Source: Pseudomonas tohonis | Lineage (GTDB): Bacteria > Pseudomonadota > Gammaproteobacteria > Pseudomonadales > Pseudomonadaceae | Direction of reading: 5' to 3' | Length of the DNA stretch: 64,000 bases | Assembly: GCF_012767755.2 (NCBI RefSeq) | Contig: NZ_AP023189.1 | Span: 496,001-560,000, forward strand | In this document: one piece after another, positions 1 to 64,000 of the stretch | Numbering within the stretch: the first letter of the stretch is position 1 | How the letters are laid out: each line of letters begins with the position of its first letter | Notes under the pieces: model-generated | Seen by the model: only the letters and a program-made list of their open reading frames with translations | What the model was told of the DNA's origin: nothing | The model's database searches: none | Translations under genes and position numbers: made by a program

Positions 1-18
1 CTGCTGGCTCGGGGTCGT

Positions 19-42
19 CCGGCCCGCCGGGCGGCGGGCCGG
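19..42. terminator. GC-rich hairpin after the polyamine-binding protein gene
   Basis: A perfect 10-bp inverted repeat, CCGGCCCGCC (19-28) and GGCGGGCCGG (33-42), lies 8 bases beyond the stop of the leftward binding-protein gene. No T tract follows, so intrinsic termination is uncertain. It may instead protect the mRNA 3' end. Confidence 0.4.
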
Positions 43-49
43 ATGGTGG

Positions 50-1093
50 TCATTTCTTCAGCTTGGTCCATACCTTGCTGCGCAGGTTCAGGGCCTTGGG
101 CGAGCAGAGCTTGAAGCTCTTCAGGCGGTCCAGCTTGTCCTGCGGGGTGTTGATGGCCGGGTCATCGAACAGCTCCTTCTCCATGAACTTCTCGGAGCCT
201 TCGATGGCGTTGTTGTACTTGGCGAAGTTGGAGGCGGCGGCGATGTTCTCCGGCGCCATCATCCAGTTGATGAAGGCGTGGGCCTCCGCGACGTTGGCCG
301 CGTCCTTGGGGATCACGAAGTTGTCGATGAACAGGTGGATGCCTTCCTTCGGATAGACGTACACCAGGCTGTCGCGCTGGGCGTGGGCGCGGTGGTAGGC
401 GCCGTTCCACTGCATGTGCATGGCCACTTCGCCCGCGGCCATGCGCTCGATGGTGCCGTCGCTGTTGTACATGGCCAGCAGGGGCTTCTGGCCCAGCAGC
501 AGGTCCTGGATCTTCTTCGCGTCCTTCGGGTCCTCGGTGCACTGGTCGATGGACAGGTAGTGGGACGCGGCGATGTAGAGGTCTTCGATGGAGTTGAGCG
601 CCACCACCTTGCCCTTGAGTTCGGCCGGCGGCTCGAAGAAGGGTTTCCAGCTTTCTTCCAGGGCCCCGCCTGGCACCTGCTTGCTGTCGTAGCTGTAGCC
701 GGTGGTGCCCCAGAGGTAGGGCACGCTGTAGTCGTGGCCGGGGTCGAAGTCGAGGCTCTGGAAGTTGGCCTTGAGGTTCTTCAGGTTCGGCAGCTGGGCC
801 TTGTCGAACTTCTGCAGCAGGCCGTCGGTGGCCATGATCTGGATGAAGCTGTCCGACGGCACCACCACGTCGTAGGCGCCGCCACCGGCCTTGAGCTTGG
901 CCAGCAGCGTCTCGTTGCTGTCGTAGGCGTCGAGGGTGGCCTTGATGCCGGTGTCCTTCTCGAACTTCTTCAGCAGCTCCGGTGGGAAGTAGTCCGACCA
1001 GTTGGCCAGGTGCAGGGTGCCGGCCGCCTGGGCGGTGCCGGACAGGCCCAGGGCGAGCAGCAGGGAGAGCGCGAGCGGTGTGGTGCGGGTCAT
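50..1093 (-). CDS. Polyamine ABC transporter, periplasmic substrate-binding protein (PotD/PotF family)
   Basis: A 347-residue extracytoplasmic binding protein that would capture putrescine or spermidine and hand it to the two permeases encoded upstream. Residues 1-22 form a Sec signal peptide ending in AQAAG. The mature start LHLANWSDYFPP is the classic first strand of the PotD/PotF fold, and length fits the family. The ATG at 1093 is preceded by AAGGAG about 7 bases upstream, which excludes the much longer open frame running back into the permease gene. It is the last gene of a leftward four-gene unit (ATPase, permease, permease, binding protein). The family is certain; the exact polyamine cannot be read from the sequence. 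Confidence 0.93.
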   Translation of the reverse strand: MTRTTPLALSLLLALGLSGTAQAAGTLHLANWSDYFPPELLKKFEKDTGIKATLDAYDSNETLLAKLKAGGGAYDVVVPSDSFIQIMATDGLLQKFDKAQLPNLKNLKANFQSLDFDPGHDYSVPYLWGTTGYSYDSKQVPGGALEESWKPFFEPPAELKGKVVALNSIEDLYIAASHYLSIDQCTEDPKDAKKIQDLLLGQKPLLAMYNSDGTIERMAAGEVAMHMQWNGAYHRAHAQRDSLVYVYPKEGIHLFIDNFVIPKDAANVAEAHAFINWMMAPENIAAASNFAKYNNAIEGSEKFMEKELFDDPAINTPQDKLDRLKSFKLCSPKALNLRSKVWTKLKK

Positions 1094-1110
1094 GACGGGC
1101 TCCTTTGGGC

Positions 1111-1899
1111 TCAGCGCTTGCGCTGGCCGATGTAGTAGGACAACGCAACGAACGCTATGGAAATCACCAGGATGATCGAGGAAATCGCGTTGATCTTCGG
1201 CGATATGCCCATCCTGATGGAGCTGAAGATGTACACCGGCAGGGTGGTCGCGCCGGCCCCGGCGACGAAGTAGGTGATGACGAAATCGTCCATGGAAATG
1301 ATGAAGGCGAGCATCGCCCCCGAAAGGATGCCGGGCGTCAGCAGCGGGAAGGTGATCTTCCAGAAGGCCTTCCAGGGTGAGGCGTAGAGATCGGCGGCGG
1401 CCTCGGCCAGGCGCGGGTCCATGCCCTCCAGCCGTGCGCGGATCGGCAGGTAGGCGAAGGGGATGCAGAACACCACGTGGGCGATGAGGATGGTGAACAG
1501 CGACAGCTTCAGGCCGACGAAGGCGAAGAACATCAGCGTCGCCACGGCGGTGACGATCTCCGGCACCAGCAGCGGCAGGCCGAGCACGCCGCTCATGGCG
1601 ATCTGCCCATGGAAGGCGCGGCCGCGCATGCCCAGGGCCGCGAGGGTGGCCAGGGCGGTGGCGATCAGGGTGGCAAAGGTGGCCACCAGCAGCGAGTTCT
1701 TCGCCGCGCGGACGATCTCCGGGTCGTTGGCCACCACCGCGTACCACTTGAGGCTGAAGCTCTCCCAGATGGTCGCCGACTGGCCGCCGTTGAAGCTCAG
1801 CGCCACCAGCACCAGGATCGGCACGTAGAGGAAGGCGAAGAACAGCCAGGCGGTGGGGCGCACGCCGGTGAAGCGCCAGAGCGGGCCTTGCAGGTTCAT
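1111..1899 (-). CDS. Polyamine ABC transporter permease (PotI/PotC type)
   Basis: A 262-residue inner-membrane permease with about six hydrophobic segments. The first is near residues 15-35 (AWLFFAFLYVPILVLVALSF). The cytoplasmic coupling motif EAAADLYASPWKAFWKITFPL-type (EAA---G loop), near residues 160-180, contacts the ATPase. Its ATG overlaps the stop of the preceding permease gene by four bases, indicating translational coupling, and a GGAGG lies just upstream. The binding-protein gene follows after 17 bases. Within PotB/PotC-type pairs this is the second, PotI/PotC-like member by position and size. Confidence 0.93.
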   Translation of the reverse strand: MNLQGPLWRFTGVRPTAWLFFAFLYVPILVLVALSFNGGQSATIWESFSLKWYAVVANDPEIVRAAKNSLLVATFATLIATALATLAALGMRGRAFHGQIAMSGVLGLPLLVPEIVTAVATLMFFAFVGLKLSLFTILIAHVVFCIPFAYLPIRARLEGMDPRLAEAAADLYASPWKAFWKITFPLLTPGILSGAMLAFIISMDDFVITYFVAGAGATTLPVYIFSSIRMGISPKINAISSIILVISIAFVALSYYIGQRKR

Positions 1900-2810
1900 G
1901 GGTGGCCTCCGGCGGTGCCCGGCTTGAAGCGCAGGCTGTAGAGCAGCATCGCCAGCAGCACGAAGCCGAGCAGGGCGAAGGACAGCGCCGCGCCCAGCGG
2001 CCAGTTGTGCGAGGCGCCGAACTGCAGCTGGATGAGGTTGCCGATCATCAGCGACTTACCGCCCCCCAGCAGCTCGGGGATGATGTAGTTGCCGAGCGAG
2101 GGGATGAACACCAGGATCACCCCGGCCATCACGCCCGGCATCGCCAGCGGCAGGATGATCCGCTTCAGGGCCTGGAAGCGGTTGGCGCCCAGGTCGAAGG
2201 CCGCCTCCACCAGGCGCCAGTCGAGTTTCTCCAGGCTGGTGTAGATGGGCAGCACCATGAACGGCAGGAAGGTATAGAGCAGGCCGATGATCACCGCACC
2301 GTCGGTATAGAGGATGCCCAGCGCCTTGTCGGTGAGCCCCAGCCCGTGCAGGCCGCTGTCCACCAGCCCGCCATTGCGCAGCAGCAGGATCCACGCGTAG
2401 ACCCGCACCAGCAGGTTGGTCCAGAAGGGCACCGTGACCAGGAACAGCAGCAGGTTGCGCTTGCGCTCGTTCTGCAGCGCCAGGTAGAGCGCGGTGGGGA
2501 AGCCGATCAGCAGGCAGCCGGCGGTGGTCATCACCGACAGCCAGAACGAGCGCTGGAAGATCTGCAGGTAGTCGGTGTTGAACACCAGGCTGTCGTCCAG
2601 GTCCCGCTCGTAGAGGAAGTTGACGTAGGCCTCCAGCGAGTACTCGCCCCACTTCACGCCGCCGTAGTCGCCCGGTTGCAGCAGCGAGACCAGCAACATG
2701 ATGCCCAGGGGCAGCAGCAGGAACAGGCCGAGAGTGAGCATGGCCGGCGCCGCCAGCAGCAGGCGCCGACGCAGCTGACGGGCCTCGGCCAGGGCGCGCA
2801 GGCTGCTCAT
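1896..2810 (-). CDS. Polyamine ABC transporter permease (PotH/PotB type)
   Basis: A 304-residue integral membrane permease, the first of the two forming the translocation channel. The N-terminal hydrophobic segment ([20 protein letters not shown], about residues 17-36) is followed by a long periplasmic loop and five further transmembrane stretches. The EAA loop reads [20 protein letters not shown] near residues 200-220. The start overlaps the end of the ATPase gene by four bases and the stop overlaps the next permease start by four, so the three genes are translated as a coupled block. Confidence 0.93.
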
Positions 2811-3856
2811 CGCGGCAGTACCCGTACCGCGCTGGCGGGCACCTGCAGGCGCACGCGGGTGCCGGCCTCCAGGCAGCCACCGGCGCCGTCGCGGTTCTGC
2901 CGGCGTACGCGGAAGCCGCTCTGCCCGGCCACGCGCAGCAGGTAGAGGGTGTCGGTGCCGACGTAGACCACCGTTTCCACTTCGCCTTCGAGATTGCCGT
3001 CCCGGTCGATGGCGATGCGCTCCGGGCGGATGGCCAGGGTCACCGGGCCACGGCGCTCGCCGGGGGCATCGAGCATCTGGCCATCGGCCAGGCGCACGCC
3101 GGCGTCCAGCGCCTCGGCATCGAGGAAGTTGGTCTCGCCGATGAAGTCGGCCACGGTGCGGTCCACCGGCGCTTCGTAGATCTCGGTCGGGCTGCCGACC
3201 TGGAGGATGCGCCCCTTGTGCATCACCGCGATGCGGTCGGACATGGTCAGGGCTTCTTCCTGGTCGTGGGTGACGAAGATGAAGGTGATGCCGGTCTCGT
3301 GCTGCAGGCGCTTGAGCTCGATCTGCATGTCCTTGCGCAGCTTCTGGTCCAGCGCCGAGAGGGATTCGTCCAGCAGCAGCACCTTGGGCCGGCTGGCCAG
3401 GGCACGGGCCAGGGCGATGCGCTGCTGCTGGCCGCCGGAGAGCTGGTCGGCACGGCGCCGGACGACGTCCGGCAGTTTCACCAGCTCCAGCATGCGCTGC
3501 ACCGTGGCCTGGATCTCGGCCTTGGGGCGGCCCTGCATCTCGAGGCCGAAGCCGATGTTCTGCGCCACCGTCATGTGCGGGAACAGCGCGTAGCTCTGGA
3601 ACACGGTGTTGACCGGGCGGCGGAAGGGCGGCAGGCCCTGCATCTCCTCGCCGTAGAGGCGGATGGCACCGGCGCTGGGCTGTTCGAACCCGGCGATCAG
3701 GCGCAGGAGGGTGGTCTTGCCGCAGCCGGAAGGGCCGAGGAGGGTGAAGAACTCGTTGGCGCGGATCTCCAGGGAAACCTCGTCCAGGGCGCGGACGCCC
3801 TGCCCCGGATCGCCGAACTCCATGCAGACACGGTCGATGCTGATCGCACTGGACAT
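2807..3856 (-). CDS. Polyamine ABC transporter ATP-binding protein (PotA/PotG type)
   Basis: A 349-residue ATPase powering polyamine import. Walker A is GPSGCGKTT (41-49), the Q-loop VFQSYALFP is near 85-93, the signature LSGGQ is at 139-143 and Walker B is LLLDE ending at 164. The C-terminal 120 residues form a TOBE-type regulatory domain. The residue after Walker B is Ser-165 (DESLSALD), where family members usually have Pro (DEPLSALD). The chosen start is the ATG at 3856 (MSSAIS), which matches family N-termini. A frame extension to a TTG at 3910 is possible but adds an atypical 18-residue Lys/Asn-rich leader. This is the first gene of the four-gene leftward unit. Confidence 0.92.
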
Positions 3857-4189
3857 GCTTATCGCAAGCTCTAAGGGATTGTTCTTATTGGGCTTTTTCG
3901 TGTGACGCAAAGGCCCCTGGCGCCTTTGATTCTGTCAGCGGCGTGCGGGGCGCAGAACGATAGAAACGGTCAAAAGGGGATAATTTCGGACAATTTGCTG
4001 GCGGGTGCCGGTGGGAAGGATGGAGGCCTGGGCTCTTTCAGTGGGGCCCCGCGTTCGCGGGGATGACGGCCGGCGAAGGCACCCCGCGACAGTGGTTTCC
4101 GCGAACGCGGAAAATCCGCTGGATTGCATCCATAGGAGACGTAGCCCGGGAACGCCCGGAGTGGGGGAGCGGGCGAATGCGGAGCCGGA
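3857..4189. other. Intergenic region between the polyamine operon and the AraC-type regulator gene
   Basis: This 333-bp stretch has no convincing gene. It holds the putative promoter region of the polyamine operon on its left side (AT-richer sequence around 3870-3985) and, on its right side, two palindromic units of a dispersed repeat listed separately. No tRNA or small-RNA structure was recognised. Confidence 0.6.
4040..4116. repeat. Dispersed palindromic repeat (CCCCGCGttCGCGGGG type), two units
   Basis: Two short palindromes lie 50 bases apart: CCCCGCGTTCGCGGGG (4047-4062) and TTTCCGCGAACGCGGAAA (4096-4113). The first is next to GATGACGGCC. In translation the minus strand would read VIPANAG and FRVRGN, the hallmark of a widely dispersed proteobacterial extragenic repeat that often appears as spurious VIPA-AGI peptides. 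The arrangement as an inverted pair with different stem sequences suggests a degenerate composite element. Confidence 0.6.
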
Positions 4190-5200
4190 TCAGCGCCGGT
4201 ACTGGCTCGGCGGCTGGCCGCTCCAGCGCTGGAAGGCGTGGCGGAAACTGGCGGTCTCGGCGTAGCCGAGCTGTTCGGCGATCAGGTAGATCGGCAGGTC
4301 GGTCTGCAACAGCAACTGGCGGGCCTTGTCGTAGCGCACTTCGTCCAGCAGGCGCTGGTAGCTGGTGTTGAGGCGCTGCAAATGGCGGCGCAGGGTGCGT
4401 TCGGAGCGATGCAGGCTGCGGGCGACGCGGTCCAGGTTGCTGGCTTCGCTGAGGTGGCCGGCCAGGTGCTCGCGGATCTGGTCGAGCACGTCGTGGCGGC
4501 TGGTGAGCTGGGCGTCGAGCTTCTGGCACTGCTGCAGGCCGTGGTGGCAGGTCACCGGGTCGGCCAGGGGCAGGGTGCGGTCGAGCAGCGCGGCGTTGAA
4601 GCAGAGCGCTGTGCGCGAATCGCCGAAGTCCACCGGGCAGCCGAGCTTCTCCGTGTAGGCGGCCGCATGCAGCGGCGGGCGATAGGGCAGGCGCACCCGC
4701 CGCGGGCGCACGGCCTCGCCGAGCAGGTCCTGGATCACCGTGAGCAGCGAGGTGAGGCACAGCTCGCTGTTGAACACCATCAGCTCCGGCGCATAGCGGT
4801 AGCCGGTGGCGACCAGCCGGGCCTCGGCGCCGTCCTCCTCCAGGGCCAGGGTGAAGTAGCTGCCCAGCAGCGAGGCGTTGGCCAGGGCGATGTTCAGCGC
4901 ATCGCGCAGGGTGCGGCTGGCGAGCATGGTGTAGCCGAGGATGCCGTAGGCGGAGACGTGCATGCGCAGGCCCAGGGACAGCCCCAGCGCCGGGTCGCGC
5001 GTGCAGCTCAGGGCGTTGGCGAAGACGCGCAGTTCCTGGGCGTGGGTGATCAGCTTGTCGGGGGTGTCGAGGTCGCTGCAGGCGACGCCGCTGCCTTCGA
5101 GCAGGCGCGGGCGAGGCACCTCCTCGGCGAGGGTCTCCACCGCCAGGGCGATGGTGTGCAGGGTGGTCATGACCCGTTCGGGTAGCAATGGCGCCGCCAT
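4190..5200 (-). CDS. AraC-family transcriptional regulator
   Basis: A 336-residue cytoplasmic regulator. Residues of roughly 20-200 match the Arabinose_bd-type N-terminal ligand domain common in Pseudomonas AraC proteins (ArgR/OruR-like size). The C-terminal 100 residues hold the two helix-turn-helix units, including RSERTLRRHLQRLNTSYQRL and the diagnostic end motif YAETASFRHAFQRWSGQPPSQYR. The ATG at 5200 follows a good AGGGGAC about 7 bases upstream. It is divergent from the next gene and separated from the polyamine operon by a repeat-containing gap. In PAO1 a regulator in this position is paired with the autotransporter gene aaaA (recalled); no autotransporter is present here, so the target is unknown. 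Confidence 0.88.
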   Translation of the reverse strand: MAAPLLPERVMTTLHTIALAVETLAEEVPRPRLLEGSGVACSDLDTPDKLITHAQELRVFANALSCTRDPALGLSLGLRMHVSAYGILGYTMLASRTLRDALNIALANASLLGSYFTLALEEDGAEARLVATGYRYAPELMVFNSELCLTSLLTVIQDLLGEAVRPRRVRLPYRPPLHAAAYTEKLGCPVDFGDSRTALCFNAALLDRTLPLADPVTCHHGLQQCQKLDAQLTSRHDVLDQIREHLAGHLSEASNLDRVARSLHRSERTLRRHLQRLNTSYQRLLDEVRYDKARQLLLQTDLPIYLIAEQLGYAETASFRHAFQRWSGQPPSQYRR

Positions 5201-5330
5201 GTTTCGTCCCCTTTGGTAACGGTGGGGTGCCGGGAGGGTGCATGGGCCTGTGCATTAAGTTTCGGTTCAGGCATCACAATGGCGCACTCTTGTATCCTCG
5301 GCGCGCCCCTGAACCCTAGAGTTTGTCCCG

Positions 5331-6254
5331 ATGCGATCCTTCCTGACTCCCCGTTGGCTGGTTTCCGGCCTGTTGTTCTGTGTGCTGCTGGTGCTCGGCA
5401 TCGCCGCCCAGGAGTTTCGCCTGTTCGAGCGCGGCTGGTTCATCGTGCAAGAATGGCGCCACGCTTCGGAGTGGCGCGAGCGCTCGATCTGGCTGCCGGA
5501 CTACCGGGTGACCGTCGAGGCCCTGCCCATCGAGGGGCTGGACGACGATGTCTCCGCGCTTACCTACGACCCGGACCGCCACAGCTTGCTGACGGTCACC
5601 AACCAGCGCCCGCAGATCATCGAGATGTCCCTGGACGGCCACATCATCCGGCGCATCGACCTGGAAGGCTTCGGCGATCCGGAGGCCGTCGAGTACATCA
5701 GCAAGGGCGTCTACGTCATCACCGACGAGCGCCTGCAACGCCTGGTCAAGGTGCGCCTGGACGAGGACACCACCCGCCTGGACGCCAGCGAGTCGCAGCA
5801 GCTCTCCCTGGGCATCGGCCTCAACGGCAACAAGGGCTTCGAGGGGCTGGCCTACGACCCCGCCGGGCAGCGCCTGTTCGTGGCCAAGGAGCGCGACCCG
5901 GTGCGCATCTACGAAGTCCACGGCTTCCCCCACACCAATCCGGACAAGCCCTTCGCGGTGCACGTGGTGGACGACCCCAAGCGCGACGCCGGGCTCTTCG
6001 TCCGCGACCTTTCCAGCCTGCAATACGACGACCGCAGCGGCCATCTGCTGGCGCTGTCCGACGAGTCGCGGCTTGTGCTGGAGATCAACGCCGACGGCAA
6101 GCCCATCAGCAGCCTGTCGCTGCTGCGCGGCATGCACGGCCTGACCCGCGGCGTGCCGCAGGCGGAGGGCGTGGCGATGGATAACGAAGGGAATCTGTAC
6201 CTGGTCAGCGAGCCGAACCTGTTCTACAGGTTCAGCAAGCCGGCGGGGGAGTGA
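5331..6254 (+). CDS. SdiA-regulated family (YjiK-like) periplasmic beta-propeller protein
   Basis: A 307-residue protein with one N-terminal hydrophobic segment (LVSGLLFCVLLVLGIAAQEF, about residues 10-29), which acts as a signal anchor. It is followed by a repetitive beta-propeller domain with blades such as VSALTYDPDRHSLLTVTNQ, LEGFGDPEAVEYIS and GFEGLAYDPAGQRLFVAKE. This pattern and length fit the SdiA-regulated family, whose biochemical role is unknown. The gene stands alone, reading away from the AraC regulator. A strong symmetrical hairpin follows the stop and separates it from the convergent lipoprotein gene. Confidence 0.82.
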   Translation: MRSFLTPRWLVSGLLFCVLLVLGIAAQEFRLFERGWFIVQEWRHASEWRERSIWLPDYRVTVEALPIEGLDDDVSALTYDPDRHSLLTVTNQRPQIIEMSLDGHIIRRIDLEGFGDPEAVEYISKGVYVITDERLQRLVKVRLDEDTTRLDASESQQLSLGIGLNGNKGFEGLAYDPAGQRLFVAKERDPVRIYEVHGFPHTNPDKPFAVHVVDDPKRDAGLFVRDLSSLQYDDRSGHLLALSDESRLVLEINADGKPISSLSLLRGMHGLTRGVPQAEGVAMDNEGNLYLVSEPNLFYRFSKPAGE

Positions 6255-6264
6255 CGCTCGATGT

Positions 6265-6300
6265 TCCACGGGGCGCTTCGCAAGCGACGCGCCCCGTGGA
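6265..6300. terminator. Shared 12-bp hairpin between convergent genes
   Basis: TCCACGGGGCGC (6265-6276) pairs perfectly with GCGCCCCGTGGA (6289-6300) around a 12-base loop. It starts 11 bases after the rightward stop and ends 7 bases before the leftward stop, so it can serve both transcripts. There is no U tract on either side. Confidence 0.55.
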
Positions 6301-6306
6301 CTGGGC

Positions 6307-7548
6307 TCAATACCAGGGACGCTCTACCTGGGGCAGGCTGAGGGTCTTGTCGCGGTAGTTGGCCTGGGCGGCCTTGATGTCGGTGCGCAGGGCTTTGGCT
6401 TCCCGCAGCAGGTCGTTCACCTCGGCTTCCGGGGGGTTGAAGCCGGCCCCTGCGAGCCGCGTGATTACCAGGGTGCCGTCACGGTTACCTTCCACCAGGG
6501 CGATGGTCGCCCAGATGAATGCCTGCTTGTACTCACCCTTGAGCAGGTTGAGGGCGGCGACAGTGCTCTGGCCGAACGGTTCGCCCTTCCGGGCCTCGGC
6601 GTCGCACCAGGCGAGCACTTGCTGGGCTTGGGCCGGATCGCCGGCGCCATTGGCGCGTATCAGGCCCGGTGCGAAGATGCGGCAACCCAGGCTCGATGCC
6701 AGGCGATCGCCCTTGGCGGACGCGTCAGCGAGCAGCTTGCGGTAGTCCGCCTCGCTGATGAGCGCACCCTCACCCTCGCCAAAGGCCCCGGCCAGATAAA
6801 GCATCTTCACCTGGGCGTTGCTCTGGCCGTATTGCTCGTAGACCGCCTTGCGCCGGGCCGGGTCCTCCAGCGCGGGGATGTGGCCGTCGAACAGCCCCAT
6901 CAGCACCGACGGGTAGCCGGAAGGGCCGTGCTGCGCCAGGTACTCGTAGGCCTTCACGACCTTTTCCTGGTCGAGCTTGCCCAGGGTGGCATCGCCATAC
7001 AGGGTAGCCAGGCCCTGCTGGGCATGCAGGCGATGGCCTTCGACGGTGGCTTTCTCGGCGACTTCCTGCAGCAGGCTCTCCGCCTTGTCGAGGTCCTGCT
7101 GGAAGGGGGCGTTGCCGTTGAGCAGGGCCAGGCCCAGCAGCAGCTTGGCGGTGTAGGAGCCTTGGGCGGCACCTTTCTCCAGGAAGCCCTTCGACTGCTG
7201 CAGGTCGACCTTCTGGCCGAACTGCTCGTCTTCCAGGTACCGGCTCAGCATGTAGGAGGCATCACCGTTGCCGTTGAGGGACGACTGGGTGTAGAGCGCG
7301 AAGGCCTTGTTGAAATCCTGTGCGACGCCGTCGCCGCGTTCGTACATCTTGGCCAGCATGTACTGGGCGCGGGGTTCCTTTTCCTCGGCGGCGCTTTCCA
7401 GCAGCTCATGGGCTTCCTGCATCTGCTGCGGTGCGGTGGTATCCGGGCGGTACAGGCCGATGGCCTTGTCGGTCTTCTCGACGGGGGTTTCGAAGCAGCC
7501 ACTGAGCAGCAGGCACAGCGACAGCGTGATGAAGGCTTCCTTCTTCAT
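6307..7548 (-). CDS. Sel1/TPR-like repeat lipoprotein
   Basis: A 413-residue predicted lipoprotein. The signal sequence MKKEAFITLSLCLLLSGC carries a lipobox LLSGC with the lipidated cysteine at 18. The mature part contains Sel1-type repeats with the spacing A-Y-L-x-Y-G, for example PRAQYMLAKMYERGDGVAQD (about 60-79) and GDASYMLSRYLEDEQFGQ, plus later degenerate helices. Such proteins are scaffolds for protein-protein contacts in the periplasm. Alanine- and glutamine-rich helices continue to a C-terminus ending QVERPWY. It stands alone between the shared hairpin and the rpiA region. The partner is unknown. Base composition is slightly lower in GC than the neighbours. Confidence 0.82.
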   Translation of the reverse strand: MKKEAFITLSLCLLLSGCFETPVEKTDKAIGLYRPDTTAPQQMQEAHELLESAAEEKEPRAQYMLAKMYERGDGVAQDFNKAFALYTQSSLNGNGDASYMLSRYLEDEQFGQKVDLQQSKGFLEKGAAQGSYTAKLLLGLALLNGNAPFQQDLDKAESLLQEVAEKATVEGHRLHAQQGLATLYGDATLGKLDQEKVVKAYEYLAQHGPSGYPSVLMGLFDGHIPALEDPARRKAVYEQYGQSNAQVKMLYLAGAFGEGEGALISEADYRKLLADASAKGDRLASSLGCRIFAPGLIRANGAGDPAQAQQVLAWCDAEARKGEPFGQSTVAALNLLKGEYKQAFIWATIALVEGNRDGTLVITRLAGAGFNPPEAEVNDLLREAKALRTDIKAAQANYRDKTLSLPQVERPWY

Positions 7549-7660
7549 GGCATTCCTTTATGGGAGGGGAGTGTTTCGCGGGGGCAGAGCCTATCAGAGG
7601 TGGAGGCTTGATGGCATTTTGATGCTGAGGTGCCGGGCAGTGGCCGGTTGTCGCATTACA

Positions 7661-7688
7661 GGAGCCCGGCACGTTGCATGCCGGGCTC
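7661..7688 (-). terminator. Hairpin downstream of rpiA
   Basis: GAGCCCGGCA (7662-7671) and TGCCGGGCTC (7679-7688) form a 10-bp stem with a 7-base loop, 6 bases past the rpiA stop. No clear U run follows on the minus strand. Confidence 0.5.
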
Positions 7689-7694
7689 GGATTC

Positions 7695-8366
7695 TTACGC
7701 CTTCAGCGTCTTCACGCCTTCGGCTGTGCCGAGCAGCAGCAGGTCGGCGGGGCGGGCGGCGAAGAGGCCGTTGGTGACCACGCCGACGATGGCGTTGATC
7801 TGCGCTTCCAGGGTCACCGGGTCGGTGATCGAGAGGTTGTGCACGTCGAGGATGATGTTGCCGTTGTCGGTGACCACGCCTTCGCGGTAGACCGGGTCGC
7901 CGCCCAGCTTCACCAGCTGGCGTGCCACGTGGCTGCGGGCCATGGGGATGACCTCCACCGGCAGCGGGAAGGCGCCGAGCACCGGCACCAGCTTGCTGCC
8001 GTCGGCGATGCAGATGAAGGTGCGCGCCACGGCGGCGACGATCTTCTCGCGGGTCAGGGCGGCGCCGCCACCCTTGATCAGGTTCAGGTGCGCGTCGCTC
8101 TCGTCGGCGCCGTCCACGTAGAACTCCAGGGCGTCCACCGCGTTCAGGTCGTAGACCGGGATGCCGTGGCCCTTCAGGCGTTGGGCGGTGGCTTCGGAGC
8201 TGGCGACCGCGCCGTCGAAGGCCATCTTGTGCTGAGCCAGGGCGTCGATGAAGAAGTTGGCGGTCGATCCGGTGCCGACGCCGACGACGCTCTTGCTGTC
8301 GAGCAGCGGGAGGATATGGTCGACTGCGGCCTGGGCGACTGCCTGCTTGAGCTGGTCCTGGGTCAT
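7695..8366 (-). CDS. rpiA: Ribose-5-phosphate isomerase A
   Basis: A 223-residue cytoplasmic enzyme that interconverts ribose 5-phosphate and ribulose 5-phosphate in the pentose phosphate pathway. The RpiA signatures are present: [16 protein letters not shown] (phosphate loop, about 27-42), DGADE (near 84-88), [14 protein letters not shown] (near 96-109) and VTDNGN. The length is standard. The ATG at 8366 (MTQDQLK) is the family start; the frame stays open upstream but has no homology there. It is divergent from ilvA, with a 141-bp promoter region between them, the same arrangement as in other Pseudomonas. Confidence 0.97.
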
Positions 8367-8507
8367 GCTGGTGGTCCACGTATGAAAGGAAATGCGGGCG
8401 CGGATTATAGCCGGTCGGCGCGGTAAAACCCCGCATTCTCTGTGGTCGGGCGACGAAGCCCTGGGGTAGACTCGCCCATCCCCGCATGCCCCGCCAGTGA
8501 AGCCGTG

Positions 8508-10022
8508 ATGCTCGAAGACTACGTGAAGAAGACCCTCACCTCGCGCGTTTATGACGTGGCGGTGGAAACCCCCCTGCAACCCGCGCTGCGCCTGTCCGAA
8601 CGCCTCGGCAACCAGGTGCTGCTCAAGCGCGAGGACCTGCAGCCGGTGTTCTCCTTCAAGATTCGCGGCGCCTACAACAAGCTGGCGCAGCTCACTGCCG
8701 AGGAGCTGGCGCGTGGCGTGGTCACCGCCTCGGCCGGCAACCACGCCCAGGGCCTGGCCCTGGCGGCCCGCGAGCTGGGGATCAAGGCGACCATCGTGAT
8801 GCCGCGCACCACACCCGAGCTCAAGGTCCAGGGCGTGCGCGCCCGGGGCGGCAAGGTGGTGCTGCACGGCGATGCCTTCCCCGAGGCGCTGGCCTATTCG
8901 CTGAAGCTGGTGGACGAGAAGGGCTACGTCTATATCCACCCCTACGACGACCCGCACGTGATCGCCGGGCAGGGCACGGTGGCGATGGAGATCCTCCGCC
9001 AGCACCCCGGGCGCCTGGACGCCATCTTCGTGCCGGTGGGCGGCGGCGGCCTGATCGCCGGCATCGCCGCCTACGTGAAGTACCTGCGCCCCGAGGTGAA
9101 GGTGATCGGCGTCGAGCCGGACGACTCCAACTGCCTGCAGGCCGCCATGGCCGCCGGCGAGCGCGTGGTGCTGGGCCAGGTCGGGCTGTTCGCCGATGGC
9201 GTGGCCGTGGCGCAGATCGGCCAGCACACCTTCGACATCTGCCGCGAGCACGTGGACGAGGTGATCACCGTCAGCACCGACGAGATCTGCGCGGCGATCA
9301 AGGACATCTACGACGACACCCGCTCCATCACCGAGCCGGCCGGCGCCCTGGCCGTGGCCGGGATCAAGAAGTACGTGGAGCGCGAAGGCAGTACGGGGCA
9401 GACCCTGGTGGCCATCGACTCGGGCGCCAACATCAACTTCGACCGCCTGCGTCACGTGGCCGAGCGCGCCGAACTGGGCGAGAAGCGCGAGGCGATCATC
9501 GCGGTGACCATCCCCGAGCGCCCGGGCAGCTTCAAGGCCTTCTGCGAGGCCATCGGCAAGCGCCAGATCACCGAATTCAACTACCGCTACAACACCGAGG
9601 CCGAGGCGCACATCTTCGTCGGCGTGCAGACCCACCCGGAGAACGACCCGCGCGAGGCTCTGGTGCAGAGCCTGCGCGACCAGGGTTTCCCGGTGCTGGA
9701 CCTGACCGACAACGAGCTGGCCAAGCTGCACATCCGCCACATGGTCGGCGGGCATGCGGCGCGGGTGGAGGACGAGTCGATCTTCCGCTTCGAATTCCCC
9801 GAGCGCCCCGGCGCGCTGTTCAACTTCCTCAACAAGCTGGGCGGGCGCTGGAACATCACCCTGTTCCACTACCGCAACCACGGCGCCGCCGACGGCCGCG
9901 TGGTGGCCGGGCTGCAGGTGCCGGCGGACGAGCGCCACCTGATCCCCGCGGCGCTGGAAGAGATCGGCTACCCCTATTGGGACGAGAGCGACAACCCGGC
10001 CTACCGGCTGTTCCTCGGCTGA
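8508..10022 (+). CDS. ilvA: Threonine ammonia-lyase, biosynthetic
   Basis: A 504-residue PLP enzyme that deaminates threonine to 2-oxobutanoate, the first committed step to isoleucine. The PLP lysine is Lys-51 in [18 protein letters not shown] follows near 84-91, and the phosphate-binding [10 protein letters not shown] lies near 183-192. The C-terminal 170 residues hold two ACT-like regulatory modules ([16 protein letters not shown] and [16 protein letters not shown]), as expected for the isoleucine-inhibited biosynthetic form. The ATG at 8508 gives the conserved [10 protein letters not shown] start. A GTG one codon earlier is less likely. Confidence 0.97.
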
Positions 10023-10072
10023 CGGCGGCGGCCATCTACACTTTGCTCGTCGCCCGGATGGAGTGAATGACA

Positions 10073-10516
10073 ATGGATGACTACCTGATGCTGCAGATAC
10101 TGCACGGCTCGCTGACCTTCCTGCTGTTCGTCGTCGCCGGCGGCCTGCTGTGGGGCGTGCTGCGAGCCTGGCACGGCGGCCTGGGTGGCTGGGCGCCGAA
10201 CCTGCGCCAATCGGTGCTGTTCGGCGTACCGGCGTTGCTGGCCCTGGGCGTGGCCCTGCCGATCACTGGCTGGTGGCTGCTGGCCCTGGCGCAGATCCCC
10301 TTCGGCCTGACCTGGGTGCTGGGCAGTTCCATCCTCTATCTGCTGGCCGGCATCGCCTGGCTGGCCTTCACCCGGCGCCTGCTGGTGCTGCACGCCGGCG
10401 ACGCGCCGAATGCCGCCCCGCGCAGCCGTTTCCTCGGCTTCAGCCTGGGTTATGGCGCGGTCGGCTTCCTGCTGCTGCTGGCCATCCTCGTACTGACTCT
10501 GGCCAAGCCGGCCTGA
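10073..10516 (+). CDS. Small integral membrane protein, DUF2269-like
   Basis: A 147-residue protein with four hydrophobic segments (about 10-30, 46-66, 72-100 and 125-145). The start at 10073 is preferred over the ATG at 10067. GGAG at 10060 is 9 bases from it, and the resulting [12 protein letters not shown] aligns with MSLYLLLKTLHI, the start of the second small membrane protein at 11772. The two also share an LRAW motif and a G-W-L-L-A-x-A helix, so they look like diverged paralogs. The next gene begins 2 bases after this stop. Function unknown. Confidence 0.75.
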
Positions 10517-10518
10517 GC

Positions 10519-11775
10519 TTGACCAGGCGCATCCTGCTGGTCGGTGCCAGCGGCTTCATCGGCCGTCATCTGCTGCGTGCCCTGTCCGCCGGTGGCCACG
10601 AGGTCGTCGCCACCTCCCGCTCGGGGGCGGGCGACGACCTGCCGGGCGTGGCCTGGCAGCCGCTCGATCTGCAACGCCTGGCTGACGACCCCCTTCAATT
10701 CCCCTGGCCTGCCGGCATCGACCTGGTGATCAATGCCGCCGGTGCCCTGGACCCTGACCTGGCGCGCCAGGCCCACCTGCAGGCCGACGGCGCCTGCGCC
10801 CTGTTCGATCTCGCCGCCCGCCATGGTGCGGCGGTGCTGCAGGTGTCCGCCCTCGGTGCCGGGGACTGCGAGGTGCCTTTCCTCGCCAGCAAGGCGCGCG
10901 CGGATGCGCACCTGCTGGCCCTGGGCATTCCCGCCGTGGTGCTGCGCCCCTCCCTGGTGCTGGGCGAGGGCGGGGCCAGCAGCGCCTGGCTGGAGCGCCT
11001 CGCACCCCTGCCGCTGGCGCCCCTGCTGGACACCCGCGCGCGAAGCATGCCGCTGCATGTGGACGACCTGGTCGGTGCGGTGCTGGCGTTGCTGCGGCGC
11101 TGGCCGGAACAACCGCAGGTGCTGGAGCTGGTCGGGCCCGAGGCGCTGACCCAGGGCGAGCTGCTCGACCGCCTGCGTGGGCGCCTGGGCTGGAGCCCGG
11201 CGCGCTATCTCCAGCTGCCGGGAGCGCTGGCGGGCATCGCCGCGCGCCTGCACCTGCTCGATCCGCAACTGCTGGAGCTGGCACGGCGGGACAACCTGGG
11301 CGACGCCGCGCCGCTGGAGCGGCTCGGTGGCTTTCGCCCGGCGCGGCTCGACCAGCGCCTGGACTCGGCCTGGCCGCAGAAGGCCCGTGCCGTGAACGGC
11401 TGGCTGCGCCCGGCGATGATCATCGTCCTGGCCTTGATCTGGCTGGGCACCGCGCTGGTCTGCCTCGGCCCGGGTTTCGACTGGGGGCTGAGGATCATGG
11501 CGGAGATGGGTGTCACCGGCGTGCCGGCCAAGCTGGCGGTGGTCGGGGGCGCGCTGCTGGATGGGCTGCTGGGCATCGGCATGCTGCTGCGTCGCTGGCG
11601 CCGCCACGCGCTGCTCGCGCAGCTCGGCCTGATGCTGGCCTATACGGCGCTGATCAGCCTGCTGCTTCCGCACTACTGGGCCGACCCTTATGCTGCGGTC
11701 GGCAAGAACCTCGTGCTCATGGTCGCCACCCTCTGGGTGCTGTGGCTGGAGCCCTCGCAACGGAAAACCGGATGA
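10519..11775 (+). CDS. SDR/NAD-dependent epimerase-like protein fused to a DoxX-like membrane domain
   Basis: A 418-residue fusion. Residues 1-290 form an extended/atypical SDR Rossmann domain with the dinucleotide loop GASGFIG near 10-16, NAAG near 71-74 and an SKARAD helix. The residue at the catalytic Tyr position of the YxxxK motif appears to be Phe (PFLASK). Residues 295-410 hold four transmembrane helices of the DoxX-like type. The start is a TTG at 10519, 2 bases after the upstream stop and with no clear Shine-Dalgarno, implying translational coupling. It is the only start placing the first beta strand (RILLVGASG) correctly. The stop overlaps the next ATG by four bases. Confidence 0.78.
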   Translation: MTRRILLVGASGFIGRHLLRALSAGGHEVVATSRSGAGDDLPGVAWQPLDLQRLADDPLQFPWPAGIDLVINAAGALDPDLARQAHLQADGACALFDLAARHGAAVLQVSALGAGDCEVPFLASKARADAHLLALGIPAVVLRPSLVLGEGGASSAWLERLAPLPLAPLLDTRARSMPLHVDDLVGAVLALLRRWPEQPQVLELVGPEALTQGELLDRLRGRLGWSPARYLQLPGALAGIAARLHLLDPQLLELARRDNLGDAAPLERLGGFRPARLDQRLDSAWPQKARAVNGWLRPAMIIVLALIWLGTALVCLGPGFDWGLRIMAEMGVTGVPAKLAVVGGALLDGLLGIGMLLRRWRRHALLAQLGLMLAYTALISLLLPHYWADPYAAVGKNLVLMVATLWVLWLEPSQRKTG

Positions 11776-12245
11776 GCCTGTACCTGCTGCTGAAGACCCT
11801 GCACATCATGTCCTCGACCCTGCTGTTCGGCACCGGCCTGGGCTCGGCCTACTACGCCCTGCGTGCCTGGCGCAGCCAGCGGGTGGAGGTGATCGCCGTG
11901 ACCTTCCGCCACCTGGTCACCGCCGACTGGCTGTTCATCGCCACCACGGCGGTGTTCCAGCCGCTGAGCGGCCTGGCCCTGGCCAAGCTGGCGGGCTGGC
12001 CGCTGAACCAGGTCTGGCTGCTGTGGAGCGTGGGGCTCTATGTGTTCGCCGGGCTCTGCTGGCTGCCGGTGGTGTGGCTGCAGATCCGTGTGCGCGACAT
12101 GGCGCGCGATGCGCTGGCCGGGGGCCAGGAGCTGCCGGCCAGGGCCCACCTTTATATGAAGGTCTGGTTCGCCCTGGGCTGGCCGGCCTTCATCGCCTTC
12201 GTCGGCATCTTCTTCCTGATGGTGATCAAGCCGCTCTCGCTCTGA
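11772..12245 (+). CDS. DUF2269 family integral membrane protein
   Basis: A 157-residue protein with four predicted membrane helices, beginning MSLYLLLKTLHIMSSTLLFG and containing the DUF2269 pattern LHIxSSTLLFGTGLGSAY. It overlaps the SDR/DoxX gene by ATGA and closes the three-gene cassette that starts at 10073. It resembles the first gene of the cassette in length, in helix number and in its first 12 residues. Function is unknown. The coupling suggests that the three products form one membrane complex. Confidence 0.82.
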   Translation: MSLYLLLKTLHIMSSTLLFGTGLGSAYYALRAWRSQRVEVIAVTFRHLVTADWLFIATTAVFQPLSGLALAKLAGWPLNQVWLLWSVGLYVFAGLCWLPVVWLQIRVRDMARDALAGGQELPARAHLYMKVWFALGWPAFIAFVGIFFLMVIKPLSL

Positions 12246-12251
12246 GGCGGC

Positions 12252-12905
12252 TCAGCGCAGGGAGATCACCGGCCAGCCGCGACGCTCGGCCTCGGCGCGC
12301 AGCTTGGGGTCGGGGTCGACCGCCACCGGGCGGGTCACCCGCTCCAGCAGCGGCAGGTCGTTCAGCGAGTCGCTGTAGAAGCTGGCGCCTTCCAGGCTCA
12401 GGCCGGTCTCGGCGAGCCAGCGCTCGAGGCGGGTCACCTTGCCTTCGCGGAAGCAGGGCACGTCGGTGGTGCGCCCGGTGTAGCGGCCGTCCGCCATCTC
12501 GCACTCGGTGGCCAGCAGTGTCTCGACCCCCAGGCGCGCGGCGATGGGGCCGGTGACGAAGCGGTTGGTGGCGGTGATGATCACCAGCTTGTCGCCTGCC
12601 GCGCGGTGCTCGGCCAGCAATGCCTCGCCCTTGGCCAGGATGATCGGCTCGACGCAGTCGCGCATGAACTCGCGGTGCCACTGGTCCAGCTGGGCCATCT
12701 CGGTGCGGCCGAGGATTTCCAGGCTGAAGTTCAGGTAGTCGGTGATGTCCAGGCGGCCGGCCAGGTAGTCCTGGTAGAACGCGTCGTTGCGGGACTTGTA
12801 GGCATCGCCGTCGAGGATGCCGCGTTCGCACAGGTAGTCGCCCCAGGCGTGGTCGCTGTCGCCGCCGAGGAGGGTGTTGTCGAGATCGAAAAGGGCCAGG
12901 CGCAC
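12252..12905 (-). CDS. HAD-IB family hydrolase (phosphoserine phosphatase-like)
   Basis: A 217-residue cytoplasmic phosphatase. HAD motif I FDLDNTL is at residues 5-11 with nucleophile Asp-6. Motif II is ITATNRF near 107-113, and motif [13 protein letters not shown] is near 177-187, with a cap insertion between. This is the HAD-IB pattern of SerB-like enzymes and of several Pseudomonas paralogs with unassigned substrates. It converges on the DUF2269 gene with only 6 bases between the stops. The opposite end faces rppH divergently across a 144-bp gap. Confidence 0.88.
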
Positions 12906-13049
12906 GTCAATTACCTTGGATCGAAACTACGGAGGGCGGCCAGAATAACCACTTTTCCCCGGCCTGCCCATTGCGCGAAAAGCCCGCATTGCCGCGTTTA
13001 CGGGCTTTGTGGAACAATGCCGGAACATGCGTATGCGAGGTTGTTCGTC

Positions 13050-13529
13050 GTGATCGATCCCGATGGTTTCCGCCCCAATGTCGGCATCATTCTCGCCAAT
13101 GATGCCGGGCAGGTGCTTTGGGCTCGGCGTATCAACCAGGATGCCTGGCAGTTCCCCCAGGGAGGCATCAACCCCCGCGAGACGCCGGAAGAGGCGCTGT
13201 TCCGCGAGCTGAACGAGGAAGTCGGTCTCGAGGAGCGGGATGTGAAAATACTTGCATGCACCCGGGGCTGGTTGCGCTATCGTCTGCCGCAGCGTCTGGT
13301 GCGGACCCACAGCCAACCCCTGTGCATCGGGCAGAAACAGAAATGGTTCCTGCTGCGCCTGCAGTCGGATGAGAACCGGGTACGCATGGACCTGACCGGC
13401 AAGCCCGAGTTCGATGGCTGGCGTTGGGTCAGCTACTGGTATCCGCTGGGGCAGGTCGTGACCTTCAAGCGAGAAGTCTACCGCCGTGCCCTCAAGGAAT
13501 TAGCCCCGCGCCTGCTGGCGCAAGACTGA
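13050..13529 (+). CDS. rppH: RNA pyrophosphohydrolase (Nudix)
   Basis: A 159-residue Nudix enzyme that removes pyrophosphate from mRNA 5' ends and so starts RNase E-dependent decay. The Nudix box is complete around residues 38-60 (GG start, REL then EEVG). The RppH-specific regions [12 protein letters not shown] and [10 protein letters not shown] are present. The start is a GTG at 13050 giving (M)[11 protein letters not shown], the standard family N-terminus; upstream in-frame sequence shows no homology. ptsP follows after 22 bases, the usual rppH-ptsP pair. Confidence 0.96.
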
Positions 13530-13551
13530 CCCGGAGAAAGGCTACAAGGCC

Positions 13552-15831
13552 ATGCTCAATACGCTGCGCAAGATCGTCCAGGAAGTGAACGCCGCCAAGG
13601 ATCTGAAGGCGGCGTTGGCGATCATCGTGCTGCGGGTCAAGGAGGCCATGGGTAGCCAGGTCTGTTCCGTCTACCTGCTGGACCCCGAATCCAACCGTTT
13701 CGTGCTGATGGCCACCGAGGGCCTGAACAAGCGCTCCATCGGCAAGGTCAGCATGGCCCCCAACGAGGGCCTGGTCGGCCTGGTCGGCACCCGCGAGGAG
13801 CCGCTCAACCTCGAGCACGCCGCCGACCACCCCCGCTACCGCTACTTCGCCGAGACCGGCGAGGAGCGCTACGCCTCCTTCCTCGGCGCGCCGATCATCC
13901 ACCACCGCCGGGTGATGGGCGTACTGGTCGTGCAGCAGAAGGAGCGCCGCCAGTTCGACGAGGGCGAGGAAGCCTTCCTCGTCACCATGAGCGCCCAGCT
14001 CGCGGGCGTCATCGCCCATGCCGAGGCCACCGGCTCGATCCGTGGCCTGGGCCGCCAGGGCAAGGGTATCCAGGAAGCCAAGTTCGTCGGTGTGCCGGGC
14101 GCCCCGGGCGCTGCCGTGGGCACCGCCGTGGTGGTGCTGCCGCCGGCCGACCTGGAAGTGGTGCCCGACCGCGCCGTCGATGACATCGAGGCCGAGGTCG
14201 AGCGCTTCAAGCAGGCCCTGGAGTCGGTGCGCGAGGACATGCGTCGCCTGTCGAGCAAGCTGGCCACCCAGCTGCGCCCCGAGGAGCGGGCGCTGTTCGA
14301 CGTCTACCTGATGATGCTCGACGACGCCTCCATCGGCCTGGAGGTGAAGAAGGTCATCCGCTCCGGCCAGTGGGCCCAGGGTGCCCTGCGCCAGGTGGTG
14401 ATGGAGCACGTCAAGCGCTTCGAACTGATGGACGATGCCTACCTGCGCGAGCGCGCCTCCGACGTCAAGGACCTCGGTCGCCGCCTGCTCGCGTACCTGC
14501 AGGAGGAGCGCAAGCAGAACCTGGTGTACCAGGACAACACCATCCTGGTCAGCGAGGAGCTGTCCCCGGCCATGCTGGGCGAGGTGCCCGAGGGCAAGCT
14601 GGTGGGCCTGATCTCCGTGCTCGGCTCCGGCAACTCCCACGTCGCCATCCTCGCCCGCGCCATGGGTATTCCCACGGTCATGGGCGTGGTCGACCTGCCG
14701 TACTCGAAGGTCGACGGCATCGAACTGATCGTCGACGGCTACCACGGCGAAGTCTTCACCAACCCCTCCGCCGAGCTGCGCAAGCAGTACAGCGAAGTGG
14801 TCGAGGAGGAGCGCCAGCTGGTCAAGGGCCTCGACGCCCTGCGCAGCCTGCCCTGCGAGACCCTCGACGGCCACCGCATGCCGCTGTGGGTGAACACCGG
14901 CCTGCTGGCCGACGTGACCCGTGCCCAGGAGCGCGGCGCCGAAGGCGTCGGCCTGTACCGCACCGAAGTGCCGTTCATGATCAACGAGCGCTTCCCCAGC
15001 GAGAAGGAGCAGCTCGCGATCTACCGCGAGCAGCTCGCCGCCTTCCATCCGCTGCCGGTGACCATGCGCACCCTGGACATCGGTGGCGACAAGGCGCTCT
15101 CCTACTTCCCGATCAAGGAAAGCAACCCCTTCCTCGGCTGGCGCGGCATCCGCGTCACCCTCGACCACCCGGAAATCTTCCTGGTGCAGGTGCGCGCCAT
15201 GCTCAAGGCCAGCGAAGGCCTGAACAACCTGCGCATCCTGCTGCCGATGATCTCCGGCGTGCAGGAACTGGAAGAGTCCCTGCACCTGATCCACCGCGCC
15301 TGGGGCGAGGTGCGCGACGAGGGCGTCGACATCCCCATGCCGCCGGTCGGCGTGATGATCGAGATCCCCGCCGCCGTGTACCAGACCCGCGAGCTGGCGC
15401 GCCAGGTCGACTTCCTCTCGGTCGGCTCCAACGACCTGACCCAGTACCTGCTGGCCGTGGACCGCAACAACCCGCGCGTCGCCGATCTCTACGACTACCT
15501 GCACCCGGCGGTGCTGCAGGCGCTGGTCAAGGTGGTCAACGATGCCCACACCGAAGGCAAGCCGGTGAGCATCTGCGGCGAGATGGCCGGTGATCCCGCC
15601 GCCGCCGTCCTGCTGCTGGCCATGGGCTTCGACAGCCTGTCGATGAACGCCACCAACCTGCCCAAGGTGAAGTGGCTGCTGCGCCAGGTCAGCCTGAGCA
15701 AGGCGCGCGAGCTCCTCGACCAGCTGATGGGCATCGACAACCCGCAGGTCATCCACAGTTCCCTGCACCTGGCCCTGCGCAACCTGGGCCTGGGCCGCGT
15801 GATCAACCCGGCCGCGACCATCCAGGCCTGA
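13552..15831 (+). CDS. ptsP: Phosphoenolpyruvate-protein phosphotransferase PtsP (EI-Ntr)
   Basis: A 759-residue first enzyme of the nitrogen-related PTS, passing phosphate from PEP to NPr. An N-terminal GAF domain (about 1-165) precedes an enzyme I body. The PEP-utiliser N-terminal domain begins near 175 (FVGVPGAPGAAVG). The mobile domain carries the phosphorylated His in GSGNSHVAILARAMGIP (about 361-377), and the TIM-barrel domain has TLDIGGDKALSYFP, SVGSNDLTQY and the C-terminal ICGEMAGD cysteine. AAGG precedes the ATG. It sits directly downstream of rppH and is probably co-transcribed. Confidence 0.97.
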   Translation: MLNTLRKIVQEVNAAKDLKAALAIIVLRVKEAMGSQVCSVYLLDPESNRFVLMATEGLNKRSIGKVSMAPNEGLVGLVGTREEPLNLEHAADHPRYRYFAETGEERYASFLGAPIIHHRRVMGVLVVQQKERRQFDEGEEAFLVTMSAQLAGVIAHAEATGSIRGLGRQGKGIQEAKFVGVPGAPGAAVGTAVVVLPPADLEVVPDRAVDDIEAEVERFKQALESVREDMRRLSSKLATQLRPEERALFDVYLMMLDDASIGLEVKKVIRSGQWAQGALRQVVMEHVKRFELMDDAYLRERASDVKDLGRRLLAYLQEERKQNLVYQDNTILVSEELSPAMLGEVPEGKLVGLISVLGSGNSHVAILARAMGIPTVMGVVDLPYSKVDGIELIVDGYHGEVFTNPSAELRKQYSEVVEEERQLVKGLDALRSLPCETLDGHRMPLWVNTGLLADVTRAQERGAEGVGLYRTEVPFMINERFPSEKEQLAIYREQLAAFHPLPVTMRTLDIGGDKALSYFPIKESNPFLGWRGIRVTLDHPEIFLVQVRAMLKASEGLNNLRILLPMISGVQELEESLHLIHRAWGEVRDEGVDIPMPPVGVMIEIPAAVYQTRELARQVDFLSVGSNDLTQYLLAVDRNNPRVADLYDYLHPAVLQALVKVVNDAHTEGKPVSICGEMAGDPAAAVLLLAMGFDSLSMNATNLPKVKWLLRQVSLSKARELLDQLMGIDNPQVIHSSLHLALRNLGLGRVINPAATIQA

Positions 15832-15904
15832 GCCCCCGCCGGCGGTCGCGTCCAGCCCAACCAGATGCCATGGGCCTGCGCTGGCATCGCCGGAAAGGTG
15901 GCTT

Positions 15905-16939
15905 ATGGACGAGCTGGCATCCGAAGAACATCCCTACGGCACGACCCGCGAAGAAATAGAGCGGACCCTTCGCCACGCCCTGGAGATCGTCAGCGACGGC
16001 ATCTGGGACTGGAACATGATCACCCACCATGTGCACCGCAGCCCCGGCTGGTACGCCATGCTCGGCTTCCCCCGCGACGGCCTGCCGGAGGACGTGGACA
16101 CCTGGAAGAGCGTGATCCATCCCGATGACTTCGACGGCGTGATGCAGGGCTTCCAGGCCTACCTCGACGGCCACCGCGCCGAATACGCCGAGGAGTACCG
16201 TTGCCTCTGCCAGGACGGCAGCTACCTGTGGATAAGCGATCATGGCCGTTTCGTCGAGTTCGACGACCAGGGCCGGCCGACGCGGATGATCGGCGCCCAT
16301 CGCAACATCCACGAGCGCAAGCTTGCCGAGCTGGCGCTGCAGCAGCGCAACGAGGAGCTGCAGCACATCAACCGTGATCTCGAGGCCCTGATCGAACTGC
16401 GTACCGAGGCCCTGGCCGAGGCCAATCGTGCGCTCGCGGAACAGGTCAGGGCCGCGGTGCAGCTGGCCGAGACCGACCCGCTCACCTCGGTGTTCAACCG
16501 TCGCAAGTTCCAGGCCTGCCTGGAGCACGAGTGGCAGCGCTTCGTGCGCCATGGCCACCCCACCGGCCTGCTGATGTTCGACCTCGACCACTTCAAGCGC
16601 ATCAACGACAGCCTGGGCCATGCCGTCGGCGACCAGGTGCTGGTGGCGGTCACCGCCTGCCTGGGCGCGGTGCTGCGCGAGGAGGATTGCCTGGCCCGCT
16701 GGGGCGGCGAGGAATTCATCGTGCTGTTGCCGGACACCGGCCCCGAAGCCCTGTTTCTGCTGGCCCAGCGGCTGCACGCACGGGTGCCGGAAGCCTGCCC
16801 GCAACTGCCCTGGCGGCTCACGGCCAGTTTCGCGGTGGCCGGCATGCAGCCGGGGGAGAGCGTCGAGGCGCTGTTGCGGCGCCTCGACGAGGGGCTCTAC
16901 CGCGCCAAGGAACGGCGCGACTGCATCGAGCGCTGCTAG
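15905..16939 (+). CDS. Diguanylate cyclase with PAS sensor domain
   Basis: A 344-residue soluble signalling protein. A PAS/PAC module (about 18-140; VSDGIWDWNM, SPGWYAMLGFP, MIGAHRNIHERK) is linked by a coiled-coil helix (about 140-185) to a GGDEF domain. The active-site motif is GGEEF (WGGEEFIVLLP). An RxxD inhibitory site (REED) lies five residues upstream, so c-di-GMP synthesis with product inhibition is expected. There is no membrane segment. Its TAG stop shares the tetranucleotide CTAG with the stop of the convergent NRDE gene. Confidence 0.93.
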   Translation: MDELASEEHPYGTTREEIERTLRHALEIVSDGIWDWNMITHHVHRSPGWYAMLGFPRDGLPEDVDTWKSVIHPDDFDGVMQGFQAYLDGHRAEYAEEYRCLCQDGSYLWISDHGRFVEFDDQGRPTRMIGAHRNIHERKLAELALQQRNEELQHINRDLEALIELRTEALAEANRALAEQVRAAVQLAETDPLTSVFNRRKFQACLEHEWQRFVRHGHPTGLLMFDLDHFKRINDSLGHAVGDQVLVAVTACLGAVLREEDCLARWGGEEFIVLLPDTGPEALFLLAQRLHARVPEACPQLPWRLTASFAVAGMQPGESVEALLRRLDEGLYRAKERRDCIERC

Positions 16940-17682
16940 AGCTGGAGCGCCACATCCCCCAGGTGCCCGCCGTGGGGACCGTAGCTGCGCTCCACCAGCT
17001 CGCGGCGCCCGTCGGCATGAACGATCAGCGCGGTGCTGGCGCGGGTGCCGTAGGTGCGGGTGGCGATGAACACCGGTGAAAGCATGCGCTCGGTGTTCAG
17101 GCCCACCCCGGTGTCGGGGAGGATCGCGTCCGGCGCGGCCTCGGGGTCGTGCATCAGGTTGAGCAGGGTGTCGGTGTTGACCTGCTCCAGGCATTCGGCG
17201 AGCGCCGCCTTGGCTCGTTCGACCTTCGGCCAGGGCGTGTCCAGGTCGGCGTTGGACAGCCCGTAGATGCCGGCGGCCAGCCTTCTCGGGCCGCCGCTGC
17301 GGGGGTTGAGGAAACACAGCTCGCGGGCATCGCCCACCAGCAGGTTGAAGCCGGCGTAGTCACCGGCGCGGCGCTGCGCGTCGGCGAGGAACTCGCCCGG
17401 GCCCATCTCGCCGCTGAGGAACTGCACGCACAGCTCGCCTCGGGAGCGGCCCACCGGGGGCAGGCGCGGGTCGCGGATATTGGTCAGCGCGGCGAAGCGG
17501 CCATCCGGGCCGAGGCCCAGCCAGGTCCCCCCGGCTTCGAGGTCGCGTCCTGCGTACAGCCCCGGCGCGTCTTTCCATGCGGCCAGTGGCTGGGTGGGGC
17601 GGGCGTAGAACTCATCACGGTTTGCGGCGAGCACCAGGGGAGTCTGGTGACCCGGTCGCCAGGCGAATGCGATCAGGCACAT
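16936..17682 (-). CDS. NRDE (TANGO2) family protein
   Basis: A 248-residue protein starting MCLIAFAWR, with the name-giving NRDE motif at residues 21-24 ([12 protein letters not shown]). Further conserved NRDE-family elements are [16 protein letters not shown] and [15 protein letters not shown]. The family includes eukaryotic TANGO2; the reaction is not established. Cys-2 may become N-terminal after Met removal, as in Ntn hydrolases (inference). It converges with the diguanylate cyclase gene, the stop codons overlapping in CTAG (16936-16939). Confidence 0.88.
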
Positions 17683-17800
17683 CTGGAGTGGTCTCCTTGT
17701 TTGTCGGCGAGTCTAGCAGCCCGCTGCAGGACATCCATCGTCCCGATTGGAGCGCGACGCGGGCTTCCGTTACCATGCCGCTTTGCTCTCGGGGGTGTCG

Positions 17801-18583
17801 ATGGAATTCCTGCTGTACCTGGTACTCGGCGCCTGCGCCGGCGTGCTCGCGGGGCTGTTCGGCGTCGGTGGCGGCATGATCATCGTGCCGGTTCTGGTGC
17901 TCAGCTTCACCGCCCAGGGATTCGACCCCAGCGTCCTCACCCACCTCGCCGTGGGCACCTCGCTGGCGACCATCATCTTCACGTCGGTCAACGCCGTGCG
18001 CGAGCACCATCGCAAGGGCGCCGTGCGCTGGCACATCTTCGCCTGGATGACCCTCGGCATCCTTCTCGGCGCCGCGCTGGGTTCGCTCACCGCCAAGGCG
18101 ATCCAGGGGCCCATGCTGCAGAAAATCATCGGTTGCTTCGCCATCCTGGTTTCCATCCAGATGGCCCTGGACCTCAGGCCCAAGGCCAGCCGCGAGGTAC
18201 CCGGCAAACCCGGGCTGACCGGCGCCGGCGTCTTCATCGGCTGGGCCTCGGCGATCTTCGGCATCGGCGGCGGCTCGCTGACCGTGCCCTTCCTCACCTG
18301 GCGCAGCGTGCCCATGCAGCAGGCGGTGGCGACCTCCTCCGCCTGCGGGCTGCCCATCGCCCTGGCCAGTGCCCTGTCGTTCATGGTGCTGGGCTGGAAC
18401 GAGCCGCACCTGCCGCAGTGGAGCCTCGGCTTCGTCTATCTCCCCGCGCTGGCCGGCATCGCGCTGACCAGCATGTTCTTCGCCCGCTTCGGCGCGCGCC
18501 TGGCCCATCGCCTGTCGCCGCGCCTGCTCAAGCGCCTGTTCGCCCTGCTGCTGTTCGCGGTCGGGCTGAGTTTTCTGATCTAA
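17801..18583 (+). CDS. TauE/SafE (TSUP) family membrane transporter
   Basis: A 260-residue inner-membrane protein with about eight hydrophobic segments and the duplicated TSUP glycine motif [17 protein letters not shown] near 16-32, echoed by [13 protein letters not shown] near 152-164. Family members export sulfite, sulfoacetate or related anions; the substrate here is unassigned. The ATG at 17801 follows an upstream GGGGGTG. lgt begins 9 bases after the stop, so the two are probably co-transcribed. Confidence 0.88.
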
Positions 18584-18592
18584 GGAGTCGTG

Positions 18593-19393
18593 ATGCTGGC
18601 TTATCCCCAGATCGATCCGGTGGCCCTGAGCCTCGGACCCCTGAAAATCCACTGGTACGGCTTGATGTACCTGATCGGCATCGGCGGTGCCTGGTGGCTG
18701 GCCTCGCGCCGGCTCAAGGCCTTCGACCCGACCTGGACCCGCGAGAAGCTCTCCGACCTGGTGTTCTGGGTCGCCCTCGGCGTGATCGCCGGCGGGCGCC
18801 TGGGCTACGTGCTGTTCTACGACCTGCCGGCCTACGTCGCCAATCCGCTGCTGATCCTCGAGGTGTGGAAGGGCGGCATGTCGTTCCACGGCGGCCTGAT
18901 CGGCGTGATGCTGGCGACCCTGTGGTTCGGCCGGCGCAACGGCAAGAGCTTCTTCCAGCTGATGGACTTCATCGCTCCGCTGGTGCCGATCGGCCTGGGT
19001 GCCGGGCGCATCGGCAACTTCATCAACTCCGAGCTCTGGGGCAAGGTCACCGACGTGCCCTGGGCGATGATCTTCCCCAACGGCGGCCCGCTGCCGCGCC
19101 ATCCGTCGCAGCTGTACCAGTTCGCCCTGGAGGGCGTGGCGCTGTTCGCCATCCTCTGGTTCTACTCGCGCAAGCCGCGTCCGACCATGGCCGTTTCCGG
19201 CATGTTCGCGCTGTGCTACGGCATCTTCCGCTTCATCGTCGAGTTCGTCCGCGTGCCGGACGCCCAGCTCGGCTACCTCGCCTTCGGCTGGCTGACCATG
19301 GGCCAGGTCCTCTGCGTGCCGATGATCCTCGGCGGCATCGGCCTGATCGTCTGGGCCTACCGCCGCCAGCCCGTCCAAGGAGTCGCTTCGTGA
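18593..19393 (+). CDS. lgt: Prolipoprotein diacylglyceryl transferase
   Basis: A 266-residue inner-membrane enzyme that transfers diacylglycerol from phosphatidylglycerol to the lipobox cysteine of prolipoproteins. The Lgt signature [15 protein letters not shown] (about 139-153) and the catalytic-region HGGLIGV are present, with seven membrane helices. The ATG at 18593, five bases after AAGGAG, is preferred over the GTG one codon earlier. Its stop overlaps the thyA start as GTGA (19390-19393). Confidence 0.97.
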
Positions 19394-20184
19394 AACAGTA
19401 CCTCGACCTGATGCGCCTGGTGCGCGAGACCGGCACCTTCAAGAGCGACCGCACCGGCACCGGCACCTACAGCGTGTTCGGCCACCAGATGCGCTTCGAC
19501 CTGGCCGACGGCTTCCCCCTTGTGACCACCAAGAAGTGCCACCTGAAGTCCATCATCCACGAGCTGCTGTGGTTCCTGCAGGGCGACACCAACATCCGCT
19601 ACCTGAAGGAAAACGGTGTCTCCATCTGGGACGAATGGGCCGACGAGAACGGCGACCTGGGCCCGGTCTACGGCTACCAGTGGCGCAGCTGGCCGGCGCC
19701 CAACGGCGAGTCGATCGACCAGATCGCCAAGCTGATCGAGATGATCCGCAAGAACCCGGACTCGCGCCGCCTGATCGTCTCCGCCTGGAACCCGGCCCTG
19801 GTCGACCAGATGGCCCTGCCGCCCTGCCACGCGCTGTTCCAGTTCTACGTGGCCGACGGCAAGCTCAGCTGCCAGCTGTACCAGCGCTCGGCGGACATCT
19901 TCCTCGGCGTGCCCTTCAACATCGCCAGCTACGCCCTGCTGACGCTGATGGTGGCGCAGGTCTGCGGCCTGACGCCCGGCGACTTCGTCTGGACCGGCGG
20001 CGACTGCCACCTCTACGCCAACCACATCGAGCAGGCCGACCTGCAGCTCACCCGCGAGCCGCTGCCCCTGCCGACCATGAAGCTCAACCCCGAGGTGAAG
20101 GACCTGCTGGCCTTCAAGTTCGAGGACTTCGAGCTGGTGGGCTACCAGGCGCACCCGCACATCAAGGCGCCGGTCGCGGTCTGA
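19390..20184 (+). CDS. thyA: Thymidylate synthase
   Basis: A 264-residue cytoplasmic enzyme that methylates dUMP to dTMP using methylene-tetrahydrofolate. The catalytic cysteine is Cys-146 in [45 protein letters not shown] and DCHLYANH are all present, and the 264-residue length is that of the E. coli-type enzyme. The start is a GTG overlapping the lgt stop, which couples the two. folA, which regenerates its folate cofactor, lies 4 kb downstream. Confidence 0.98.
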
Positions 20185-20230
20185 CCCGCCCGTGCTTCCA
20201 CAGGCACGGCTCCCTGGCTGGGAGCCCGCC

Positions 20231-20310
20231 TTGTGGGAGCGAATTCACTCGCGAAAGGGCACCCCGGGCTGGTACGAACAGGCTCGTGTAGGGGCGAATT
20301 CATTCGCCCA
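20231..20310. repeat. Pseudomonas REP-type palindromic repeats after thyA
   Basis: Two units lie in the 150-bp gap. A TTGTGGGAGCGAATTCACTC-type unit (20231-20255) resembles the common Pseudomonas GTGGGAGCGA repeat. An 18-bp palindrome GGGCGAATTCATTCGCCC (20292-20309) is identical to one at 27094-27111. Between two genes converging on each other, they may also act as transcript ends. Confidence 0.75.
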
Positions 20311-20334
20311 GGGCGGCGCAGCCGCCTCTCTCCA

Positions 20335-21702
20335 TCACCCCAGCTCCGCCGCCAGCGCCTTCACCTGTTCCTGCCGCTCCGCCTGCTCCAGCTCCGCCCC
20401 GGGGTTGAGCGATGACCATTCCGGGTGCGCCCGCGCCTTGCCCAGGGCCGGGGGCAGCTTGCCCTGGCGCCACTGCTTCTCGTCCGGTGCCGCGACCCGT
20501 ATGGCGTCGACGGCGGCGTGCCCGCGTGCGTCCAGGGCCTGCAGCAGCTGGCGCTGGCGCAGGGCGAGCAGGCGCAGGATGGCATCGTCCACGGTCAGCT
20601 CGCGCTGGCCCCTGATCTTGCCCAGCAGGCGTTCGCCGTAGTGGCCGACGGTCTGCCAGGCACCGCCGGCGATGGCGCCCAGGGCCGCCGCCGCGCCCAG
20701 GGTCAGGCCGCCCACCAGCAGGTCGACGCCGGCGCCAGCAGCCGCCCCCGCCGCCATGCCGCCCCCCAGGCGCACGCCGAGCTGCTTGAGGGTCTCGGGG
20801 TTGAACAGGTCGTCGCCCCAGCGCCCATCCAGCAACGGGAGGTCCCCGGCGGCGGCATCTTCCGGGCGGAAGGCGTGCAGGCGCAGCAGGGCGTCGACGC
20901 AGGCCTGCTCGCGGGCGCGTACCTGCTGGCGCAGGGCCTCGGTGGCACGGGCCAGGCTGGCCTCGTCGGCCGGCACGCTGCGCCGGCAGGCGGCGACATC
21001 CAGCAGCAGTTCGGCGATCAGTCGCGCCCCGGCCCGCTGGCGCAGGCCGCGCTGGGCCTCGTGGTCCTCGATCAGCCGTTGCAGTTGTGGCCGTGCCCGT
21101 TCCAGCAGCAGGGCCAGGCTCTCATAGAGGCGGCGCTCGCCATCCAGCGGCGGCGCCACGCTGTCGAAGCGCACCAGCGCATGCAGGCCCAGGCGGGCCA
21201 GGGCTTCGCGCCATTCGCCCTCGCGGTGGTCGTCGACCGCGACGAAATTCAGCACCGGCAGCAGCGGCCGGCCGCACATGGCCAGCACCGCCAGCTCGTC
21301 GCGGTACTTGGCCAGCACCGGCTCGCGGGCGTCGATCACGTAGAGGCCGGCGTCGGAGGCCAGCAGCTGGCGCAGCACCTTGGCCTCCTGCTCGAAGCGC
21401 TGGCGCGCCTCGCTACCGTCGAGGAAGCGTGCCAGCCGCGCCGGGCCGTCCAGGCGCTCGCCGGGGCGCTCCAGGCGTTCGAGGTAATCCAGCAGGGCGA
21501 TGGCGTCTTCCAGGCCGGGGGTGTCGTAGAGCTCCAGCAGCGGCTGGCCGTCCACCGACAGGCGCGCGCCCTCCACATGGCGGGTGGTGCTGGGGCGGTG
21601 GGACACCTCGCCGAAGCCGCGGTCGCGCAGCAGGGTGCGCAGCAGCGAGGTCTTGCCGACGTTGGTGTGGCCGACCACGGCCAGTTTCAGTGCGTCAGTC
21701 AT
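20335..21702 (-). CDS. GTPase with DUF3482 domain
   Basis: A 455-residue P-loop GTPase. The G1 loop GHTNVGKT is at residues 11-18, the switch/G3 motif DTPG follows near 70-73 (ELYDTPGLEDA) and there is a DUF3482-type C-terminal half. Around residues 315-350 a glycine/alanine-rich hydrophobic segment (GGGMAAGAAAGAG, GAAAALGAIAGGA) could insert in or lie on the membrane, as in dynamin-like or Era-related membrane GTPases. The start at 21702 overlaps the preceding DUF2868 gene by 8 bases. The two form a recurrent pair of unknown function. Confidence 0.85.
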   Translation of the reverse strand: MTDALKLAVVGHTNVGKTSLLRTLLRDRGFGEVSHRPSTTRHVEGARLSVDGQPLLELYDTPGLEDAIALLDYLERLERPGERLDGPARLARFLDGSEARQRFEQEAKVLRQLLASDAGLYVIDAREPVLAKYRDELAVLAMCGRPLLPVLNFVAVDDHREGEWREALARLGLHALVRFDSVAPPLDGERRLYESLALLLERARPQLQRLIEDHEAQRGLRQRAGARLIAELLLDVAACRRSVPADEASLARATEALRQQVRAREQACVDALLRLHAFRPEDAAAGDLPLLDGRWGDDLFNPETLKQLGVRLGGGMAAGAAAGAGVDLLVGGLTLGAAAALGAIAGGAWQTVGHYGERLLGKIRGQRELTVDDAILRLLALRQRQLLQALDARGHAAVDAIRVAAPDEKQWRQGKLPPALGKARAHPEWSSLNPGAELEQAERQEQVKALAAELG

Positions 21703-23083
21703 GGCCCTTCTCCAGCCAGGCGAGGGGCGAGCTGTCGGCATGCTCCAGCTCCAGGCGCGAGAGGGCCTGGTGCCATTCGCCCAGGCGCAGGCTGTCCAGC
21801 GCCGCGCCCGGTGGGGCCGGCAGCAGCCAGATGCGCGTGGCGGCGGCGCAGCGCGCCAGTTCGCCGATCAGCGCCAGGGTGCCGCGGTCCGGCGAGCGGC
21901 GCGGATCGCAGGCAATGGCCAGGCGTTGCGGGGGGAAGCGGGTGAGCTGCTCCAGCAGGCGCTGGCGTTGCTCGCGGCTGTCGAGGATGCCGGCATCGCC
22001 CACGCCGCGCGGCAGGCTGGGCGGCCAGGGGCGGCTGTCGTCCAGCTCGATGGCCACCAGCAACGCACCACTGCCGCTCTCCGGCAGGGCGGATGTCGTT
22101 CCGGGCGGCGAAAGGCCCGGATCGGCATCCAGCACGCCGAGGCGTTCGCTGGCCGGTTGCAGGCGTTCGCGCAGCAGGCCGTAGCCGGGCAGGGTGAGGT
22201 CCAGGTCGAGCCGCTCGCGGCCGCTGTGCCAGCGCCACAGGCACAGCGCCGTCAGCAGCAGGCGGGGCAGCAGGCCGTAGACCAGGGTCACCCCCAGCAG
22301 CCAGCCGGACCAGGCCTGGCGCGCATCGGCGGCGGCCACCACGTCGCTGCTGGCGCGGATGGTGCCGGCGTCCGGCAGGGCGAAGCCGAGCAGGGCGGGC
22401 AGGGCGCCCAGGGCCTGGGTCAGGGTGACGAAGGTATCGCTGCCGAGGATGGTGGTTTCCCAGACGAAGCCGTAGCGCCGGGTGGCCAGCAGTGCCAGCA
22501 GGCACAGCAGGGCGGTGCCCAGGCTGAGGCTCCAGAGCCCGTTGACCAGTGTGCCCAGCCCCCAGCGGGCGAGGCGGCGGCGTTGCAGCAGCACCATCAG
22601 CGCCGGGCCCAGCTGCGCGGCGGCGGCATCCCGGGCGAGCTTGGTGCTGAGCCACCACCAGAGGCGGCCGAGGATGCTGGCGTGGCCGCCGAAGACCAGC
22701 CCCAATAACCAGCCGAGCAGCATCAGCAGGTGCAGGCCGAGCAGGCTGCCCAGGGCCCAGAACACATTGACCGGGCGCTGGCCGTCGCCCAGGGCGGCCA
22801 CCGCCAGCGTGGCGCCGGTGGCCAGGGCCACCAGCAGCAGCGCGGCGAATGCCAGGCGTGCACCTTGCAGCCAGTGCAGCAGGGCAGCCAGTTGGCCGTC
22901 GCGTTCGGCGAGCCACAGGGCGCGGGTCTGGATGCGCTGGGCGAGGTCGCCGCCGGCGGCATTGGCGCGGCGGTTGGCTTCGCCGTCCTCCAGGGGGCCG
23001 GCATGTTCTTCGCGCAGGCGCACGGCTTCGGTCAGCCAGAGGCGTTGCAGGGGAGTGAGGTTGGGCGGCGGGCTCTCGGTCAC
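21695..23083 (-). CDS. DUF2868 family integral membrane protein
   Basis: A 462-residue protein. The N-terminus contains LWLTEAVRLREEHAGPLED and is followed by hydrophobic pairs at about 75-97 and 104-130, then further helices near 180-205 and 265-290. The cytoplasmic C-terminal half (about 300-462) is soluble and ends in a leucine-rich helix. The motif set fits DUF2868. It is translationally coupled to the DUF3482 GTPase gene, so the pair probably forms a membrane-anchored GTPase complex (inference). No signal peptide is present. Confidence 0.82.
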   Translation of the reverse strand: MTESPPPNLTPLQRLWLTEAVRLREEHAGPLEDGEANRRANAAGGDLAQRIQTRALWLAERDGQLAALLHWLQGARLAFAALLLVALATGATLAVAALGDGQRPVNVFWALGSLLGLHLLMLLGWLLGLVFGGHASILGRLWWWLSTKLARDAAAAQLGPALMVLLQRRRLARWGLGTLVNGLWSLSLGTALLCLLALLATRRYGFVWETTILGSDTFVTLTQALGALPALLGFALPDAGTIRASSDVVAAADARQAWSGWLLGVTLVYGLLPRLLLTALCLWRWHSGRERLDLDLTLPGYGLLRERLQPASERLGVLDADPGLSPPGTTSALPESGSGALLVAIELDDSRPWPPSLPRGVGDAGILDSREQRQRLLEQLTRFPPQRLAIACDPRRSPDRGTLALIGELARCAAATRIWLLPAPPGAALDSLRLGEWHQALSRLELEHADSSPLAWLEKGHD

Positions 23084-23179
23084 GCGGGTTCTCTTCCGGT
23101 GGGACGAGGCAGAAGCATAACCGCTGAACGGCAGGAGGGTGGAACCCCGGCCGCTGGGCCGGGGCGTCGCTGGGGGCGG

Positions 23180-24331
23180 TCAGGGGGCGGCCCGTTGCGC
23201 CCTCACGCGCACGGCGATGTCCGGCTGGTCGATGAACAGGCCGTCGACGCCGGCGTCGAGAAAGGCGTTGATCTCCGCCTCGATGTCGCCGCGCACCTGC
23301 GGGTCGCTGCCGTTGCGCAGGTTGGTGGGGAGGAAGGCGTTCTCCGCGCGGAAGGTATAGGGGTGCACCTTGAGCCCGGCGGCGTGGGCATCGGCGACGA
23401 AGCGCGTGGGCTGGCCCAGGTTGCCGGCGGCATCGCGGGGGATCACGTAGCTCTTGTCCGGGCCCACGCCGGCGGCGTAGCGGGCCACGGCCTTGAGGCC
23501 GGCGGCGCTGGCCATCCGGGCGTAGGTCAGGCCGCTGCCCAGCACCTGCTGGTCATAGGGCTGGCCGGCGCCGTAGAGCTGGATCAGGCGGATGCTGCTC
23601 TGCCGGGCGATGCGCTGCAGGTTGTCCACCTCGAAGGACTGGATGTACACCGCCGAGCGGCGGTCGGTGTAGCCGTTGCGCTGCAGGGTGCGCAGCAGCG
23701 GCTTCTCCATGGCCAGGCCGAGCTGCTGGAAGTGGGTCGGGTGTTTGGTCTCGATGTACAGGCCGATACGGCGCTGCTGGCTGAGTTGCAGGCTTTTCAC
23801 CAGGTCGATGATCTCCTGCAGCGTGGGGATCTCGAAGGCGCCGTCCAGACGCGCATTGCCCGGGCGTACCTGGGGGATGCGCTCGATGGCCTTGAGGGTC
23901 TTCAGCTCGGCCAGGGTGAAATCCTCGCTGAACCAGCCGGTGAGCGGTACGCCGTCGACGTTCCGGGTGCGCTTGCGGTCGGCGAACTCGGGGTGCTTGC
24001 CGACGTCGGTGGTCAGTCCCAGCTCGTTGTCGTGGCGGGCCACCAGCTGGCCGTCGCGGGTCATCACCAGGTCGGGCTCGACGAAGTCGGCGCCCTGCAG
24101 GGCGGCCAGGGCGTAGGAGGCCAGGGTGTGCTCCGGCACGTAGCCGCTGGCGCCGCGATGGCCGACCACCAGCGGCTTGCCCTCGCCCTGGGCGTGGCCC
24201 TGGGTGGCGCGGGGCTGCTGGGCGGCCCAGTCGATGGCGGATTGCACCGGGTCCGGTGCGGCGAACGAACAGAGGGGCAACGTCAGGCTGCAGACCGCCA
24301 GCCAATGCCGCAGGGTAGAAGTGGATGCCAT
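23180..24331 (-). CDS. glpQ: Periplasmic glycerophosphodiester phosphodiesterase
   Basis: A 383-residue secreted enzyme that hydrolyses glycerophosphodiesters to glycerol 3-phosphate and an alcohol. The signal peptide ends near residue 24 (LPLCSFAAPD). The GDPD signatures are HRGASGYVPEHTLASY (about 57-72), FVEPDLVMTRDGQLVARHD (about 82-100) and IETKHPTHF. The C-terminal GLFIDQPDIAVR matches GlpQ. The ATG at 24331 has AAGGAG upstream; longer frames to the left of it lack any signal. It is divergent from folA. The symbol is by family resemblance. Confidence 0.92.
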   Translation of the reverse strand: MASTSTLRHWLAVCSLTLPLCSFAAPDPVQSAIDWAAQQPRATQGHAQGEGKPLVVGHRGASGYVPEHTLASYALAALQGADFVEPDLVMTRDGQLVARHDNELGLTTDVGKHPEFADRKRTRNVDGVPLTGWFSEDFTLAELKTLKAIERIPQVRPGNARLDGAFEIPTLQEIIDLVKSLQLSQQRRIGLYIETKHPTHFQQLGLAMEKPLLRTLQRNGYTDRRSAVYIQSFEVDNLQRIARQSSIRLIQLYGAGQPYDQQVLGSGLTYARMASAAGLKAVARYAAGVGPDKSYVIPRDAAGNLGQPTRFVADAHAAGLKVHPYTFRAENAFLPTNLRNGSDPQVRGDIEAEINAFLDAGVDGLFIDQPDIAVRVRAQRAAP

Positions 24332-24488
24332 GGGGCGTCTCCTTGCGGTGGGGAAAGCGCAAGCCTGCCGCAGGATAGATGACGGTTTGTGGTGCGCCGC
24401 GCGGCAAGTGTTGCCGGGCGTGACCGACACGACAGGCAGAAAGAAAGGCCGGCTGGCCTGGCTGCCGTGCTCTGGTATTCTCGCCACC

Positions 24489-25001
24489 ATGAAAAAGACC
24501 CTGCCCCTCGCCCTCATCGCCGCCCTCGCGCAGAACCGCGTGATCGGCCGCGACAACCAACTGCCCTGGCACCTGCCGGCGGACCTCAAGCACTTCAAGG
24601 CCCTGACCCTGGGCAAGCCGATCATCATGGGTCGCAAGACCTGGGATTCCCTCGGCCGCCCGCTGCCGGGTCGCCTCAACCTGGTGGTCAGCCGCCAGGC
24701 CGGCCTGCAGCTGGAGGGCGCCGAGGTGTTCGCCAGCCTGGAAGACGCCGTGGCCCGCGCCGAAGCCTGGGCCCGTGAGGAAGACGCCGAGGAAGTGATG
24801 CTGATCGGCGGTGCCCAGCTCTACACCCAGGGCCTGGAGCATGGTGATCGCCTGTACCTGACCCGCGTGGAACTGGCCCCGGAAGGCGATGCCTTCTTCC
24901 CCGAGGTGCCGGATGCCGATTGGCACCTGGCCTCCAGCATCGAGCACGAGGCCAGCGACACCACTCCCGCCTATGCCTTCCAGGTGTGGGAGCGGCGCTG
25001 A
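24489..25001 (+). CDS. folA: Dihydrofolate reductase
   Basis: A 170-residue NADPH-dependent enzyme regenerating tetrahydrofolate. ALAQNRVIGRDNQLPWHLPAD-type N-terminal signature residues are present at about 11-31 (key I19, W26, D31). The cofactor loop GRKTWDSLGRPLPGR lies near 53-67 and IGGAQLYTQ near 107-115. The gene stands alone, facing away from glpQ, and a hairpin-forming repeat lies just beyond the stop. Confidence 0.97.
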   Translation: MKKTLPLALIAALAQNRVIGRDNQLPWHLPADLKHFKALTLGKPIIMGRKTWDSLGRPLPGRLNLVVSRQAGLQLEGAEVFASLEDAVARAEAWAREEDAEEVMLIGGAQLYTQGLEHGDRLYLTRVELAPEGDAFFPEVPDADWHLASSIEHEASDTTPAYAFQVWERR

Positions 25002-25019
25002 GCCGGCGGGAACATCCTT

Positions 25020-25053
25020 GGTGGACGTAAAAAGCGACGTCCACCCTACGCCC
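25020..25053. repeat. Dispersed hairpin repeat (GGTGGACGT ... ACGTCCACC)
   Basis: A 9-bp perfect stem, GGTGGACGT (25020-25028) and ACGTCCACC (25037-25045), is separated by AAAAAGCG and followed by CTACG. The GTGGACGTAAAAAGCGACGT core is, from memory, a common extragenic repeat in Pseudomonas genomes. It lies between convergent folA and the phosphoesterase gene. Confidence 0.6.
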
Positions 25054-25089
25054 GGATCAACCCCGTAGGCGGGCCGGGCGAGACCCCGT

Positions 25090-25554
25090 TCAGACTTCCA
25101 GCTCGAGCAGCTCCGCGCGGATTCGCCCGTCCTCGATCAGCAGCAACCCCACCGATATCGGCAGCTTGAATCGCCGTGGCCCGGCGCTGCCCGGGTTGAT
25201 GTGGAGGATGCCGTCGCGGCGGGTGATCAATGGCTTGTGGGAGTGGCCGGTGATGATGGCGTCGACGCCGCGCGTGGCGAGGTCGGCGGGGATGTCCGCC
25301 TGGTCGTGGATCAGGTAGAGGCAGGTGCCGCCGGAGCGCAGGGTGGCGTCGTGAGGGATGCGTTGCGCCCAGTGCTCGGTGTCGTTGTTGCCGCGCACCA
25401 CGGTCAGGGGCGCCAGGCGGCGCAGGGTGTCGAGGATCTCGGGCTTGCCGATGTCGCCGGCATGCAGGATGTGGTCGCAGCCTTCCAGGGCCGCCAGGGC
25501 CTGGGGCCGGAGCAGGCCGTGGGTGTCGGCGATCAGGCCGATGCGCAGGGTCAT
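25090..25554 (-). CDS. YfcE/MJ0936-type metallophosphoesterase
   Basis: A 154-residue calcineurin-like phosphodiesterase. All metal-binding motifs are visible: IADTHG (8-13), HAGDIG (about 31-36), VVRGNND (about 51-57), TGHSHKP (about 97-103) and NPGS (about 117-120). Small proteins of this kind hydrolyse phosphodiesters in vitro, and the physiological substrate is unknown. The stop converges with folA; the ATG is 37 bases from the stop of the permease gene upstream, so co-transcription with it is likely. Confidence 0.9.
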   Translation of the reverse strand: MTLRIGLIADTHGLLRPQALAALEGCDHILHAGDIGKPEILDTLRRLAPLTVVRGNNDTEHWAQRIPHDATLRSGGTCLYLIHDQADIPADLATRGVDAIITGHSHKPLITRRDGILHINPGSAGPRRFKLPISVGLLLIEDGRIRAELLELEV

Positions 25555-25591
25555 GGAAGGGGCCTCGTGGGAATGCGAGGCCCATTCTGCA

Positions 25592-26971
25592 TCACTGGGG
25601 CGTGCGCGGGGATTCCGGCAGGAACCAGTTCAGCAGCAGTGCGCAGATGCCGCCGGTGGCGACACCGGATTCCAGCACGTTGCGCAGCGCCGCCGGCATG
25701 TGCGCGAGGAACTCGGGCACCTGCGACACGCCCAGGCCGAGGGCCAGGGACACGGCGATGATCAGCAGCGCGCGACGGTCCAGCTCGATGCCGGCGAGGA
25801 TGTTGATGCCCGAGGCGGCCACCGCGCCGAACATCACCATGGCCGCGCCGCCGAGCACCGGCTCGGGCACGGCCTGGATCACGCCGGCCACCGCCGGGAA
25901 CAGGCCGAGGATCACCAGCACCACGGCGATCCACAGGCCGACGTGGCGGCTGGCGATGCCGGTGAGCTGGATCACGCCGTTGTTCTGTGCGAACACCGAA
26001 CTGGGGAAGGTGTTGAACACGCCGGCCAGCAGCGAGTTGGCGCCGTTCACCAGCACGCCGCCCTTGATGCGCTGCATCCACAGCGGGCCTTCCACCGGCT
26101 GGCGCGAGACCTTGCTGGTGGCGGTGACGTCGCCGATGGCTTCCAGCGAGGTGACCAGGTAGATCACCAGCATCGGGACGAACAGGCTCCAGGAGAAGCC
26201 GAGCCCGAAGTGCAGCGGCATCGGCACCTGGAACAGTTCGGCCTGGTGCATGCCGGTGAAGTCCAGGCGGCCCAGGTAGCCGGCCAGGAGGTAACCCACG
26301 GCCAGGGCGATGACGATGGCGCAGCTGCGCATCCACACCACGGGGATGCGGTTGAGTACGACGATGATCGCCAGCACGGTGCCGGACAGCAGCAGGTTCT
26401 CGCCGTTGGCGAAGGTGCCGTTGGCCATGGCGCCGAAGCCGCCGCCCATGCTGATCAGGCCGACCTTGATCAGGGTCAGGCCGATCATCAGCACCACGAT
26501 GCCGGTCACCAGCGGGGTGATCAGGCGTTTGACGAAGGGCAGGATGCGCGAGATGCCCATCTCCACGAAGGAGCCGGCGATCACCACGCCGAAGATGGCG
26601 GCCATCACCGCTTCCACCGGGGTGCCCTGCTTGACCATCAGTGCGCCGCCGGCGATCAGCGGGCCGACGAAGTTGAAGCTGGTGCCCTGGACGATCAGCA
26701 GCCCGGCGCCGAACGGGCCGAAGCGCTTGCACTGGACGAAGGTGGCGATGCCGGAAATCACCAGCGACATGGAGACGATCAGGTTGGTGTCGCGCGCCGA
26801 GACGCCGATGGCCTGGCAGATCAGCAGGCCGGGCGTGACGATGGGCACGATGATCGCCAGCAGGTGCTGCAGCGCGGCGAGCAGCGCCACCAGCGGGCGC
26901 GGTTTGTCGTCGAGGCCGTAGACCAGCTCGTTGCGGGGCTCGGGGGCGGAGGGGTTTTCCAGTGTGGTCAT
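25592..26971 (-). CDS. NCS2 family nucleobase permease (xanthine/uracil type)
   Basis: A 459-residue inner-membrane transporter with about 12-14 helices. NCS2 signatures include QHLLAIIVPIVTPGLL near 31-46, NFVGPLIAGGALM, and the helix-10 region VFAQNNGVIQLTGIASRHVG near 335-354. The xanthine/urate branch is favoured by the Q-N-NG-V motif, but the substrate is not certain. The ATG at 26971 (MTTLENP) is chosen because no conserved sequence lies upstream, only repeat DNA. Confidence 0.9.
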   Translation of the reverse strand: MTTLENPSAPEPRNELVYGLDDKPRPLVALLAALQHLLAIIVPIVTPGLLICQAIGVSARDTNLIVSMSLVISGIATFVQCKRFGPFGAGLLIVQGTSFNFVGPLIAGGALMVKQGTPVEAVMAAIFGVVIAGSFVEMGISRILPFVKRLITPLVTGIVVLMIGLTLIKVGLISMGGGFGAMANGTFANGENLLLSGTVLAIIVVLNRIPVVWMRSCAIVIALAVGYLLAGYLGRLDFTGMHQAELFQVPMPLHFGLGFSWSLFVPMLVIYLVTSLEAIGDVTATSKVSRQPVEGPLWMQRIKGGVLVNGANSLLAGVFNTFPSSVFAQNNGVIQLTGIASRHVGLWIAVVLVILGLFPAVAGVIQAVPEPVLGGAAMVMFGAVAASGINILAGIELDRRALLIIAVSLALGLGVSQVPEFLAHMPAALRNVLESGVATGGICALLLNWFLPESPRTPQ

Positions 26972-27039
26972 GGTGGGGGGCCGGCGAAAAAGCGGCGATT
27001 CTACCTGAATGGTCAAGTGCGGCGAGGAGCGTTGAGTGC

Positions 27040-27170
27040 TTCGTAGGAGCGAGCTCTGCTCGCGAATCGCCTGCTGCGGACGCGTTTGTGCAGGGGCGAA
27101 TTCATTCGCCCGCTTCGGGCCGGGCATGGGGCCGCTGCGCGACCCTTGGCGACTGAAGTCGCCCCTACAT
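27040..27170. repeat. Cluster of three REP-type palindromic units
   Basis: Three inverted repeats lie in 130 bases: a TAGGAGCGAGCTCTGCTCGC-type unit (27043-27066), GGGCGAATTCATTCGCCC (27094-27111, identical to 20292-20309), and GGCGACTGAAGTCGCC (27148-27163). All are typical Pseudomonas extragenic palindromes. The cluster separates the NCS2 permease gene's 5' end from the small orphan gene. Confidence 0.75.
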
Positions 27171-27182
27171 GACAGGTGCACC

Positions 27183-27524
27183 CTACGGAGCACTGAAGGC
27201 GCGAATGATCAGGCTCGTTTCGCGGTTATCGGTGGAGCGTTGGCACCGGTCCAGTGCATCGATCATGCGTTGTAGCGTGGGCCGTGGGTCTATGCCGAGT
27301 TCGGCCAGGGCGTCGAGCTCGTCGAAGCCTTCCAGAACCTCCGTCAACTCCGTGCTGATAGAGGTGATTGCCAGGGCGTTGCGCAATACAGGGCGGCCCA
27401 GGGACCAGATTCCGGTCTCCGCAGTCAGGGCGCCGCTCTTGATGCCTTCGAGAATTCCTCTCGCAAGCGAGGCGATGTAGAACTCGGCGGCGTTCTCTTC
27501 GAATTCGAGCGTCAGGTTCTGCAT
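27183..27524 (-). CDS. Hypothetical small acidic protein
   Basis: A 113-residue, acidic, mostly helical protein without signal peptide or membrane segment. I do not recognise its family. Its start MQNLTLEFEENAAEFYIASL is followed by a leucine-rich helix (ITSISTELTEVLEGFDELDALAEL, split over about 53-76). AGGAG lies about 14 bases before the ATG, which is longer than ideal. GC content is visibly lower than in the neighbours. The gene is boxed between a REP cluster and the ilvD terminator, a typical site for an acquired gene. Small acidic proteins of this size include immunity proteins and antitoxins, but nothing here shows that. Confidence 0.55.
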   Translation of the reverse strand: MQNLTLEFEENAAEFYIASLARGILEGIKSGALTAETGIWSLGRPVLRNALAITSISTELTEVLEGFDELDALAELGIDPRPTLQRMIDALDRCQRSTDNRETSLIIRAFSAP

Positions 27525-27563
27525 GAGGGTCCGGCAGGCTCCTGATGAACAGCAATGGGAATA

Positions 27564-27590
27564 AAAAGCCCGGCACGAGGCCGGGCTTTT
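27564..27590 (-). terminator. Rho-independent terminator of ilvD
   Basis: AAAAGCCCGGC (27565-27575) and GCCGGGCTTTT (27580-27590) form an 11-bp symmetric stem around a short loop, 18 bases beyond the ilvD stop. The A run and T run make it a classical terminator functional in both directions. Confidence 0.9.
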
Positions 27591-27607
27591 CCGTTCGCAG
27601 GCAGCGC

Positions 27608-29449
27608 TTACAGGTCTTCCAGCATCGCCTTGTTGCGCACGGCGCCCTTGTCGGCGCTGGTGGCGAGCAGGGCGTAGGCCTTGAGGGCGGTGGTCACCTT
27701 GCGCGCGCGCGGGGCGGCGGGCTTCCAGCCTTTCTTGTCCTGCGCGGCGCGGCGGGTGGCCAGCTCTTCATCGGAGACCAGCAGGTTGATGCTGCGGTTG
27801 GGGATGTCGATCAGCACCTTGTCGCCGTCCTGCACTAGGCCGATGGCGCCACCGGCAGCGGCTTCCGGGGAAGCGTGGCCGATGGACAGGCCCGAGGTGC
27901 CGCCGGAGAAGCGGCCGTCGGTGAGCAGGGCGCATTGCTTGCCCAGGCCCTTGGACTTCAGGTAGCTGGTGGGGTACAGCATTTCCTGCATGCCCGGGCC
28001 GCCTTTCGGGCCCTCGTAGCGGATGATGACGATGTCGCCGGCCTTCACTTCGTCGGCGAGGATGCCCTTCACGGCGCTGTCCTGGCTTTCGAAGATCTTC
28101 GCGGTGCCTTCGAACACGTGGATGGACTCGTCCACGCCGGCGGTCTTCACTACGCAGCCGTCGAGGGCGATGTTGCCGTAGAGCACGGCCAGGCCGCCTT
28201 CCTGGGAGTAGGCGTGCTCGACGCTGCGGATGCAGCCTTCGGCGCGGTCGTCGTCCAGGGTGTCCCAGCGGGTGCTCTGGCTGAAGGCGACCTGGGTCGG
28301 GATGCCGGCCGGGCCCGCCTTGAAGAAGGTGTGGACCTTCTCGTCATCGGTCTGGGTGATGTCCCACTGGGCGATGGCATCGCTCATGCTCGGGCTGTGC
28401 ACGGTGGGCACGTCGGTGTGCAGCAGGCCGCCACGGGCCAGCTCGCCGAGGATGCTGAAGATGCCGCCGGCACGGTGCACGTCTTCCATGTGGTACTTCT
28501 GGATGTTCGGCGCCACCTTGCACAGCTGCGGCACCTTGCGCGACAGGCGATCTATGTCGCGCAGGTCGAAGGCGATCTCCGCCTCCTGGGCGGCGGCCAG
28601 CAGGTGCAGGATGGTGTTGGTGGAACCGCCCATGGCGATGTCCAGGGTCATGGCGTTCTCGAAGGCCTTGAAGCTGGCGACGTTGCGCGGCAGCACGGAC
28701 TCGTCGCCCTCGCCGTAGTAGCGCTGGCACAGCTCGACGGCCAGGCGGCCGGCACGCAGGAACAGCTGCTCGCGGTCGCTGTGGGTGGCCAGGGTGGAGC
28801 CGTTGCCGGGCAGCGACAGGCCCAGGGCCTCGGTCAGGCAGTTCATCGAGTTGGCGGTGAACATGCCGGAGCAGGAACCGCAGGTGGGGCAGGCGCTGCG
28901 CTCGTACTCGGCGACCTTCTCGTCGGAGCAGGAGTCGTCGGCGGCCACCACCATGGCGTCCACCAGGTCCAGGCCGTGGTTGGCCAGCTTGGTCTTGCCG
29001 GCTTCCATCGGGCCGCCGGAGACGAACACCACGGGGATGTTCAGGCGCAGGGCGGCCATCAGCATGCCGGGGGTGATCTTGTCGCAGTTGGAGATGCAGA
29101 CGATGGCGTCGGCGCAGTGGGCGTTGACCATGTATTCCACGGAGTCGGCGATGATCTCGCGGCTCGGCAGGGAATAGAGCATGCCGTCGTGGCCCATGGC
29201 GATGCCGTCGTCGACGGCGATGGTGTTGAATTCCTTGGCCACGCCACCGTGCTTCTCGATCTCGCGGGCGACCAGCTGGCCCAGGTCCTTCAGGTGCACG
29301 TGGCCGGGCACGAACTGGGTGAAGGAGTTGGCGATGGCGATGATCGGCTTCTTGAAGTCTTCGTCCTTCATCCCGGTGGCGCGCCAGAGGGCACGGGCGC
29401 CGGCCATGTTGCGGCCGTGGGTGGAGGTCTTCGAGCGGTAATCGGGCAT
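27608..29449 (-). CDS. ilvD: Dihydroxy-acid dehydratase
   Basis: A 613-residue Fe-S dehydratase that produces the 2-oxo acids of valine and isoleucine synthesis. Cluster-binding and active-site regions are present: [13 protein letters not shown] (about 119-131) and [17 protein letters not shown] (about 192-208). [20 protein letters not shown] is found in the C-terminal part. Length equals that of the E. coli-type enzyme. It is transcribed alone and ends in a strong terminator. Together with ilvA in this window it supplies branched-chain amino acid synthesis. Confidence 0.98.
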
Positions 29450-29629
29450 GTCTTCTGTCCTGCAGGCTGATCAGGTTATAGGTCGTATCGTGAGCGCGGT
29501 GGGTGCCGTTGGCAAACGGATGTGGTCGTCGCGTCCGGAGGTGGCGTGAGGGCATCGCGGGATCACCGCGCGCTCGGCCGGGGCTCACTGGCCCGCCTGA
29601 GGGTGTGGCAGGGAAGCGGGGATTCTAAT

Positions 29630-29684
29630 CCCAGGTGCGCTCCGGGCGGAAGGCCGGGGGCCGAGCGGTCGGCGCGCACCTGGG
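29630..29684 (-). terminator. Long-loop hairpin after the hemopexin-repeat phosphatase gene
   Basis: CCCAGGTGCGC (29630-29640) pairs with GCGCACCTGGG (29674-29684); the 33-base GC-rich loop can fold further. It begins 11 bases beyond the leftward stop. There is no U run, so termination strength is uncertain. Confidence 0.4.
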
Positions 29685-29694
29685 TGACGAGCGG

Positions 29695-31725
29695 TCAGTC
29701 GACGCGGAAGTTCAGCTCATCGGCGAAGGGGAAACCCGCGCCGCTGCCCTTCTCGAAGCGCAGCTCGACCTCAACCGAGGTGGCCCCGGCCGGCACCGTG
29801 CCGTAGAGGTTGCGCGCCAGGGCCTGGCCGTTGCGCTCGGCGGCGCCCAATGAGGGCGTTGCGAAGGCGCTGCCGGCCTCGACGAAGCCATCGAGCCCCG
29901 GCCAGGTGGCGCCGTCCACCGGGCGTGGGTAGCCGCTTTCGGCCTTGTCGGTGATCAGGTTGTAGCGCACGTACTCGCCGCCGTTGAACAGGTAGGCGAT
30001 GGATGCGTTGCGCTTGACCGCCGCGTCCAGGCCCAGGGGCCACTGCTGCACGCCGGACCAGGTGGCGCCGGAGACGTCCAGCGGGTAGTTCTTGTCCGCC
30101 TTGTCGCCGGTGGTCAGGTTGTAGCGGATGTACTGGCTGCCCTTGAAGAAGTAGAGCCTGGAGCCACTGACTTCGAGCACGTCGTCGATGTCGCGGGCGC
30201 CACCGGTGAAGCGTTCCAGGCCCGCCCAGTTGCCGGCGATGGGCTTGGGGTAGCCGGGGTCGACGCGGTCGCTGGCGATGTCGAAGCGCACGTACTGGGT
30301 GCCCTTGAAGAAGTACGCCTTGCCGTTGCCGGCGTTGAAGCCGGCGTCGATGTCCCGCGCGCCGCCCTCGAAGCCTTCGAAGCCCACCCAGTTGCCGGCT
30401 ATGGGCTGTGGATAACCGGCGTCGACCTTGTCGTCGCGGTAGTTGTAGCGGTAGTAGCGGTCGCCGGCGAAGAAGTAGCCGGTGTCGTCGTTCCAGTACA
30501 CCGAGCTGCGCTTCTCGGCGGTGTGGAAGCGCACCAGCACGCGGGCGTCATGGCTGCTGCCGGCGCTTGCGCCGAGCAGGGCGTCGAGCTGGAAGGGGCG
30601 GCCGGCGGCTTCGGGCGGCAGCGCGATGCGCTGGGTCAGCGAGCCCTTGCCCTGGCCGACGAAGAGCTGGCCCTGGCCGGCCGGCAGTTCGCTGCGGGCC
30701 CCGTAGCGCATCACCGTCTGCAGCCCGCCCTTGGTCCAGCCGGCGATGTCCGGGTCGTAGGCCAGGTCGGTGTGGGCCGCGCCGTACTCGGCGCCGGGGT
30801 TGGCCAGGAGGTTCTGGCCGAAGGCGAAGGTGCGCGGCACGGGGTGCAGGCGCGAGCGGCCGTCCAGAGCCAGGCCCTGGGTGGAGACGCCCAGGTGCTC
30901 GAACAGGGTGGGCACCACGTCCACCTGGCGCAGCGGCGTGGCCAGTCGGTTACGGCCGAGGGCGGGAATGCCGGCGCCGCTCATCACCACGGCCACCTTG
31001 CGGTGTTCGGGGCGGTTGGCGCCGTGGCCGGTGCTGGTGCCGCCGTGGTCGGTGCTGACCACGATCAGCCAGTTCTCCTGGGCGTAGGTCGGGCGCGACT
31101 TGATCGCTTGCAGCAGCCGGCCGAGGGCGGCGTCGGCCTGGCCCATGGCCTGGACGTATTGCGGGGTATCGGAATGGAAGCCATGGCTGTGGCCGGCTTC
31201 GTCGACGCCGTAGTAGTACGCGCTGAGCACGTCGAGGTCGGCGCGGTTGCGCAGCCAGTCCTCGGCCTGGGCGATGAGCACCGGGTCGTTGGCCTCGGGG
31301 CCGTCGAACCTGAGGTCGGCCTGGGGCTTCATCTGCGCGTAGAGCGGCGACCAGTTGTAGGCGTAGGCGGTGACCAGCTGGGGCTTGCGCTGCTCCAGCA
31401 GGGTGAGGAAGTGCGGGTACTGGGCGTAGTTCTGCCCGGTGAAGTTGTTGTCGCGCACGCCGTGCTTGTCGCGCTCGACGCCCATGAACAGGGTCGACCA
31501 GCCCGGGCCGCTCATGGAGGTGTCCGGCGACCAGCCGCCGTCGGTGTACACGCCGCTGGCGATCAGTTGTTCGAGGTTGACCATGTTGCCGGCGGGAATG
31601 GCATCGGCCTTGAAGCCGTCGATACCGAAGAACAGCACCTTGTTGGCACCGGCCTGGGCCTGCAAGGCGAGCAGCGAGGCGGTTGCGAAGGCGAGCAGGC
31701 GCCCCGCGCGTTTCATCGTTGTCAT
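29695..31725 (-). CDS. Secreted alkaline-phosphatase-superfamily enzyme with C-terminal hemopexin repeats
   Basis: A 676-residue exported protein. A signal peptide (1-25, ending LQAQAG) precedes a phosphodiesterase/phosphatase domain (about 28-310) with metal and nucleophile motifs FFGIDGFKAD, TSMSGPGWSTLFMG, DEAGHSHGFHSD and STDHGGTSTGHG. A jelly-roll-like linker domain starting near LLANPGAEYG (about 325-440) follows. Then come four hemopexin-type blades (about 445-620): YFFAGDRYYRYNYRDDKVD, YFFKGTQYVRFDIASDRVD, YFFKGSQYIRYNLTTGDKAD and YLFNGGEYVRYNLITDKAE, each followed by YP-x-P/DV and a G-W-x-G-turn. The C-terminus is a short beta segment. Substrate unknown. The gene is monocistronic and absent from my recollection of this locus in PAO1. 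Confidence 0.83.
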   Translation of the reverse strand: MTTMKRAGRLLAFATASLLALQAQAGANKVLFFGIDGFKADAIPAGNMVNLEQLIASGVYTDGGWSPDTSMSGPGWSTLFMGVERDKHGVRDNNFTGQNYAQYPHFLTLLEQRKPQLVTAYAYNWSPLYAQMKPQADLRFDGPEANDPVLIAQAEDWLRNRADLDVLSAYYYGVDEAGHSHGFHSDTPQYVQAMGQADAALGRLLQAIKSRPTYAQENWLIVVSTDHGGTSTGHGANRPEHRKVAVVMSGAGIPALGRNRLATPLRQVDVVPTLFEHLGVSTQGLALDGRSRLHPVPRTFAFGQNLLANPGAEYGAAHTDLAYDPDIAGWTKGGLQTVMRYGARSELPAGQGQLFVGQGKGSLTQRIALPPEAAGRPFQLDALLGASAGSSHDARVLVRFHTAEKRSSVYWNDDTGYFFAGDRYYRYNYRDDKVDAGYPQPIAGNWVGFEGFEGGARDIDAGFNAGNGKAYFFKGTQYVRFDIASDRVDPGYPKPIAGNWAGLERFTGGARDIDDVLEVSGSRLYFFKGSQYIRYNLTTGDKADKNYPLDVSGATWSGVQQWPLGLDAAVKRNASIAYLFNGGEYVRYNLITDKAESGYPRPVDGATWPGLDGFVEAGSAFATPSLGAAERNGQALARNLYGTVPAGATSVEVELRFEKGSGAGFPFADELNFRVD

Positions 31726-31875
31726 GACGCATCCTTGATTGTTGTGGTTGCTGCGATGCGATGCAGACGGCTGGCTTGCCTCGCGGTGGTCTATACCAGC
31801 GTGGCCGGATTGCGGGGGAATGACAGCGAAGCGGGAGGGGATGAAATTTTGGTGAAGGGAATGCGGCAGGCGGAT

Positions 31876-31909
31876 GACGACGCCCCGGCACAAGGGCCGG
31901 GGCGTCGTC
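31876..31909 (-). terminator. 14-bp hairpin after the rRNA methyltransferase gene
   Basis: GACGACGCCCCGGC (31876-31889) pairs perfectly with GCCGGGGCGTCGTC (31896-31909) around a 6-base loop, 6 bases beyond the leftward stop. It is very stable but lacks a U tract. Confidence 0.6.
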
Positions 31910-31915
31910 GGATCA

Positions 31916-33112
31916 TCAGCTGTTGGGCAGCAGGCGGCAGGTGATGCTCTTGATGTAGCGGGTTTCCGGGATGGCCGGGTGCACCGGGTGGTCCGGGCCC
32001 TGGCCGCCGCGTTCCAGCAACTGGATGTTGCGGTCCAGGTGGCGGGCGCTGCCGAGCAGGATGTTCTGCAGGTCGTCCTCGGGCAGGTGCATGGAGCAGG
32101 AGGCGCTGACCAGGATGCCGTCCTTGTTGAGCAGGCGCATGGCCTGTTCGTTGAGGCGGCGGTAGGCGGCCTCGCCGTTCTTCAGGTCCTTCTTGCGCTT
32201 GATGAAGGCGGGCGGGTCGGCCACCACCACATCGAAGCGCTCTTCGGCGGCCTTCAGCTCCTTCAGGGCTTCGAACACGTCGCCTTCGACGCAGGTGACC
32301 TGCTCGGCCACGCCGTTGAGGGTGGCGTTGCGCTCGACGCCGTCGAGGGCGAAACCGGAGGCGTCGACGCAGAACACTTCGCTGGCGCCGAAGGCCGCGG
32401 CCTGCACGCCCCAGCCGCCGATGTAGCTGAACAGGTCGAGCACGCGCTTGCCCTTGACGTAGGGCGCCAGGCGCGCGCGGTTCATGCGGTGGTCGTAGAA
32501 CCAGCCGGTCTTCTGGCCTTCCAGCACCGGGGCTTCGAACTTCACGCCGTTCTCTTCCAGGGCGACCCACTCGGGCACCACGCCGAAGGCGGTGTCGACG
32601 TAGCGCTCCAGGCCCTCGGCGTCACGGGCGGCGGAGTCGTTCTTCCACAGCACGCCACGGGGCTTGAGCACCTGCACCAGGGCATCCAGCACGGCGTCCT
32701 TGTTGCGCTCCATGGCGGCGGAGGCCAGCTGCACCACGATGTGGTCGCCGAAACGGTCCACCACCAGGCCGGGGAGCAGGTCGGAGTCGCCGTAGACCAG
32801 GCGGTAGAAGGGCTTGTCGAACAGGCGCTCGCGCAGGCTCAGGGCCACGTTGAGGCGGTGCACCAGCAGCGACTTGTCCAGCACGTGCTTGGTGTCGCGG
32901 GACACCAGGCGGGCGCAGATCAGGTTGTTCGGGCTCAGCGCGACCACGCCCAGCGGCTTGCCGCCGGCGGCTTCGAGGATGGCCTGGTCGCCGGGCTGGA
33001 AGGCGTTCAGCGGAGTGGCGACCACGTCGATCTCGTTGCTGTAGACCCACAGGTGGCCGGCGCGCAGGCGTCGATCGGCGTTGGCTTTGAGGCGCAGGCT
33101 GGGCAGGGACAT
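31916..33112 (-). CDS. Class I SAM-dependent rRNA methyltransferase, RlmI family
   Basis: A 398-residue enzyme with an N-terminal PUA RNA-binding domain (about 1-75; RLRAGHLWVYSNEID) and a C-terminal Rossmann methyltransferase. Motif I is VLDLFSYIGGWGVQAAAFGA near 220-239 and motif IV is VVADPPAFIKRK near 287-298. In E. coli RlmI makes m5C1962 in 23S rRNA; equivalence here is inferred from family and domain order. A motif-VI-like cysteine is present in SASCSMHL. It is expressed alone, with its own hairpin. Confidence 0.9.
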   Translation of the reverse strand: MSLPSLRLKANADRRLRAGHLWVYSNEIDVVATPLNAFQPGDQAILEAAGGKPLGVVALSPNNLICARLVSRDTKHVLDKSLLVHRLNVALSLRERLFDKPFYRLVYGDSDLLPGLVVDRFGDHIVVQLASAAMERNKDAVLDALVQVLKPRGVLWKNDSAARDAEGLERYVDTAFGVVPEWVALEENGVKFEAPVLEGQKTGWFYDHRMNRARLAPYVKGKRVLDLFSYIGGWGVQAAAFGASEVFCVDASGFALDGVERNATLNGVAEQVTCVEGDVFEALKELKAAEERFDVVVADPPAFIKRKKDLKNGEAAYRRLNEQAMRLLNKDGILVSASCSMHLPEDDLQNILLGSARHLDRNIQLLERGGQGPDHPVHPAIPETRYIKSITCRLLPNS

Positions 33113-33151
33113 GGGTCGCTCTCCGGAAAAAAGAGCGGGATTATAACCGAA

Positions 33152-33183
33152 GGCGCCCGCCGATCCTGCTACCGGCGGGCGCT
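33152..33183 (-). terminator. Hairpin downstream of pfpI
   Basis: GCGCCCGCCG (33153-33162) pairs with CGGCGGGCGC (33173-33182) just after the pfpI stop and before the methyltransferase gene. No U run. Confidence 0.5.
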
Positions 33184-33188
33184 CGTGC

Positions 33189-33728
33189 TCAGGCCGCGAG
33201 GGCCTCGATCAGCTTGCGGTTGAAGGCCGGGATGTCGTCGGGCTTGCGGCTGCTGATCAGCTTGCCGTCGACCACCACTTCCTCGTCCACCCAGTTGGCG
33301 CCGGCGTTCTTCAGGTCGTCGGTGAGGGACGGCCAGCTGGTCAGGGTCTTGCCCTTGACCAGGTCGGCGCTGGCCAGCAGCCAGGCGCCGTGGCAGATGA
33401 CCGCGATGGGCTTGTTGGCGCGGGCGGCGTCGCGCACCAGTTCCTGGGCCATCTCGTCCAGGCGGATGGTGTCGGCGTTGACCACGCCGCCGGGCAGCAC
33501 CAGGGCGTCGTAGTCCTCGATGCGGGCGGTGTCGAAGGTGCGGTCGACGGCGAAGCTGTCGGCCGGGGTGGTGTGGTTCCAGCCGGTGACCTTGCCGGTG
33601 CTGGCGGACACGATCTCGGCGATGGCGCCGGCGTCTTCGAGGGCCTTCTTCGGCCCGGTCAGCTCGACCTGCTCGAAACCGTCGGTCACCAGCAGCGCCA
33701 CGCGCTTGCCCCTGATGGACTGGCTCAT
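33189..33728 (-). CDS. pfpI: PfpI/DJ-1 superfamily protein
   Basis: A 179-residue cytoplasmic protein of the PfpI/YhbO branch. The nucleophile elbow is AVICHGAWLL with Cys-112 and His-113, and a conserved acid lies in the N-terminal FEQVEL (Glu-19/Glu-22 region). Members have been described as proteases, deglycases or glyoxalases and protect against stress; the exact activity here cannot be told. Divergent from the HDOD gene across a 134-bp promoter region. Confidence 0.93.
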   Translation of the reverse strand: MSQSIRGKRVALLVTDGFEQVELTGPKKALEDAGAIAEIVSASTGKVTGWNHTTPADSFAVDRTFDTARIEDYDALVLPGGVVNADTIRLDEMAQELVRDAARANKPIAVICHGAWLLASADLVKGKTLTSWPSLTDDLKNAGANWVDEEVVVDGKLISSRKPDDIPAFNRKLIEALAA

Positions 33729-33862
33729 TGGGAGTCTCCCGTCGTTGTGGGTGTTCAGTTTCCGAGGCGACCGTTAGGCGAAAGTTCAGCTAAATCGATG
33801 GCCTGTTCACCAGTGGCTGGAGTTAGACTGTCACCCCAATTCCCCGCCTCAGTCCCGCTGTC

Positions 33863-34729
33863 ATGGCCCAAGAACTTTCAGCAGAACAGATTCGCCATTT
33901 CCTCCAGGGCATCAGCGTGCCGCCCCAGCCGCAGATCATGGTCGACCTGCAGATGGAGCAGGTCATGCCCAGCCCCGACCTGCGCACCATCGCCAAGCTC
34001 ATCAGCCAGGACCCGGGCCTGTCGGGTGCACTGCTGAAGATCGTCAACTCGCCGTTCTACGGGCTGACCAATCGCATCGCCTCGATCCAGCAGGCGGTCA
34101 ACCTGCTGGGCTGCAATACGGTGATCAACCTGATCAACGCGCAGTCGATCAAGGGCGAGATGACCGACGAGACCATCGTCACCCTCAACCGCTTCTGGGA
34201 CACCGCCCAGGACGTGGCCATGACCTGCCTGACCCTGGCCAAGCGCATCGGCCACCAGCAGGCGGACGAGGCCTACGCGCTGGGGCTGTTCCACAACTGC
34301 GGCATCCCGCTGATGCTCAAGCGCTTCCCGGACTACATGACGGTGCTGGAGGAGGCCTATGCCAGTGCCAACGCCGAGCGCCGCATCGTCGACACCGAGA
34401 ACCGCCTGCTCAATACCAACCACGCGGTGGTGGGCTACTTCACCGCGCGCTCCTGGCGCCTGCCGGAGCACCTCTGCGAGGCCATCGCCAACCACCACAA
34501 CGCGCTGTCGATCTTCAGCGACGACTCCGGGCGCGATGCACCGCTGAAGACGCTGCTGGCGATCCTGAAGATGGCCGAGCACGTCTGCGCCTCGCACCTG
34601 GTGCTGGGCAACCAGGCCGATGACCACGAGTGGAACAGCGTCAGGGCGCTGGTGCTCGACTACGTCGGCCTCTCGGAGTACGACTTCGAGAACCTCAAGG
34701 AAAGCATCCGCGAACTGGGCGCCCACTGA
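33863..34729 (+). CDS. HDOD domain signalling protein
   Basis: A 288-residue cytoplasmic protein consisting almost wholly of an HDOD domain (about 20-220). Conserved stretches are ISQDPGLSGALLKIVNSPFYG (split; about 50-70), IQQAVNLLG near 78-86, and the degenerate HD-type helix GLFHNCGIPLMLKRFP. HDOD proteins act in signalling without usually retaining HD phosphohydrolase activity. mutM begins about 30 bases downstream on the same strand. Confidence 0.9.
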   Translation: MAQELSAEQIRHFLQGISVPPQPQIMVDLQMEQVMPSPDLRTIAKLISQDPGLSGALLKIVNSPFYGLTNRIASIQQAVNLLGCNTVINLINAQSIKGEMTDETIVTLNRFWDTAQDVAMTCLTLAKRIGHQQADEAYALGLFHNCGIPLMLKRFPDYMTVLEEAYASANAERRIVDTENRLLNTNHAVVGYFTARSWRLPEHLCEAIANHHNALSIFSDDSGRDAPLKTLLAILKMAEHVCASHLVLGNQADDHEWNSVRALVLDYVGLSEYDFENLKESIRELGAH

Positions 34730-34759
34730 TCGCCCGCAACGCTGCACGTCGAGACATCC

Positions 34760-35572
34760 AGGCCTGAATTACCCGAAGTCGAAACCACGCGGCGGGGCAT
34801 CGCGCCCTACCTCGAGGGCCAGCGCGTGAGCCGCGTGGTGGTGCGTGAGCGCCGCCTGCGCTGGCCCATCCCGGAGGACCTGGACGTGCGCCTGTCCGGC
34901 CAGCGTTTCGTGGTCGTCGAGCGCCGCGCCAAGTACCTGCTGCTGCAGGCCGAGGCGGGCACGCTGATCAGCCACCTGGGCATGTCCGGCAACCTGCGCC
35001 TGGTGGAAACGGGGACGCTGGCGGCCAAGCACGAGCATGTGGATATCGAGCTGGAGTCGGGCCTGGCGCTGCGCTACACCGACCCGCGCCGCTTCGGCGC
35101 GCTGCTATGGAGCCCGGACCCGCACAACCACGAATTGCTGCGCAACCTCGGCCCCGAGCCGCTGACGGACCTGTTCGACGGTGACCGCCTGTACCAGCTC
35201 TCCCGCGGGCGCAGCATGGCGGTGAAGCCCTTCATCATGGATAACGCCGTGGTGGTGGGCGTGGGCAACATCTACGCCACCGAGGCGCTGTTCGCCGCCG
35301 GCATCGACCCGCGCCGCGAGGCGGGCAGCGTGTCGCGGGCGCGCTACCTGAGGCTCGCCGAGGAGATCAAGCGCATCCTCGCCCACGCCATCGAGCGCGG
35401 TGGCACCACGCTGCGCGACTTCGTCGGCGGCGACGGCCAGCCGGGCTATTTCCAGCAGGAGCTGTTCGCCTATGGGCGCGGCGGCGAGTTCTGCAAGGTC
35501 TGTGGTTCCACCCTGCGCGAGGTCAAGCTGGGGCAACGGGCGAGTGTCTACTGCCCGCGTTGCCAGCGTTAG
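34760..35572 (+). CDS. mutM: Formamidopyrimidine-DNA glycosylase MutM with start codon changed to AGG
   Basis: The frame encodes a full MutM (about 270 residues): [12 protein letters not shown] at the N-terminus, the lesion-recognition Lys in [17 protein letters not shown], and a C-terminal zinc finger with CKVC and CPRC. The normal start would be ATG immediately before PELPE, but 34760-34762 reads AGG. The in-frame stop at 34727-34729 leaves no ATG, GTG or TTG upstream. The first usable start is a GTG at 34826, which would remove 22 residues including catalytic Pro-1 and Glu-2, abolishing glycosylase/lyase chemistry. Either the base at 34761 is a sequence error (T read as G) or this copy is inactive. 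All downstream sequence looks intact and conserved. Confidence 0.85.
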
Positions 35573-35622
35573 CGGGGCGCACTCTCCCGTACCGTGCCGA
35601 GAACAATAAGAAGAGGTGAAGG

Positions 35623-36201
35623 ATGTCCGGCAACTACCTGCCCCGCAACGCGGTTGCGGAGGCCATCGGCCATGGGGTCTTCCGGCTCCTGGGCTGGCGC
35701 ATCGAGGGGCAGCTGCCGCCTCTCGACAAGTTCGTGGTGATCGGCGCGCACCACACCTCCAACTGGGATTTCGTGCTGTTCATCGCGGCCAAGTTCATCC
35801 TCCGCCTGAACGCCCGCTGGTTCGGCAAGCACAGCATCTTCCGCTGGCCGTTCGCCGGGCTGATGGAGCGCTGGGGCGGCATTCCCATCCAGCGCCACCT
35901 CAGGCTCAACCAGGTCGAGCAGGCCGTGCAGGCCTTCGCCGAGAACCGCGAATTCATCCTCGTGCTGTCGCCGGAAGGCACGCGCAAGCGGGTGGAGCGC
36001 TGGAGGATGGGCTTCTACCACATCGCCCGTGGCGCGCAGGTCCCGGTGGTGCCGGCGGCACTGGACTACCGCAACCGGCGCATCGTCATCGGCGAGCCGT
36101 TCTGGACCACCGGCGATGCCGCGGCCGATCTGCGCCGCCTGCTGGCGTTCTACCTGCCGTACGAGCCGAAAAAACCCGACTACGCTTTTAACGGCGATTG
36201 A
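35623..36201 (+). CDS. 1-acylglycerol-3-phosphate O-acyltransferase-like (LPLAT) protein
   Basis: A 192-residue acyltransferase of the PlsC superfamily. The catalytic H-x4-D motif is HHTSNWD (about 43-49). The glycerophosphate-binding region reads GGIPIQR near 85-91, and the EGTR motif is at about 118-121 (SPEGTRKRVE). There is no long membrane anchor; the short form resembles the Pseudomonas LPLAT group often found beside mutM. Substrate not assigned. GAAGAGGTGAAGG just before the ATG provides a ribosome site. Confidence 0.88.
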   Translation: MSGNYLPRNAVAEAIGHGVFRLLGWRIEGQLPPLDKFVVIGAHHTSNWDFVLFIAAKFILRLNARWFGKHSIFRWPFAGLMERWGGIPIQRHLRLNQVEQAVQAFAENREFILVLSPEGTRKRVERWRMGFYHIARGAQVPVVPAALDYRNRRIVIGEPFWTTGDAAADLRRLLAFYLPYEPKKPDYAFNGD

Positions 36202-36212
36202 AGGCCGTCACG

Positions 36213-36240
36213 CTGAAAAGCGCGCGGGCACTGTTATAGT
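36213..36240 (+). promoter_or_regulatory. Candidate sigma-70 promoter for the small envelope protein gene
   Basis: CTGAAA (36213-36218) and TATAGT (36235-36240) are separated by 16 bases and lie 38 bases before the ATG at 36279. The -10 is close to consensus; the -35 is weak. Confidence 0.4.
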
Positions 36241-36278
36241 TAGCCGCATTACTCCTCTAATAGCCGAAGGATTGCATC

Positions 36279-36617
36279 ATGAACCTGTTCCGCACTTCCG
36301 CTGCTGTCTTGGCGCTGACCACTGGCCTCATGGCGCTGCAGGCGCAGGCTGAGGTGGTGCAGCAGAACGCCAGCGGCGACCCGATGTACACCGCCGACGC
36401 GCCGCCCGCCTATTCCATGGTCGGCGACCTGTTGATCGCCCGTCCGCTGCTCATCGGTGCGACCGTCGTCGGTGCCGGCCTGTTCGTGGTGAGCCTGCCC
36501 TTCAGCGCCCTGGGCGGCAATGTCGGCGCCGCCGGCAAGGCCCTGGTGGTCGATCCGGGCAAGGAAGCCTTCGTGCGTTGCCTGGGCTGCACCAGCAGCG
36601 GTTACCAGAAAGACTGA
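36279..36617 (+). CDS. Small exported/membrane protein of unknown function
   Basis: A 112-residue protein with a signal peptide (1-24, ending LQAQAE) followed by one hydrophobic helix near residues 52-72 ([22 protein letters not shown]). A conserved-looking C-terminal tail contains CLGC. Homologs in Pseudomonas are commonly labelled 'multidrug transporter', but nothing in this sequence supports transport by a single helix. AAGGA precedes the ATG and a terminator follows, so it is expressed alone. Confidence 0.8.
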
Positions 36618-36648
36618 TCGCGCTATTCTCGGCTCCTCGAGCCGGAGG

Positions 36649-36683
36649 CGGCCCCTTGCCCAGCGATGAGCAAGGGGCCGTTT
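36649..36683 (+). terminator. Terminator after the small envelope protein gene
   Basis: CGGCCCCTTGC (36649-36659) and GCAAGGGGCCG (36670-36680) form an 11-bp stem followed by TTTGCATTTAT. An ATG at 36666 lies in the loop, which argues against that codon being the start of the downstream transporter. Confidence 0.7.
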
Positions 36684-36728
36684 GCATTTATGGCGCCCCG
36701 TTCGGCGCCTGCCAGGGAGGGGGATGAG

Positions 36729-38558
36729 GTGAAGGGTTTTCCAGTTGTCGCGCTGCTGGTGCTGGCGGCCGTCGGGCTTGCCGGCAGCTTCTGGATGAGT
36801 GCCGGCTGGCTGCAGCTCTGCGCGGGGCTGGCGCTGTTCCTCTTCGGCATGCAGTGCCTGGAGGAGGGGCTGCGCGACCTGGCCGGCGGCAAGCTCGAGC
36901 AGTTGCTGGGGCGCAGCACCTCGACGCCGTTCAAGGGGCTGATGTTCGGTGTCTGCGGCACGCTGCTGCTGCAGTCCAGCACCCTGGTTTCCCTGCTCAC
37001 CATCGCCTTCATCAGTACCGGGCTGATCCAGCTGGCCGGCGGCATCGCCATCCTCTTCGGCGCCAACCTCGGGGCCACCAGCGGCATCTGGCTGCTGGCC
37101 ATGGCCGGGCAGAACCTCAGCCTCAGCCCCATGGCCCTGCCGCTGCTGGTGTTCGGCGTGCTCGCCGGCTTCGTCGGCCCGCGCAGCAAGGCGGCCGGGC
37201 GCATCGTGCTGGGCATCGCCTTCATCTTCCTCGGCATCGACCAGATCAAGGATGGCTTCGCCAGCTTCGGCGGTGGCTTCGACATGAGCGGCCACCAGGT
37301 CGACGGGCTGGCCGGAAGCCTGATGTTCGCGGTCATCGGCCTGCTGGTCACCGTGGTGCTGCAATCGAGCCATGCGGCCCTGATGCTGACCCTCGCAGCC
37401 CTGGCCGGCGGCCAGCTGGAGCTGGGCCAGAGCCTGGCGATCGCCATCGGCTCCAATATCGGCAGCAGCGTCACCACCGCCTTCGTCGGTTCGCTCGGCG
37501 GCAACCGCAGCGGCCAGCGCCTGGCATTGGCCCATGTGCTGTTCAACGTCGTCACCGGCGTGCTCGCCTTCGCCCTGCTCAGCCCCCTGACCTGGCTGGT
37601 GCACGCCCTGGCGGAGCCCATGGGTCTGGGGGACAACCCGCTGATCCAGCTGGCGATGTTCCACACCCTGTTCAACGCGTTGGGCGTGATGCTGTTCTGG
37701 CCCTGGCAGGCGCTTCTTGCGACCCTGCTGGTGCGCTGGCTGCCCGAGCGCAGCGAGCCCCAGGTGCTGATCACCGAACTGGCGGTGGGGCCGGCGGAGC
37801 CGGAGCGGATCCGCGCGCGCTACCTCAGCGAACGCGCCCTGGATTCGGCCGACGCGGCGGCCAGCGCGGTGGTGCAGGAGCTGCGCCATCTCGGACGCCT
37901 GAGCCTGGAGGTGATCTGCCACGCGCTGTTCCTGCCGGTGGACCTGCTGGGCAAGGACCGCCCCGACGAGGCCGCGTTACAGGCACCGCCCGTGCGCCAT
38001 CACCTGGACGCCGAGACGCTCTACCAGCGCCACATCAAGGGCGTTTACGGCGACCTGCTGAGTTTCATGGGGCGCCTGGAGGTGACGCTGGACGAGGCGC
38101 ACCAGCAGTTCTGGATCAGCTGCCAGGTGGCGGCGCTGCAACTGGTGGATGCGGTCAAGGATGCCAAGCACCTGCAGAAGAACCTCGGCCATTACCTGGA
38201 GGGCGGGCCGTCGGCGACGCGGGATGCCTACGTGGAGCTGCGCCGCCACCTGCTGGCGACCCTGCACCAGGTGCGCGAGCTGAGCCGTTCGGAGCTGCCG
38301 GACGAGGTCTGGTCGCAGCACCTGCAATGGCTCGACGAGAAGGCCGCGGACTTCGACGGCGACTTCCGCAACCGCCTGTTCGCCGCGGTGCGCAGCGGCC
38401 AGCTGGATGGCCTGCAGATGAGCTCGCTGATGAACGACCTGGGCTATGCCAGCCGCATCATCCAGAGCCTGCGCAACGTGCTGATGATCGGCCAGGGCCA
38501 GGGGCTGTTCCGCAAGGCCGCGGCGATGGACGACGAAGGGGTGATCGAGCTGCCCTGA
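36729..38558 (+). CDS. Na/Pi cotransporter family protein (NptA/YjbB type)
   Basis: A 609-residue inner-membrane symporter with a C-terminal PhoU-like domain. Two inverted Na/Pi repeats are visible: LLLQSSTLVSLLTIAFISTG with ILFGANLGATSG, and VVLQSSHAALMLTL with AIGSNIGSSVTTAFVGSLGG. The cytoplasmic tail from about residue 380 is helical and resembles PhoU repeats. I chose the GTG at 36729, preceded by AGGGAGGGGG, because the alternative ATG at 36666 sits inside the terminator hairpin and adds a non-hydrophobic leader. The gene converges on ggt with 10 bases between stops. Confidence 0.88.
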   Translation: MKGFPVVALLVLAAVGLAGSFWMSAGWLQLCAGLALFLFGMQCLEEGLRDLAGGKLEQLLGRSTSTPFKGLMFGVCGTLLLQSSTLVSLLTIAFISTGLIQLAGGIAILFGANLGATSGIWLLAMAGQNLSLSPMALPLLVFGVLAGFVGPRSKAAGRIVLGIAFIFLGIDQIKDGFASFGGGFDMSGHQVDGLAGSLMFAVIGLLVTVVLQSSHAALMLTLAALAGGQLELGQSLAIAIGSNIGSSVTTAFVGSLGGNRSGQRLALAHVLFNVVTGVLAFALLSPLTWLVHALAEPMGLGDNPLIQLAMFHTLFNALGVMLFWPWQALLATLLVRWLPERSEPQVLITELAVGPAEPERIRARYLSERALDSADAAASAVVQELRHLGRLSLEVICHALFLPVDLLGKDRPDEAALQAPPVRHHLDAETLYQRHIKGVYGDLLSFMGRLEVTLDEAHQQFWISCQVAALQLVDAVKDAKHLQKNLGHYLEGGPSATRDAYVELRRHLLATLHQVRELSRSELPDEVWSQHLQWLDEKAADFDGDFRNRLFAAVRSGQLDGLQMSSLMNDLGYASRIIQSLRNVLMIGQGQGLFRKAAAMDDEGVIELP

Positions 38559-38568
38559 GCCGCGAGGC

Positions 38569-40275
38569 TCAGCGCCGCTCTTCTTCCAGCGTCTTGGCCA
38601 GGCCCACGCCGCGCGGGTCGCTGGCGGCTTCGATACGGCCGCCAGCCTTGTCCCAGAACAGCACCTGCTGGTTGCCGTAGCCGCGCTCGACGCGTTTCAG
38701 GCTGTAGCCACGCGCCTGCAGCGCGGCGATCTCGGCGTCGCTGAAGGTGCTCGGCTCGTGCTCGATGACGTCGGGCAGGTACTGGTGGTGGTAGCGCGGC
38801 ACCGCCGGCCAGCGGGCGACGGGCTGGCCGTCGAGGTATTCCAGTATCGACAGCAGCACCATGCTGGGGATGCGGCTGCCGCCCGGGGTGCCGAAGGCGG
38901 TGAATTCCTTCGCGCTCTCGATGAAGGTGGGGCTCATGCTCGATAGCGGGCGCTTGCCGGCGGCCACCGCGTTGGCCTGGCTGCCGGCCAGGCCGTAGGC
39001 GTTGGCGCCGTGGGTGTCGGCGGCGAAGTCGTCCATCTCGTCGTTGAGCAGCACGCCGGTGCCCGGAGCGACGAAGGCGGCGCCGAAGGGCAGGTTCACC
39101 GACAGCGTGGCGGCGACGGCGTTGCCATCCTTGTCGATCACCGCGAAGTGGGTGGTGTGGTCGCCCTCGCGCCAGGCGGGCGCGGGCGGCAGGCTGGCGC
39201 TGGGGGTGGCGCGCTGGGGGTCGATGCCGGCGGCCAGGCGCTTCAGGTACTCCGGCGCGAGCAGTTGGCTCACCGGGTTGGCGATGAAGTCGGGGTCGCC
39301 CAGCAGGCCACGGTCACGGTAGGCACGGCGCAGCGCCTCGACCACGTAGTGGGTGCGCTGCGGTTTGTCGCCTTCACGCCAGGGCAGCTGCTGCAGCATC
39401 GCCAGGCTCTGGGCCAGGGCCACGCCGCCGGCCGAGGGCGGCGGTGCGCTGATCAGTTCGCGGCCGTCGGCCAGGGCGTAGCGCAGCGGCTGGCGTTCCA
39501 CCACGCGGTAGCTGTCCAGGTCCTGCTGGGTCCAGATGCCACCGGCATCGCGCACGCCCTTCACCAGCTTTGCGGCGGTCTCGCCGGCATAGAAACCGGC
39601 CTTGCCGTAGCGGGCGATGCGTTCCAGGGTGCGCGCCAGGTCGGGTTGGCGCAGCAGGCTGAATTCATCGGGCACCTCGCCCTTGTCATCGAGGAAGATG
39701 CGCGCCGTCTCGGGGTCGTCGCGCATCGCCGCGAGACGGAAGCCGGCGCGCTCGATGTACACGCGATCGACCGAGATGCCGTCGCGGGCCAGGCGGATGG
39801 CCGGGGCGAGGGCGTCACCGAGGGGCAGGCGGCCGTGGTGCTGGGACAGGTCCACCAGCGCGGCGGGCAGGCCGGGAATGGCGGCGGCCAGCGGGCCGTT
39901 GATGGACAGCTGCGGCTGTACCTTGCCGTCGCGCATGTAGAGATCGGGGCGTGCGGCGAGGGGCGCGCGTTCGCGGGCGTCGAGGAACAGGTAGGTGGGT
40001 TGCTTGTCGCCGGCCTTGCGCAGGAGGAAGAAACCGCCGCCGCCGAGGCCGGAGCCGTGGGGCTCGGCTACCGCCAGGGCGGCGCTGATGGCCACCGCGG
40101 CGTCGAAGGCGTTGCCGCCCATGGCCAGGGTTTCCAGGCCGGCCACGGTGGCCGAGGGCTGGGCGCTGGCCACGGCCGCCTGGTCGGGGGGCGCCGCCCG
40201 CAGTGCGACGCTGAACAGCAGCAGCGCCGCGAGCAGGGCGGGGCGCCAGGCCGTGTCACGGAGCTGGCGGCCCAT
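38569..40275 (-). CDS. ggt: Gamma-glutamyltransferase
   Basis: A 568-residue periplasmic proenzyme that self-cleaves into two subunits and transfers or hydrolyses the gamma-glutamyl group of glutathione. The signal peptide ends near residue 28 (VALRAAPP). The autoprocessing and catalytic threonine is Thr-374 in GDHTTHFAVIDKDGN, and substrate-binding GSGLGGGGFF lies near 74-83. SMSPTFI and GTPGGSRIPSMVL are in the small subunit. The ferredoxin gene starts upstream on the same strand, 4 bases away. Confidence 0.95.
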   Translation of the reverse strand: MGRQLRDTAWRPALLAALLLFSVALRAAPPDQAAVASAQPSATVAGLETLAMGGNAFDAAVAISAALAVAEPHGSGLGGGGFFLLRKAGDKQPTYLFLDARERAPLAARPDLYMRDGKVQPQLSINGPLAAAIPGLPAALVDLSQHHGRLPLGDALAPAIRLARDGISVDRVYIERAGFRLAAMRDDPETARIFLDDKGEVPDEFSLLRQPDLARTLERIARYGKAGFYAGETAAKLVKGVRDAGGIWTQQDLDSYRVVERQPLRYALADGRELISAPPPSAGGVALAQSLAMLQQLPWREGDKPQRTHYVVEALRRAYRDRGLLGDPDFIANPVSQLLAPEYLKRLAAGIDPQRATPSASLPPAPAWREGDHTTHFAVIDKDGNAVAATLSVNLPFGAAFVAPGTGVLLNDEMDDFAADTHGANAYGLAGSQANAVAAGKRPLSSMSPTFIESAKEFTAFGTPGGSRIPSMVLLSILEYLDGQPVARWPAVPRYHHQYLPDVIEHEPSTFSDAEIAALQARGYSLKRVERGYGNQQVLFWDKAGGRIEAASDPRGVGLAKTLEEERR

Positions 40276-40279
40276 GGCG

Positions 40280-40567
<288 letters not shown>

Positions 40568-40601
40568 TCAGCAGACAATGGCGGAATTGTGCCGGAATGG
40601 C

Positions 40602-40634
40602 GCGGTCGGCGCACCTTTTGCGCGCGCCGACCGC
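40602..40634 (-). terminator. Hairpin downstream of coaD
   Basis: GCGGTCGGCGC (40602-40612) and GCGCCGACCGC (40624-40634) make an 11-bp stem 14 bases beyond the coaD stop. The loop contains CCTTTTGCG, and there is no U run after the stem. Confidence 0.5.
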
Positions 40635-40647
40635 CGTATCGCGGGGC

Positions 40648-43444
<2,797 letters not shown>

Positions 43445-43479
43445 TGTTGTTATGTACCCGTCTGATCCTTAGGGGGGCG

Positions 43480-44910
43480 TTAGCGGACGAACAGCTTGTA
43501 GACCAGCTTCTGGATCGATTTGCCGTAGGGCGGGTAGATCATCCGCGCGGCGTTGAAGCGCTGCTTGATGAACACGCCCTTGGCCTTGCTGAAGGTGAGG
43601 AACCCTTCATGCCCGTGGTAGTGGCCCATGCCCGAGGGGCCGACGCCGCCGAAGGGCATGTCGTCCTGGGCCACGTGCAGCAGGGTGTCGTTCAGGCACA
43701 CGCCGCCGGAGTGGGTTTCGTGCAGCACGCGCTGCTGCTCGCGCTTGTCGTAGCCGAAGTAATAGAGCGCCAGCGGACGCGGGCGCTGGTTGATATAGGC
43801 GAAGGCCTGGTCGAGGCGCTCGTAGGGGACGATGGGCAGCAGCGGGCCGAAGATCTCGTCCTGCATCAGCTTCATGTCGTCCTTCACATCGAGCACCAGG
43901 GTGTGCGGCAGGCGGCGGCCCTGGGCCTCGGGGAACAGCGGCACCAGGCGCGCGCCCTTGGCCTCGGCATCCTGCAGGTAGCCGTTGAGACGCTGCAGCT
44001 GGCGTTCGTTGATGATCGCGGTGTAGTCCGGGTTGTCCTTCAGTTGCGGGTAGAAGGATTTCACCGCGGTGCGGTAGGCCTCGACGAAGCCTTCGACGCG
44101 ATCCCTGGGCACCAGCACGTAGTCGGGGGCGACGCAGGTCTGCCCGGCGTTCATGGTCTTGCCGAAGGCGATGCGCTCGGCGGCGTGGTCCAGCGGCACC
44201 TCGTGGGAGACGATGGCCGGCGACTTGCCGCCCAGCTCCAGGGTCACGGGGGTCAGGTTCTCGGCGGCGGCACGCATGACGTGGCGGCCGATGCTGGTGG
44301 CGCCGGTGAACAGCAGGTGGTCGAAGGGCAGCTTGGAGAAGGCGACGCCGACGTCGGCCTCGCCCAGGCATACGGCGACGAGGTCCTCGGGGAAGATGCG
44401 CGCCATCAGCTCCTTGAACAGCTGGGAGGTGGCCGGGGTGGATTCGCTCATCTTCACCATCACGCGGTTGCCCGCGGCCAGGGCGCCGACCAGCGGGCCG
44501 ATGGCGAGGAACAGCGGGTAGTTCCACGGCACGATCACGCCGACCACGCCCAGGGGCTGGTAGATGACCTTGGCCGATGCCGGCTGGAAGGCCATGCCGA
44601 CGGCGCGGCGCGAGGGCTTCATCCAGCGGCGCACGCGGTTCTTGGCGTAGTGGATGCCGTGCAGGCTGGGCATGATCTCGGCCAGCAGGGTTTCGTCCGC
44701 CGAGCGGTTGCTGAAGTCCTGGCTGATGGCGCGGATCAGCGCGTCCTGCTCGTCGAAGATCAGGTCGCGCAGGGATTTGAGCCACTGGATGCGCTGGTCG
44801 GCGCTGGGCATCGGGTTGTCGCCGTAGGCGGCACGTTGGCGGGCGAACAGCTCCTCGAGCTGGTTGATCTGCTGCTGGGCCTGCTGCAGATAGGCTACGT
44901 CGGCGACCAT
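43480..44910 (-). CDS. laoC: Aldehyde dehydrogenase LaoC (coniferyl-aldehyde-dehydrogenase type)
   Basis: A 476-residue NAD(P)-dependent dehydrogenase that would oxidise the fatty aldehyde made by LaoA to the acid. LELGGKSPAIV (about 230-240) and the catalytic cysteine in NAGQTCVAPDYVLVP (about 264-278) are present, as are PWNYPLFLAIGPLVGALAAGN and the C-terminal PFGGVGPSGMG. The ATG at 44910 with GAGGTG six bases upstream is preferred to a GTG three codons earlier. It is the first gene of the leftward lao operon. Confidence 0.92.
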   Translation of the reverse strand: MVADVAYLQQAQQQINQLEELFARQRAAYGDNPMPSADQRIQWLKSLRDLIFDEQDALIRAISQDFSNRSADETLLAEIMPSLHGIHYAKNRVRRWMKPSRRAVGMAFQPASAKVIYQPLGVVGVIVPWNYPLFLAIGPLVGALAAGNRVMVKMSESTPATSQLFKELMARIFPEDLVAVCLGEADVGVAFSKLPFDHLLFTGATSIGRHVMRAAAENLTPVTLELGGKSPAIVSHEVPLDHAAERIAFGKTMNAGQTCVAPDYVLVPRDRVEGFVEAYRTAVKSFYPQLKDNPDYTAIINERQLQRLNGYLQDAEAKGARLVPLFPEAQGRRLPHTLVLDVKDDMKLMQDEIFGPLLPIVPYERLDQAFAYINQRPRPLALYYFGYDKREQQRVLHETHSGGVCLNDTLLHVAQDDMPFGGVGPSGMGHYHGHEGFLTFSKAKGVFIKQRFNAARMIYPPYGKSIQKLVYKLFVR

Positions 44911-44951
44911 GAGCGACACCTCTCTAATTATTGTTGAAAACCGGTGCTGGA

Positions 44952-44980
44952 TTTTTAGAGTAATTGCTCTAGTGTGTCAA
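44952..44980 (-). promoter_or_regulatory. laoC promoter with embedded operator palindrome (candidate LaoR site)
   Basis: On the minus strand a consensus -35 TTGACA (44980-44975) and a -10 TAAAAA (44957-44952) are spaced by exactly 17 bases. The spacer contains the near-perfect palindrome TAGAGCAATTACTCTA (44971-44956). A repressor bound there would block RNA polymerase. The divergent TetR-family laoR is the obvious candidate. Confidence 0.7.
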
Positions 44981-45184
44981 ATAGCATGGCGCGACAGGGC
45001 TCGCCCTGCCTACCGAACGAAAAGTTGGGCCGGCCTCCGGGCGGCCTGCAGATGGGGCAGGGAGGCCACACGAACAGGGTGCGATACGGAACGCGAAGCG
45101 CTGTGGAGGCACTCTCTGTTCCGGGACTCTGTGTAGTTTTGTTACCCTCGCCGGCTCCCCGGCAGCAGTGAGACCGATCCGCGC

Positions 45185-45850
45185 ATGGCCCCACGTATCA
45201 AGACCCGCGAGCGAATCGTGCAATCCAGCCTGGAGCTGTTCAATGCCCAGGGGGAGCGCAACGTCACCACCAACCACATCGCCGCTCACCTGGGGATGTC
45301 GCCGGGCAACCTCTATTACCACTTCCGCAACAAGCAGGTGATCATCGCCGAGCTGTTCGCCGAGTACGAATCACGGGTCGACGCCTTCCTGCGCCTGCCC
45401 GGTGACCGCGCGCTGACGGTGGAGGACAAGACCTTCTACCTGGAGGCGTTGCTGGCGGCGATGTGGCACTACCGCTTCCTGCACCGCGACCTCGAGCACC
45501 TGCTGGAATCCGACGCCGAGCTGGCGGCGCGCTACCGGGTCTTCGCCCAGCGCTGCCTGGGGCATGCCCAGGCCATCTACCGGGGCTTCGTCGAGGTCGG
45601 CATCCTGCTGATGAACGATGCGCAGATCGAGGCCCTGGCCCTCAACAGCTGGATCATCATGACCTCCTGGGTGCGCTTCCTCTGCACCACCCGGGGCGAC
45701 CCAGGCGACCTCAACGAGGAGATGCTGCGCCGTGGCATCTACCAGGTGCTGGCGCTGGAGGGGGGCTATATCGCCGCCGAGGCGCAGGAGGCGGTGGCGG
45801 CGCTCTACGAGAAGCTCTACGTGCCTCTCGACCTGGTGGTGCAGGGCTAG
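45185..45850 (+). CDS. laoR: TetR-family transcriptional repressor LaoR
   Basis: A 221-residue regulator. The N-terminal helix-turn-helix spans about residues 8-55: RERIVQSSLELFNAQGE, then TTNHIAAHLGMSPGNLYYHF. The rest is an all-helical ligand domain. In P. aeruginosa LaoR represses lao genes and is released by an acyl-CoA-type ligand (recalled). It is divergent from laoC across 274 bases, with the candidate operator near laoC. Its TAG stop shares CTAG with the stop of the convergent hydrolase gene. Confidence 0.88.
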   Translation: MAPRIKTRERIVQSSLELFNAQGERNVTTNHIAAHLGMSPGNLYYHFRNKQVIIAELFAEYESRVDAFLRLPGDRALTVEDKTFYLEALLAAMWHYRFLHRDLEHLLESDAELAARYRVFAQRCLGHAQAIYRGFVEVGILLMNDAQIEALALNSWIIMTSWVRFLCTTRGDPGDLNEEMLRRGIYQVLALEGGYIAAEAQEAVAALYEKLYVPLDLVVQG

Positions 45851-46830
45851 CGGGCGAGCCCCGCCAGCCACTGCGGTATGCGCCGTTCCAGGTAGTAGTC
45901 GGGCTTGCCCGGCGTACCGCCGATGAAGCCGACGTGACCGCCTTTCTCGTGCAGCTCCAGACGCGTGCTAGCGGACAACTCGTGGGCCTCGGGGATGCTG
46001 TGGCGGAACACGAAAGGGTCGTCGGCGGCCTGGATCAGCAGCGCGGGCACGCGGATGGCACCGAGGAAATAGCGGCTGGAGGCACGCCGGTAGTAGTCGT
46101 CGGCGTCGGCGTAGCCGTGCAGGGGCGCGGTGATGCGGCCGTCGAAATCCCAGAAGGTGCGCATGCCGTCCAGCGGGCCTAGTTTTTCCAGTACCGACAG
46201 GCGATCGGCCTGGCCCTGGTGGGCGAACAGGCGCTGCTTGTCGCGCACGTAGGCGACCATCTCGCGCATGAAATGGCGCTGGTAGACCCGCGAGAAGCCG
46301 GCGCCGATGCGGTCGGCGCACTGGTCCAGGCGGAAGGGCACCGAGACCGCGACGGCCCCGCGCAGGGCACAGGCCTCGCCGCTTTCACCCAGGTACTTGA
46401 GCAGCACGTTGCCGCCCAGCGAGTAACCGACGGCGAACAGCGGTGCCAGCGGGCGCACGCGGCGCAGGTGTTCGACGGTGGCGGCCAGGTCCTCGCTGGC
46501 GCCGGAGTGGTAGCCCCGGGGCAGCAGGTTGGGTTCGCCCGAGCAGCCGCGCCAGTTGATCGCCACGCTGGACCAGCCGCGCCCGGCCAGTTGCTGTTGC
46601 AGGCCGAGCACGTAGAGCGAGCTGGATGAGCCGGTGAGGCCGTGGAGCACCAGCACCAGCGGCGACTCGGCGTCGTGCGGGCCGTGCCAGTCGAGGTCGA
46701 GGAAGTCGCCATCCTCCAGCCACAGGCGCTCGCGCCGACGCTCCAGCTGCGGCGGTTTGCGGCAGAAGGGCGACCAGAGGGTCTGCAGGTGCGGGCCCGG
46801 CAGCCACCAGGCGGGGTTGAAGTCGCTCAC
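45847..46830 (-). CDS. YheT-type alpha/beta hydrolase
   Basis: A 327-residue alpha/beta-hydrolase. The N-terminal WWLPGPHLQTLWSPF (about 7-21) is characteristic of the YheT/UPF0017 family. VLVLHGLTGSSSSLYV (about 58-73) precedes the nucleophile elbow FAVGYSLGGNVLLKYLGE (Ser near 140), and the catalytic His lies in HEKGGHVGFIGG. The start is a GTG at 46830 that overlaps the rsmD stop as GTGA, so translation is coupled. Substrate unknown. Confidence 0.9.
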   Translation of the reverse strand: MSDFNPAWWLPGPHLQTLWSPFCRKPPQLERRRERLWLEDGDFLDLDWHGPHDAESPLVLVLHGLTGSSSSLYVLGLQQQLAGRGWSSVAINWRGCSGEPNLLPRGYHSGASEDLAATVEHLRRVRPLAPLFAVGYSLGGNVLLKYLGESGEACALRGAVAVSVPFRLDQCADRIGAGFSRVYQRHFMREMVAYVRDKQRLFAHQGQADRLSVLEKLGPLDGMRTFWDFDGRITAPLHGYADADDYYRRASSRYFLGAIRVPALLIQAADDPFVFRHSIPEAHELSASTRLELHEKGGHVGFIGGTPGKPDYYLERRIPQWLAGLAR

Positions 46831-47426
46831 GCCTGGCGATGCCACAGCGCGTAGTGCACGGTGCTGGCCTTCTTCTCCCGGTGCAGGCGCCAGTTGCCCG
46901 GCAGGCCGAGGCTGGAAGGGGCGCTCTCGCTCTCGGTGTAGATCCAGGCATCGGCGGCCAGCCAGCCATTCTCTTCCAGCAGTGCGCAGGCCGGCTGCAG
47001 CATCGCGAGGTTGAAGGGCGGGTCGAGGAACACCAGGTCGTAGGGGCGTGGCGTCTGGGTGGCCAGGTAGCGCAGCGCGTCGGCCTGCAGCAGTTGGCCG
47101 GCGCCGCAGCCGAGGGTGTCCAGGGTGCCGCGCAAGGCGGCGATCGAGTCGGGGTTCAGGTCCAGCGCCAGGGCTTCCTGGGCACCGCGGGACAGCGCCT
47201 CCAGGTACAGGGCGCCGCTGCCGGTGAAGGGGTCGAGCACCCGAGCGCCCTCCACGTAGGGCGCGAGCCAGTTGAACAGGGTTTCGCGCACCCGGTCCGG
47301 CGTCGGGCGCAGGCCCGGGCCGTTGGGGAAGGCGAAGCGGCGCGAACGCCACTCGCCACCGATGATGCGCAACTGGCCCTGGCCCCCGTGGGGAGCCGGG
47401 GCTTTCTTCGGTGAACGTGCGGCCAT
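46827..47426 (-). CDS. rsmD: 16S rRNA (guanine966-N2)-methyltransferase
   Basis: A 199-residue methyltransferase modifying G966 of 16S rRNA. The RIIGGEWRSRR start (about 20-30) and TPDRVRETLFNWLAP (about 42-56) are typical of RsmD. SAM motif I is VLDPFTGSGALYLEALSRGA, and the catalytic motif is VFLDPPFNL. A lysine/alanine/histidine-rich leader of about 18 residues precedes the conserved start. The ATG overlaps the stop of the M16 gene by one base, and the 3' end overlaps the hydrolase start. Confidence 0.95.
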   Translation of the reverse strand: MAARSPKKAPAPHGGQGQLRIIGGEWRSRRFAFPNGPGLRPTPDRVRETLFNWLAPYVEGARVLDPFTGSGALYLEALSRGAQEALALDLNPDSIAALRGTLDTLGCGAGQLLQADALRYLATQTPRPYDLVFLDPPFNLAMLQPACALLEENGWLAADAWIYTESESAPSSLGLPGNWRLHREKKASTVHYALWHRQA

Positions 47427-48907
47427 CAGTGCTCCGGGATGCCAAAGCTGGGTTTGAAACGCTTCTCCGTCGGCGCCGGCAGTTCCTTCTGGGGAACGGT
47501 CGGGCCGGCGGTGACGATGACGAAGCTGTCCGGGTTCAGGTGCTTGTCCATGGCGGCCTTGACCTGTTCGACACTGAGCCCCTGCACCTGTTTCATGAAG
47601 TCTTCCAGGTAGGTCAGCGGCAGGCCGTAGAAGCCGATGGCGCCGAGCTGGCCGACGATGTCGGCGTTGCTCGCGGTGGACAGCGGGAAGCTGCCGGCCA
47701 GTTCGCGCTTGGCATCGTCCAGTTCCTTCTGCGTCGGGCCCTTGGCCAGGTAGTCGCGGACGATGTCCTTGACCAGCTTGAGGGTGCCGTCGCTCAGTTC
47801 GGCGCGGGTCTGCAGGCCGATCATGAAGGGGCCGGCGACCTGCATGGCGGTGAAGCCGGAGCTGACGCCGTAGGTCAGGCCGCGCTTCTCGCGCACCTCT
47901 TCCATCAACCGGGTGCCGAAGCCGCCGCCGCCGAGGATCTGGTTGCCCAGGTAGAGCGCGGCGTAGTCGGGTTCGTTGCGGTCGATGCCGAGCTGGGCCA
48001 GCAGCAGGTGGGTCTGCGCCGACGGGAACTCGATGTGGGTGGTGCCCGGCTTGGGCGTCTCGGGCGTCGCGACCTTGGCCAGCTTCGGCCCTTTCGGCAG
48101 GGCTTCGGAGACACGCTTGGCGATGGCCTCGGCTTCCTCGCGGGAAAGGTCGCCGACCAGGGCGATCACCACGTTGCCGGCGGCGTAGGCCTTCTTGTGG
48201 AAGGCCTGCAGCTGGGCGACGCCGATGGCGGGGATGGATTTCTCGTCACCCTCGCTGGAATGGGCGTAGGGGTGCTTGCCGTAGAGCTTGTCGAACAGTG
48301 CCAGGCCGGCGAGCTTGCCGGGGTTCTGCTTCTGGTACTCGAAGCCGGCGAGCATCTGGTTCTTGATGCGCGCCAGGGAGTCCTCGGGGAAGGTCGGCGC
48401 GCCGATGACCTGGGTGAACAGGTCCAGGGCCGGGTCGCGCAGCTTGGGGTCGGTCAGGCTGCGCAGGCCGGCCACGGCCATGTCGCGGTAGGCGCCGTTG
48501 CTGAAGTCGGCCCCCAGGCCTTCGAAGCCCTGGGCGATGGCGGTGACGTCCTTGCCCTGCACGCCTTCGTTGAGCATAGCGTTGGTCAGGGTGGCCAGGC
48601 CGGGGGCGTCGCCGTCCTGGCTGCTGCCGGCGGCGAAGGTCAGGCGCAGGTCGAACATCGGCAGCTCGGGGGCGGCGACGAAGAGCACCTTGGCGCCTTC
48701 GGCCGTGTCCCAGGTCTGGATGTCCAGGTCGCGGCGGGCCGGGGCCTTGCCGTCCAGTTCGCTGATGGATTCGAGTTTCGGCGGCTCATCGGCCTCGGCG
48801 GCCTGGGCCGGCGGGGTGCGGTCGACGACGATGAACAGCAGGACGCCCAGCAGGGCGATCAGGGCCAGGCCGAGCAGGCCGTATCGCAGGCCGTTGCGCT
48901 CACTCAT
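47426..48907 (-). CDS. M16 family peptidase-like protein lacking the zinc motif
   Basis: A 493-residue protein with an N-terminal signal anchor (LLGLALIALLGVLLFIVVD, about 10-28) and an M16 fold. At the position of the HxxEH zinc motif it has GLATLTN, so it cannot bind zinc there. It keeps the substrate-binding R/Y region EKRGLTYGVSSGFTAM. This is the non-catalytic partner type of bacterial M16B heterodimers. Its start overlaps the catalytic partner's stop by 8 bases. Confidence 0.9.
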   Translation of the reverse strand: MSERNGLRYGLLGLALIALLGVLLFIVVDRTPPAQAAEADEPPKLESISELDGKAPARRDLDIQTWDTAEGAKVLFVAAPELPMFDLRLTFAAGSSQDGDAPGLATLTNAMLNEGVQGKDVTAIAQGFEGLGADFSNGAYRDMAVAGLRSLTDPKLRDPALDLFTQVIGAPTFPEDSLARIKNQMLAGFEYQKQNPGKLAGLALFDKLYGKHPYAHSSEGDEKSIPAIGVAQLQAFHKKAYAAGNVVIALVGDLSREEAEAIAKRVSEALPKGPKLAKVATPETPKPGTTHIEFPSAQTHLLLAQLGIDRNEPDYAALYLGNQILGGGGFGTRLMEEVREKRGLTYGVSSGFTAMQVAGPFMIGLQTRAELSDGTLKLVKDIVRDYLAKGPTQKELDDAKRELAGSFPLSTASNADIVGQLGAIGFYGLPLTYLEDFMKQVQGLSVEQVKAAMDKHLNPDSFVIVTAGPTVPQKELPAPTEKRFKPSFGIPEH

Positions 48908-50255
48908 GGCTAGCCTCCTCGGGCAGGACGTGGGCGACGCTCAGGCGGTCGCGGGTGAAGAAGGTCTTGGCGGCGGCCTGGATGTCGGCCGGGGTCACGG
49001 CTTCCAGGGCGGCGAGGTCCTGGTCCATCAGCTTCCAGGACAGGCCGACGGTTTCCAGCTGGCCGATGGTGGTGGCCTGGCTGGTGATGGAGTCGCGTTC
49101 GTAGACCAGCCCGGCGATCACCTGGGCACGCACGCGCTTGAGTTCCTCGTCGCTCGGCGGGTTGTTCTTGAGGTCTTCCAGCTCCTTCCACAGGCCGGCT
49201 TCGGTCTGCTCCAGGGTCTTGCCCTTTTGCACGTTGGGCGTGGCGCTGAGCATGAACAGGCTGTCGCCGCGCGGGTAGCCGTCGTAGTTGGCCGAGGCGC
49301 CGCTGACCAGCTCCTCGCCACGCTCCAGGCGGCTGGGCAGGCGGGCGCTGTAGCCGCCATCGAGCAGCGCGGAGATCAGGCGCAGGGCGTGGACCTGGCG
49401 GGGCTCCTTGGCGGTGGCGAGACCGGGGACGTTGAAGCCCATGATCAGGCTCGGCAGCTGGGTCTTCACGTGCAGGACGATGCGGCGCTCACCCGGTGCG
49501 GCGAGCTCCAGGGGCTTCTTCGAGGGCGGTACGGCGCGGCCGGGGATGCCGCCGAACCAGCGCTGGGCCAGGGCCTTGACCTCTTCGCCCTTGACGTCGC
49601 CGACCACCACCAGGGTGGCGTTGTTGGGCACGTACCAGGATTCGTACCAGTGGCGCAGTTCCTCGACCTTCATGCGGTCCAGGTCGGCCATCCAGCCGAT
49701 GGTGGGGGTGTGGTAGCCGCTGGCGGGATAGGCCATGGCCTTGAAGCGCTCGAAGGCCTTGGCGGTGGGGCGGTCGTCGGTGCGCAGGCGGCGCTCTTCC
49801 TTGATCACCTCGATCTCGCGCTCGAACTCTTCCGGCGGCAGGCGCAGGCTGGCCATGCGGTCGGCCTCGAGCTCGAAGGCGACGCTCAGGCGGTCGCGCG
49901 CCAGGACCTGGTAATAGGCGGTGTAGTCGTCGCTGGTGAAGGCGTTCTCCTCGGCACCGAGGTCGCGCAGCACCAGGGAAGCCTCGCCCGGGCCGAGCTT
50001 GCGGCTGCCCTTGAACATCATGTGTTCGAGGGCGTGGGAGAGGCCGCTCTGGCCCGGGGTCTCGTAGCTGGAGCCGACCTTGTACCAGAGCTGGGAAACT
50101 ACCACCGGGGCCCTGTGGTCTTCTCTGACGACGATTTTCAGGCCGTTTTCGAGGGTGTATTCATGGGTGGGTTGGGATTCTGCGGCATGGGCGGCTATCG
50201 GCAGACAAAGGGCGCCGAACAGCAAGCCGGCGGCGTGGCGGGCAATCGCTTTCAT
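48900..50255 (-). CDS. M16 family zinc peptidase (catalytic partner)
   Basis: A 451-residue exported peptidase. The signal peptide covers residues 1-24 (LCLPIAAHAAES). The inverted zinc motif is HALEHMMFKGS with HxxEH at about 70-74, and the third ligand lies about 75 residues further (FELEADRMASLRL). The C-terminal half has the second M16 repeat. With the HxxEH-less partner encoded downstream it likely forms a periplasmic heterodimer degrading peptides; substrate unknown. It diverges from ftsY across 141 bases. Confidence 0.93.
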   Translation of the reverse strand: MKAIARHAAGLLFGALCLPIAAHAAESQPTHEYTLENGLKIVVREDHRAPVVVSQLWYKVGSSYETPGQSGLSHALEHMMFKGSRKLGPGEASLVLRDLGAEENAFTSDDYTAYYQVLARDRLSVAFELEADRMASLRLPPEEFEREIEVIKEERRLRTDDRPTAKAFERFKAMAYPASGYHTPTIGWMADLDRMKVEELRHWYESWYVPNNATLVVVGDVKGEEVKALAQRWFGGIPGRAVPPSKKPLELAAPGERRIVLHVKTQLPSLIMGFNVPGLATAKEPRQVHALRLISALLDGGYSARLPSRLERGEELVSGASANYDGYPRGDSLFMLSATPNVQKGKTLEQTEAGLWKELEDLKNNPPSDEELKRVRAQVIAGLVYERDSITSQATTIGQLETVGLSWKLMDQDLAALEAVTPADIQAAAKTFFTRDRLSVAHVLPEEASHE

Positions 50256-50396
50256 CGATGTTTTTGACCTTTCGGACGGCCCCGGCGGACGTACCGCCTG
50301 CGGGCGAAGAGGTGCTAGGATACTCCATCCCTTTCCGGCACGGCGACGCTACCGGGCCAGGCCCAGAGCGGCCGCTCCTTGAGATACAAGCTACCC

Positions 50397-51818
50397 ATGT
50401 TTGGTTCCAACGACGACAAGAAGACGCCGGCCGAGGCCGCTGAGAAAAAATCACTGTTCGGCTGGCTGCGCAAGAAACCGCAGGAAGCGGCTCCCGTGCC
50501 GCCCGCAGAACCCGTCCCATCCGAGCTGCCTCCCGTCGAGGCGGAGCCCGTGGCACCTGCGCCCGTGGCGGAACCCGTTGCCGAGGTGGCACCCGCCGCC
50601 CCGCCGGTCGAGCCGCAGCCCGAGCCCACCCCCGCTGCGCCGCAGCCGCCGGTGGACCTGGCGCCGGTCCCGGCCGAGCCTGTTGCACCTGCACCTGCAC
50701 CTGCACCTGCACCTGCACCTGCACCTGCACCTGCAGCGCCGGTCGAGCCTGTCGTCAGCGCCCCCGCGCCGACCGCCGAGCTCGCCCCGGCGCCGGTTGT
50801 CGAGGCTCCTGTTCCGGCTGCCGAGCCCGCCGTCGACGCGCCTGCCGCCGCACCGGCCCAGCCGCAGCCCGTGGCCGAAGCCGCCAAGGCCGGTTTCTTC
50901 GCCCGCCTCAAGCAGGGCCTGTCGAAGACCAGCGCCAGCCTGGGCGAGGGCATGGCCAGCCTGTTCCTCGGGCGCAAGGCCATCGACGATGACCTGCTCG
51001 ACGAGATCGAGACCCGCCTGCTGACCGCCGACGTCGGCGTCGAGGCCACCACCGCCATCGTCCAGAGCCTGACCCAGAAGGTCGCGCGCAAGCAGCTGGC
51101 CGACAGCGACGCCCTGTACAAGGCCCTGCAGGACGAACTCGCCGCGCTGCTCAAGCCGGTCGAGCAGCCCCTGCGGATCGATGCCGGTAAGCGCCCCTAC
51201 GTGATCCTCGTGGTCGGCGTGAACGGCGTCGGCAAGACCACCACCATCGGCAAGCTGGCCAAGAAGCTGCAGCTCGAAGGCAAGAAGGTCATGCTCGCCG
51301 CCGGCGACACTTTCCGCGCCGCAGCCGTTGAGCAGCTGCAGGTCTGGGGCGAGCGCAACAACATCGCCGTCATCGCCCAGCACACCGGTGCCGATTCCGC
51401 CTCGGTTATCTTCGATGCCGTGCAGGCCGCCAAGGCCCGTGGCATCGACGTGCTGATCGCCGACACCGCCGGCCGCCTGCACACCAAGGACAACCTCATG
51501 GAGGAGCTGAAGAAGGTGCGCCGCGTGATCGGCAAGCAGGACGAGAGCGCCCCCCACGAGGTGCTGCTGGTGCTGGATGCCGGCACCGGCCAGAACGCCA
51601 TCAACCAGGCCAAGCAGTTCCACCAGGCGGTCAGCCTTTCCGGCCTGGCGCTGACCAAGCTCGACGGCACCGCCAAGGGCGGGGTGATCTTCGCCCTGGC
51701 CAAGCAGTTCGGCCTGCCGATCCGCTACATCGGCGTCGGCGAGGGCATCGACGACCTGCGCGATTTCGAGGCCGAGTCCTTCGTTCGCGCGCTGTTCGCG
51801 GAGCGGGAGCGCGCATGA
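50397..51818 (+). CDS. ftsY: Signal recognition particle receptor FtsY
   Basis: A 473-residue SRP receptor GTPase for co-translational targeting. The N-terminal acidic/proline-alanine-rich A domain (about 1-160) holds an uninterrupted Ala-Pro run coded by eight GCACCT units. The NG domain follows: N-domain helices from about 165, G1 VVGVNGVGKTTTIGKL near 272-287, then DTFRAAAVEQL, DTAGRLHTK and TKLDGTAKGG. The C-terminus is standard. The ATG at 50397 matches family starts. ftsE begins within the last 4 bases, so the three ftsYEX genes are coupled. Confidence 0.97.
   Translation: MFGSNDDKKTPAEAAEKKSLFGWLRKKPQEAAPVPPAEPVPSELPPVEAEPVAPAPVAEPVAEVAPAAPPVEPQPEPTPAAPQPPVDLAPVPAEPVAPAPAPAPAPAPAPAPAAPVEPVVSAPAPTAELAPAPVVEAPVPAAEPAVDAPAAAPAQPQPVAEAAKAGFFARLKQGLSKTSASLGEGMASLFLGRKAIDDDLLDEIETRLLTADVGVEATTAIVQSLTQKVARKQLADSDALYKALQDELAALLKPVEQPLRIDAGKRPYVILVVGVNGVGKTTTIGKLAKKLQLEGKKVMLAAGDTFRAAAVEQLQVWGERNNIAVIAQHTGADSASVIFDAVQAAKARGIDVLIADTAGRLHTKDNLMEELKKVRRVIGKQDESAPHEVLLVLDAGTGQNAINQAKQFHQAVSLSGLALTKLDGTAKGGVIFALAKQFGLPIRYIGVGEGIDDLRDFEAESFVRALFAERERA
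50685..50732 (+). repeat. Tandem hexanucleotide repeat (GCACCT)8 inside ftsY
   Basis: Eight perfect GCACCT copies in frame encode (Ala-Pro)8 in the linker-like A domain. Loss or gain of units keeps the frame, so length variation between strains would only change the linker. Confidence 0.97.
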
Positions 51819-52483
51819 TCCGTTTCGAGCAGGTGGGCAAGCGGTACCCCAACGGCCACGTCGGCCTGCATGAACTGAGCTTCCGCGTACGCCGTGGCGA
51901 GTTCCTCTTCGTCACCGGCCACTCCGGCGCCGGCAAGAGCACCCTGCTGCGCCTGCTGCTCGCCATGGAGCGCCCGACCACCGGCAAGCTCCTGCTGGCG
52001 GGCCAGGACCTGTCGCAGATCACCACCTCGCAGATCCCCTTCCTGCGCCGGCAGATAGGCGTGGTGTTCCAGAACCACCAGCTGCTGTTCGACCGCACCG
52101 TGTTCGACAACGTCGCCCTGCCGTTGCAGATCCTCGGCCTCGCCAAGCCGGAGATCGCCAAGCGCGTCGGCGTGGCGCTGGAGCGTGTCTCCCTGGCCGA
52201 CAAGGCCGAGCTCTACCCGGCCGATCTTTCCACCGGCCAGCAACAGCGCGTCGGCATCGCCCGCGCCGTGGTGCACCGTCCGGCCCTGCTGCTGGCGGAC
52301 GAGCCCACCGGCAACCTCGACCCGCGCCTGGCGGCCGAGATCATGGGCGTCTTCGAGGACATCAATCGCTTGGGCACCACGGTTCTGATCGCCAGCCACG
52401 ACCTGGCGCTGATCGCCCGCATGCGCCATCGCATGCTCACCCTGCAACGTGGTCGCCTGATCGGCGATGGGGAGGCCGGCTGA
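51815..52483 (+). CDS. ftsE: Cell division ATP-binding protein FtsE
   Basis: A 222-residue ABC ATPase that with FtsX controls septal peptidoglycan hydrolases during division. Walker A is GHSGAGKST (about 36-44). The signature is LSTGQQQRVGIAR, with Thr in place of the usual Gly (LSTGQ), and Walker B is LLLADEPTG. The start overlaps ftsY by ATGA, and the stop shares one base with the ftsX ATG. Confidence 0.97.
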   Translation: MIRFEQVGKRYPNGHVGLHELSFRVRRGEFLFVTGHSGAGKSTLLRLLLAMERPTTGKLLLAGQDLSQITTSQIPFLRRQIGVVFQNHQLLFDRTVFDNVALPLQILGLAKPEIAKRVGVALERVSLADKAELYPADLSTGQQQRVGIARAVVHRPALLLADEPTGNLDPRLAAEIMGVFEDINRLGTTVLIASHDLALIARMRHRMLTLQRGRLIGDGEAG

Positions 52484-53502
52484 TGAGCGCGACCCGCATG
52501 CCGCCACCCAAGCCCGCCGAGCGGGTGGGCGCAACCGCCAAGCCGACCGAGCCGCAGAAGGGCGGCGACGACGGCCCTGATTTCAGTGCCCTGCTGCACG
52601 CCTGGCTGGAGGCGCATCGCGCAAGCCTGGTGGACAGCCTGCGTCGACTGGGCCGCCAGCCCATCGGCAGCTTCTTCACCAGCCTGGTGATGGCCATCGC
52701 CCTGAGCCTGCCCATGGGCCTGTCGCTGCTGCTCAACAACGTCGAGCGCCTGGGTGGTTCCTGGCAGCGCGCCGCGCAGATCTCGCTGTTCCTGCAGATG
52801 GACGCCGGCGAGGCCGACGGCCAGAAGCTGCGCGAGGAGATCAGCGGCATGGCGGATGTCGCCGAGGTCGAGTGGATCAGCCGCGAGCAGGCGCTGGACG
52901 AATTCCAGCAGCAGTCCGGCCTGGGCCAGGCGCTCAAGGAACTGCCGGAGAACCCGCTGCCCGGGGTGATCCTGGTCACCCCCAGGGAAGTCGACAAGAC
53001 CACCCTCGAGGCCCTGCGCCTGCGCCTGGCCGAGCTGCCCAAGGTGCAACAGGCCCAGCTCGACCTGGTCTGGGTGGAGCGCCTGTCGGCGATCCTCAAG
53101 CTGGGCGAGCGCTTCGTCTTCGGCCTGACCCTGCTGCTGGTGTCGGCGCTGCTGCTGGTGATCGGCAACACCATCCGTCTGCACATCGAGAACCGCCGCA
53201 CCGAGATCGAAGTCATCAAGCTGGTAGGTGGAACCGATGCCTACGTACGGCGTCCCTTCCTTTATATGGGGGCGCTCTACGGCATTGGCGCCGGCCTGCT
53301 CTCCTGGCTGGTGCTGGCCTTCGGCCTGGACTGGCTGAATGACGCGGTGGTCCGACTCGCCGGCCTCTATGGCAGCGACTTCGCCCTCGGCGGCGTGCCC
53401 TTGGCCGATGGTCTGTCCTTGCTGCTGGGCGCCGTGCTGCTGGGCTACATTGGCGCCTGGTTGGCCGTGGCGCGTCATCTGAGCGAGCTCGCGCCCCGCT
53501 AG
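52483..53502 (+). CDS. ftsX: Cell division protein FtsX
   Basis: A 339-residue permease-like protein. A long proline-rich cytoplasmic N-terminus (about 1-60) precedes the first helix (FFTSLVMAIALSLPMGLSLL, about 64-83). A periplasmic domain (about 90-200) contains QISLFLQMDAGEADG, and three C-terminal helices follow. The topology and FtsX motif ILKLGERFVFGLTLLL fit. It does not pump substrate; it transmits FtsE ATPase state to amidase activators. rpoH follows after 112 bases with its own promoter. Confidence 0.96.
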   Translation: MSATRMPPPKPAERVGATAKPTEPQKGGDDGPDFSALLHAWLEAHRASLVDSLRRLGRQPIGSFFTSLVMAIALSLPMGLSLLLNNVERLGGSWQRAAQISLFLQMDAGEADGQKLREEISGMADVAEVEWISREQALDEFQQQSGLGQALKELPENPLPGVILVTPREVDKTTLEALRLRLAELPKVQQAQLDLVWVERLSAILKLGERFVFGLTLLLVSALLLVIGNTIRLHIENRRTEIEVIKLVGGTDAYVRRPFLYMGALYGIGAGLLSWLVLAFGLDWLNDAVVRLAGLYGSDFALGGVPLADGLSLLLGAVLLGYIGAWLAVARHLSELAPR

Positions 53503-53557
53503 AAACGCTTCGGGAAAGGCTGCTCCCGATGGGGTGTAACGAAACTTTTACGCCCCC

Positions 53558-53585
53558 TTGCAGTCATAAAAGCCAGTGCTAAACT
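53558..53585 (+). promoter_or_regulatory. Candidate sigma-70 promoter of rpoH
   Basis: TTGCAG (53558-53563) and TAAACT (53580-53585) are separated by 16 bases, and the -10 carries an extended TGC element immediately upstream. The predicted start lies about 23 bases before the rpoH ATG, and GGAGG (53604-53608) is the ribosome site. Confidence 0.6.
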
Positions 53586-53614
53586 GCGCGAGCTTAGTGA
53601 ATCGGAGGATTCGC

Positions 53615-54469
53615 ATGACCACTTCCCTGCAACCTGTCTATGCCCTGGCTCCCGGTGCGAACCTGGATGCCTACGTGCATGCGGTCAACGGCATCCCGCT
53701 GCTGACCCCCGATCAGGAGCGCGAACTGGCCGAACGCCTCTTCTACCAACAGGATCTGGAAGCGGCGCGGCAAATGGTGTTGGCGCACCTGCGCTTCGTT
53801 GTACACATCGCCAAGAGCTACTCCGGCTATGGTCTGGCCCAGGCCGACCTGATCCAGGAAGGCAACGTCGGCCTGATGAAGGCCGTGAAACGCTTCAACC
53901 CGGAAATGGGCGTGCGTCTGGTGTCCTTCGCGGTGCACTGGATCAAGGCCGAGATCCACGAGTTCATCCTGCGCAACTGGCGCATCGTCAAGGTCGCCAC
54001 CACCAAGGCGCAGCGCAAACTGTTCTTCAACCTGCGCAGCCAGAAGAAACGCCTGGCCTGGCTGAACAACGACGAAGTCCACGCCGTGGCCGAGAGCCTG
54101 GGCGTGGAGCCGCATGAAGTGCGGGAGATGGAAAGCCGGCTGACCGGCCACGACATGGCGTTCGACCCGGCGGCGGATGCCGACGACGACACCGCCTACC
54201 AGTCGCCGGCCCACTACCTGGAAGACCACCGCTACGACCCGGCCCGCCAACTGGAGGAAGCGGACTGGAGCGACAGCTCCACCGCCAGCCTGCACGAAGC
54301 GCTGGAAGGCCTGGACGAGCGCAGCCGTGACATCCTCAACCAGCGTTGGTTGGCCGAGGAGAAAGCGACCCTGCATGACCTGGCCGCGAAGTACAACGTC
54401 TCCGCCGAGCGTATCCGTCAGCTGGAGAAGAATGCGATGAACAAGCTCAAGGGCTTCATCCAGGCGTAA
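53615..54469 (+). CDS. rpoH: RNA polymerase heat-shock sigma factor (sigma-32)
   Basis: A 284-residue sigma-70-family factor directing heat-shock transcription. Region 2 includes [17 protein letters not shown] (about 78-94), and the RpoH box QRKLFFNLR is at 133-141. Region 4 holds the helix-turn-helix [24 protein letters not shown] near the C-terminus (split over about 250-274). The length is identical to other gammaproteobacterial RpoH. It has a promoter and a strong terminator of its own. Confidence 0.98.
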
Positions 54470-54486
54470 GCCAGCGACCCCATCCA

Positions 54487-54511
54487 AGCCGCCCCCTCGG
54501 GCGGCTTTTTT
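54487..54511 (+). terminator. Rho-independent terminator of rpoH
   Basis: AGCCGCCC (54487-54494), loop CCTC, GGGCGGCT (54499-54506) and a run of T residues, 17 bases after the rpoH stop. A textbook intrinsic terminator. Confidence 0.93.
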
Positions 54512-54527
54512 CTGCCCGGAGCGAACC

Positions 54528-55133
54528 ATGCCGATGCCCCCACTCCGTCCGCGACACTGGCTGTTGTTCGTCCTGGTCGCAGCGGCCTTCTTCTCCCTGG
54601 CGCTGTGGATGCAGCGCGGTGGCGAGTCCGGCACGCCGCTGGCCTGGGTGAGCGCCTGGCAGCAGCCGTTGCTGGAGCCCATGGCCGAGGGCGAACTGAC
54701 CCTGGGGGCGCTGAACCGCGAGTCACCGGGTGAATTGTGGCTGCAGCCCGGCAGCGACGGGCCGCGCCTGCTGTTCCGCAGCACCGGTGACGGTGCGGAT
54801 GCCTGCAACCTGGAAGCGGAGCTGGCCCTGGACGCGGGCGAGCGCGAGAGCCTGCTCAAGGCCCTGGGGACCGACGCTGGCCAGGGCGACCAACCATTGA
54901 GCCCGCAGATGCTGGAGCAGTTGGCCGGGCACCGCCTGGCCGCGCTGGAACTGCGTCCGCAGCAGCCACCGGCGGCCTCGCGCCTTGCCGCCAGCATCGG
55001 CCAGCCGCGCCTGCGCCTGCAGTTGGGGGAGGGCGAGGCCTGGGTCTATCCGGCCGAGGGGCTGACCGCCCATGTGCTCGACGAACAGGTGCATCAGGTC
55101 CGCGTGGTGCCGCGCAGCACGCTCAGGCACTGA
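54528..55133 (+). CDS. Hypothetical protein with N-terminal membrane anchor
   Basis: A 201-residue protein with one hydrophobic segment near residues 9-26 (LLFVLVAAAFFSLALWMQ) and a soluble, probably periplasmic remainder rich in Leu, Gly and Glu. I do not recognise a family; a gene occupies the same place after rpoH in other Pseudomonas. It converges on mtgA with no gap: the stops TGA and (on the minus strand) TGA abut in TGATCA. Confidence 0.78.
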   Translation: MPMPPLRPRHWLLFVLVAAAFFSLALWMQRGGESGTPLAWVSAWQQPLLEPMAEGELTLGALNRESPGELWLQPGSDGPRLLFRSTGDGADACNLEAELALDAGERESLLKALGTDAGQGDQPLSPQMLEQLAGHRLAALELRPQQPPAASRLAASIGQPRLRLQLGEGEAWVYPAEGLTAHVLDEQVHQVRVVPRSTLRH

Positions 55134-55844
55134 TCAGATCGGTGTGGCCGGCTTGAGCTGCTCGAGGTAGTGGGTGCCGCCGAGCTGGGTCATCTGCCGG
55201 CGGATCCAGCCGGCGCGGCGCGCGACGTAGTTGCCTGGGCGCCCGGCATGCCACTCGCGCGGGTTGGGCAGCACGGCGGCCAGCAGGCTCGATTGCTGGC
55301 GTGACAGGTAGGGCGCGCCGATGCCGAAATGGTACCTGGCCGCCGCCTCGGCGCCGAACACGCCATCGCCCCATTCCACGCTGTTGAGGTAGACCTCGAG
55401 GATGCGCTGCTTCGACCAGAACAGCTCGATCAGCGCGGTGAACCAGGCCTCCAGCCCCTTGCGCAGCCAGCTGCGGCCGGACCAGAGGAAGACGTTCTTG
55501 GCCACCTGCTGGCTCAGGGTGCTGGCGCCGCGCAGCGAGCCGCCGCGCTCATTGTGGGCGAGGGCGGCGCGGATCGCCGGGACATCGAAGCCCCAATGCT
55601 CGGCGAACTTCTGGTCCTCGGCGGCGATCACCGCGATCTTCAGGTCGTCCGGCAGCTCCTTCCAGGGGCGCCAGCTGCGCTTGAGGTCGATGGGTTCGCC
55701 GTCGATCCAGGACTCTATCTTGCGCTCCACCATCAACATGGTCCCGGGCGGCGGCACCCAGCGGAACAGCAGGACCAGCAGCACCGAGCCGGCGACGAAC
55801 CAGAGCAGCAGTTTGAACAGGCGACGGCTGAGGGATCGGAACAT
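55134..55844 (-). CDS. mtgA: Monofunctional peptidoglycan glycosyltransferase
   Basis: A 236-residue inner-membrane enzyme polymerising lipid II into glycan strands. The signal anchor spans about residues 10-29. The GT51 motif AAEDQKFAEHWGFD contains catalytic Glu-76, followed by GASTLSQQVAKNVFLW (about 105-120) and ILEVYLNSVEWGDGVFGAEAAA. There is no transpeptidase domain, as expected for MtgA. Confidence 0.96.
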   Translation of the reverse strand: MFRSLSRRLFKLLLWFVAGSVLLVLLFRWVPPPGTMLMVERKIESWIDGEPIDLKRSWRPWKELPDDLKIAVIAAEDQKFAEHWGFDVPAIRAALAHNERGGSLRGASTLSQQVAKNVFLWSGRSWLRKGLEAWFTALIELFWSKQRILEVYLNSVEWGDGVFGAEAAARYHFGIGAPYLSRQQSSLLAAVLPNPREWHAGRPGNYVARRAGWIRRQMTQLGGTHYLEQLKPATPI

Positions 55845-55913
55845 GCGTGGCTTGGCCGGGGGATGGTTTGCGCGCCATTATAGCGACCGCTTCCTACTTG
55901 TCTGGAGTCTTCG

Positions 55914-56291
55914 ATGGCCCGTCTGTTCCTGCTGCTCTCCGCCTTCGCCGGATTCACCGGCGTTGCCCTCGGCGCCTTCGCCGCCCACGGCCTCAAGGCC
56001 CGCCTCACGCCCGAGCACCTGGCGGTATTCCAGACCGGCACCCACTACCAGCTGATCCACGCACTCGCCCTGTTCGGCGTCGGCCTGCTGTCCCTGCACC
56101 TGCCCGGGCGCCTGGCCAACGCCGCCGGCGGGCTGTTCGCCCTCGGCATCCTGCTGTTCTCCGGGAGTCTCTACGCGCTCACCCTCAGCGGTGTCGGCAA
56201 GCTCGGCATCATCACGCCCTTCGGTGGCGTGGCCTTCCTCGGCGGCTGGCTGTGCCTCGGTCTGGCGGCCTGGCAACTGGCGGCACGCTGA
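55914..56291 (+). CDS. DUF423 family membrane protein
   Basis: A 125-residue protein with four transmembrane helices. The start LFLLLSAFAGFTGVALGAFAAHGLK and the later QTGTHYQLIHALAL and PFGGVAFLGGWLCLGLAAWQL match DUF423 (YwdK/YgdD-like). Function unknown. Divergent from mtgA. Confidence 0.9.
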   Translation: MARLFLLLSAFAGFTGVALGAFAAHGLKARLTPEHLAVFQTGTHYQLIHALALFGVGLLSLHLPGRLANAAGGLFALGILLFSGSLYALTLSGVGKLGIITPFGGVAFLGGWLCLGLAAWQLAAR

Positions 56292-56405
56292 TCGTCCCGA
56301 GTCTGACCCTGGCGTCAAAAATGAGGACGAATGGCGCCATTCAGCCTTGGTCATCGGCATGGATCGGGCTAGAATGCCGACCCCTCAAGTTGTGACCGCA
56401 TCGTC

Positions 56406-56606
56406 ATGCACATTCAGTTGAACGGCGAACCTTTCGAGCTGCCCGACGGCCAGACCGTCGCGGACCTGATCGCGCGCCTGGACCTGACTGGCCGCCGTGT
56501 CGCGGTCGAACTCAACCTCGATATCGTGCCGCGCAGCCAGCATGCCGCCACCGCGCTCAGCGAAGGCGACCGGGTCGAAGTGGTACACGCCATCGGTGGC
56601 GGCTAG
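56406..56606 (+). CDS. thiS: Thiamine biosynthesis sulfur carrier protein ThiS
   Basis: A 66-residue ubiquitin-like protein ending in Gly-Gly-Gly (HAIGGG), where the C-terminal glycine is thiocarboxylated and delivers sulfur for the thiazole ring. The beta-grasp pattern [20 protein letters not shown] is clear. thiG follows 20 bases later, with GGAG between, and is the direct acceptor partner. Confidence 0.95.
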
Positions 56607-56626
56607 GCCGCCCGCTAGGAGTCCTC

Positions 56627-57421
56627 ATGAGCCAAACGCCGATCGACAAGCCGTTCACCCTGGCTGGTCGTACCTATGAGTCGCGCCTGCTGGTCGGCAC
56701 CGGCAAGTACAAGGACCTCGACGAAACCCGCCGCGCCATCGAGGCCTCGGGTGCCGAGATCGTCACCGTCGCGGTGCGCCGCACCAACATCGGCCAGAAC
56801 CCCGGCGAGCCCAACCTGCTCGACGTGATCCCGCCGAGCCGCTACACCATCCTGCCGAACACCGCCGGCTGCTACGACGCGGTAGAGGCCGTGCGCACCT
56901 GCCGCCTGGCCCGCGAGCTGCTGGATGGGCACAACCTGGTCAAGCTGGAAGTCCTGGCCGACCAGAAGACCCTCTTCCCCAACGTGATCGAGACCCTCAA
57001 GGCCGCCGAAGTGCTGGTCAAGGAAGGTTTCGACGTGATGGTCTACACCAGCGACGACCCCATCATCGCCCGCCAACTGGCCGAGATGGGCTGCATCGCG
57101 GTTATGCCCCTGGCCGGCCTGATCGGCTCGGGCCTGGGCATCTGCAACCCCTACAACCTGCGCATCATCCTCGAGGAAGCCAAGGTCCCCGTGCTGGTGG
57201 ATGCCGGCGTGGGCACCGCTTCCGATGCCACCATCGCCATGGAACTGGGCTGCGAGGCCGTGTTGATGAACACCGCCATCGCCCACGCCCAGGACCCGGT
57301 GATGATGGGCGAGGCCATGAAGCACGCCATCGTCGCCGGCCGCCTCGCCTACCTGGCCGGGCGCATGCCGCGCAAGCTCTACGCCAGCGCCTCGTCGCCG
57401 CTGGATGGTCTGATCCGCTGA
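56627..57421 (+). CDS. thiG: Thiazole synthase ThiG
   Basis: A 264-residue TIM-barrel enzyme forming the thiazole phosphate of thiamine from deoxyxylulose phosphate, dehydroglycine and ThiS thiocarboxylate. The Schiff-base lysine region is [10 protein letters not shown] (about 103-112). [11 protein letters not shown] lies near the start, and [11 protein letters not shown] and [12 protein letters not shown] lie near 189-216. It is co-transcribed with thiS upstream and trmB 8 bases downstream. Confidence 0.97.
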
Positions 57422-57429
57422 GATAAACC

Positions 57430-58146
57430 ATGACTGAACAGCAGGACTCGCCGGCAGAAGCCGGCGAAGTGCGTCACCGCACCATCAAGAGTTTCGTGAT
57501 GCGCGCCGGGCGCATGACCGAAGGCCAGCAACGTGGCCTCGACCAGGGCTGGCCGAAATTCGGCCTGGAGCTGGCCGACGGCCCGCGTGACTTCGACGCG
57601 GTGTTCGGCCGCAGCGCCCCGCGCACCTTCGAGATCGGCTTCGGCATGGGCCACGCCACCCTGGAGATGGCCGCCGCCGCGCCGGAGCAGGACTTCATCG
57701 GCGTCGAGGTTCACCGCCCCGGCGTTGGCGCGCTGCTCAACGGCGCCATGACCCAAGGCCTGACCAACATCCGCGTCTACAGCTGCGACGCCCTGGAAGT
57801 GCTGCGCGACTGCGTGGCCGATGCCAGCCTCGAGCGCGTGCTGCTGTTCTTCCCGGACCCATGGCACAAGTCGCGCCACCACAAGCGTCGCATCGTCCAG
57901 CCGGCCTTCGCCGAACTGGTACGCAGCAAGCTGCGCATCGGGGGCGTGCTGCACATGGCCACCGACTGGGAGCACTACGCGGAACACATGCTGGAGGTGA
58001 TGAACGCCGCGCCCGGCTACCGCAACCTGGCGGAAGACGGTCGTTACGTACCGCGCCCGCAAGAGCGCCCGATCACCAAGTTCGAACGCCGCGGCGAGCG
58101 CCTCGGCCACGGCGTATGGGACCTCAAGTTCCAGCGCATCGACTGA
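57430..58146 (+). CDS. trmB: tRNA (guanine46-N7)-methyltransferase
   Basis: A 238-residue methyltransferase making m7G46 in tRNA. The SAM-binding [14 protein letters not shown] is near 63-76, [11 protein letters not shown] near 88-98, and the family motif [18 protein letters not shown] near 139-156. An N-terminal variable extension of about 40 residues is normal. It is the last gene of the thiS-thiG-trmB unit. Confidence 0.96.
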
Positions 58147-58323
58147 TACACCTTCGCGGCCCAGGCCGCGAACGCCACGGACGAGCACAACCCTTAGACC
58201 GGGACCACCCGGCGCCAGGACGGCACCCTCACCTGATCCGACGTAGATAAAGAGCCCCGCCTATAGTGGTGGTGGCACAAGAACAATAGCGGTGCGACTC
58301 GAACGCACCGCGAGGAGAAGGCT

Positions 58324-59667
58324 GTGTTGAGAAAGTTTGCAATTCTGCTTCTGGCCTCCTGTGCCCTGCAGGCGCAGGCCAAGGTCGGTGCCGACGATGC
58401 CGCGCGGCTCGGTGGGGAGCTGACGCCGCTGGGCGGTCAGCGTGCGGGCAATACCGAGGGTTCGATCCCGGCGTGGGACGGCGGCCAATCGACGCCGCCA
58501 GCGGGCTACCAGCCCGGCATGCACCACCCCGACCCTTTCGGGGCCGAGGCCCCCAAGTACGTCATCAACAGCAAGAACGTCGGCCAGTACGCGGCGCAGC
58601 TGCCGGCCGGCCTCAAGGCGCTGGTGGAGACCTACCCGGACTACTCCGTGCGCGTGTTCCCCACCCATCGCAGCGCCGCGGCGCCGCAGCGCATCTATGA
58701 CGCCACCCGCTTCAACGCCCTCAACGGCGAGCTGATCGCCGGCGGCAACGGTGTGCAGGGCGTGGCGGCGGGCATCCCCTTCCCGATCCCTTCCAGCGGC
58801 CTGGAAGTCATCTGGAACCACATCCTGCGTTACCGCGGCGACCAGATCCACTTCGTCACCAACCAGGCGGCGGTGCTGGCCAACGGCAGCTACAACCTGC
58901 TCAAGCTGGATCGCAACATCTACTTCGTGTACGGCCGTGACGGCGTGCAGCCGAAGGACCTGGGAAACACCATCTTCTATTACAAGTACGCCGTCGTAGC
59001 GCCGGCCAAGCTGGCCGGTTCCGCGCTGGTGGTGCAGGAGACCCTCGACCAGGTGCTGTCGATCCGCAAGGCGTGGCGCTTCAACCGTGGCGAACGCCGC
59101 GTGCGTCGCCTGCCGATGCTGGCCTACGACACCCTGCAGCCGGACACCAACGGCATGGCCACCGCCGACGTCGTCGACTCCTACAACGGTGCCCCGGAGC
59201 GCTACGAGTGGAAGCTGGTGGGCAAGCAGGAAACCCTGGTGCCCTACAACAGCTACGCCGTGCACCAGAAGGGCATCCCCTACGATCAGATCCTCAAGAC
59301 CAAGTTCGTCAACCCGGACCTGCTGCGCTACGAGCTGCACCGCACCTGGGTGGTCGAGGCGACCCTGCGCAAGGGCTTCGCCCACCCCTATGCCAAGCGC
59401 CGCTTCTACATAGACGAGGACAGCTGGCAGATTCTCGCGGTCGACCTGTACGACAAGGACGGCCAGTTGATCGGCCTGCAGGAAAGCCACCCGATCAGCT
59501 ACTACGATGTACCGATGTTCGGCAGCACCCTGGAGACCATCTACGACTTCAAGGGCGGCCGCTACTTCGCCGATGGCCTCGACAACAACGAGCCCATGTA
59601 CGACTTCAACGCGCCCCTGAGCCCGCGTGACTTCACGCCGCAGGCCCTGCGCCGCGAAGGCAACTGA
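58324..59667 (+). CDS. DUF1329 family exported protein
   Basis: A 447-residue exported protein with a short signal peptide (1-20, LLASCALQAQAK). It has the DUF1329 pattern: RLGGELTPLGGQRAGN at the mature N-terminus, GTIPAW-like EGSIPAWDGG, PFPIP, VWNHILRYRG-like EVIWNHILRYRG, and the C-terminal DFNAPLSPRDFTPQALRR. The start is GTG at 58324, six bases after AGGAG. DUF1329 proteins are usually encoded beside DUF1302 outer-membrane proteins and RND-type exporters; no such partner lies here. Related folds bind lipids (LolA/LolB-like), so an envelope lipid role is inferred. Confidence 0.87.
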   Translation: MLRKFAILLLASCALQAQAKVGADDAARLGGELTPLGGQRAGNTEGSIPAWDGGQSTPPAGYQPGMHHPDPFGAEAPKYVINSKNVGQYAAQLPAGLKALVETYPDYSVRVFPTHRSAAAPQRIYDATRFNALNGELIAGGNGVQGVAAGIPFPIPSSGLEVIWNHILRYRGDQIHFVTNQAAVLANGSYNLLKLDRNIYFVYGRDGVQPKDLGNTIFYYKYAVVAPAKLAGSALVVQETLDQVLSIRKAWRFNRGERRVRRLPMLAYDTLQPDTNGMATADVVDSYNGAPERYEWKLVGKQETLVPYNSYAVHQKGIPYDQILKTKFVNPDLLRYELHRTWVVEATLRKGFAHPYAKRRFYIDEDSWQILAVDLYDKDGQLIGLQESHPISYYDVPMFGSTLETIYDFKGGRYFADGLDNNEPMYDFNAPLSPRDFTPQALRREGN

Positions 59668-59691
59668 TATTCCGGCCTGCCTGGCCACTCC

Positions 59692-59715
59692 AGCCGCCCT
59701 TCGGGGCGGCTTTTT
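59692..59715 (+). terminator. Rho-independent terminator with UUCG tetraloop
   Basis: AGCCGCCC (59692-59699), loop TTCG, GGGCGGCT (59704-59711) then TTTT, 24 bases after the DUF1329 stop. Confidence 0.93.
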
Positions 59716-59768
59716 ATTGGGCGCGAAGTGTCGTCCGGGCGTGCGGGGCAGGCCGAGTCCGCGCGTCG

Positions 59769-60023
59769 CTAGTTGATCATTTCCGCGCCGATGATGGTCT
59801 GCTCCGGCAGGGCTGGCGGGGCAGGGCTGATCTGCATGTACTTGATGCTCTCGCGGGGGATGAGCAGCAGGTCGCCGTCCACCTCGATGCTGACGAACGA
59901 CGACTCCATCTGCTTGCGCAGCCCGCGCGCGACCTCGACCGGGTCGCTGGACTGCTGGGGAAAGCGCAGCGCCAGGCGCTGGCCGTCCTGGAAGTGCATG
60001 TAGAGATGCTTGATCGGCTTCAT
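59769..60023 (-). CDS. Conserved small hypothetical protein
   Basis: An 84-residue cytoplasmic protein, MKPIKHLYMHFQDGQRLALR..., with a beta-rich N-terminal half and a predicted helix at about 28-42 (VEVARGLRKQMES). I recognise no domain. It reads like a small regulator-type fold, but no DNA-binding motif is visible. The DUF3392 gene on the same strand lies 57 bases downstream, so the two may share a transcript. Confidence 0.7.
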   Translation of the reverse strand: MKPIKHLYMHFQDGQRLALRFPQQSSDPVEVARGLRKQMESSFVSIEVDGDLLLIPRESIKYMQISPAPPALPEQTIIGAEMIN

Positions 60024-60080
60024 GGCGTGCTCCGTGTCGATGACGTGGCGGCCAGTGGCCGCCGGAGCGTGCCCTGGGCC

Positions 60081-60404
60081 TCAGTTGCGGTCGGCGAGGA
60101 CGCCGATCAGGAAGAAGACTAGTAGCAGGACGGGTGCCAGGGTGTAGTTGTTGAAATAACCCAGGCCCTTGGCCAGCCAGGGGGTGAGGAAGATCATCGC
60201 CAGGCCGTAGCCCAGCGCGCACAGGGCGACGAACAGCAGTGTGCGGAAGAGGAAGTTGAGGCCGCCGATGCGTTGCTGGATCCAGGCGTTGATGCCGGGG
60301 CCGAGCAGCACCAGCAGAGTCGCCATGATGGCCAGGGAGATGTCGTAGAGGTGGCTGCGGCTCCAGCGGGAGAGGGTCGCGACCAGGTCCAGAAGCAGGT
60401 CCAT
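60081..60404 (-). CDS. DUF3392 family membrane protein
   Basis: A 107-residue protein with three predicted helices (about 22-42, 50-72 and 86-104), carrying the DUF3392 signature WSRSHLYDISLAIMATLLVL and INAWIQQRIGGLNFLFRTLLF. Function unknown. It lies 16 bases after hemW on the same strand, so it is probably co-transcribed. Confidence 0.85.
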   Translation of the reverse strand: MDLLLDLVATLSRWSRSHLYDISLAIMATLLVLLGPGINAWIQQRIGGLNFLFRTLLFVALCALGYGLAMIFLTPWLAKGLGYFNNYTLAPVLLLVFFLIGVLADRN

Positions 60405-60420
60405 CCGTTGTCCTTAGCCC

Positions 60421-61635
60421 TCAGGGCAGGAAGTGTTGCAGCAGGTCGTTGAGGAACAGCTGGCCTTCCCGGGTCGCCACCAGGCGTGCCGGGTCGGCGT
60501 CCAGCAGGCCGCGAGCCTCGGCTTCGCGGCGTGCTTCGGCGAGGCCGGAGAGCGGCAGGCCGGTGCGCGTCGTGAACAGCTCGGCCTGCACGCCGTCGGT
60601 GAGGCGCAGCACGTTCATCAGGAACTCGAAGGGCAGCTCGCCGGCGTCCAGCACCCGCTCGCCGGCCTGGAAGGGCTTGCTCCTGTCCAGGTAGTCCTTG
60701 GGCAGGCGGGTCTTCCAGGTGCGCACGATGTGCCCGGCCGGATCGCTCAGCTTGGCGTGGGCGCCGGCGCCGATGCCAAGGAAGTCGCCGAAGGTCCAGT
60801 AGTTGAGGTTGTGCCGCGCGCGCCGGCCTTCCCGGGCATAGGCGGAGACCTCGTACTGGGCGTAGCCGTGCTCGGCCAGGAGCGCCTGACCGGCCTCCTG
60901 GATGTCCCAGAGGATGTCGTCCTCGGGCAGCTCCGGTGGCTGGGTCCAGAACACCGTGTTCGGCTCCATGGTCAGCTGGTACCAGGACAGGTGCGTCGGT
61001 GCCTGCTCGATGGCGATGCGCAGGTCGTCCAGGGCGTCCTCGATGGATTGCTCCGGCAGGCCGTGCATCAGGTCGAGGTTGAAGTTGTCGAAGCCGGCCT
61101 TGCGCGCCATGTCGGCGGCGCGGATCGCCTCGCCGCCGTCGTGGATGCGGCCCAGGGCCTTGAGCTTGGCTTCCTGGAAGCTCTGCACACCGATGGACAG
61201 GCGATTGATGCCCAACTGCCGGTAGGCGGAGAACTTGGCCTGCTCGAAGGTGCCCGGGTTGGCTTCCAGGGTGATCTCGATGTCGCGGGCGAAGGGCACG
61301 CGCCGCTCCACGCCATCCAGCAGGCGGCCAAGGGCGTTGGCGCTGAACAGGCTGGGCGTGCCGCCACCGAAGAAGATCGAAGTCAGCTCGCGACCGTGGA
61401 CGTGGCGCAGGTCCGCGTCCAGGTCCGCCAGCAGCGCGTCGACATAGGCCTCCTCGGGCAACTCGGGGCCGGCGGCATGGGAGTTGAAATCGCAGTACGG
61501 GCACTTGCGCACGCACCACGGGATGTGGATGTAAGCCGCCAGAGGCGGCAGCTGGAAGCTCGAAGCTGCAAGCGGCAAGTTTGGAGCTTCTTCGCTTGTG
61601 GCTTGCAGCTCGTGGCTTGCAGCTTCCTTCTTCAT
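60421..61635 (-). CDS. hemW: Radical SAM heme chaperone HemW, with repeat-derived N-terminal extension
   Basis: A 404-residue radical SAM protein. The [4Fe-4S] cysteines are Cys-41, 45 and 48 in [31 protein letters not shown] and the C-terminal HemN-type domain follow. HemW binds and delivers heme rather than oxidising coproporphyrinogen. Residues 5-29 are unlike family N-termini: the DNA coding for them (about 61551-61623) is an inverted repeat of GAAGCTGCAAGC-type units, a common Pseudomonas extragenic repeat. The ATG at 61635 overlaps the rdgB stop as ATGA, so the extension is probably translated. A TTG within it (residue 20) is an alternative start. Confidence 0.92.
61551..61630. repeat. 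AAGCTGCAAGC-type imperfect inverted repeat inside the 5' end of hemW
   Basis: Units GGAAGCTCGAAGCTGCAAGC (about 61555-61574) and GGCTTGCAGCTCGTGGCTTG followed by CAGCTTCC (about 61601-61628) are inversely related, with a further CTTCTTCGCTTGTGG half-unit between. Similar CTGCAAGC-rich elements occur between genes throughout Pseudomonas (recalled). Here the element is in frame. Confidence 0.65.
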
Positions 61636-62225
61636 ATCCCCAACCGCTGCTTCAACAGGGCCATGGCGCGGGCGCGATGGCTGAAGCGGTTCTTCTCGGC
61701 GGGCGGCATCTCGGCGCTGGAGCAGTCGCCCTCCGGCACCCAGAACAGCGGGTCGTAGCCGAAGCCGTGTTCGCCCCGGGCCTCGAAGAGGATGCGGCCG
61801 CGCCAGACGCCTTCGCAGAGGATCGGCAGCGGGTCGTCGGCGTGACGCATCAGCGCCAGGGAGCAGATGAACTGCGCGCCGCGCTCGGCTTCCGGCACGT
61901 CCTTCAGAGCGGCCAGCAGCTTGGCGTTGTTGGCCGCATCACCCTGGCCGTCGGCGTAGCGCGCCGAGTAGATGCCGGGGGCGCCGCCGAGGAAGTCCAC
62001 GGCCAGGCCGGAGTCGTCCGCCAGGGCCGGCAGGCCCGATACGCGGGCGGCGTTGCGCGCCTTGAGGATGGCGTTCTCGACGAAGGTCAGGCCGGTTTCC
62101 TCGGGTTCGACGTCGCTGAACTCGCCGATCGAGCGCACACGCACGCTGTCGCCGAGCATGGCCTGGAGTTCCTTGAGCTTGCCGGCGTTGTGGCTGGCCA
62201 GCACCAGTTCTTTGAAGGGCATCAT
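61632..62225 (-). CDS. rdgB: dITP/XTP pyrophosphatase RdgB
   Basis: A 197-residue HAM1-family enzyme hydrolysing non-canonical purine triphosphates to keep them out of DNA. The family signatures are present: [11 protein letters not shown] (about 9-19), [14 protein letters not shown] (about 46-59), [23 protein letters not shown] (split; about 66-88), FGYDPLF and the C-terminal SHRARA. The start is the first of two adjacent ATGs (62225 or 62222); the first overlaps the DUF4426 stop as ATGA. The stop overlaps hemW. Confidence 0.95.
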
Positions 62226-62641
62226 TCGTCTGGGAAGAATTCCTGGTCGAAGTTGAAGGTGTTCGGCGCGCCTCCGCCCTGCTGCACCGTCAGGGTGAAG
62301 TTGAGCATCTCGCGCTGGCTGAAGGGGAACTGCGCCAGGTAGTAGATGGCGCCGCCCTCGTTGACCTGCTTGAAGGTGAGCGGGGTGACCTTGCCGAGCA
62401 GGTCCTTGACCTGGCCGCTGACCTGGGCGGTGCTGGCCTTGCCGGCCTTGAGCACGGCGATATTGACCACGCCCTGGGTCTTGCTGCGGATCAGGCCGAC
62501 GGCGGCGGCGACATCGGGCTGCAGGAAGCTCGAGTTGAAAGCGCTGTAGTGCACATCCAGGTCGCCGAATGTCTGCTTGCGTTCGGCTGCTGCCGGCAGG
62601 GCCAGGCACAGGGCGAAGAGGAAAAGGGTCAGGCGGCGCAT
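62222..62641 (-). CDS. DUF4426 family exported protein
   Basis: A 139-residue protein with a signal peptide (1-19, [10 protein letters not shown]) and the DUF4426 pattern [22 protein letters not shown] near the mature start. It ends [11 protein letters not shown]. Function unknown; it is regularly encoded between metW and rdgB in Pseudomonas. It starts 15 bases after metW on the same strand. Confidence 0.87.
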
Positions 62642-62656
62642 GGTGGCGGTCTCCAG

Positions 62657-63277
62657 TCAGATCGCGATACGGCTTTCCAGCACGCTGGGGCCGCTGACGC
62701 GATAGATGCCGATCTCACCCAGGAGATTAGGCCATAGACGGCTTCCCAGGTTGTGGCGGTGCTCATGGTCGACCGCCAGGCGGTCGAGCACCTTCATTTT
62801 CATGTCCCGGCACATGGCCTCGAAGTCCTTGAAGGTGCAGAAGTGGATGTTCGGCGTGTTGTACCAGGTGTACGGCAGGAACTCGGACACCGGCATGCGG
62901 CCGTTGCGCGCGAGGTACCAGCGGCAGCGCCAGTGGCCGAAGTTGGGGAAGGTGATGATGCACTGGCGGCCGACGCGCAGCATCTCTTCGAGGATGCGGT
63001 CGGGGTAGTGCACGGCCTGCAGCGCCTGGGTCATCACCACCACGTCGAAGCTGTTGCTGGCGAAGTTGCCCAGGCCCTTGTCCAGGTCCTGCTCGATGAC
63101 GTTGACGCCCTTGCCGATGCACTGGGCGATGTTGTCCGGGTCGATCTCCAGGCCGTAGCCGGTGACCTGCTTGTGGTCACGCAGCCAGGCCAGCAGTTCG
63201 CCGTCGCCGCAGCCGAGGTCGAGCACGCGGCTGCCGGCGGGGATCCAGTCCTGGATGATTTCGAGGTCGGCGCGCAC
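62657..63277 (-). CDS. metW: Methionine biosynthesis protein MetW
   Basis: A 206-residue SAM-methyltransferase-like protein. Motif [16 protein letters not shown] is near 19-33, and [20 protein letters not shown] is in the middle (split). MetW is required with MetX for homoserine acylation in Pseudomonas and is encoded directly after it, here 10 bases downstream. Whether it methylates anything is unknown. Confidence 0.95.
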
Positions 63278-63287
63278 GGTGGCTCCC

Positions 63288-64000
63288 TTAGACGGCGATG
63301 CGGTTCATGTAACCGCTGAAGGCTTGCAGGTAACGCGGGATCGGCATGAGGAAGGCGTCGTGGCCCTGCGGCGCGTCGATCTCCAGGTAGCAGACGTTCT
63401 TCCGCGCGGCGGTGAGGGCGTCGACGATCTCCCGCGAGCGGGCCGGGGAGAAGCGCCAGTCGGTGGTGAAGGACATCACGCAGAAGTCCGCCGTGGCGCC
63501 GGCCAGGGTCCTGGCCAGGTCACCGTCGTGGGCCGCGGCCGGGTCGTAGTAGTCCAGGGCCTTGGTCATCAGCAGGTAGGTGTTGGCGTCGAAGCGGCCG
63601 GAGAATTCCTCGCCCTGGTAGCGCAGGTAGCTCTCCACCTGGAACTCGACGCTGTGGAAGTCGTAGTTGAGCTTCTCGCTCTTCAGGCCGCGGCCGAATT
63701 TCTCACCCATGGCATCGTCGGAGAGGTAGGTGATGTGGCCGACCATGCGCGCCAGCATCAGGCCGCGCTTGGGGATCACGCCCTGGTCCTGGAAATGGCC
63801 GCCGTGGAATTCCGGGTCGGTGAGGATGGCCTGGCGCGCCACTTCGTTGAAGGCGATGTTCTGCGCCGAGAGCTTGGGCGCCGAGGCGATAGCCAGGCAA
63901 TGGCGCACGCGCTCGGGGTAGCTGATAGTCCATTGCAGGGCCTGCATGCCGCCGAGGCTGCCGCCGACCACGGCGGCCCACTGGCTGATGCCCAGGGTGT
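63288..64000 (-). CDS. metX: Homoserine O-acyltransferase MetX (5' end beyond the window)
   Basis: The C-terminal 237 codons of an alpha/beta-hydrolase-fold acyltransferase, activating homoserine for methionine synthesis. The nucleophile elbow [14 protein letters not shown] (63930-63974 region) is GxSxGG. The acid Asp is in [10 protein letters not shown] and the catalytic His in PQGHDAFLM near the end. In Pseudomonas MetX enzymes the acyl donor is often succinyl-CoA despite the acetyltransferase label, and the residues deciding this are partly outside the window. The true start is to the right of 64000. Confidence 0.95.

Follow-up and report, generated by a model that had tools for sequence, protein, structure and literature searches.

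The locus raises the question of whether the mutM (fpg) gene of a Pseudomonas tohonis genome has lost its start codon, and whether such a loss would belong to the organism or to the assembly. The window, a stretch of 64,000 nucleotides (G000:C1:496001-560000), lies in a genome (G000, hereafter this genome) assembled as a single contig of 6,826,062 bases with 100% completeness. In GTDB the group of this genome goes by the name Metapseudomonas. A search of a plasmid collection gave no match.

Sequence of the mutM gene and its 5' end

The 5' end of mutM was re-read from the window sequence. From the TGA of the upstream gene (Table 1) the codons run TCG CCC GCA ACG CTG CAC GTC GAG ACA TCC AGG CCT GAA TTA CCC, which places AGG directly before the codon for Pro-1. 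There is no in-frame ATG, GTG or TTG between this TGA and the conserved PELPEVET motif of mutM, in agreement with the first-pass annotation of the sequence. The codons for Pro-1 and Glu-2, described as the catalytic dyad of Fpg (PMC5422863), are present, and no standard start puts Pro-1 at the N-terminus. A strong Shine-Dalgarno sequence is absent 5' of the AGG, where GAG at 34751-34753 stands alone. The near-cognate codons ACG 34739 and CTG 34742 were rejected as starts, as Pro-1 would stay internal and the frame is shut at the TGA; readthrough of the HDOD gene stop into mutM would likewise leave Pro-1 internal. The HDOD gene and mutM (33863-34762) share one frame, with a single TGA followed by ten codons ahead of the AGG, and the spacing from the HDOD stop to mutM is identical in genomes G008 and G009.

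The rest of the gene had been described as intact and was found to be so. The frame is open, and the product matched the curated models NF002211 of NCBIfam (341.2 bits, cut-off 212) and TIGR00577 (294.3 bits, cut-off 203.3), with N-terminal, H2TH and zinc-finger domains (PF01149, PF06831 and PF06827) each above the Pfam cut-off. The gene thus shares with the MutM/Fpg proteins of these two models the full domain architecture, the zinc finger, the Pro-1/Glu-2 codons and an end-to-end alignment to Fpg chain 1k82_A, in which Pro-1 lies opposite Pro-1; it differs from them in the missing standard start before Pro-1.

The first standard start of the frame, GTG 34826, gives an open reading frame of 248 amino acids (to 35572) without mature residues 1-21, confirming the earlier claim that a start at this codon would remove Pro-1 and Glu-2. 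The same position is GTG in 3 of the 17 same-genus genomes and GTC in the other 14, and the GAGGG that precedes it is GAAGG in all 17. This GAGGG would favor the idea that the 248-residue protein is a real product with a non-catalytic role, for example in DNA binding. We consider that role very improbable: the protein would lack the catalytic pair and the beginning of the N-terminal domain, few same-genus genomes have the GTG, and homologues are full length with a Met start among the 120 matches listed of 7999 scored (119 of 270 amino acids and one of 278).

Table 1. Positions of the features discussed, given in window coordinates.
Feature	Position	Strand	Remark
Upstream HDOD-domain gene	33863..34729	+	Pfam HDOD 185.1 bits, cut-off 22.9; frame and strand of mutM
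TGA stop of the HDOD gene, in frame with mutM	34727..34729	+	Frame shut 11 codons 5' of AGG
mutM start position	34760..34762	+	AGG; ATG start in relatives examined
mutM (fpg), Pro-1 codon to stop	34763..35572	+	269 residues, frame intact, without usable standard start at 5' end
GAGGG, Shine-Dalgarno-like candidate	34814..34818	+	7 nt 5' of GTG 34826; read directly
First standard start codon of mutM frame	34826..34828	+	GTG
Downstream acyltransferase-family gene	35623..36201	+	Pfam Acyltransferase 47.4 bits, cut-off 23

Start codons in related genomes

The mutM start was read in two sets of relatives and was ATG in all 17 same-genus genomes and in all 80 loci from the genome contig collection (the best 80 of at least 459 confirmed relatives). 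These sets share five genomes, giving approximately 92 distinct ones, and the counts leave out a duplicate of the G001 site as well as 8 other loci, derived from short partial matches, that the fuzzy motif hit at 2 to 4 mismatches. AGG was therefore not conserved as a start codon in these relatives, of which G008 and G009 are the nearest to this genome (94% over the mutM locus). A pattern search of 398 Pseudomonadaceae genomes gave a T as the middle base before the motif in 389, TG being read among the matches listed, and a non-T base in this genome only. The remaining 8 fitted neither start pattern, and six of those eight are less than 90% complete. The best match in the protein collection, P0001, is identical to the mutM product at 268 of 269 residues and has a Met start; it is encoded on a different contig (6,486,270 bases), is the closest relative seen and probably comes from the same species.

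As ATG was found in all relatives read, the only non-T match among the 398 genomes was this one and P0001 has a Met start, the AGG looks private to this genome, in line with the first-pass view of a recent change. That view had also treated ATG in close relatives as evidence against a lesion. ATG was indeed seen in every relative read, which fits a private change and leaves a mutation and a base-call error unseparated. In the case of a base-call or assembly error the strain would have a standard start and normal MutM, the second most likely reading; the Met start of P0001 one residue away, the ATG of the relatives and the intact remainder of the gene all speak for it.

Assembly accuracy, mutation spectrum and repair genes

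The accuracy of the assembly was examined through start codons and broken frames. Among 248 genes aligned three ways over a 400-kb stretch, each with a start that could be aligned for two or more of this genome, G009 and the outgroup G004, mutM was the only start seen lost in this genome. The genes were drawn from G009, so that losses in G009 were invisible to the test, and the 15 apparent losses in G004 may stem from the choice of start or from the alignment. In a looser, two-way comparison 25 of 518 genes were flagged, one of them mutM. Of the remaining 24, 21 have a start in common 12 to 59 codons further inside and 3 have no such start within 60 codons; in four of the 24 the G009 codon was ATG. 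For mutM too a start is shared, 22 codons inward; the looser test alone fails to single it out, and it is the conserved Pro-1 that does.

When genes of G009 were searched for in this genome over approximately 800 kb, 494 were found at 85% identity or more, of which 3 had a stop past codon 40 and 6 had a split frame, while searching in the opposite direction turned up 13 stops and 9 splits among 484 genes. With fewer broken frames than in the reverse search, this genome does not appear broadly corrupt, and a generally poor assembly is unsupported by either the start-loss or the broken-frame counts. G009, which has more broken frames over the same stretches, may be the lower-quality assembly. 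Choosing open reading frames by GC3 was dropped, as it gave many internal stops, and the three-base periodicity of divergence was used instead; on that basis a stop was present in 5 of 277 genes of this genome and 1 frame was split, compared with 17 of 273 and 4 splits in G009.

Two of the six split frames in this genome result from single-base run-length differences, each one base longer than in G009. The two are a G run near 955,160, within a long conserved gene, and an A run near 886,070, within an open reading frame of 139 codons (both in G000:C1, outside the window), and each is either a real change or a run-length error. The gene near 955,160 we take to be permease-like. A further split concerns the G009 gene at 602945-606182, which is longer and open in this genome, so the break may lie in G009; the three remaining splits fall in more divergent or 5'-end stretches. 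One of the 3 stops falls within an arginine-rich stretch that precedes an apparent secretion signal, suggesting an over-long open reading frame. Overall the assembly looks good but imperfect, and may contain some errors given the two run-length splits, which also lend weight to an error at mutM. The change at mutM is a substitution and not an indel, which argues against such an error, as does the lack of any other start loss among the 248 genes, although a handful of errors per genome is still compatible with that result. By rough reckoning the scan would miss substitution errors at a frequency below about 1 in 20,000 bases, and thus a base error at the mutM start could have passed through it.

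The age of the change was approached through substitutions on the branches leading to this genome and to G009. On the former, 15 synonymous changes and 3 non-synonymous ones, counting the start change, fall in mutM; the G009 branch has 17 and 10, respectively (2 gapped codons were dropped and 2 changes were ambiguous), while the genes of the region have 4374 synonymous and 1634 non-synonymous changes on the branch of this genome. The coding part of mutM is without sign of relaxed constraint, these numbers being small.

The mutation spectrum covers those sites of one 400-kb stretch that align across three genomes. A real lesion had been predicted to raise G:C>T:A changes. No such excess was visible on the branch of this genome, where they made up 592 of 7544 changes (7.8%) compared with 847 of 9963 (8.5%) on the G009 branch, nor at four-fold sites (205/2953 versus 259/3547). 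Any loss of mutM is therefore recent; in the spectrum a very young one would go unrecorded, and the missing signature fits such a loss or an error. The share of G:C>C:G changes, which are also reported to be promoted in a PAO1 mutM strain (PMC3676378), was 2624/7544 (34.8%) compared with 3066/9963 (30.8%) on the G009 branch, but was rejected as a mutM signature because the rate per ancestral G:C site was lower on the branch of this genome (0.0135) than on the other (0.0158). The change to AGG itself is of the A:T>C:G class, which is reported to be elevated in a strain mutated in mutT rather than in mutM (PMC3676378); mutT is open in this genome. This class was not in excess (254/7544 versus 360/9963), which weighs against a base-call error. 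Among the other polarised changes, A:T>G:C accounted for 16.7% on the branch of this genome and 10.8% on the G009 branch, and G:C>A:T for 35.4% and 44.3%, respectively.

The genome contains a single match to PF01149 at E <= 0.001, which is mutM itself, and no further match at this threshold that could represent a backup Fpg/Nei gene. If the base is real, the sole MutM would be lost with no backup, as in a GO-system mutator. The mutY, mutT, mutS and mutL genes each score above the cut-off of a curated model, are free of internal stops and have a plausible ATG start; a general background of repair loss was rejected on account of these open genes. At 13080-13253 of the window, an open frame of 427 amino acids contains a MutT/Nudix-like match that is weak (39.8 bits against a cut-off of 97.9).

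Predicted effect of the AGG codon and comparison with known systems

The mutM start probably became AGG through a single-base change that is recent and private to this strain, leaving a young null or hypomorphic allele. That the base is real, the amount of MutM made and the mutator phenotype we infer from the sequence. Counting against a real start loss are that any assembly can be wrong at a single base and that the mutM-type spectrum signature is missing on the branch of this genome; the latter would also favor an error. In a real start loss, normal initiation at mutM would be lost through the AGG. Ribosomes might then start weakly at AGG, yielding small amounts of correctly processed MutM, or alternatively start at GTG 34826, perhaps aided by the GAGGG, and give 248 residues without the catalytic pair. 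In the null case there would be zero initiation at AGG and any product would lack this pair. The strain would be MutM-null or a strong hypomorph, as expected from the finding of no second Fpg/Nei-family gene, and a mild GO-system mutator, with a leaky AGG allele giving a milder mutator phenotype than a null.

Initiation at AGG would use the initiator fMet-tRNA, and a Met before Pro is normally removed, so that the mature N-terminus would be normal without special processing. The suggestion of a non-AUG start needing special processing is thus unsupported, ordinary Met removal being sufficient. Of the first-pass interpretation as a whole, the start loss, the intact gene and the recency of the change held up, whereas the special processing and the G:C>T:A excess did not.

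Hecht et al. 2017 reportedly covered all 64 start codons. In E. coli reporters AGG falls within groups of codons that initiate at 0.01-6.5% (GFP) or 0.5-15.7% (lacZ) of ATG (PMC6925171). This activity, together with a following Pro codon suited to Met removal, would allow AGG to be a weak and perhaps regulated start from which low but active MutM is made with Pro-1 as its mature N-terminus. There is a slim chance of this: AGG was seen in no relative examined, so nothing indicates a selected regulatory start, and the GAG upstream is no strong Shine-Dalgarno sequence. It is similarly quite unlikely that a working AGG supplies MutM at a few per cent with the right Pro-1 N-terminus, making the strain a tunable mild mutator, reversible by one base, and not a null.

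If the preferred reading of a recent start loss is true, the locus would represent a naturally arisen start-codon mutant of mutM at a very early stage, when the coding sequence is still intact and the loss has left no visible mutational trace, and the outcome, null or leaky, would hinge on the efficiency of AGG initiation before a Pro codon. A gene caller could in that case give a shortened MutM without the catalytic pair, the real lesion being at the start. If the base is an error, the locus is a warning about lesions of a single base in finished genomes.

The matches listed in the literature search contained no paper on a Pseudomonas mutant in the mutM start codon. That P. aeruginosa can lose mutM naturally is already known from LES isolates, which are described with deletions of 4 bp and 58 bp (PMC8190615). 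As in this genome, mutM is disrupted there in particular isolates of a Pseudomonas-type bacterium, although the lesion is a deletion in the LES isolates and one start-codon base here, known from sequence. A mutM transposon mutant of PAO1 is reported as a mild mutator, with a 22-fold increase for ciprofloxacin resistance and more G:C>T:A and G:C>C:G changes (PMC3676378), the phenotype that would be expected of a null in this genome; the PAO1 mutation is a laboratory insertion, whereas the lesion proposed here may be leaky. Initiation codons outside ATG, GTG and TTG, as AGG would be here, are described in S. aureus for infC (AUA), cvfC1 (AUU) and ccpN (AUA) (PMC13009471). Those starts are reported as conserved, with extended Shine-Dalgarno motifs, whereas the AGG occurs in one genome and follows a weak Shine-Dalgarno sequence.
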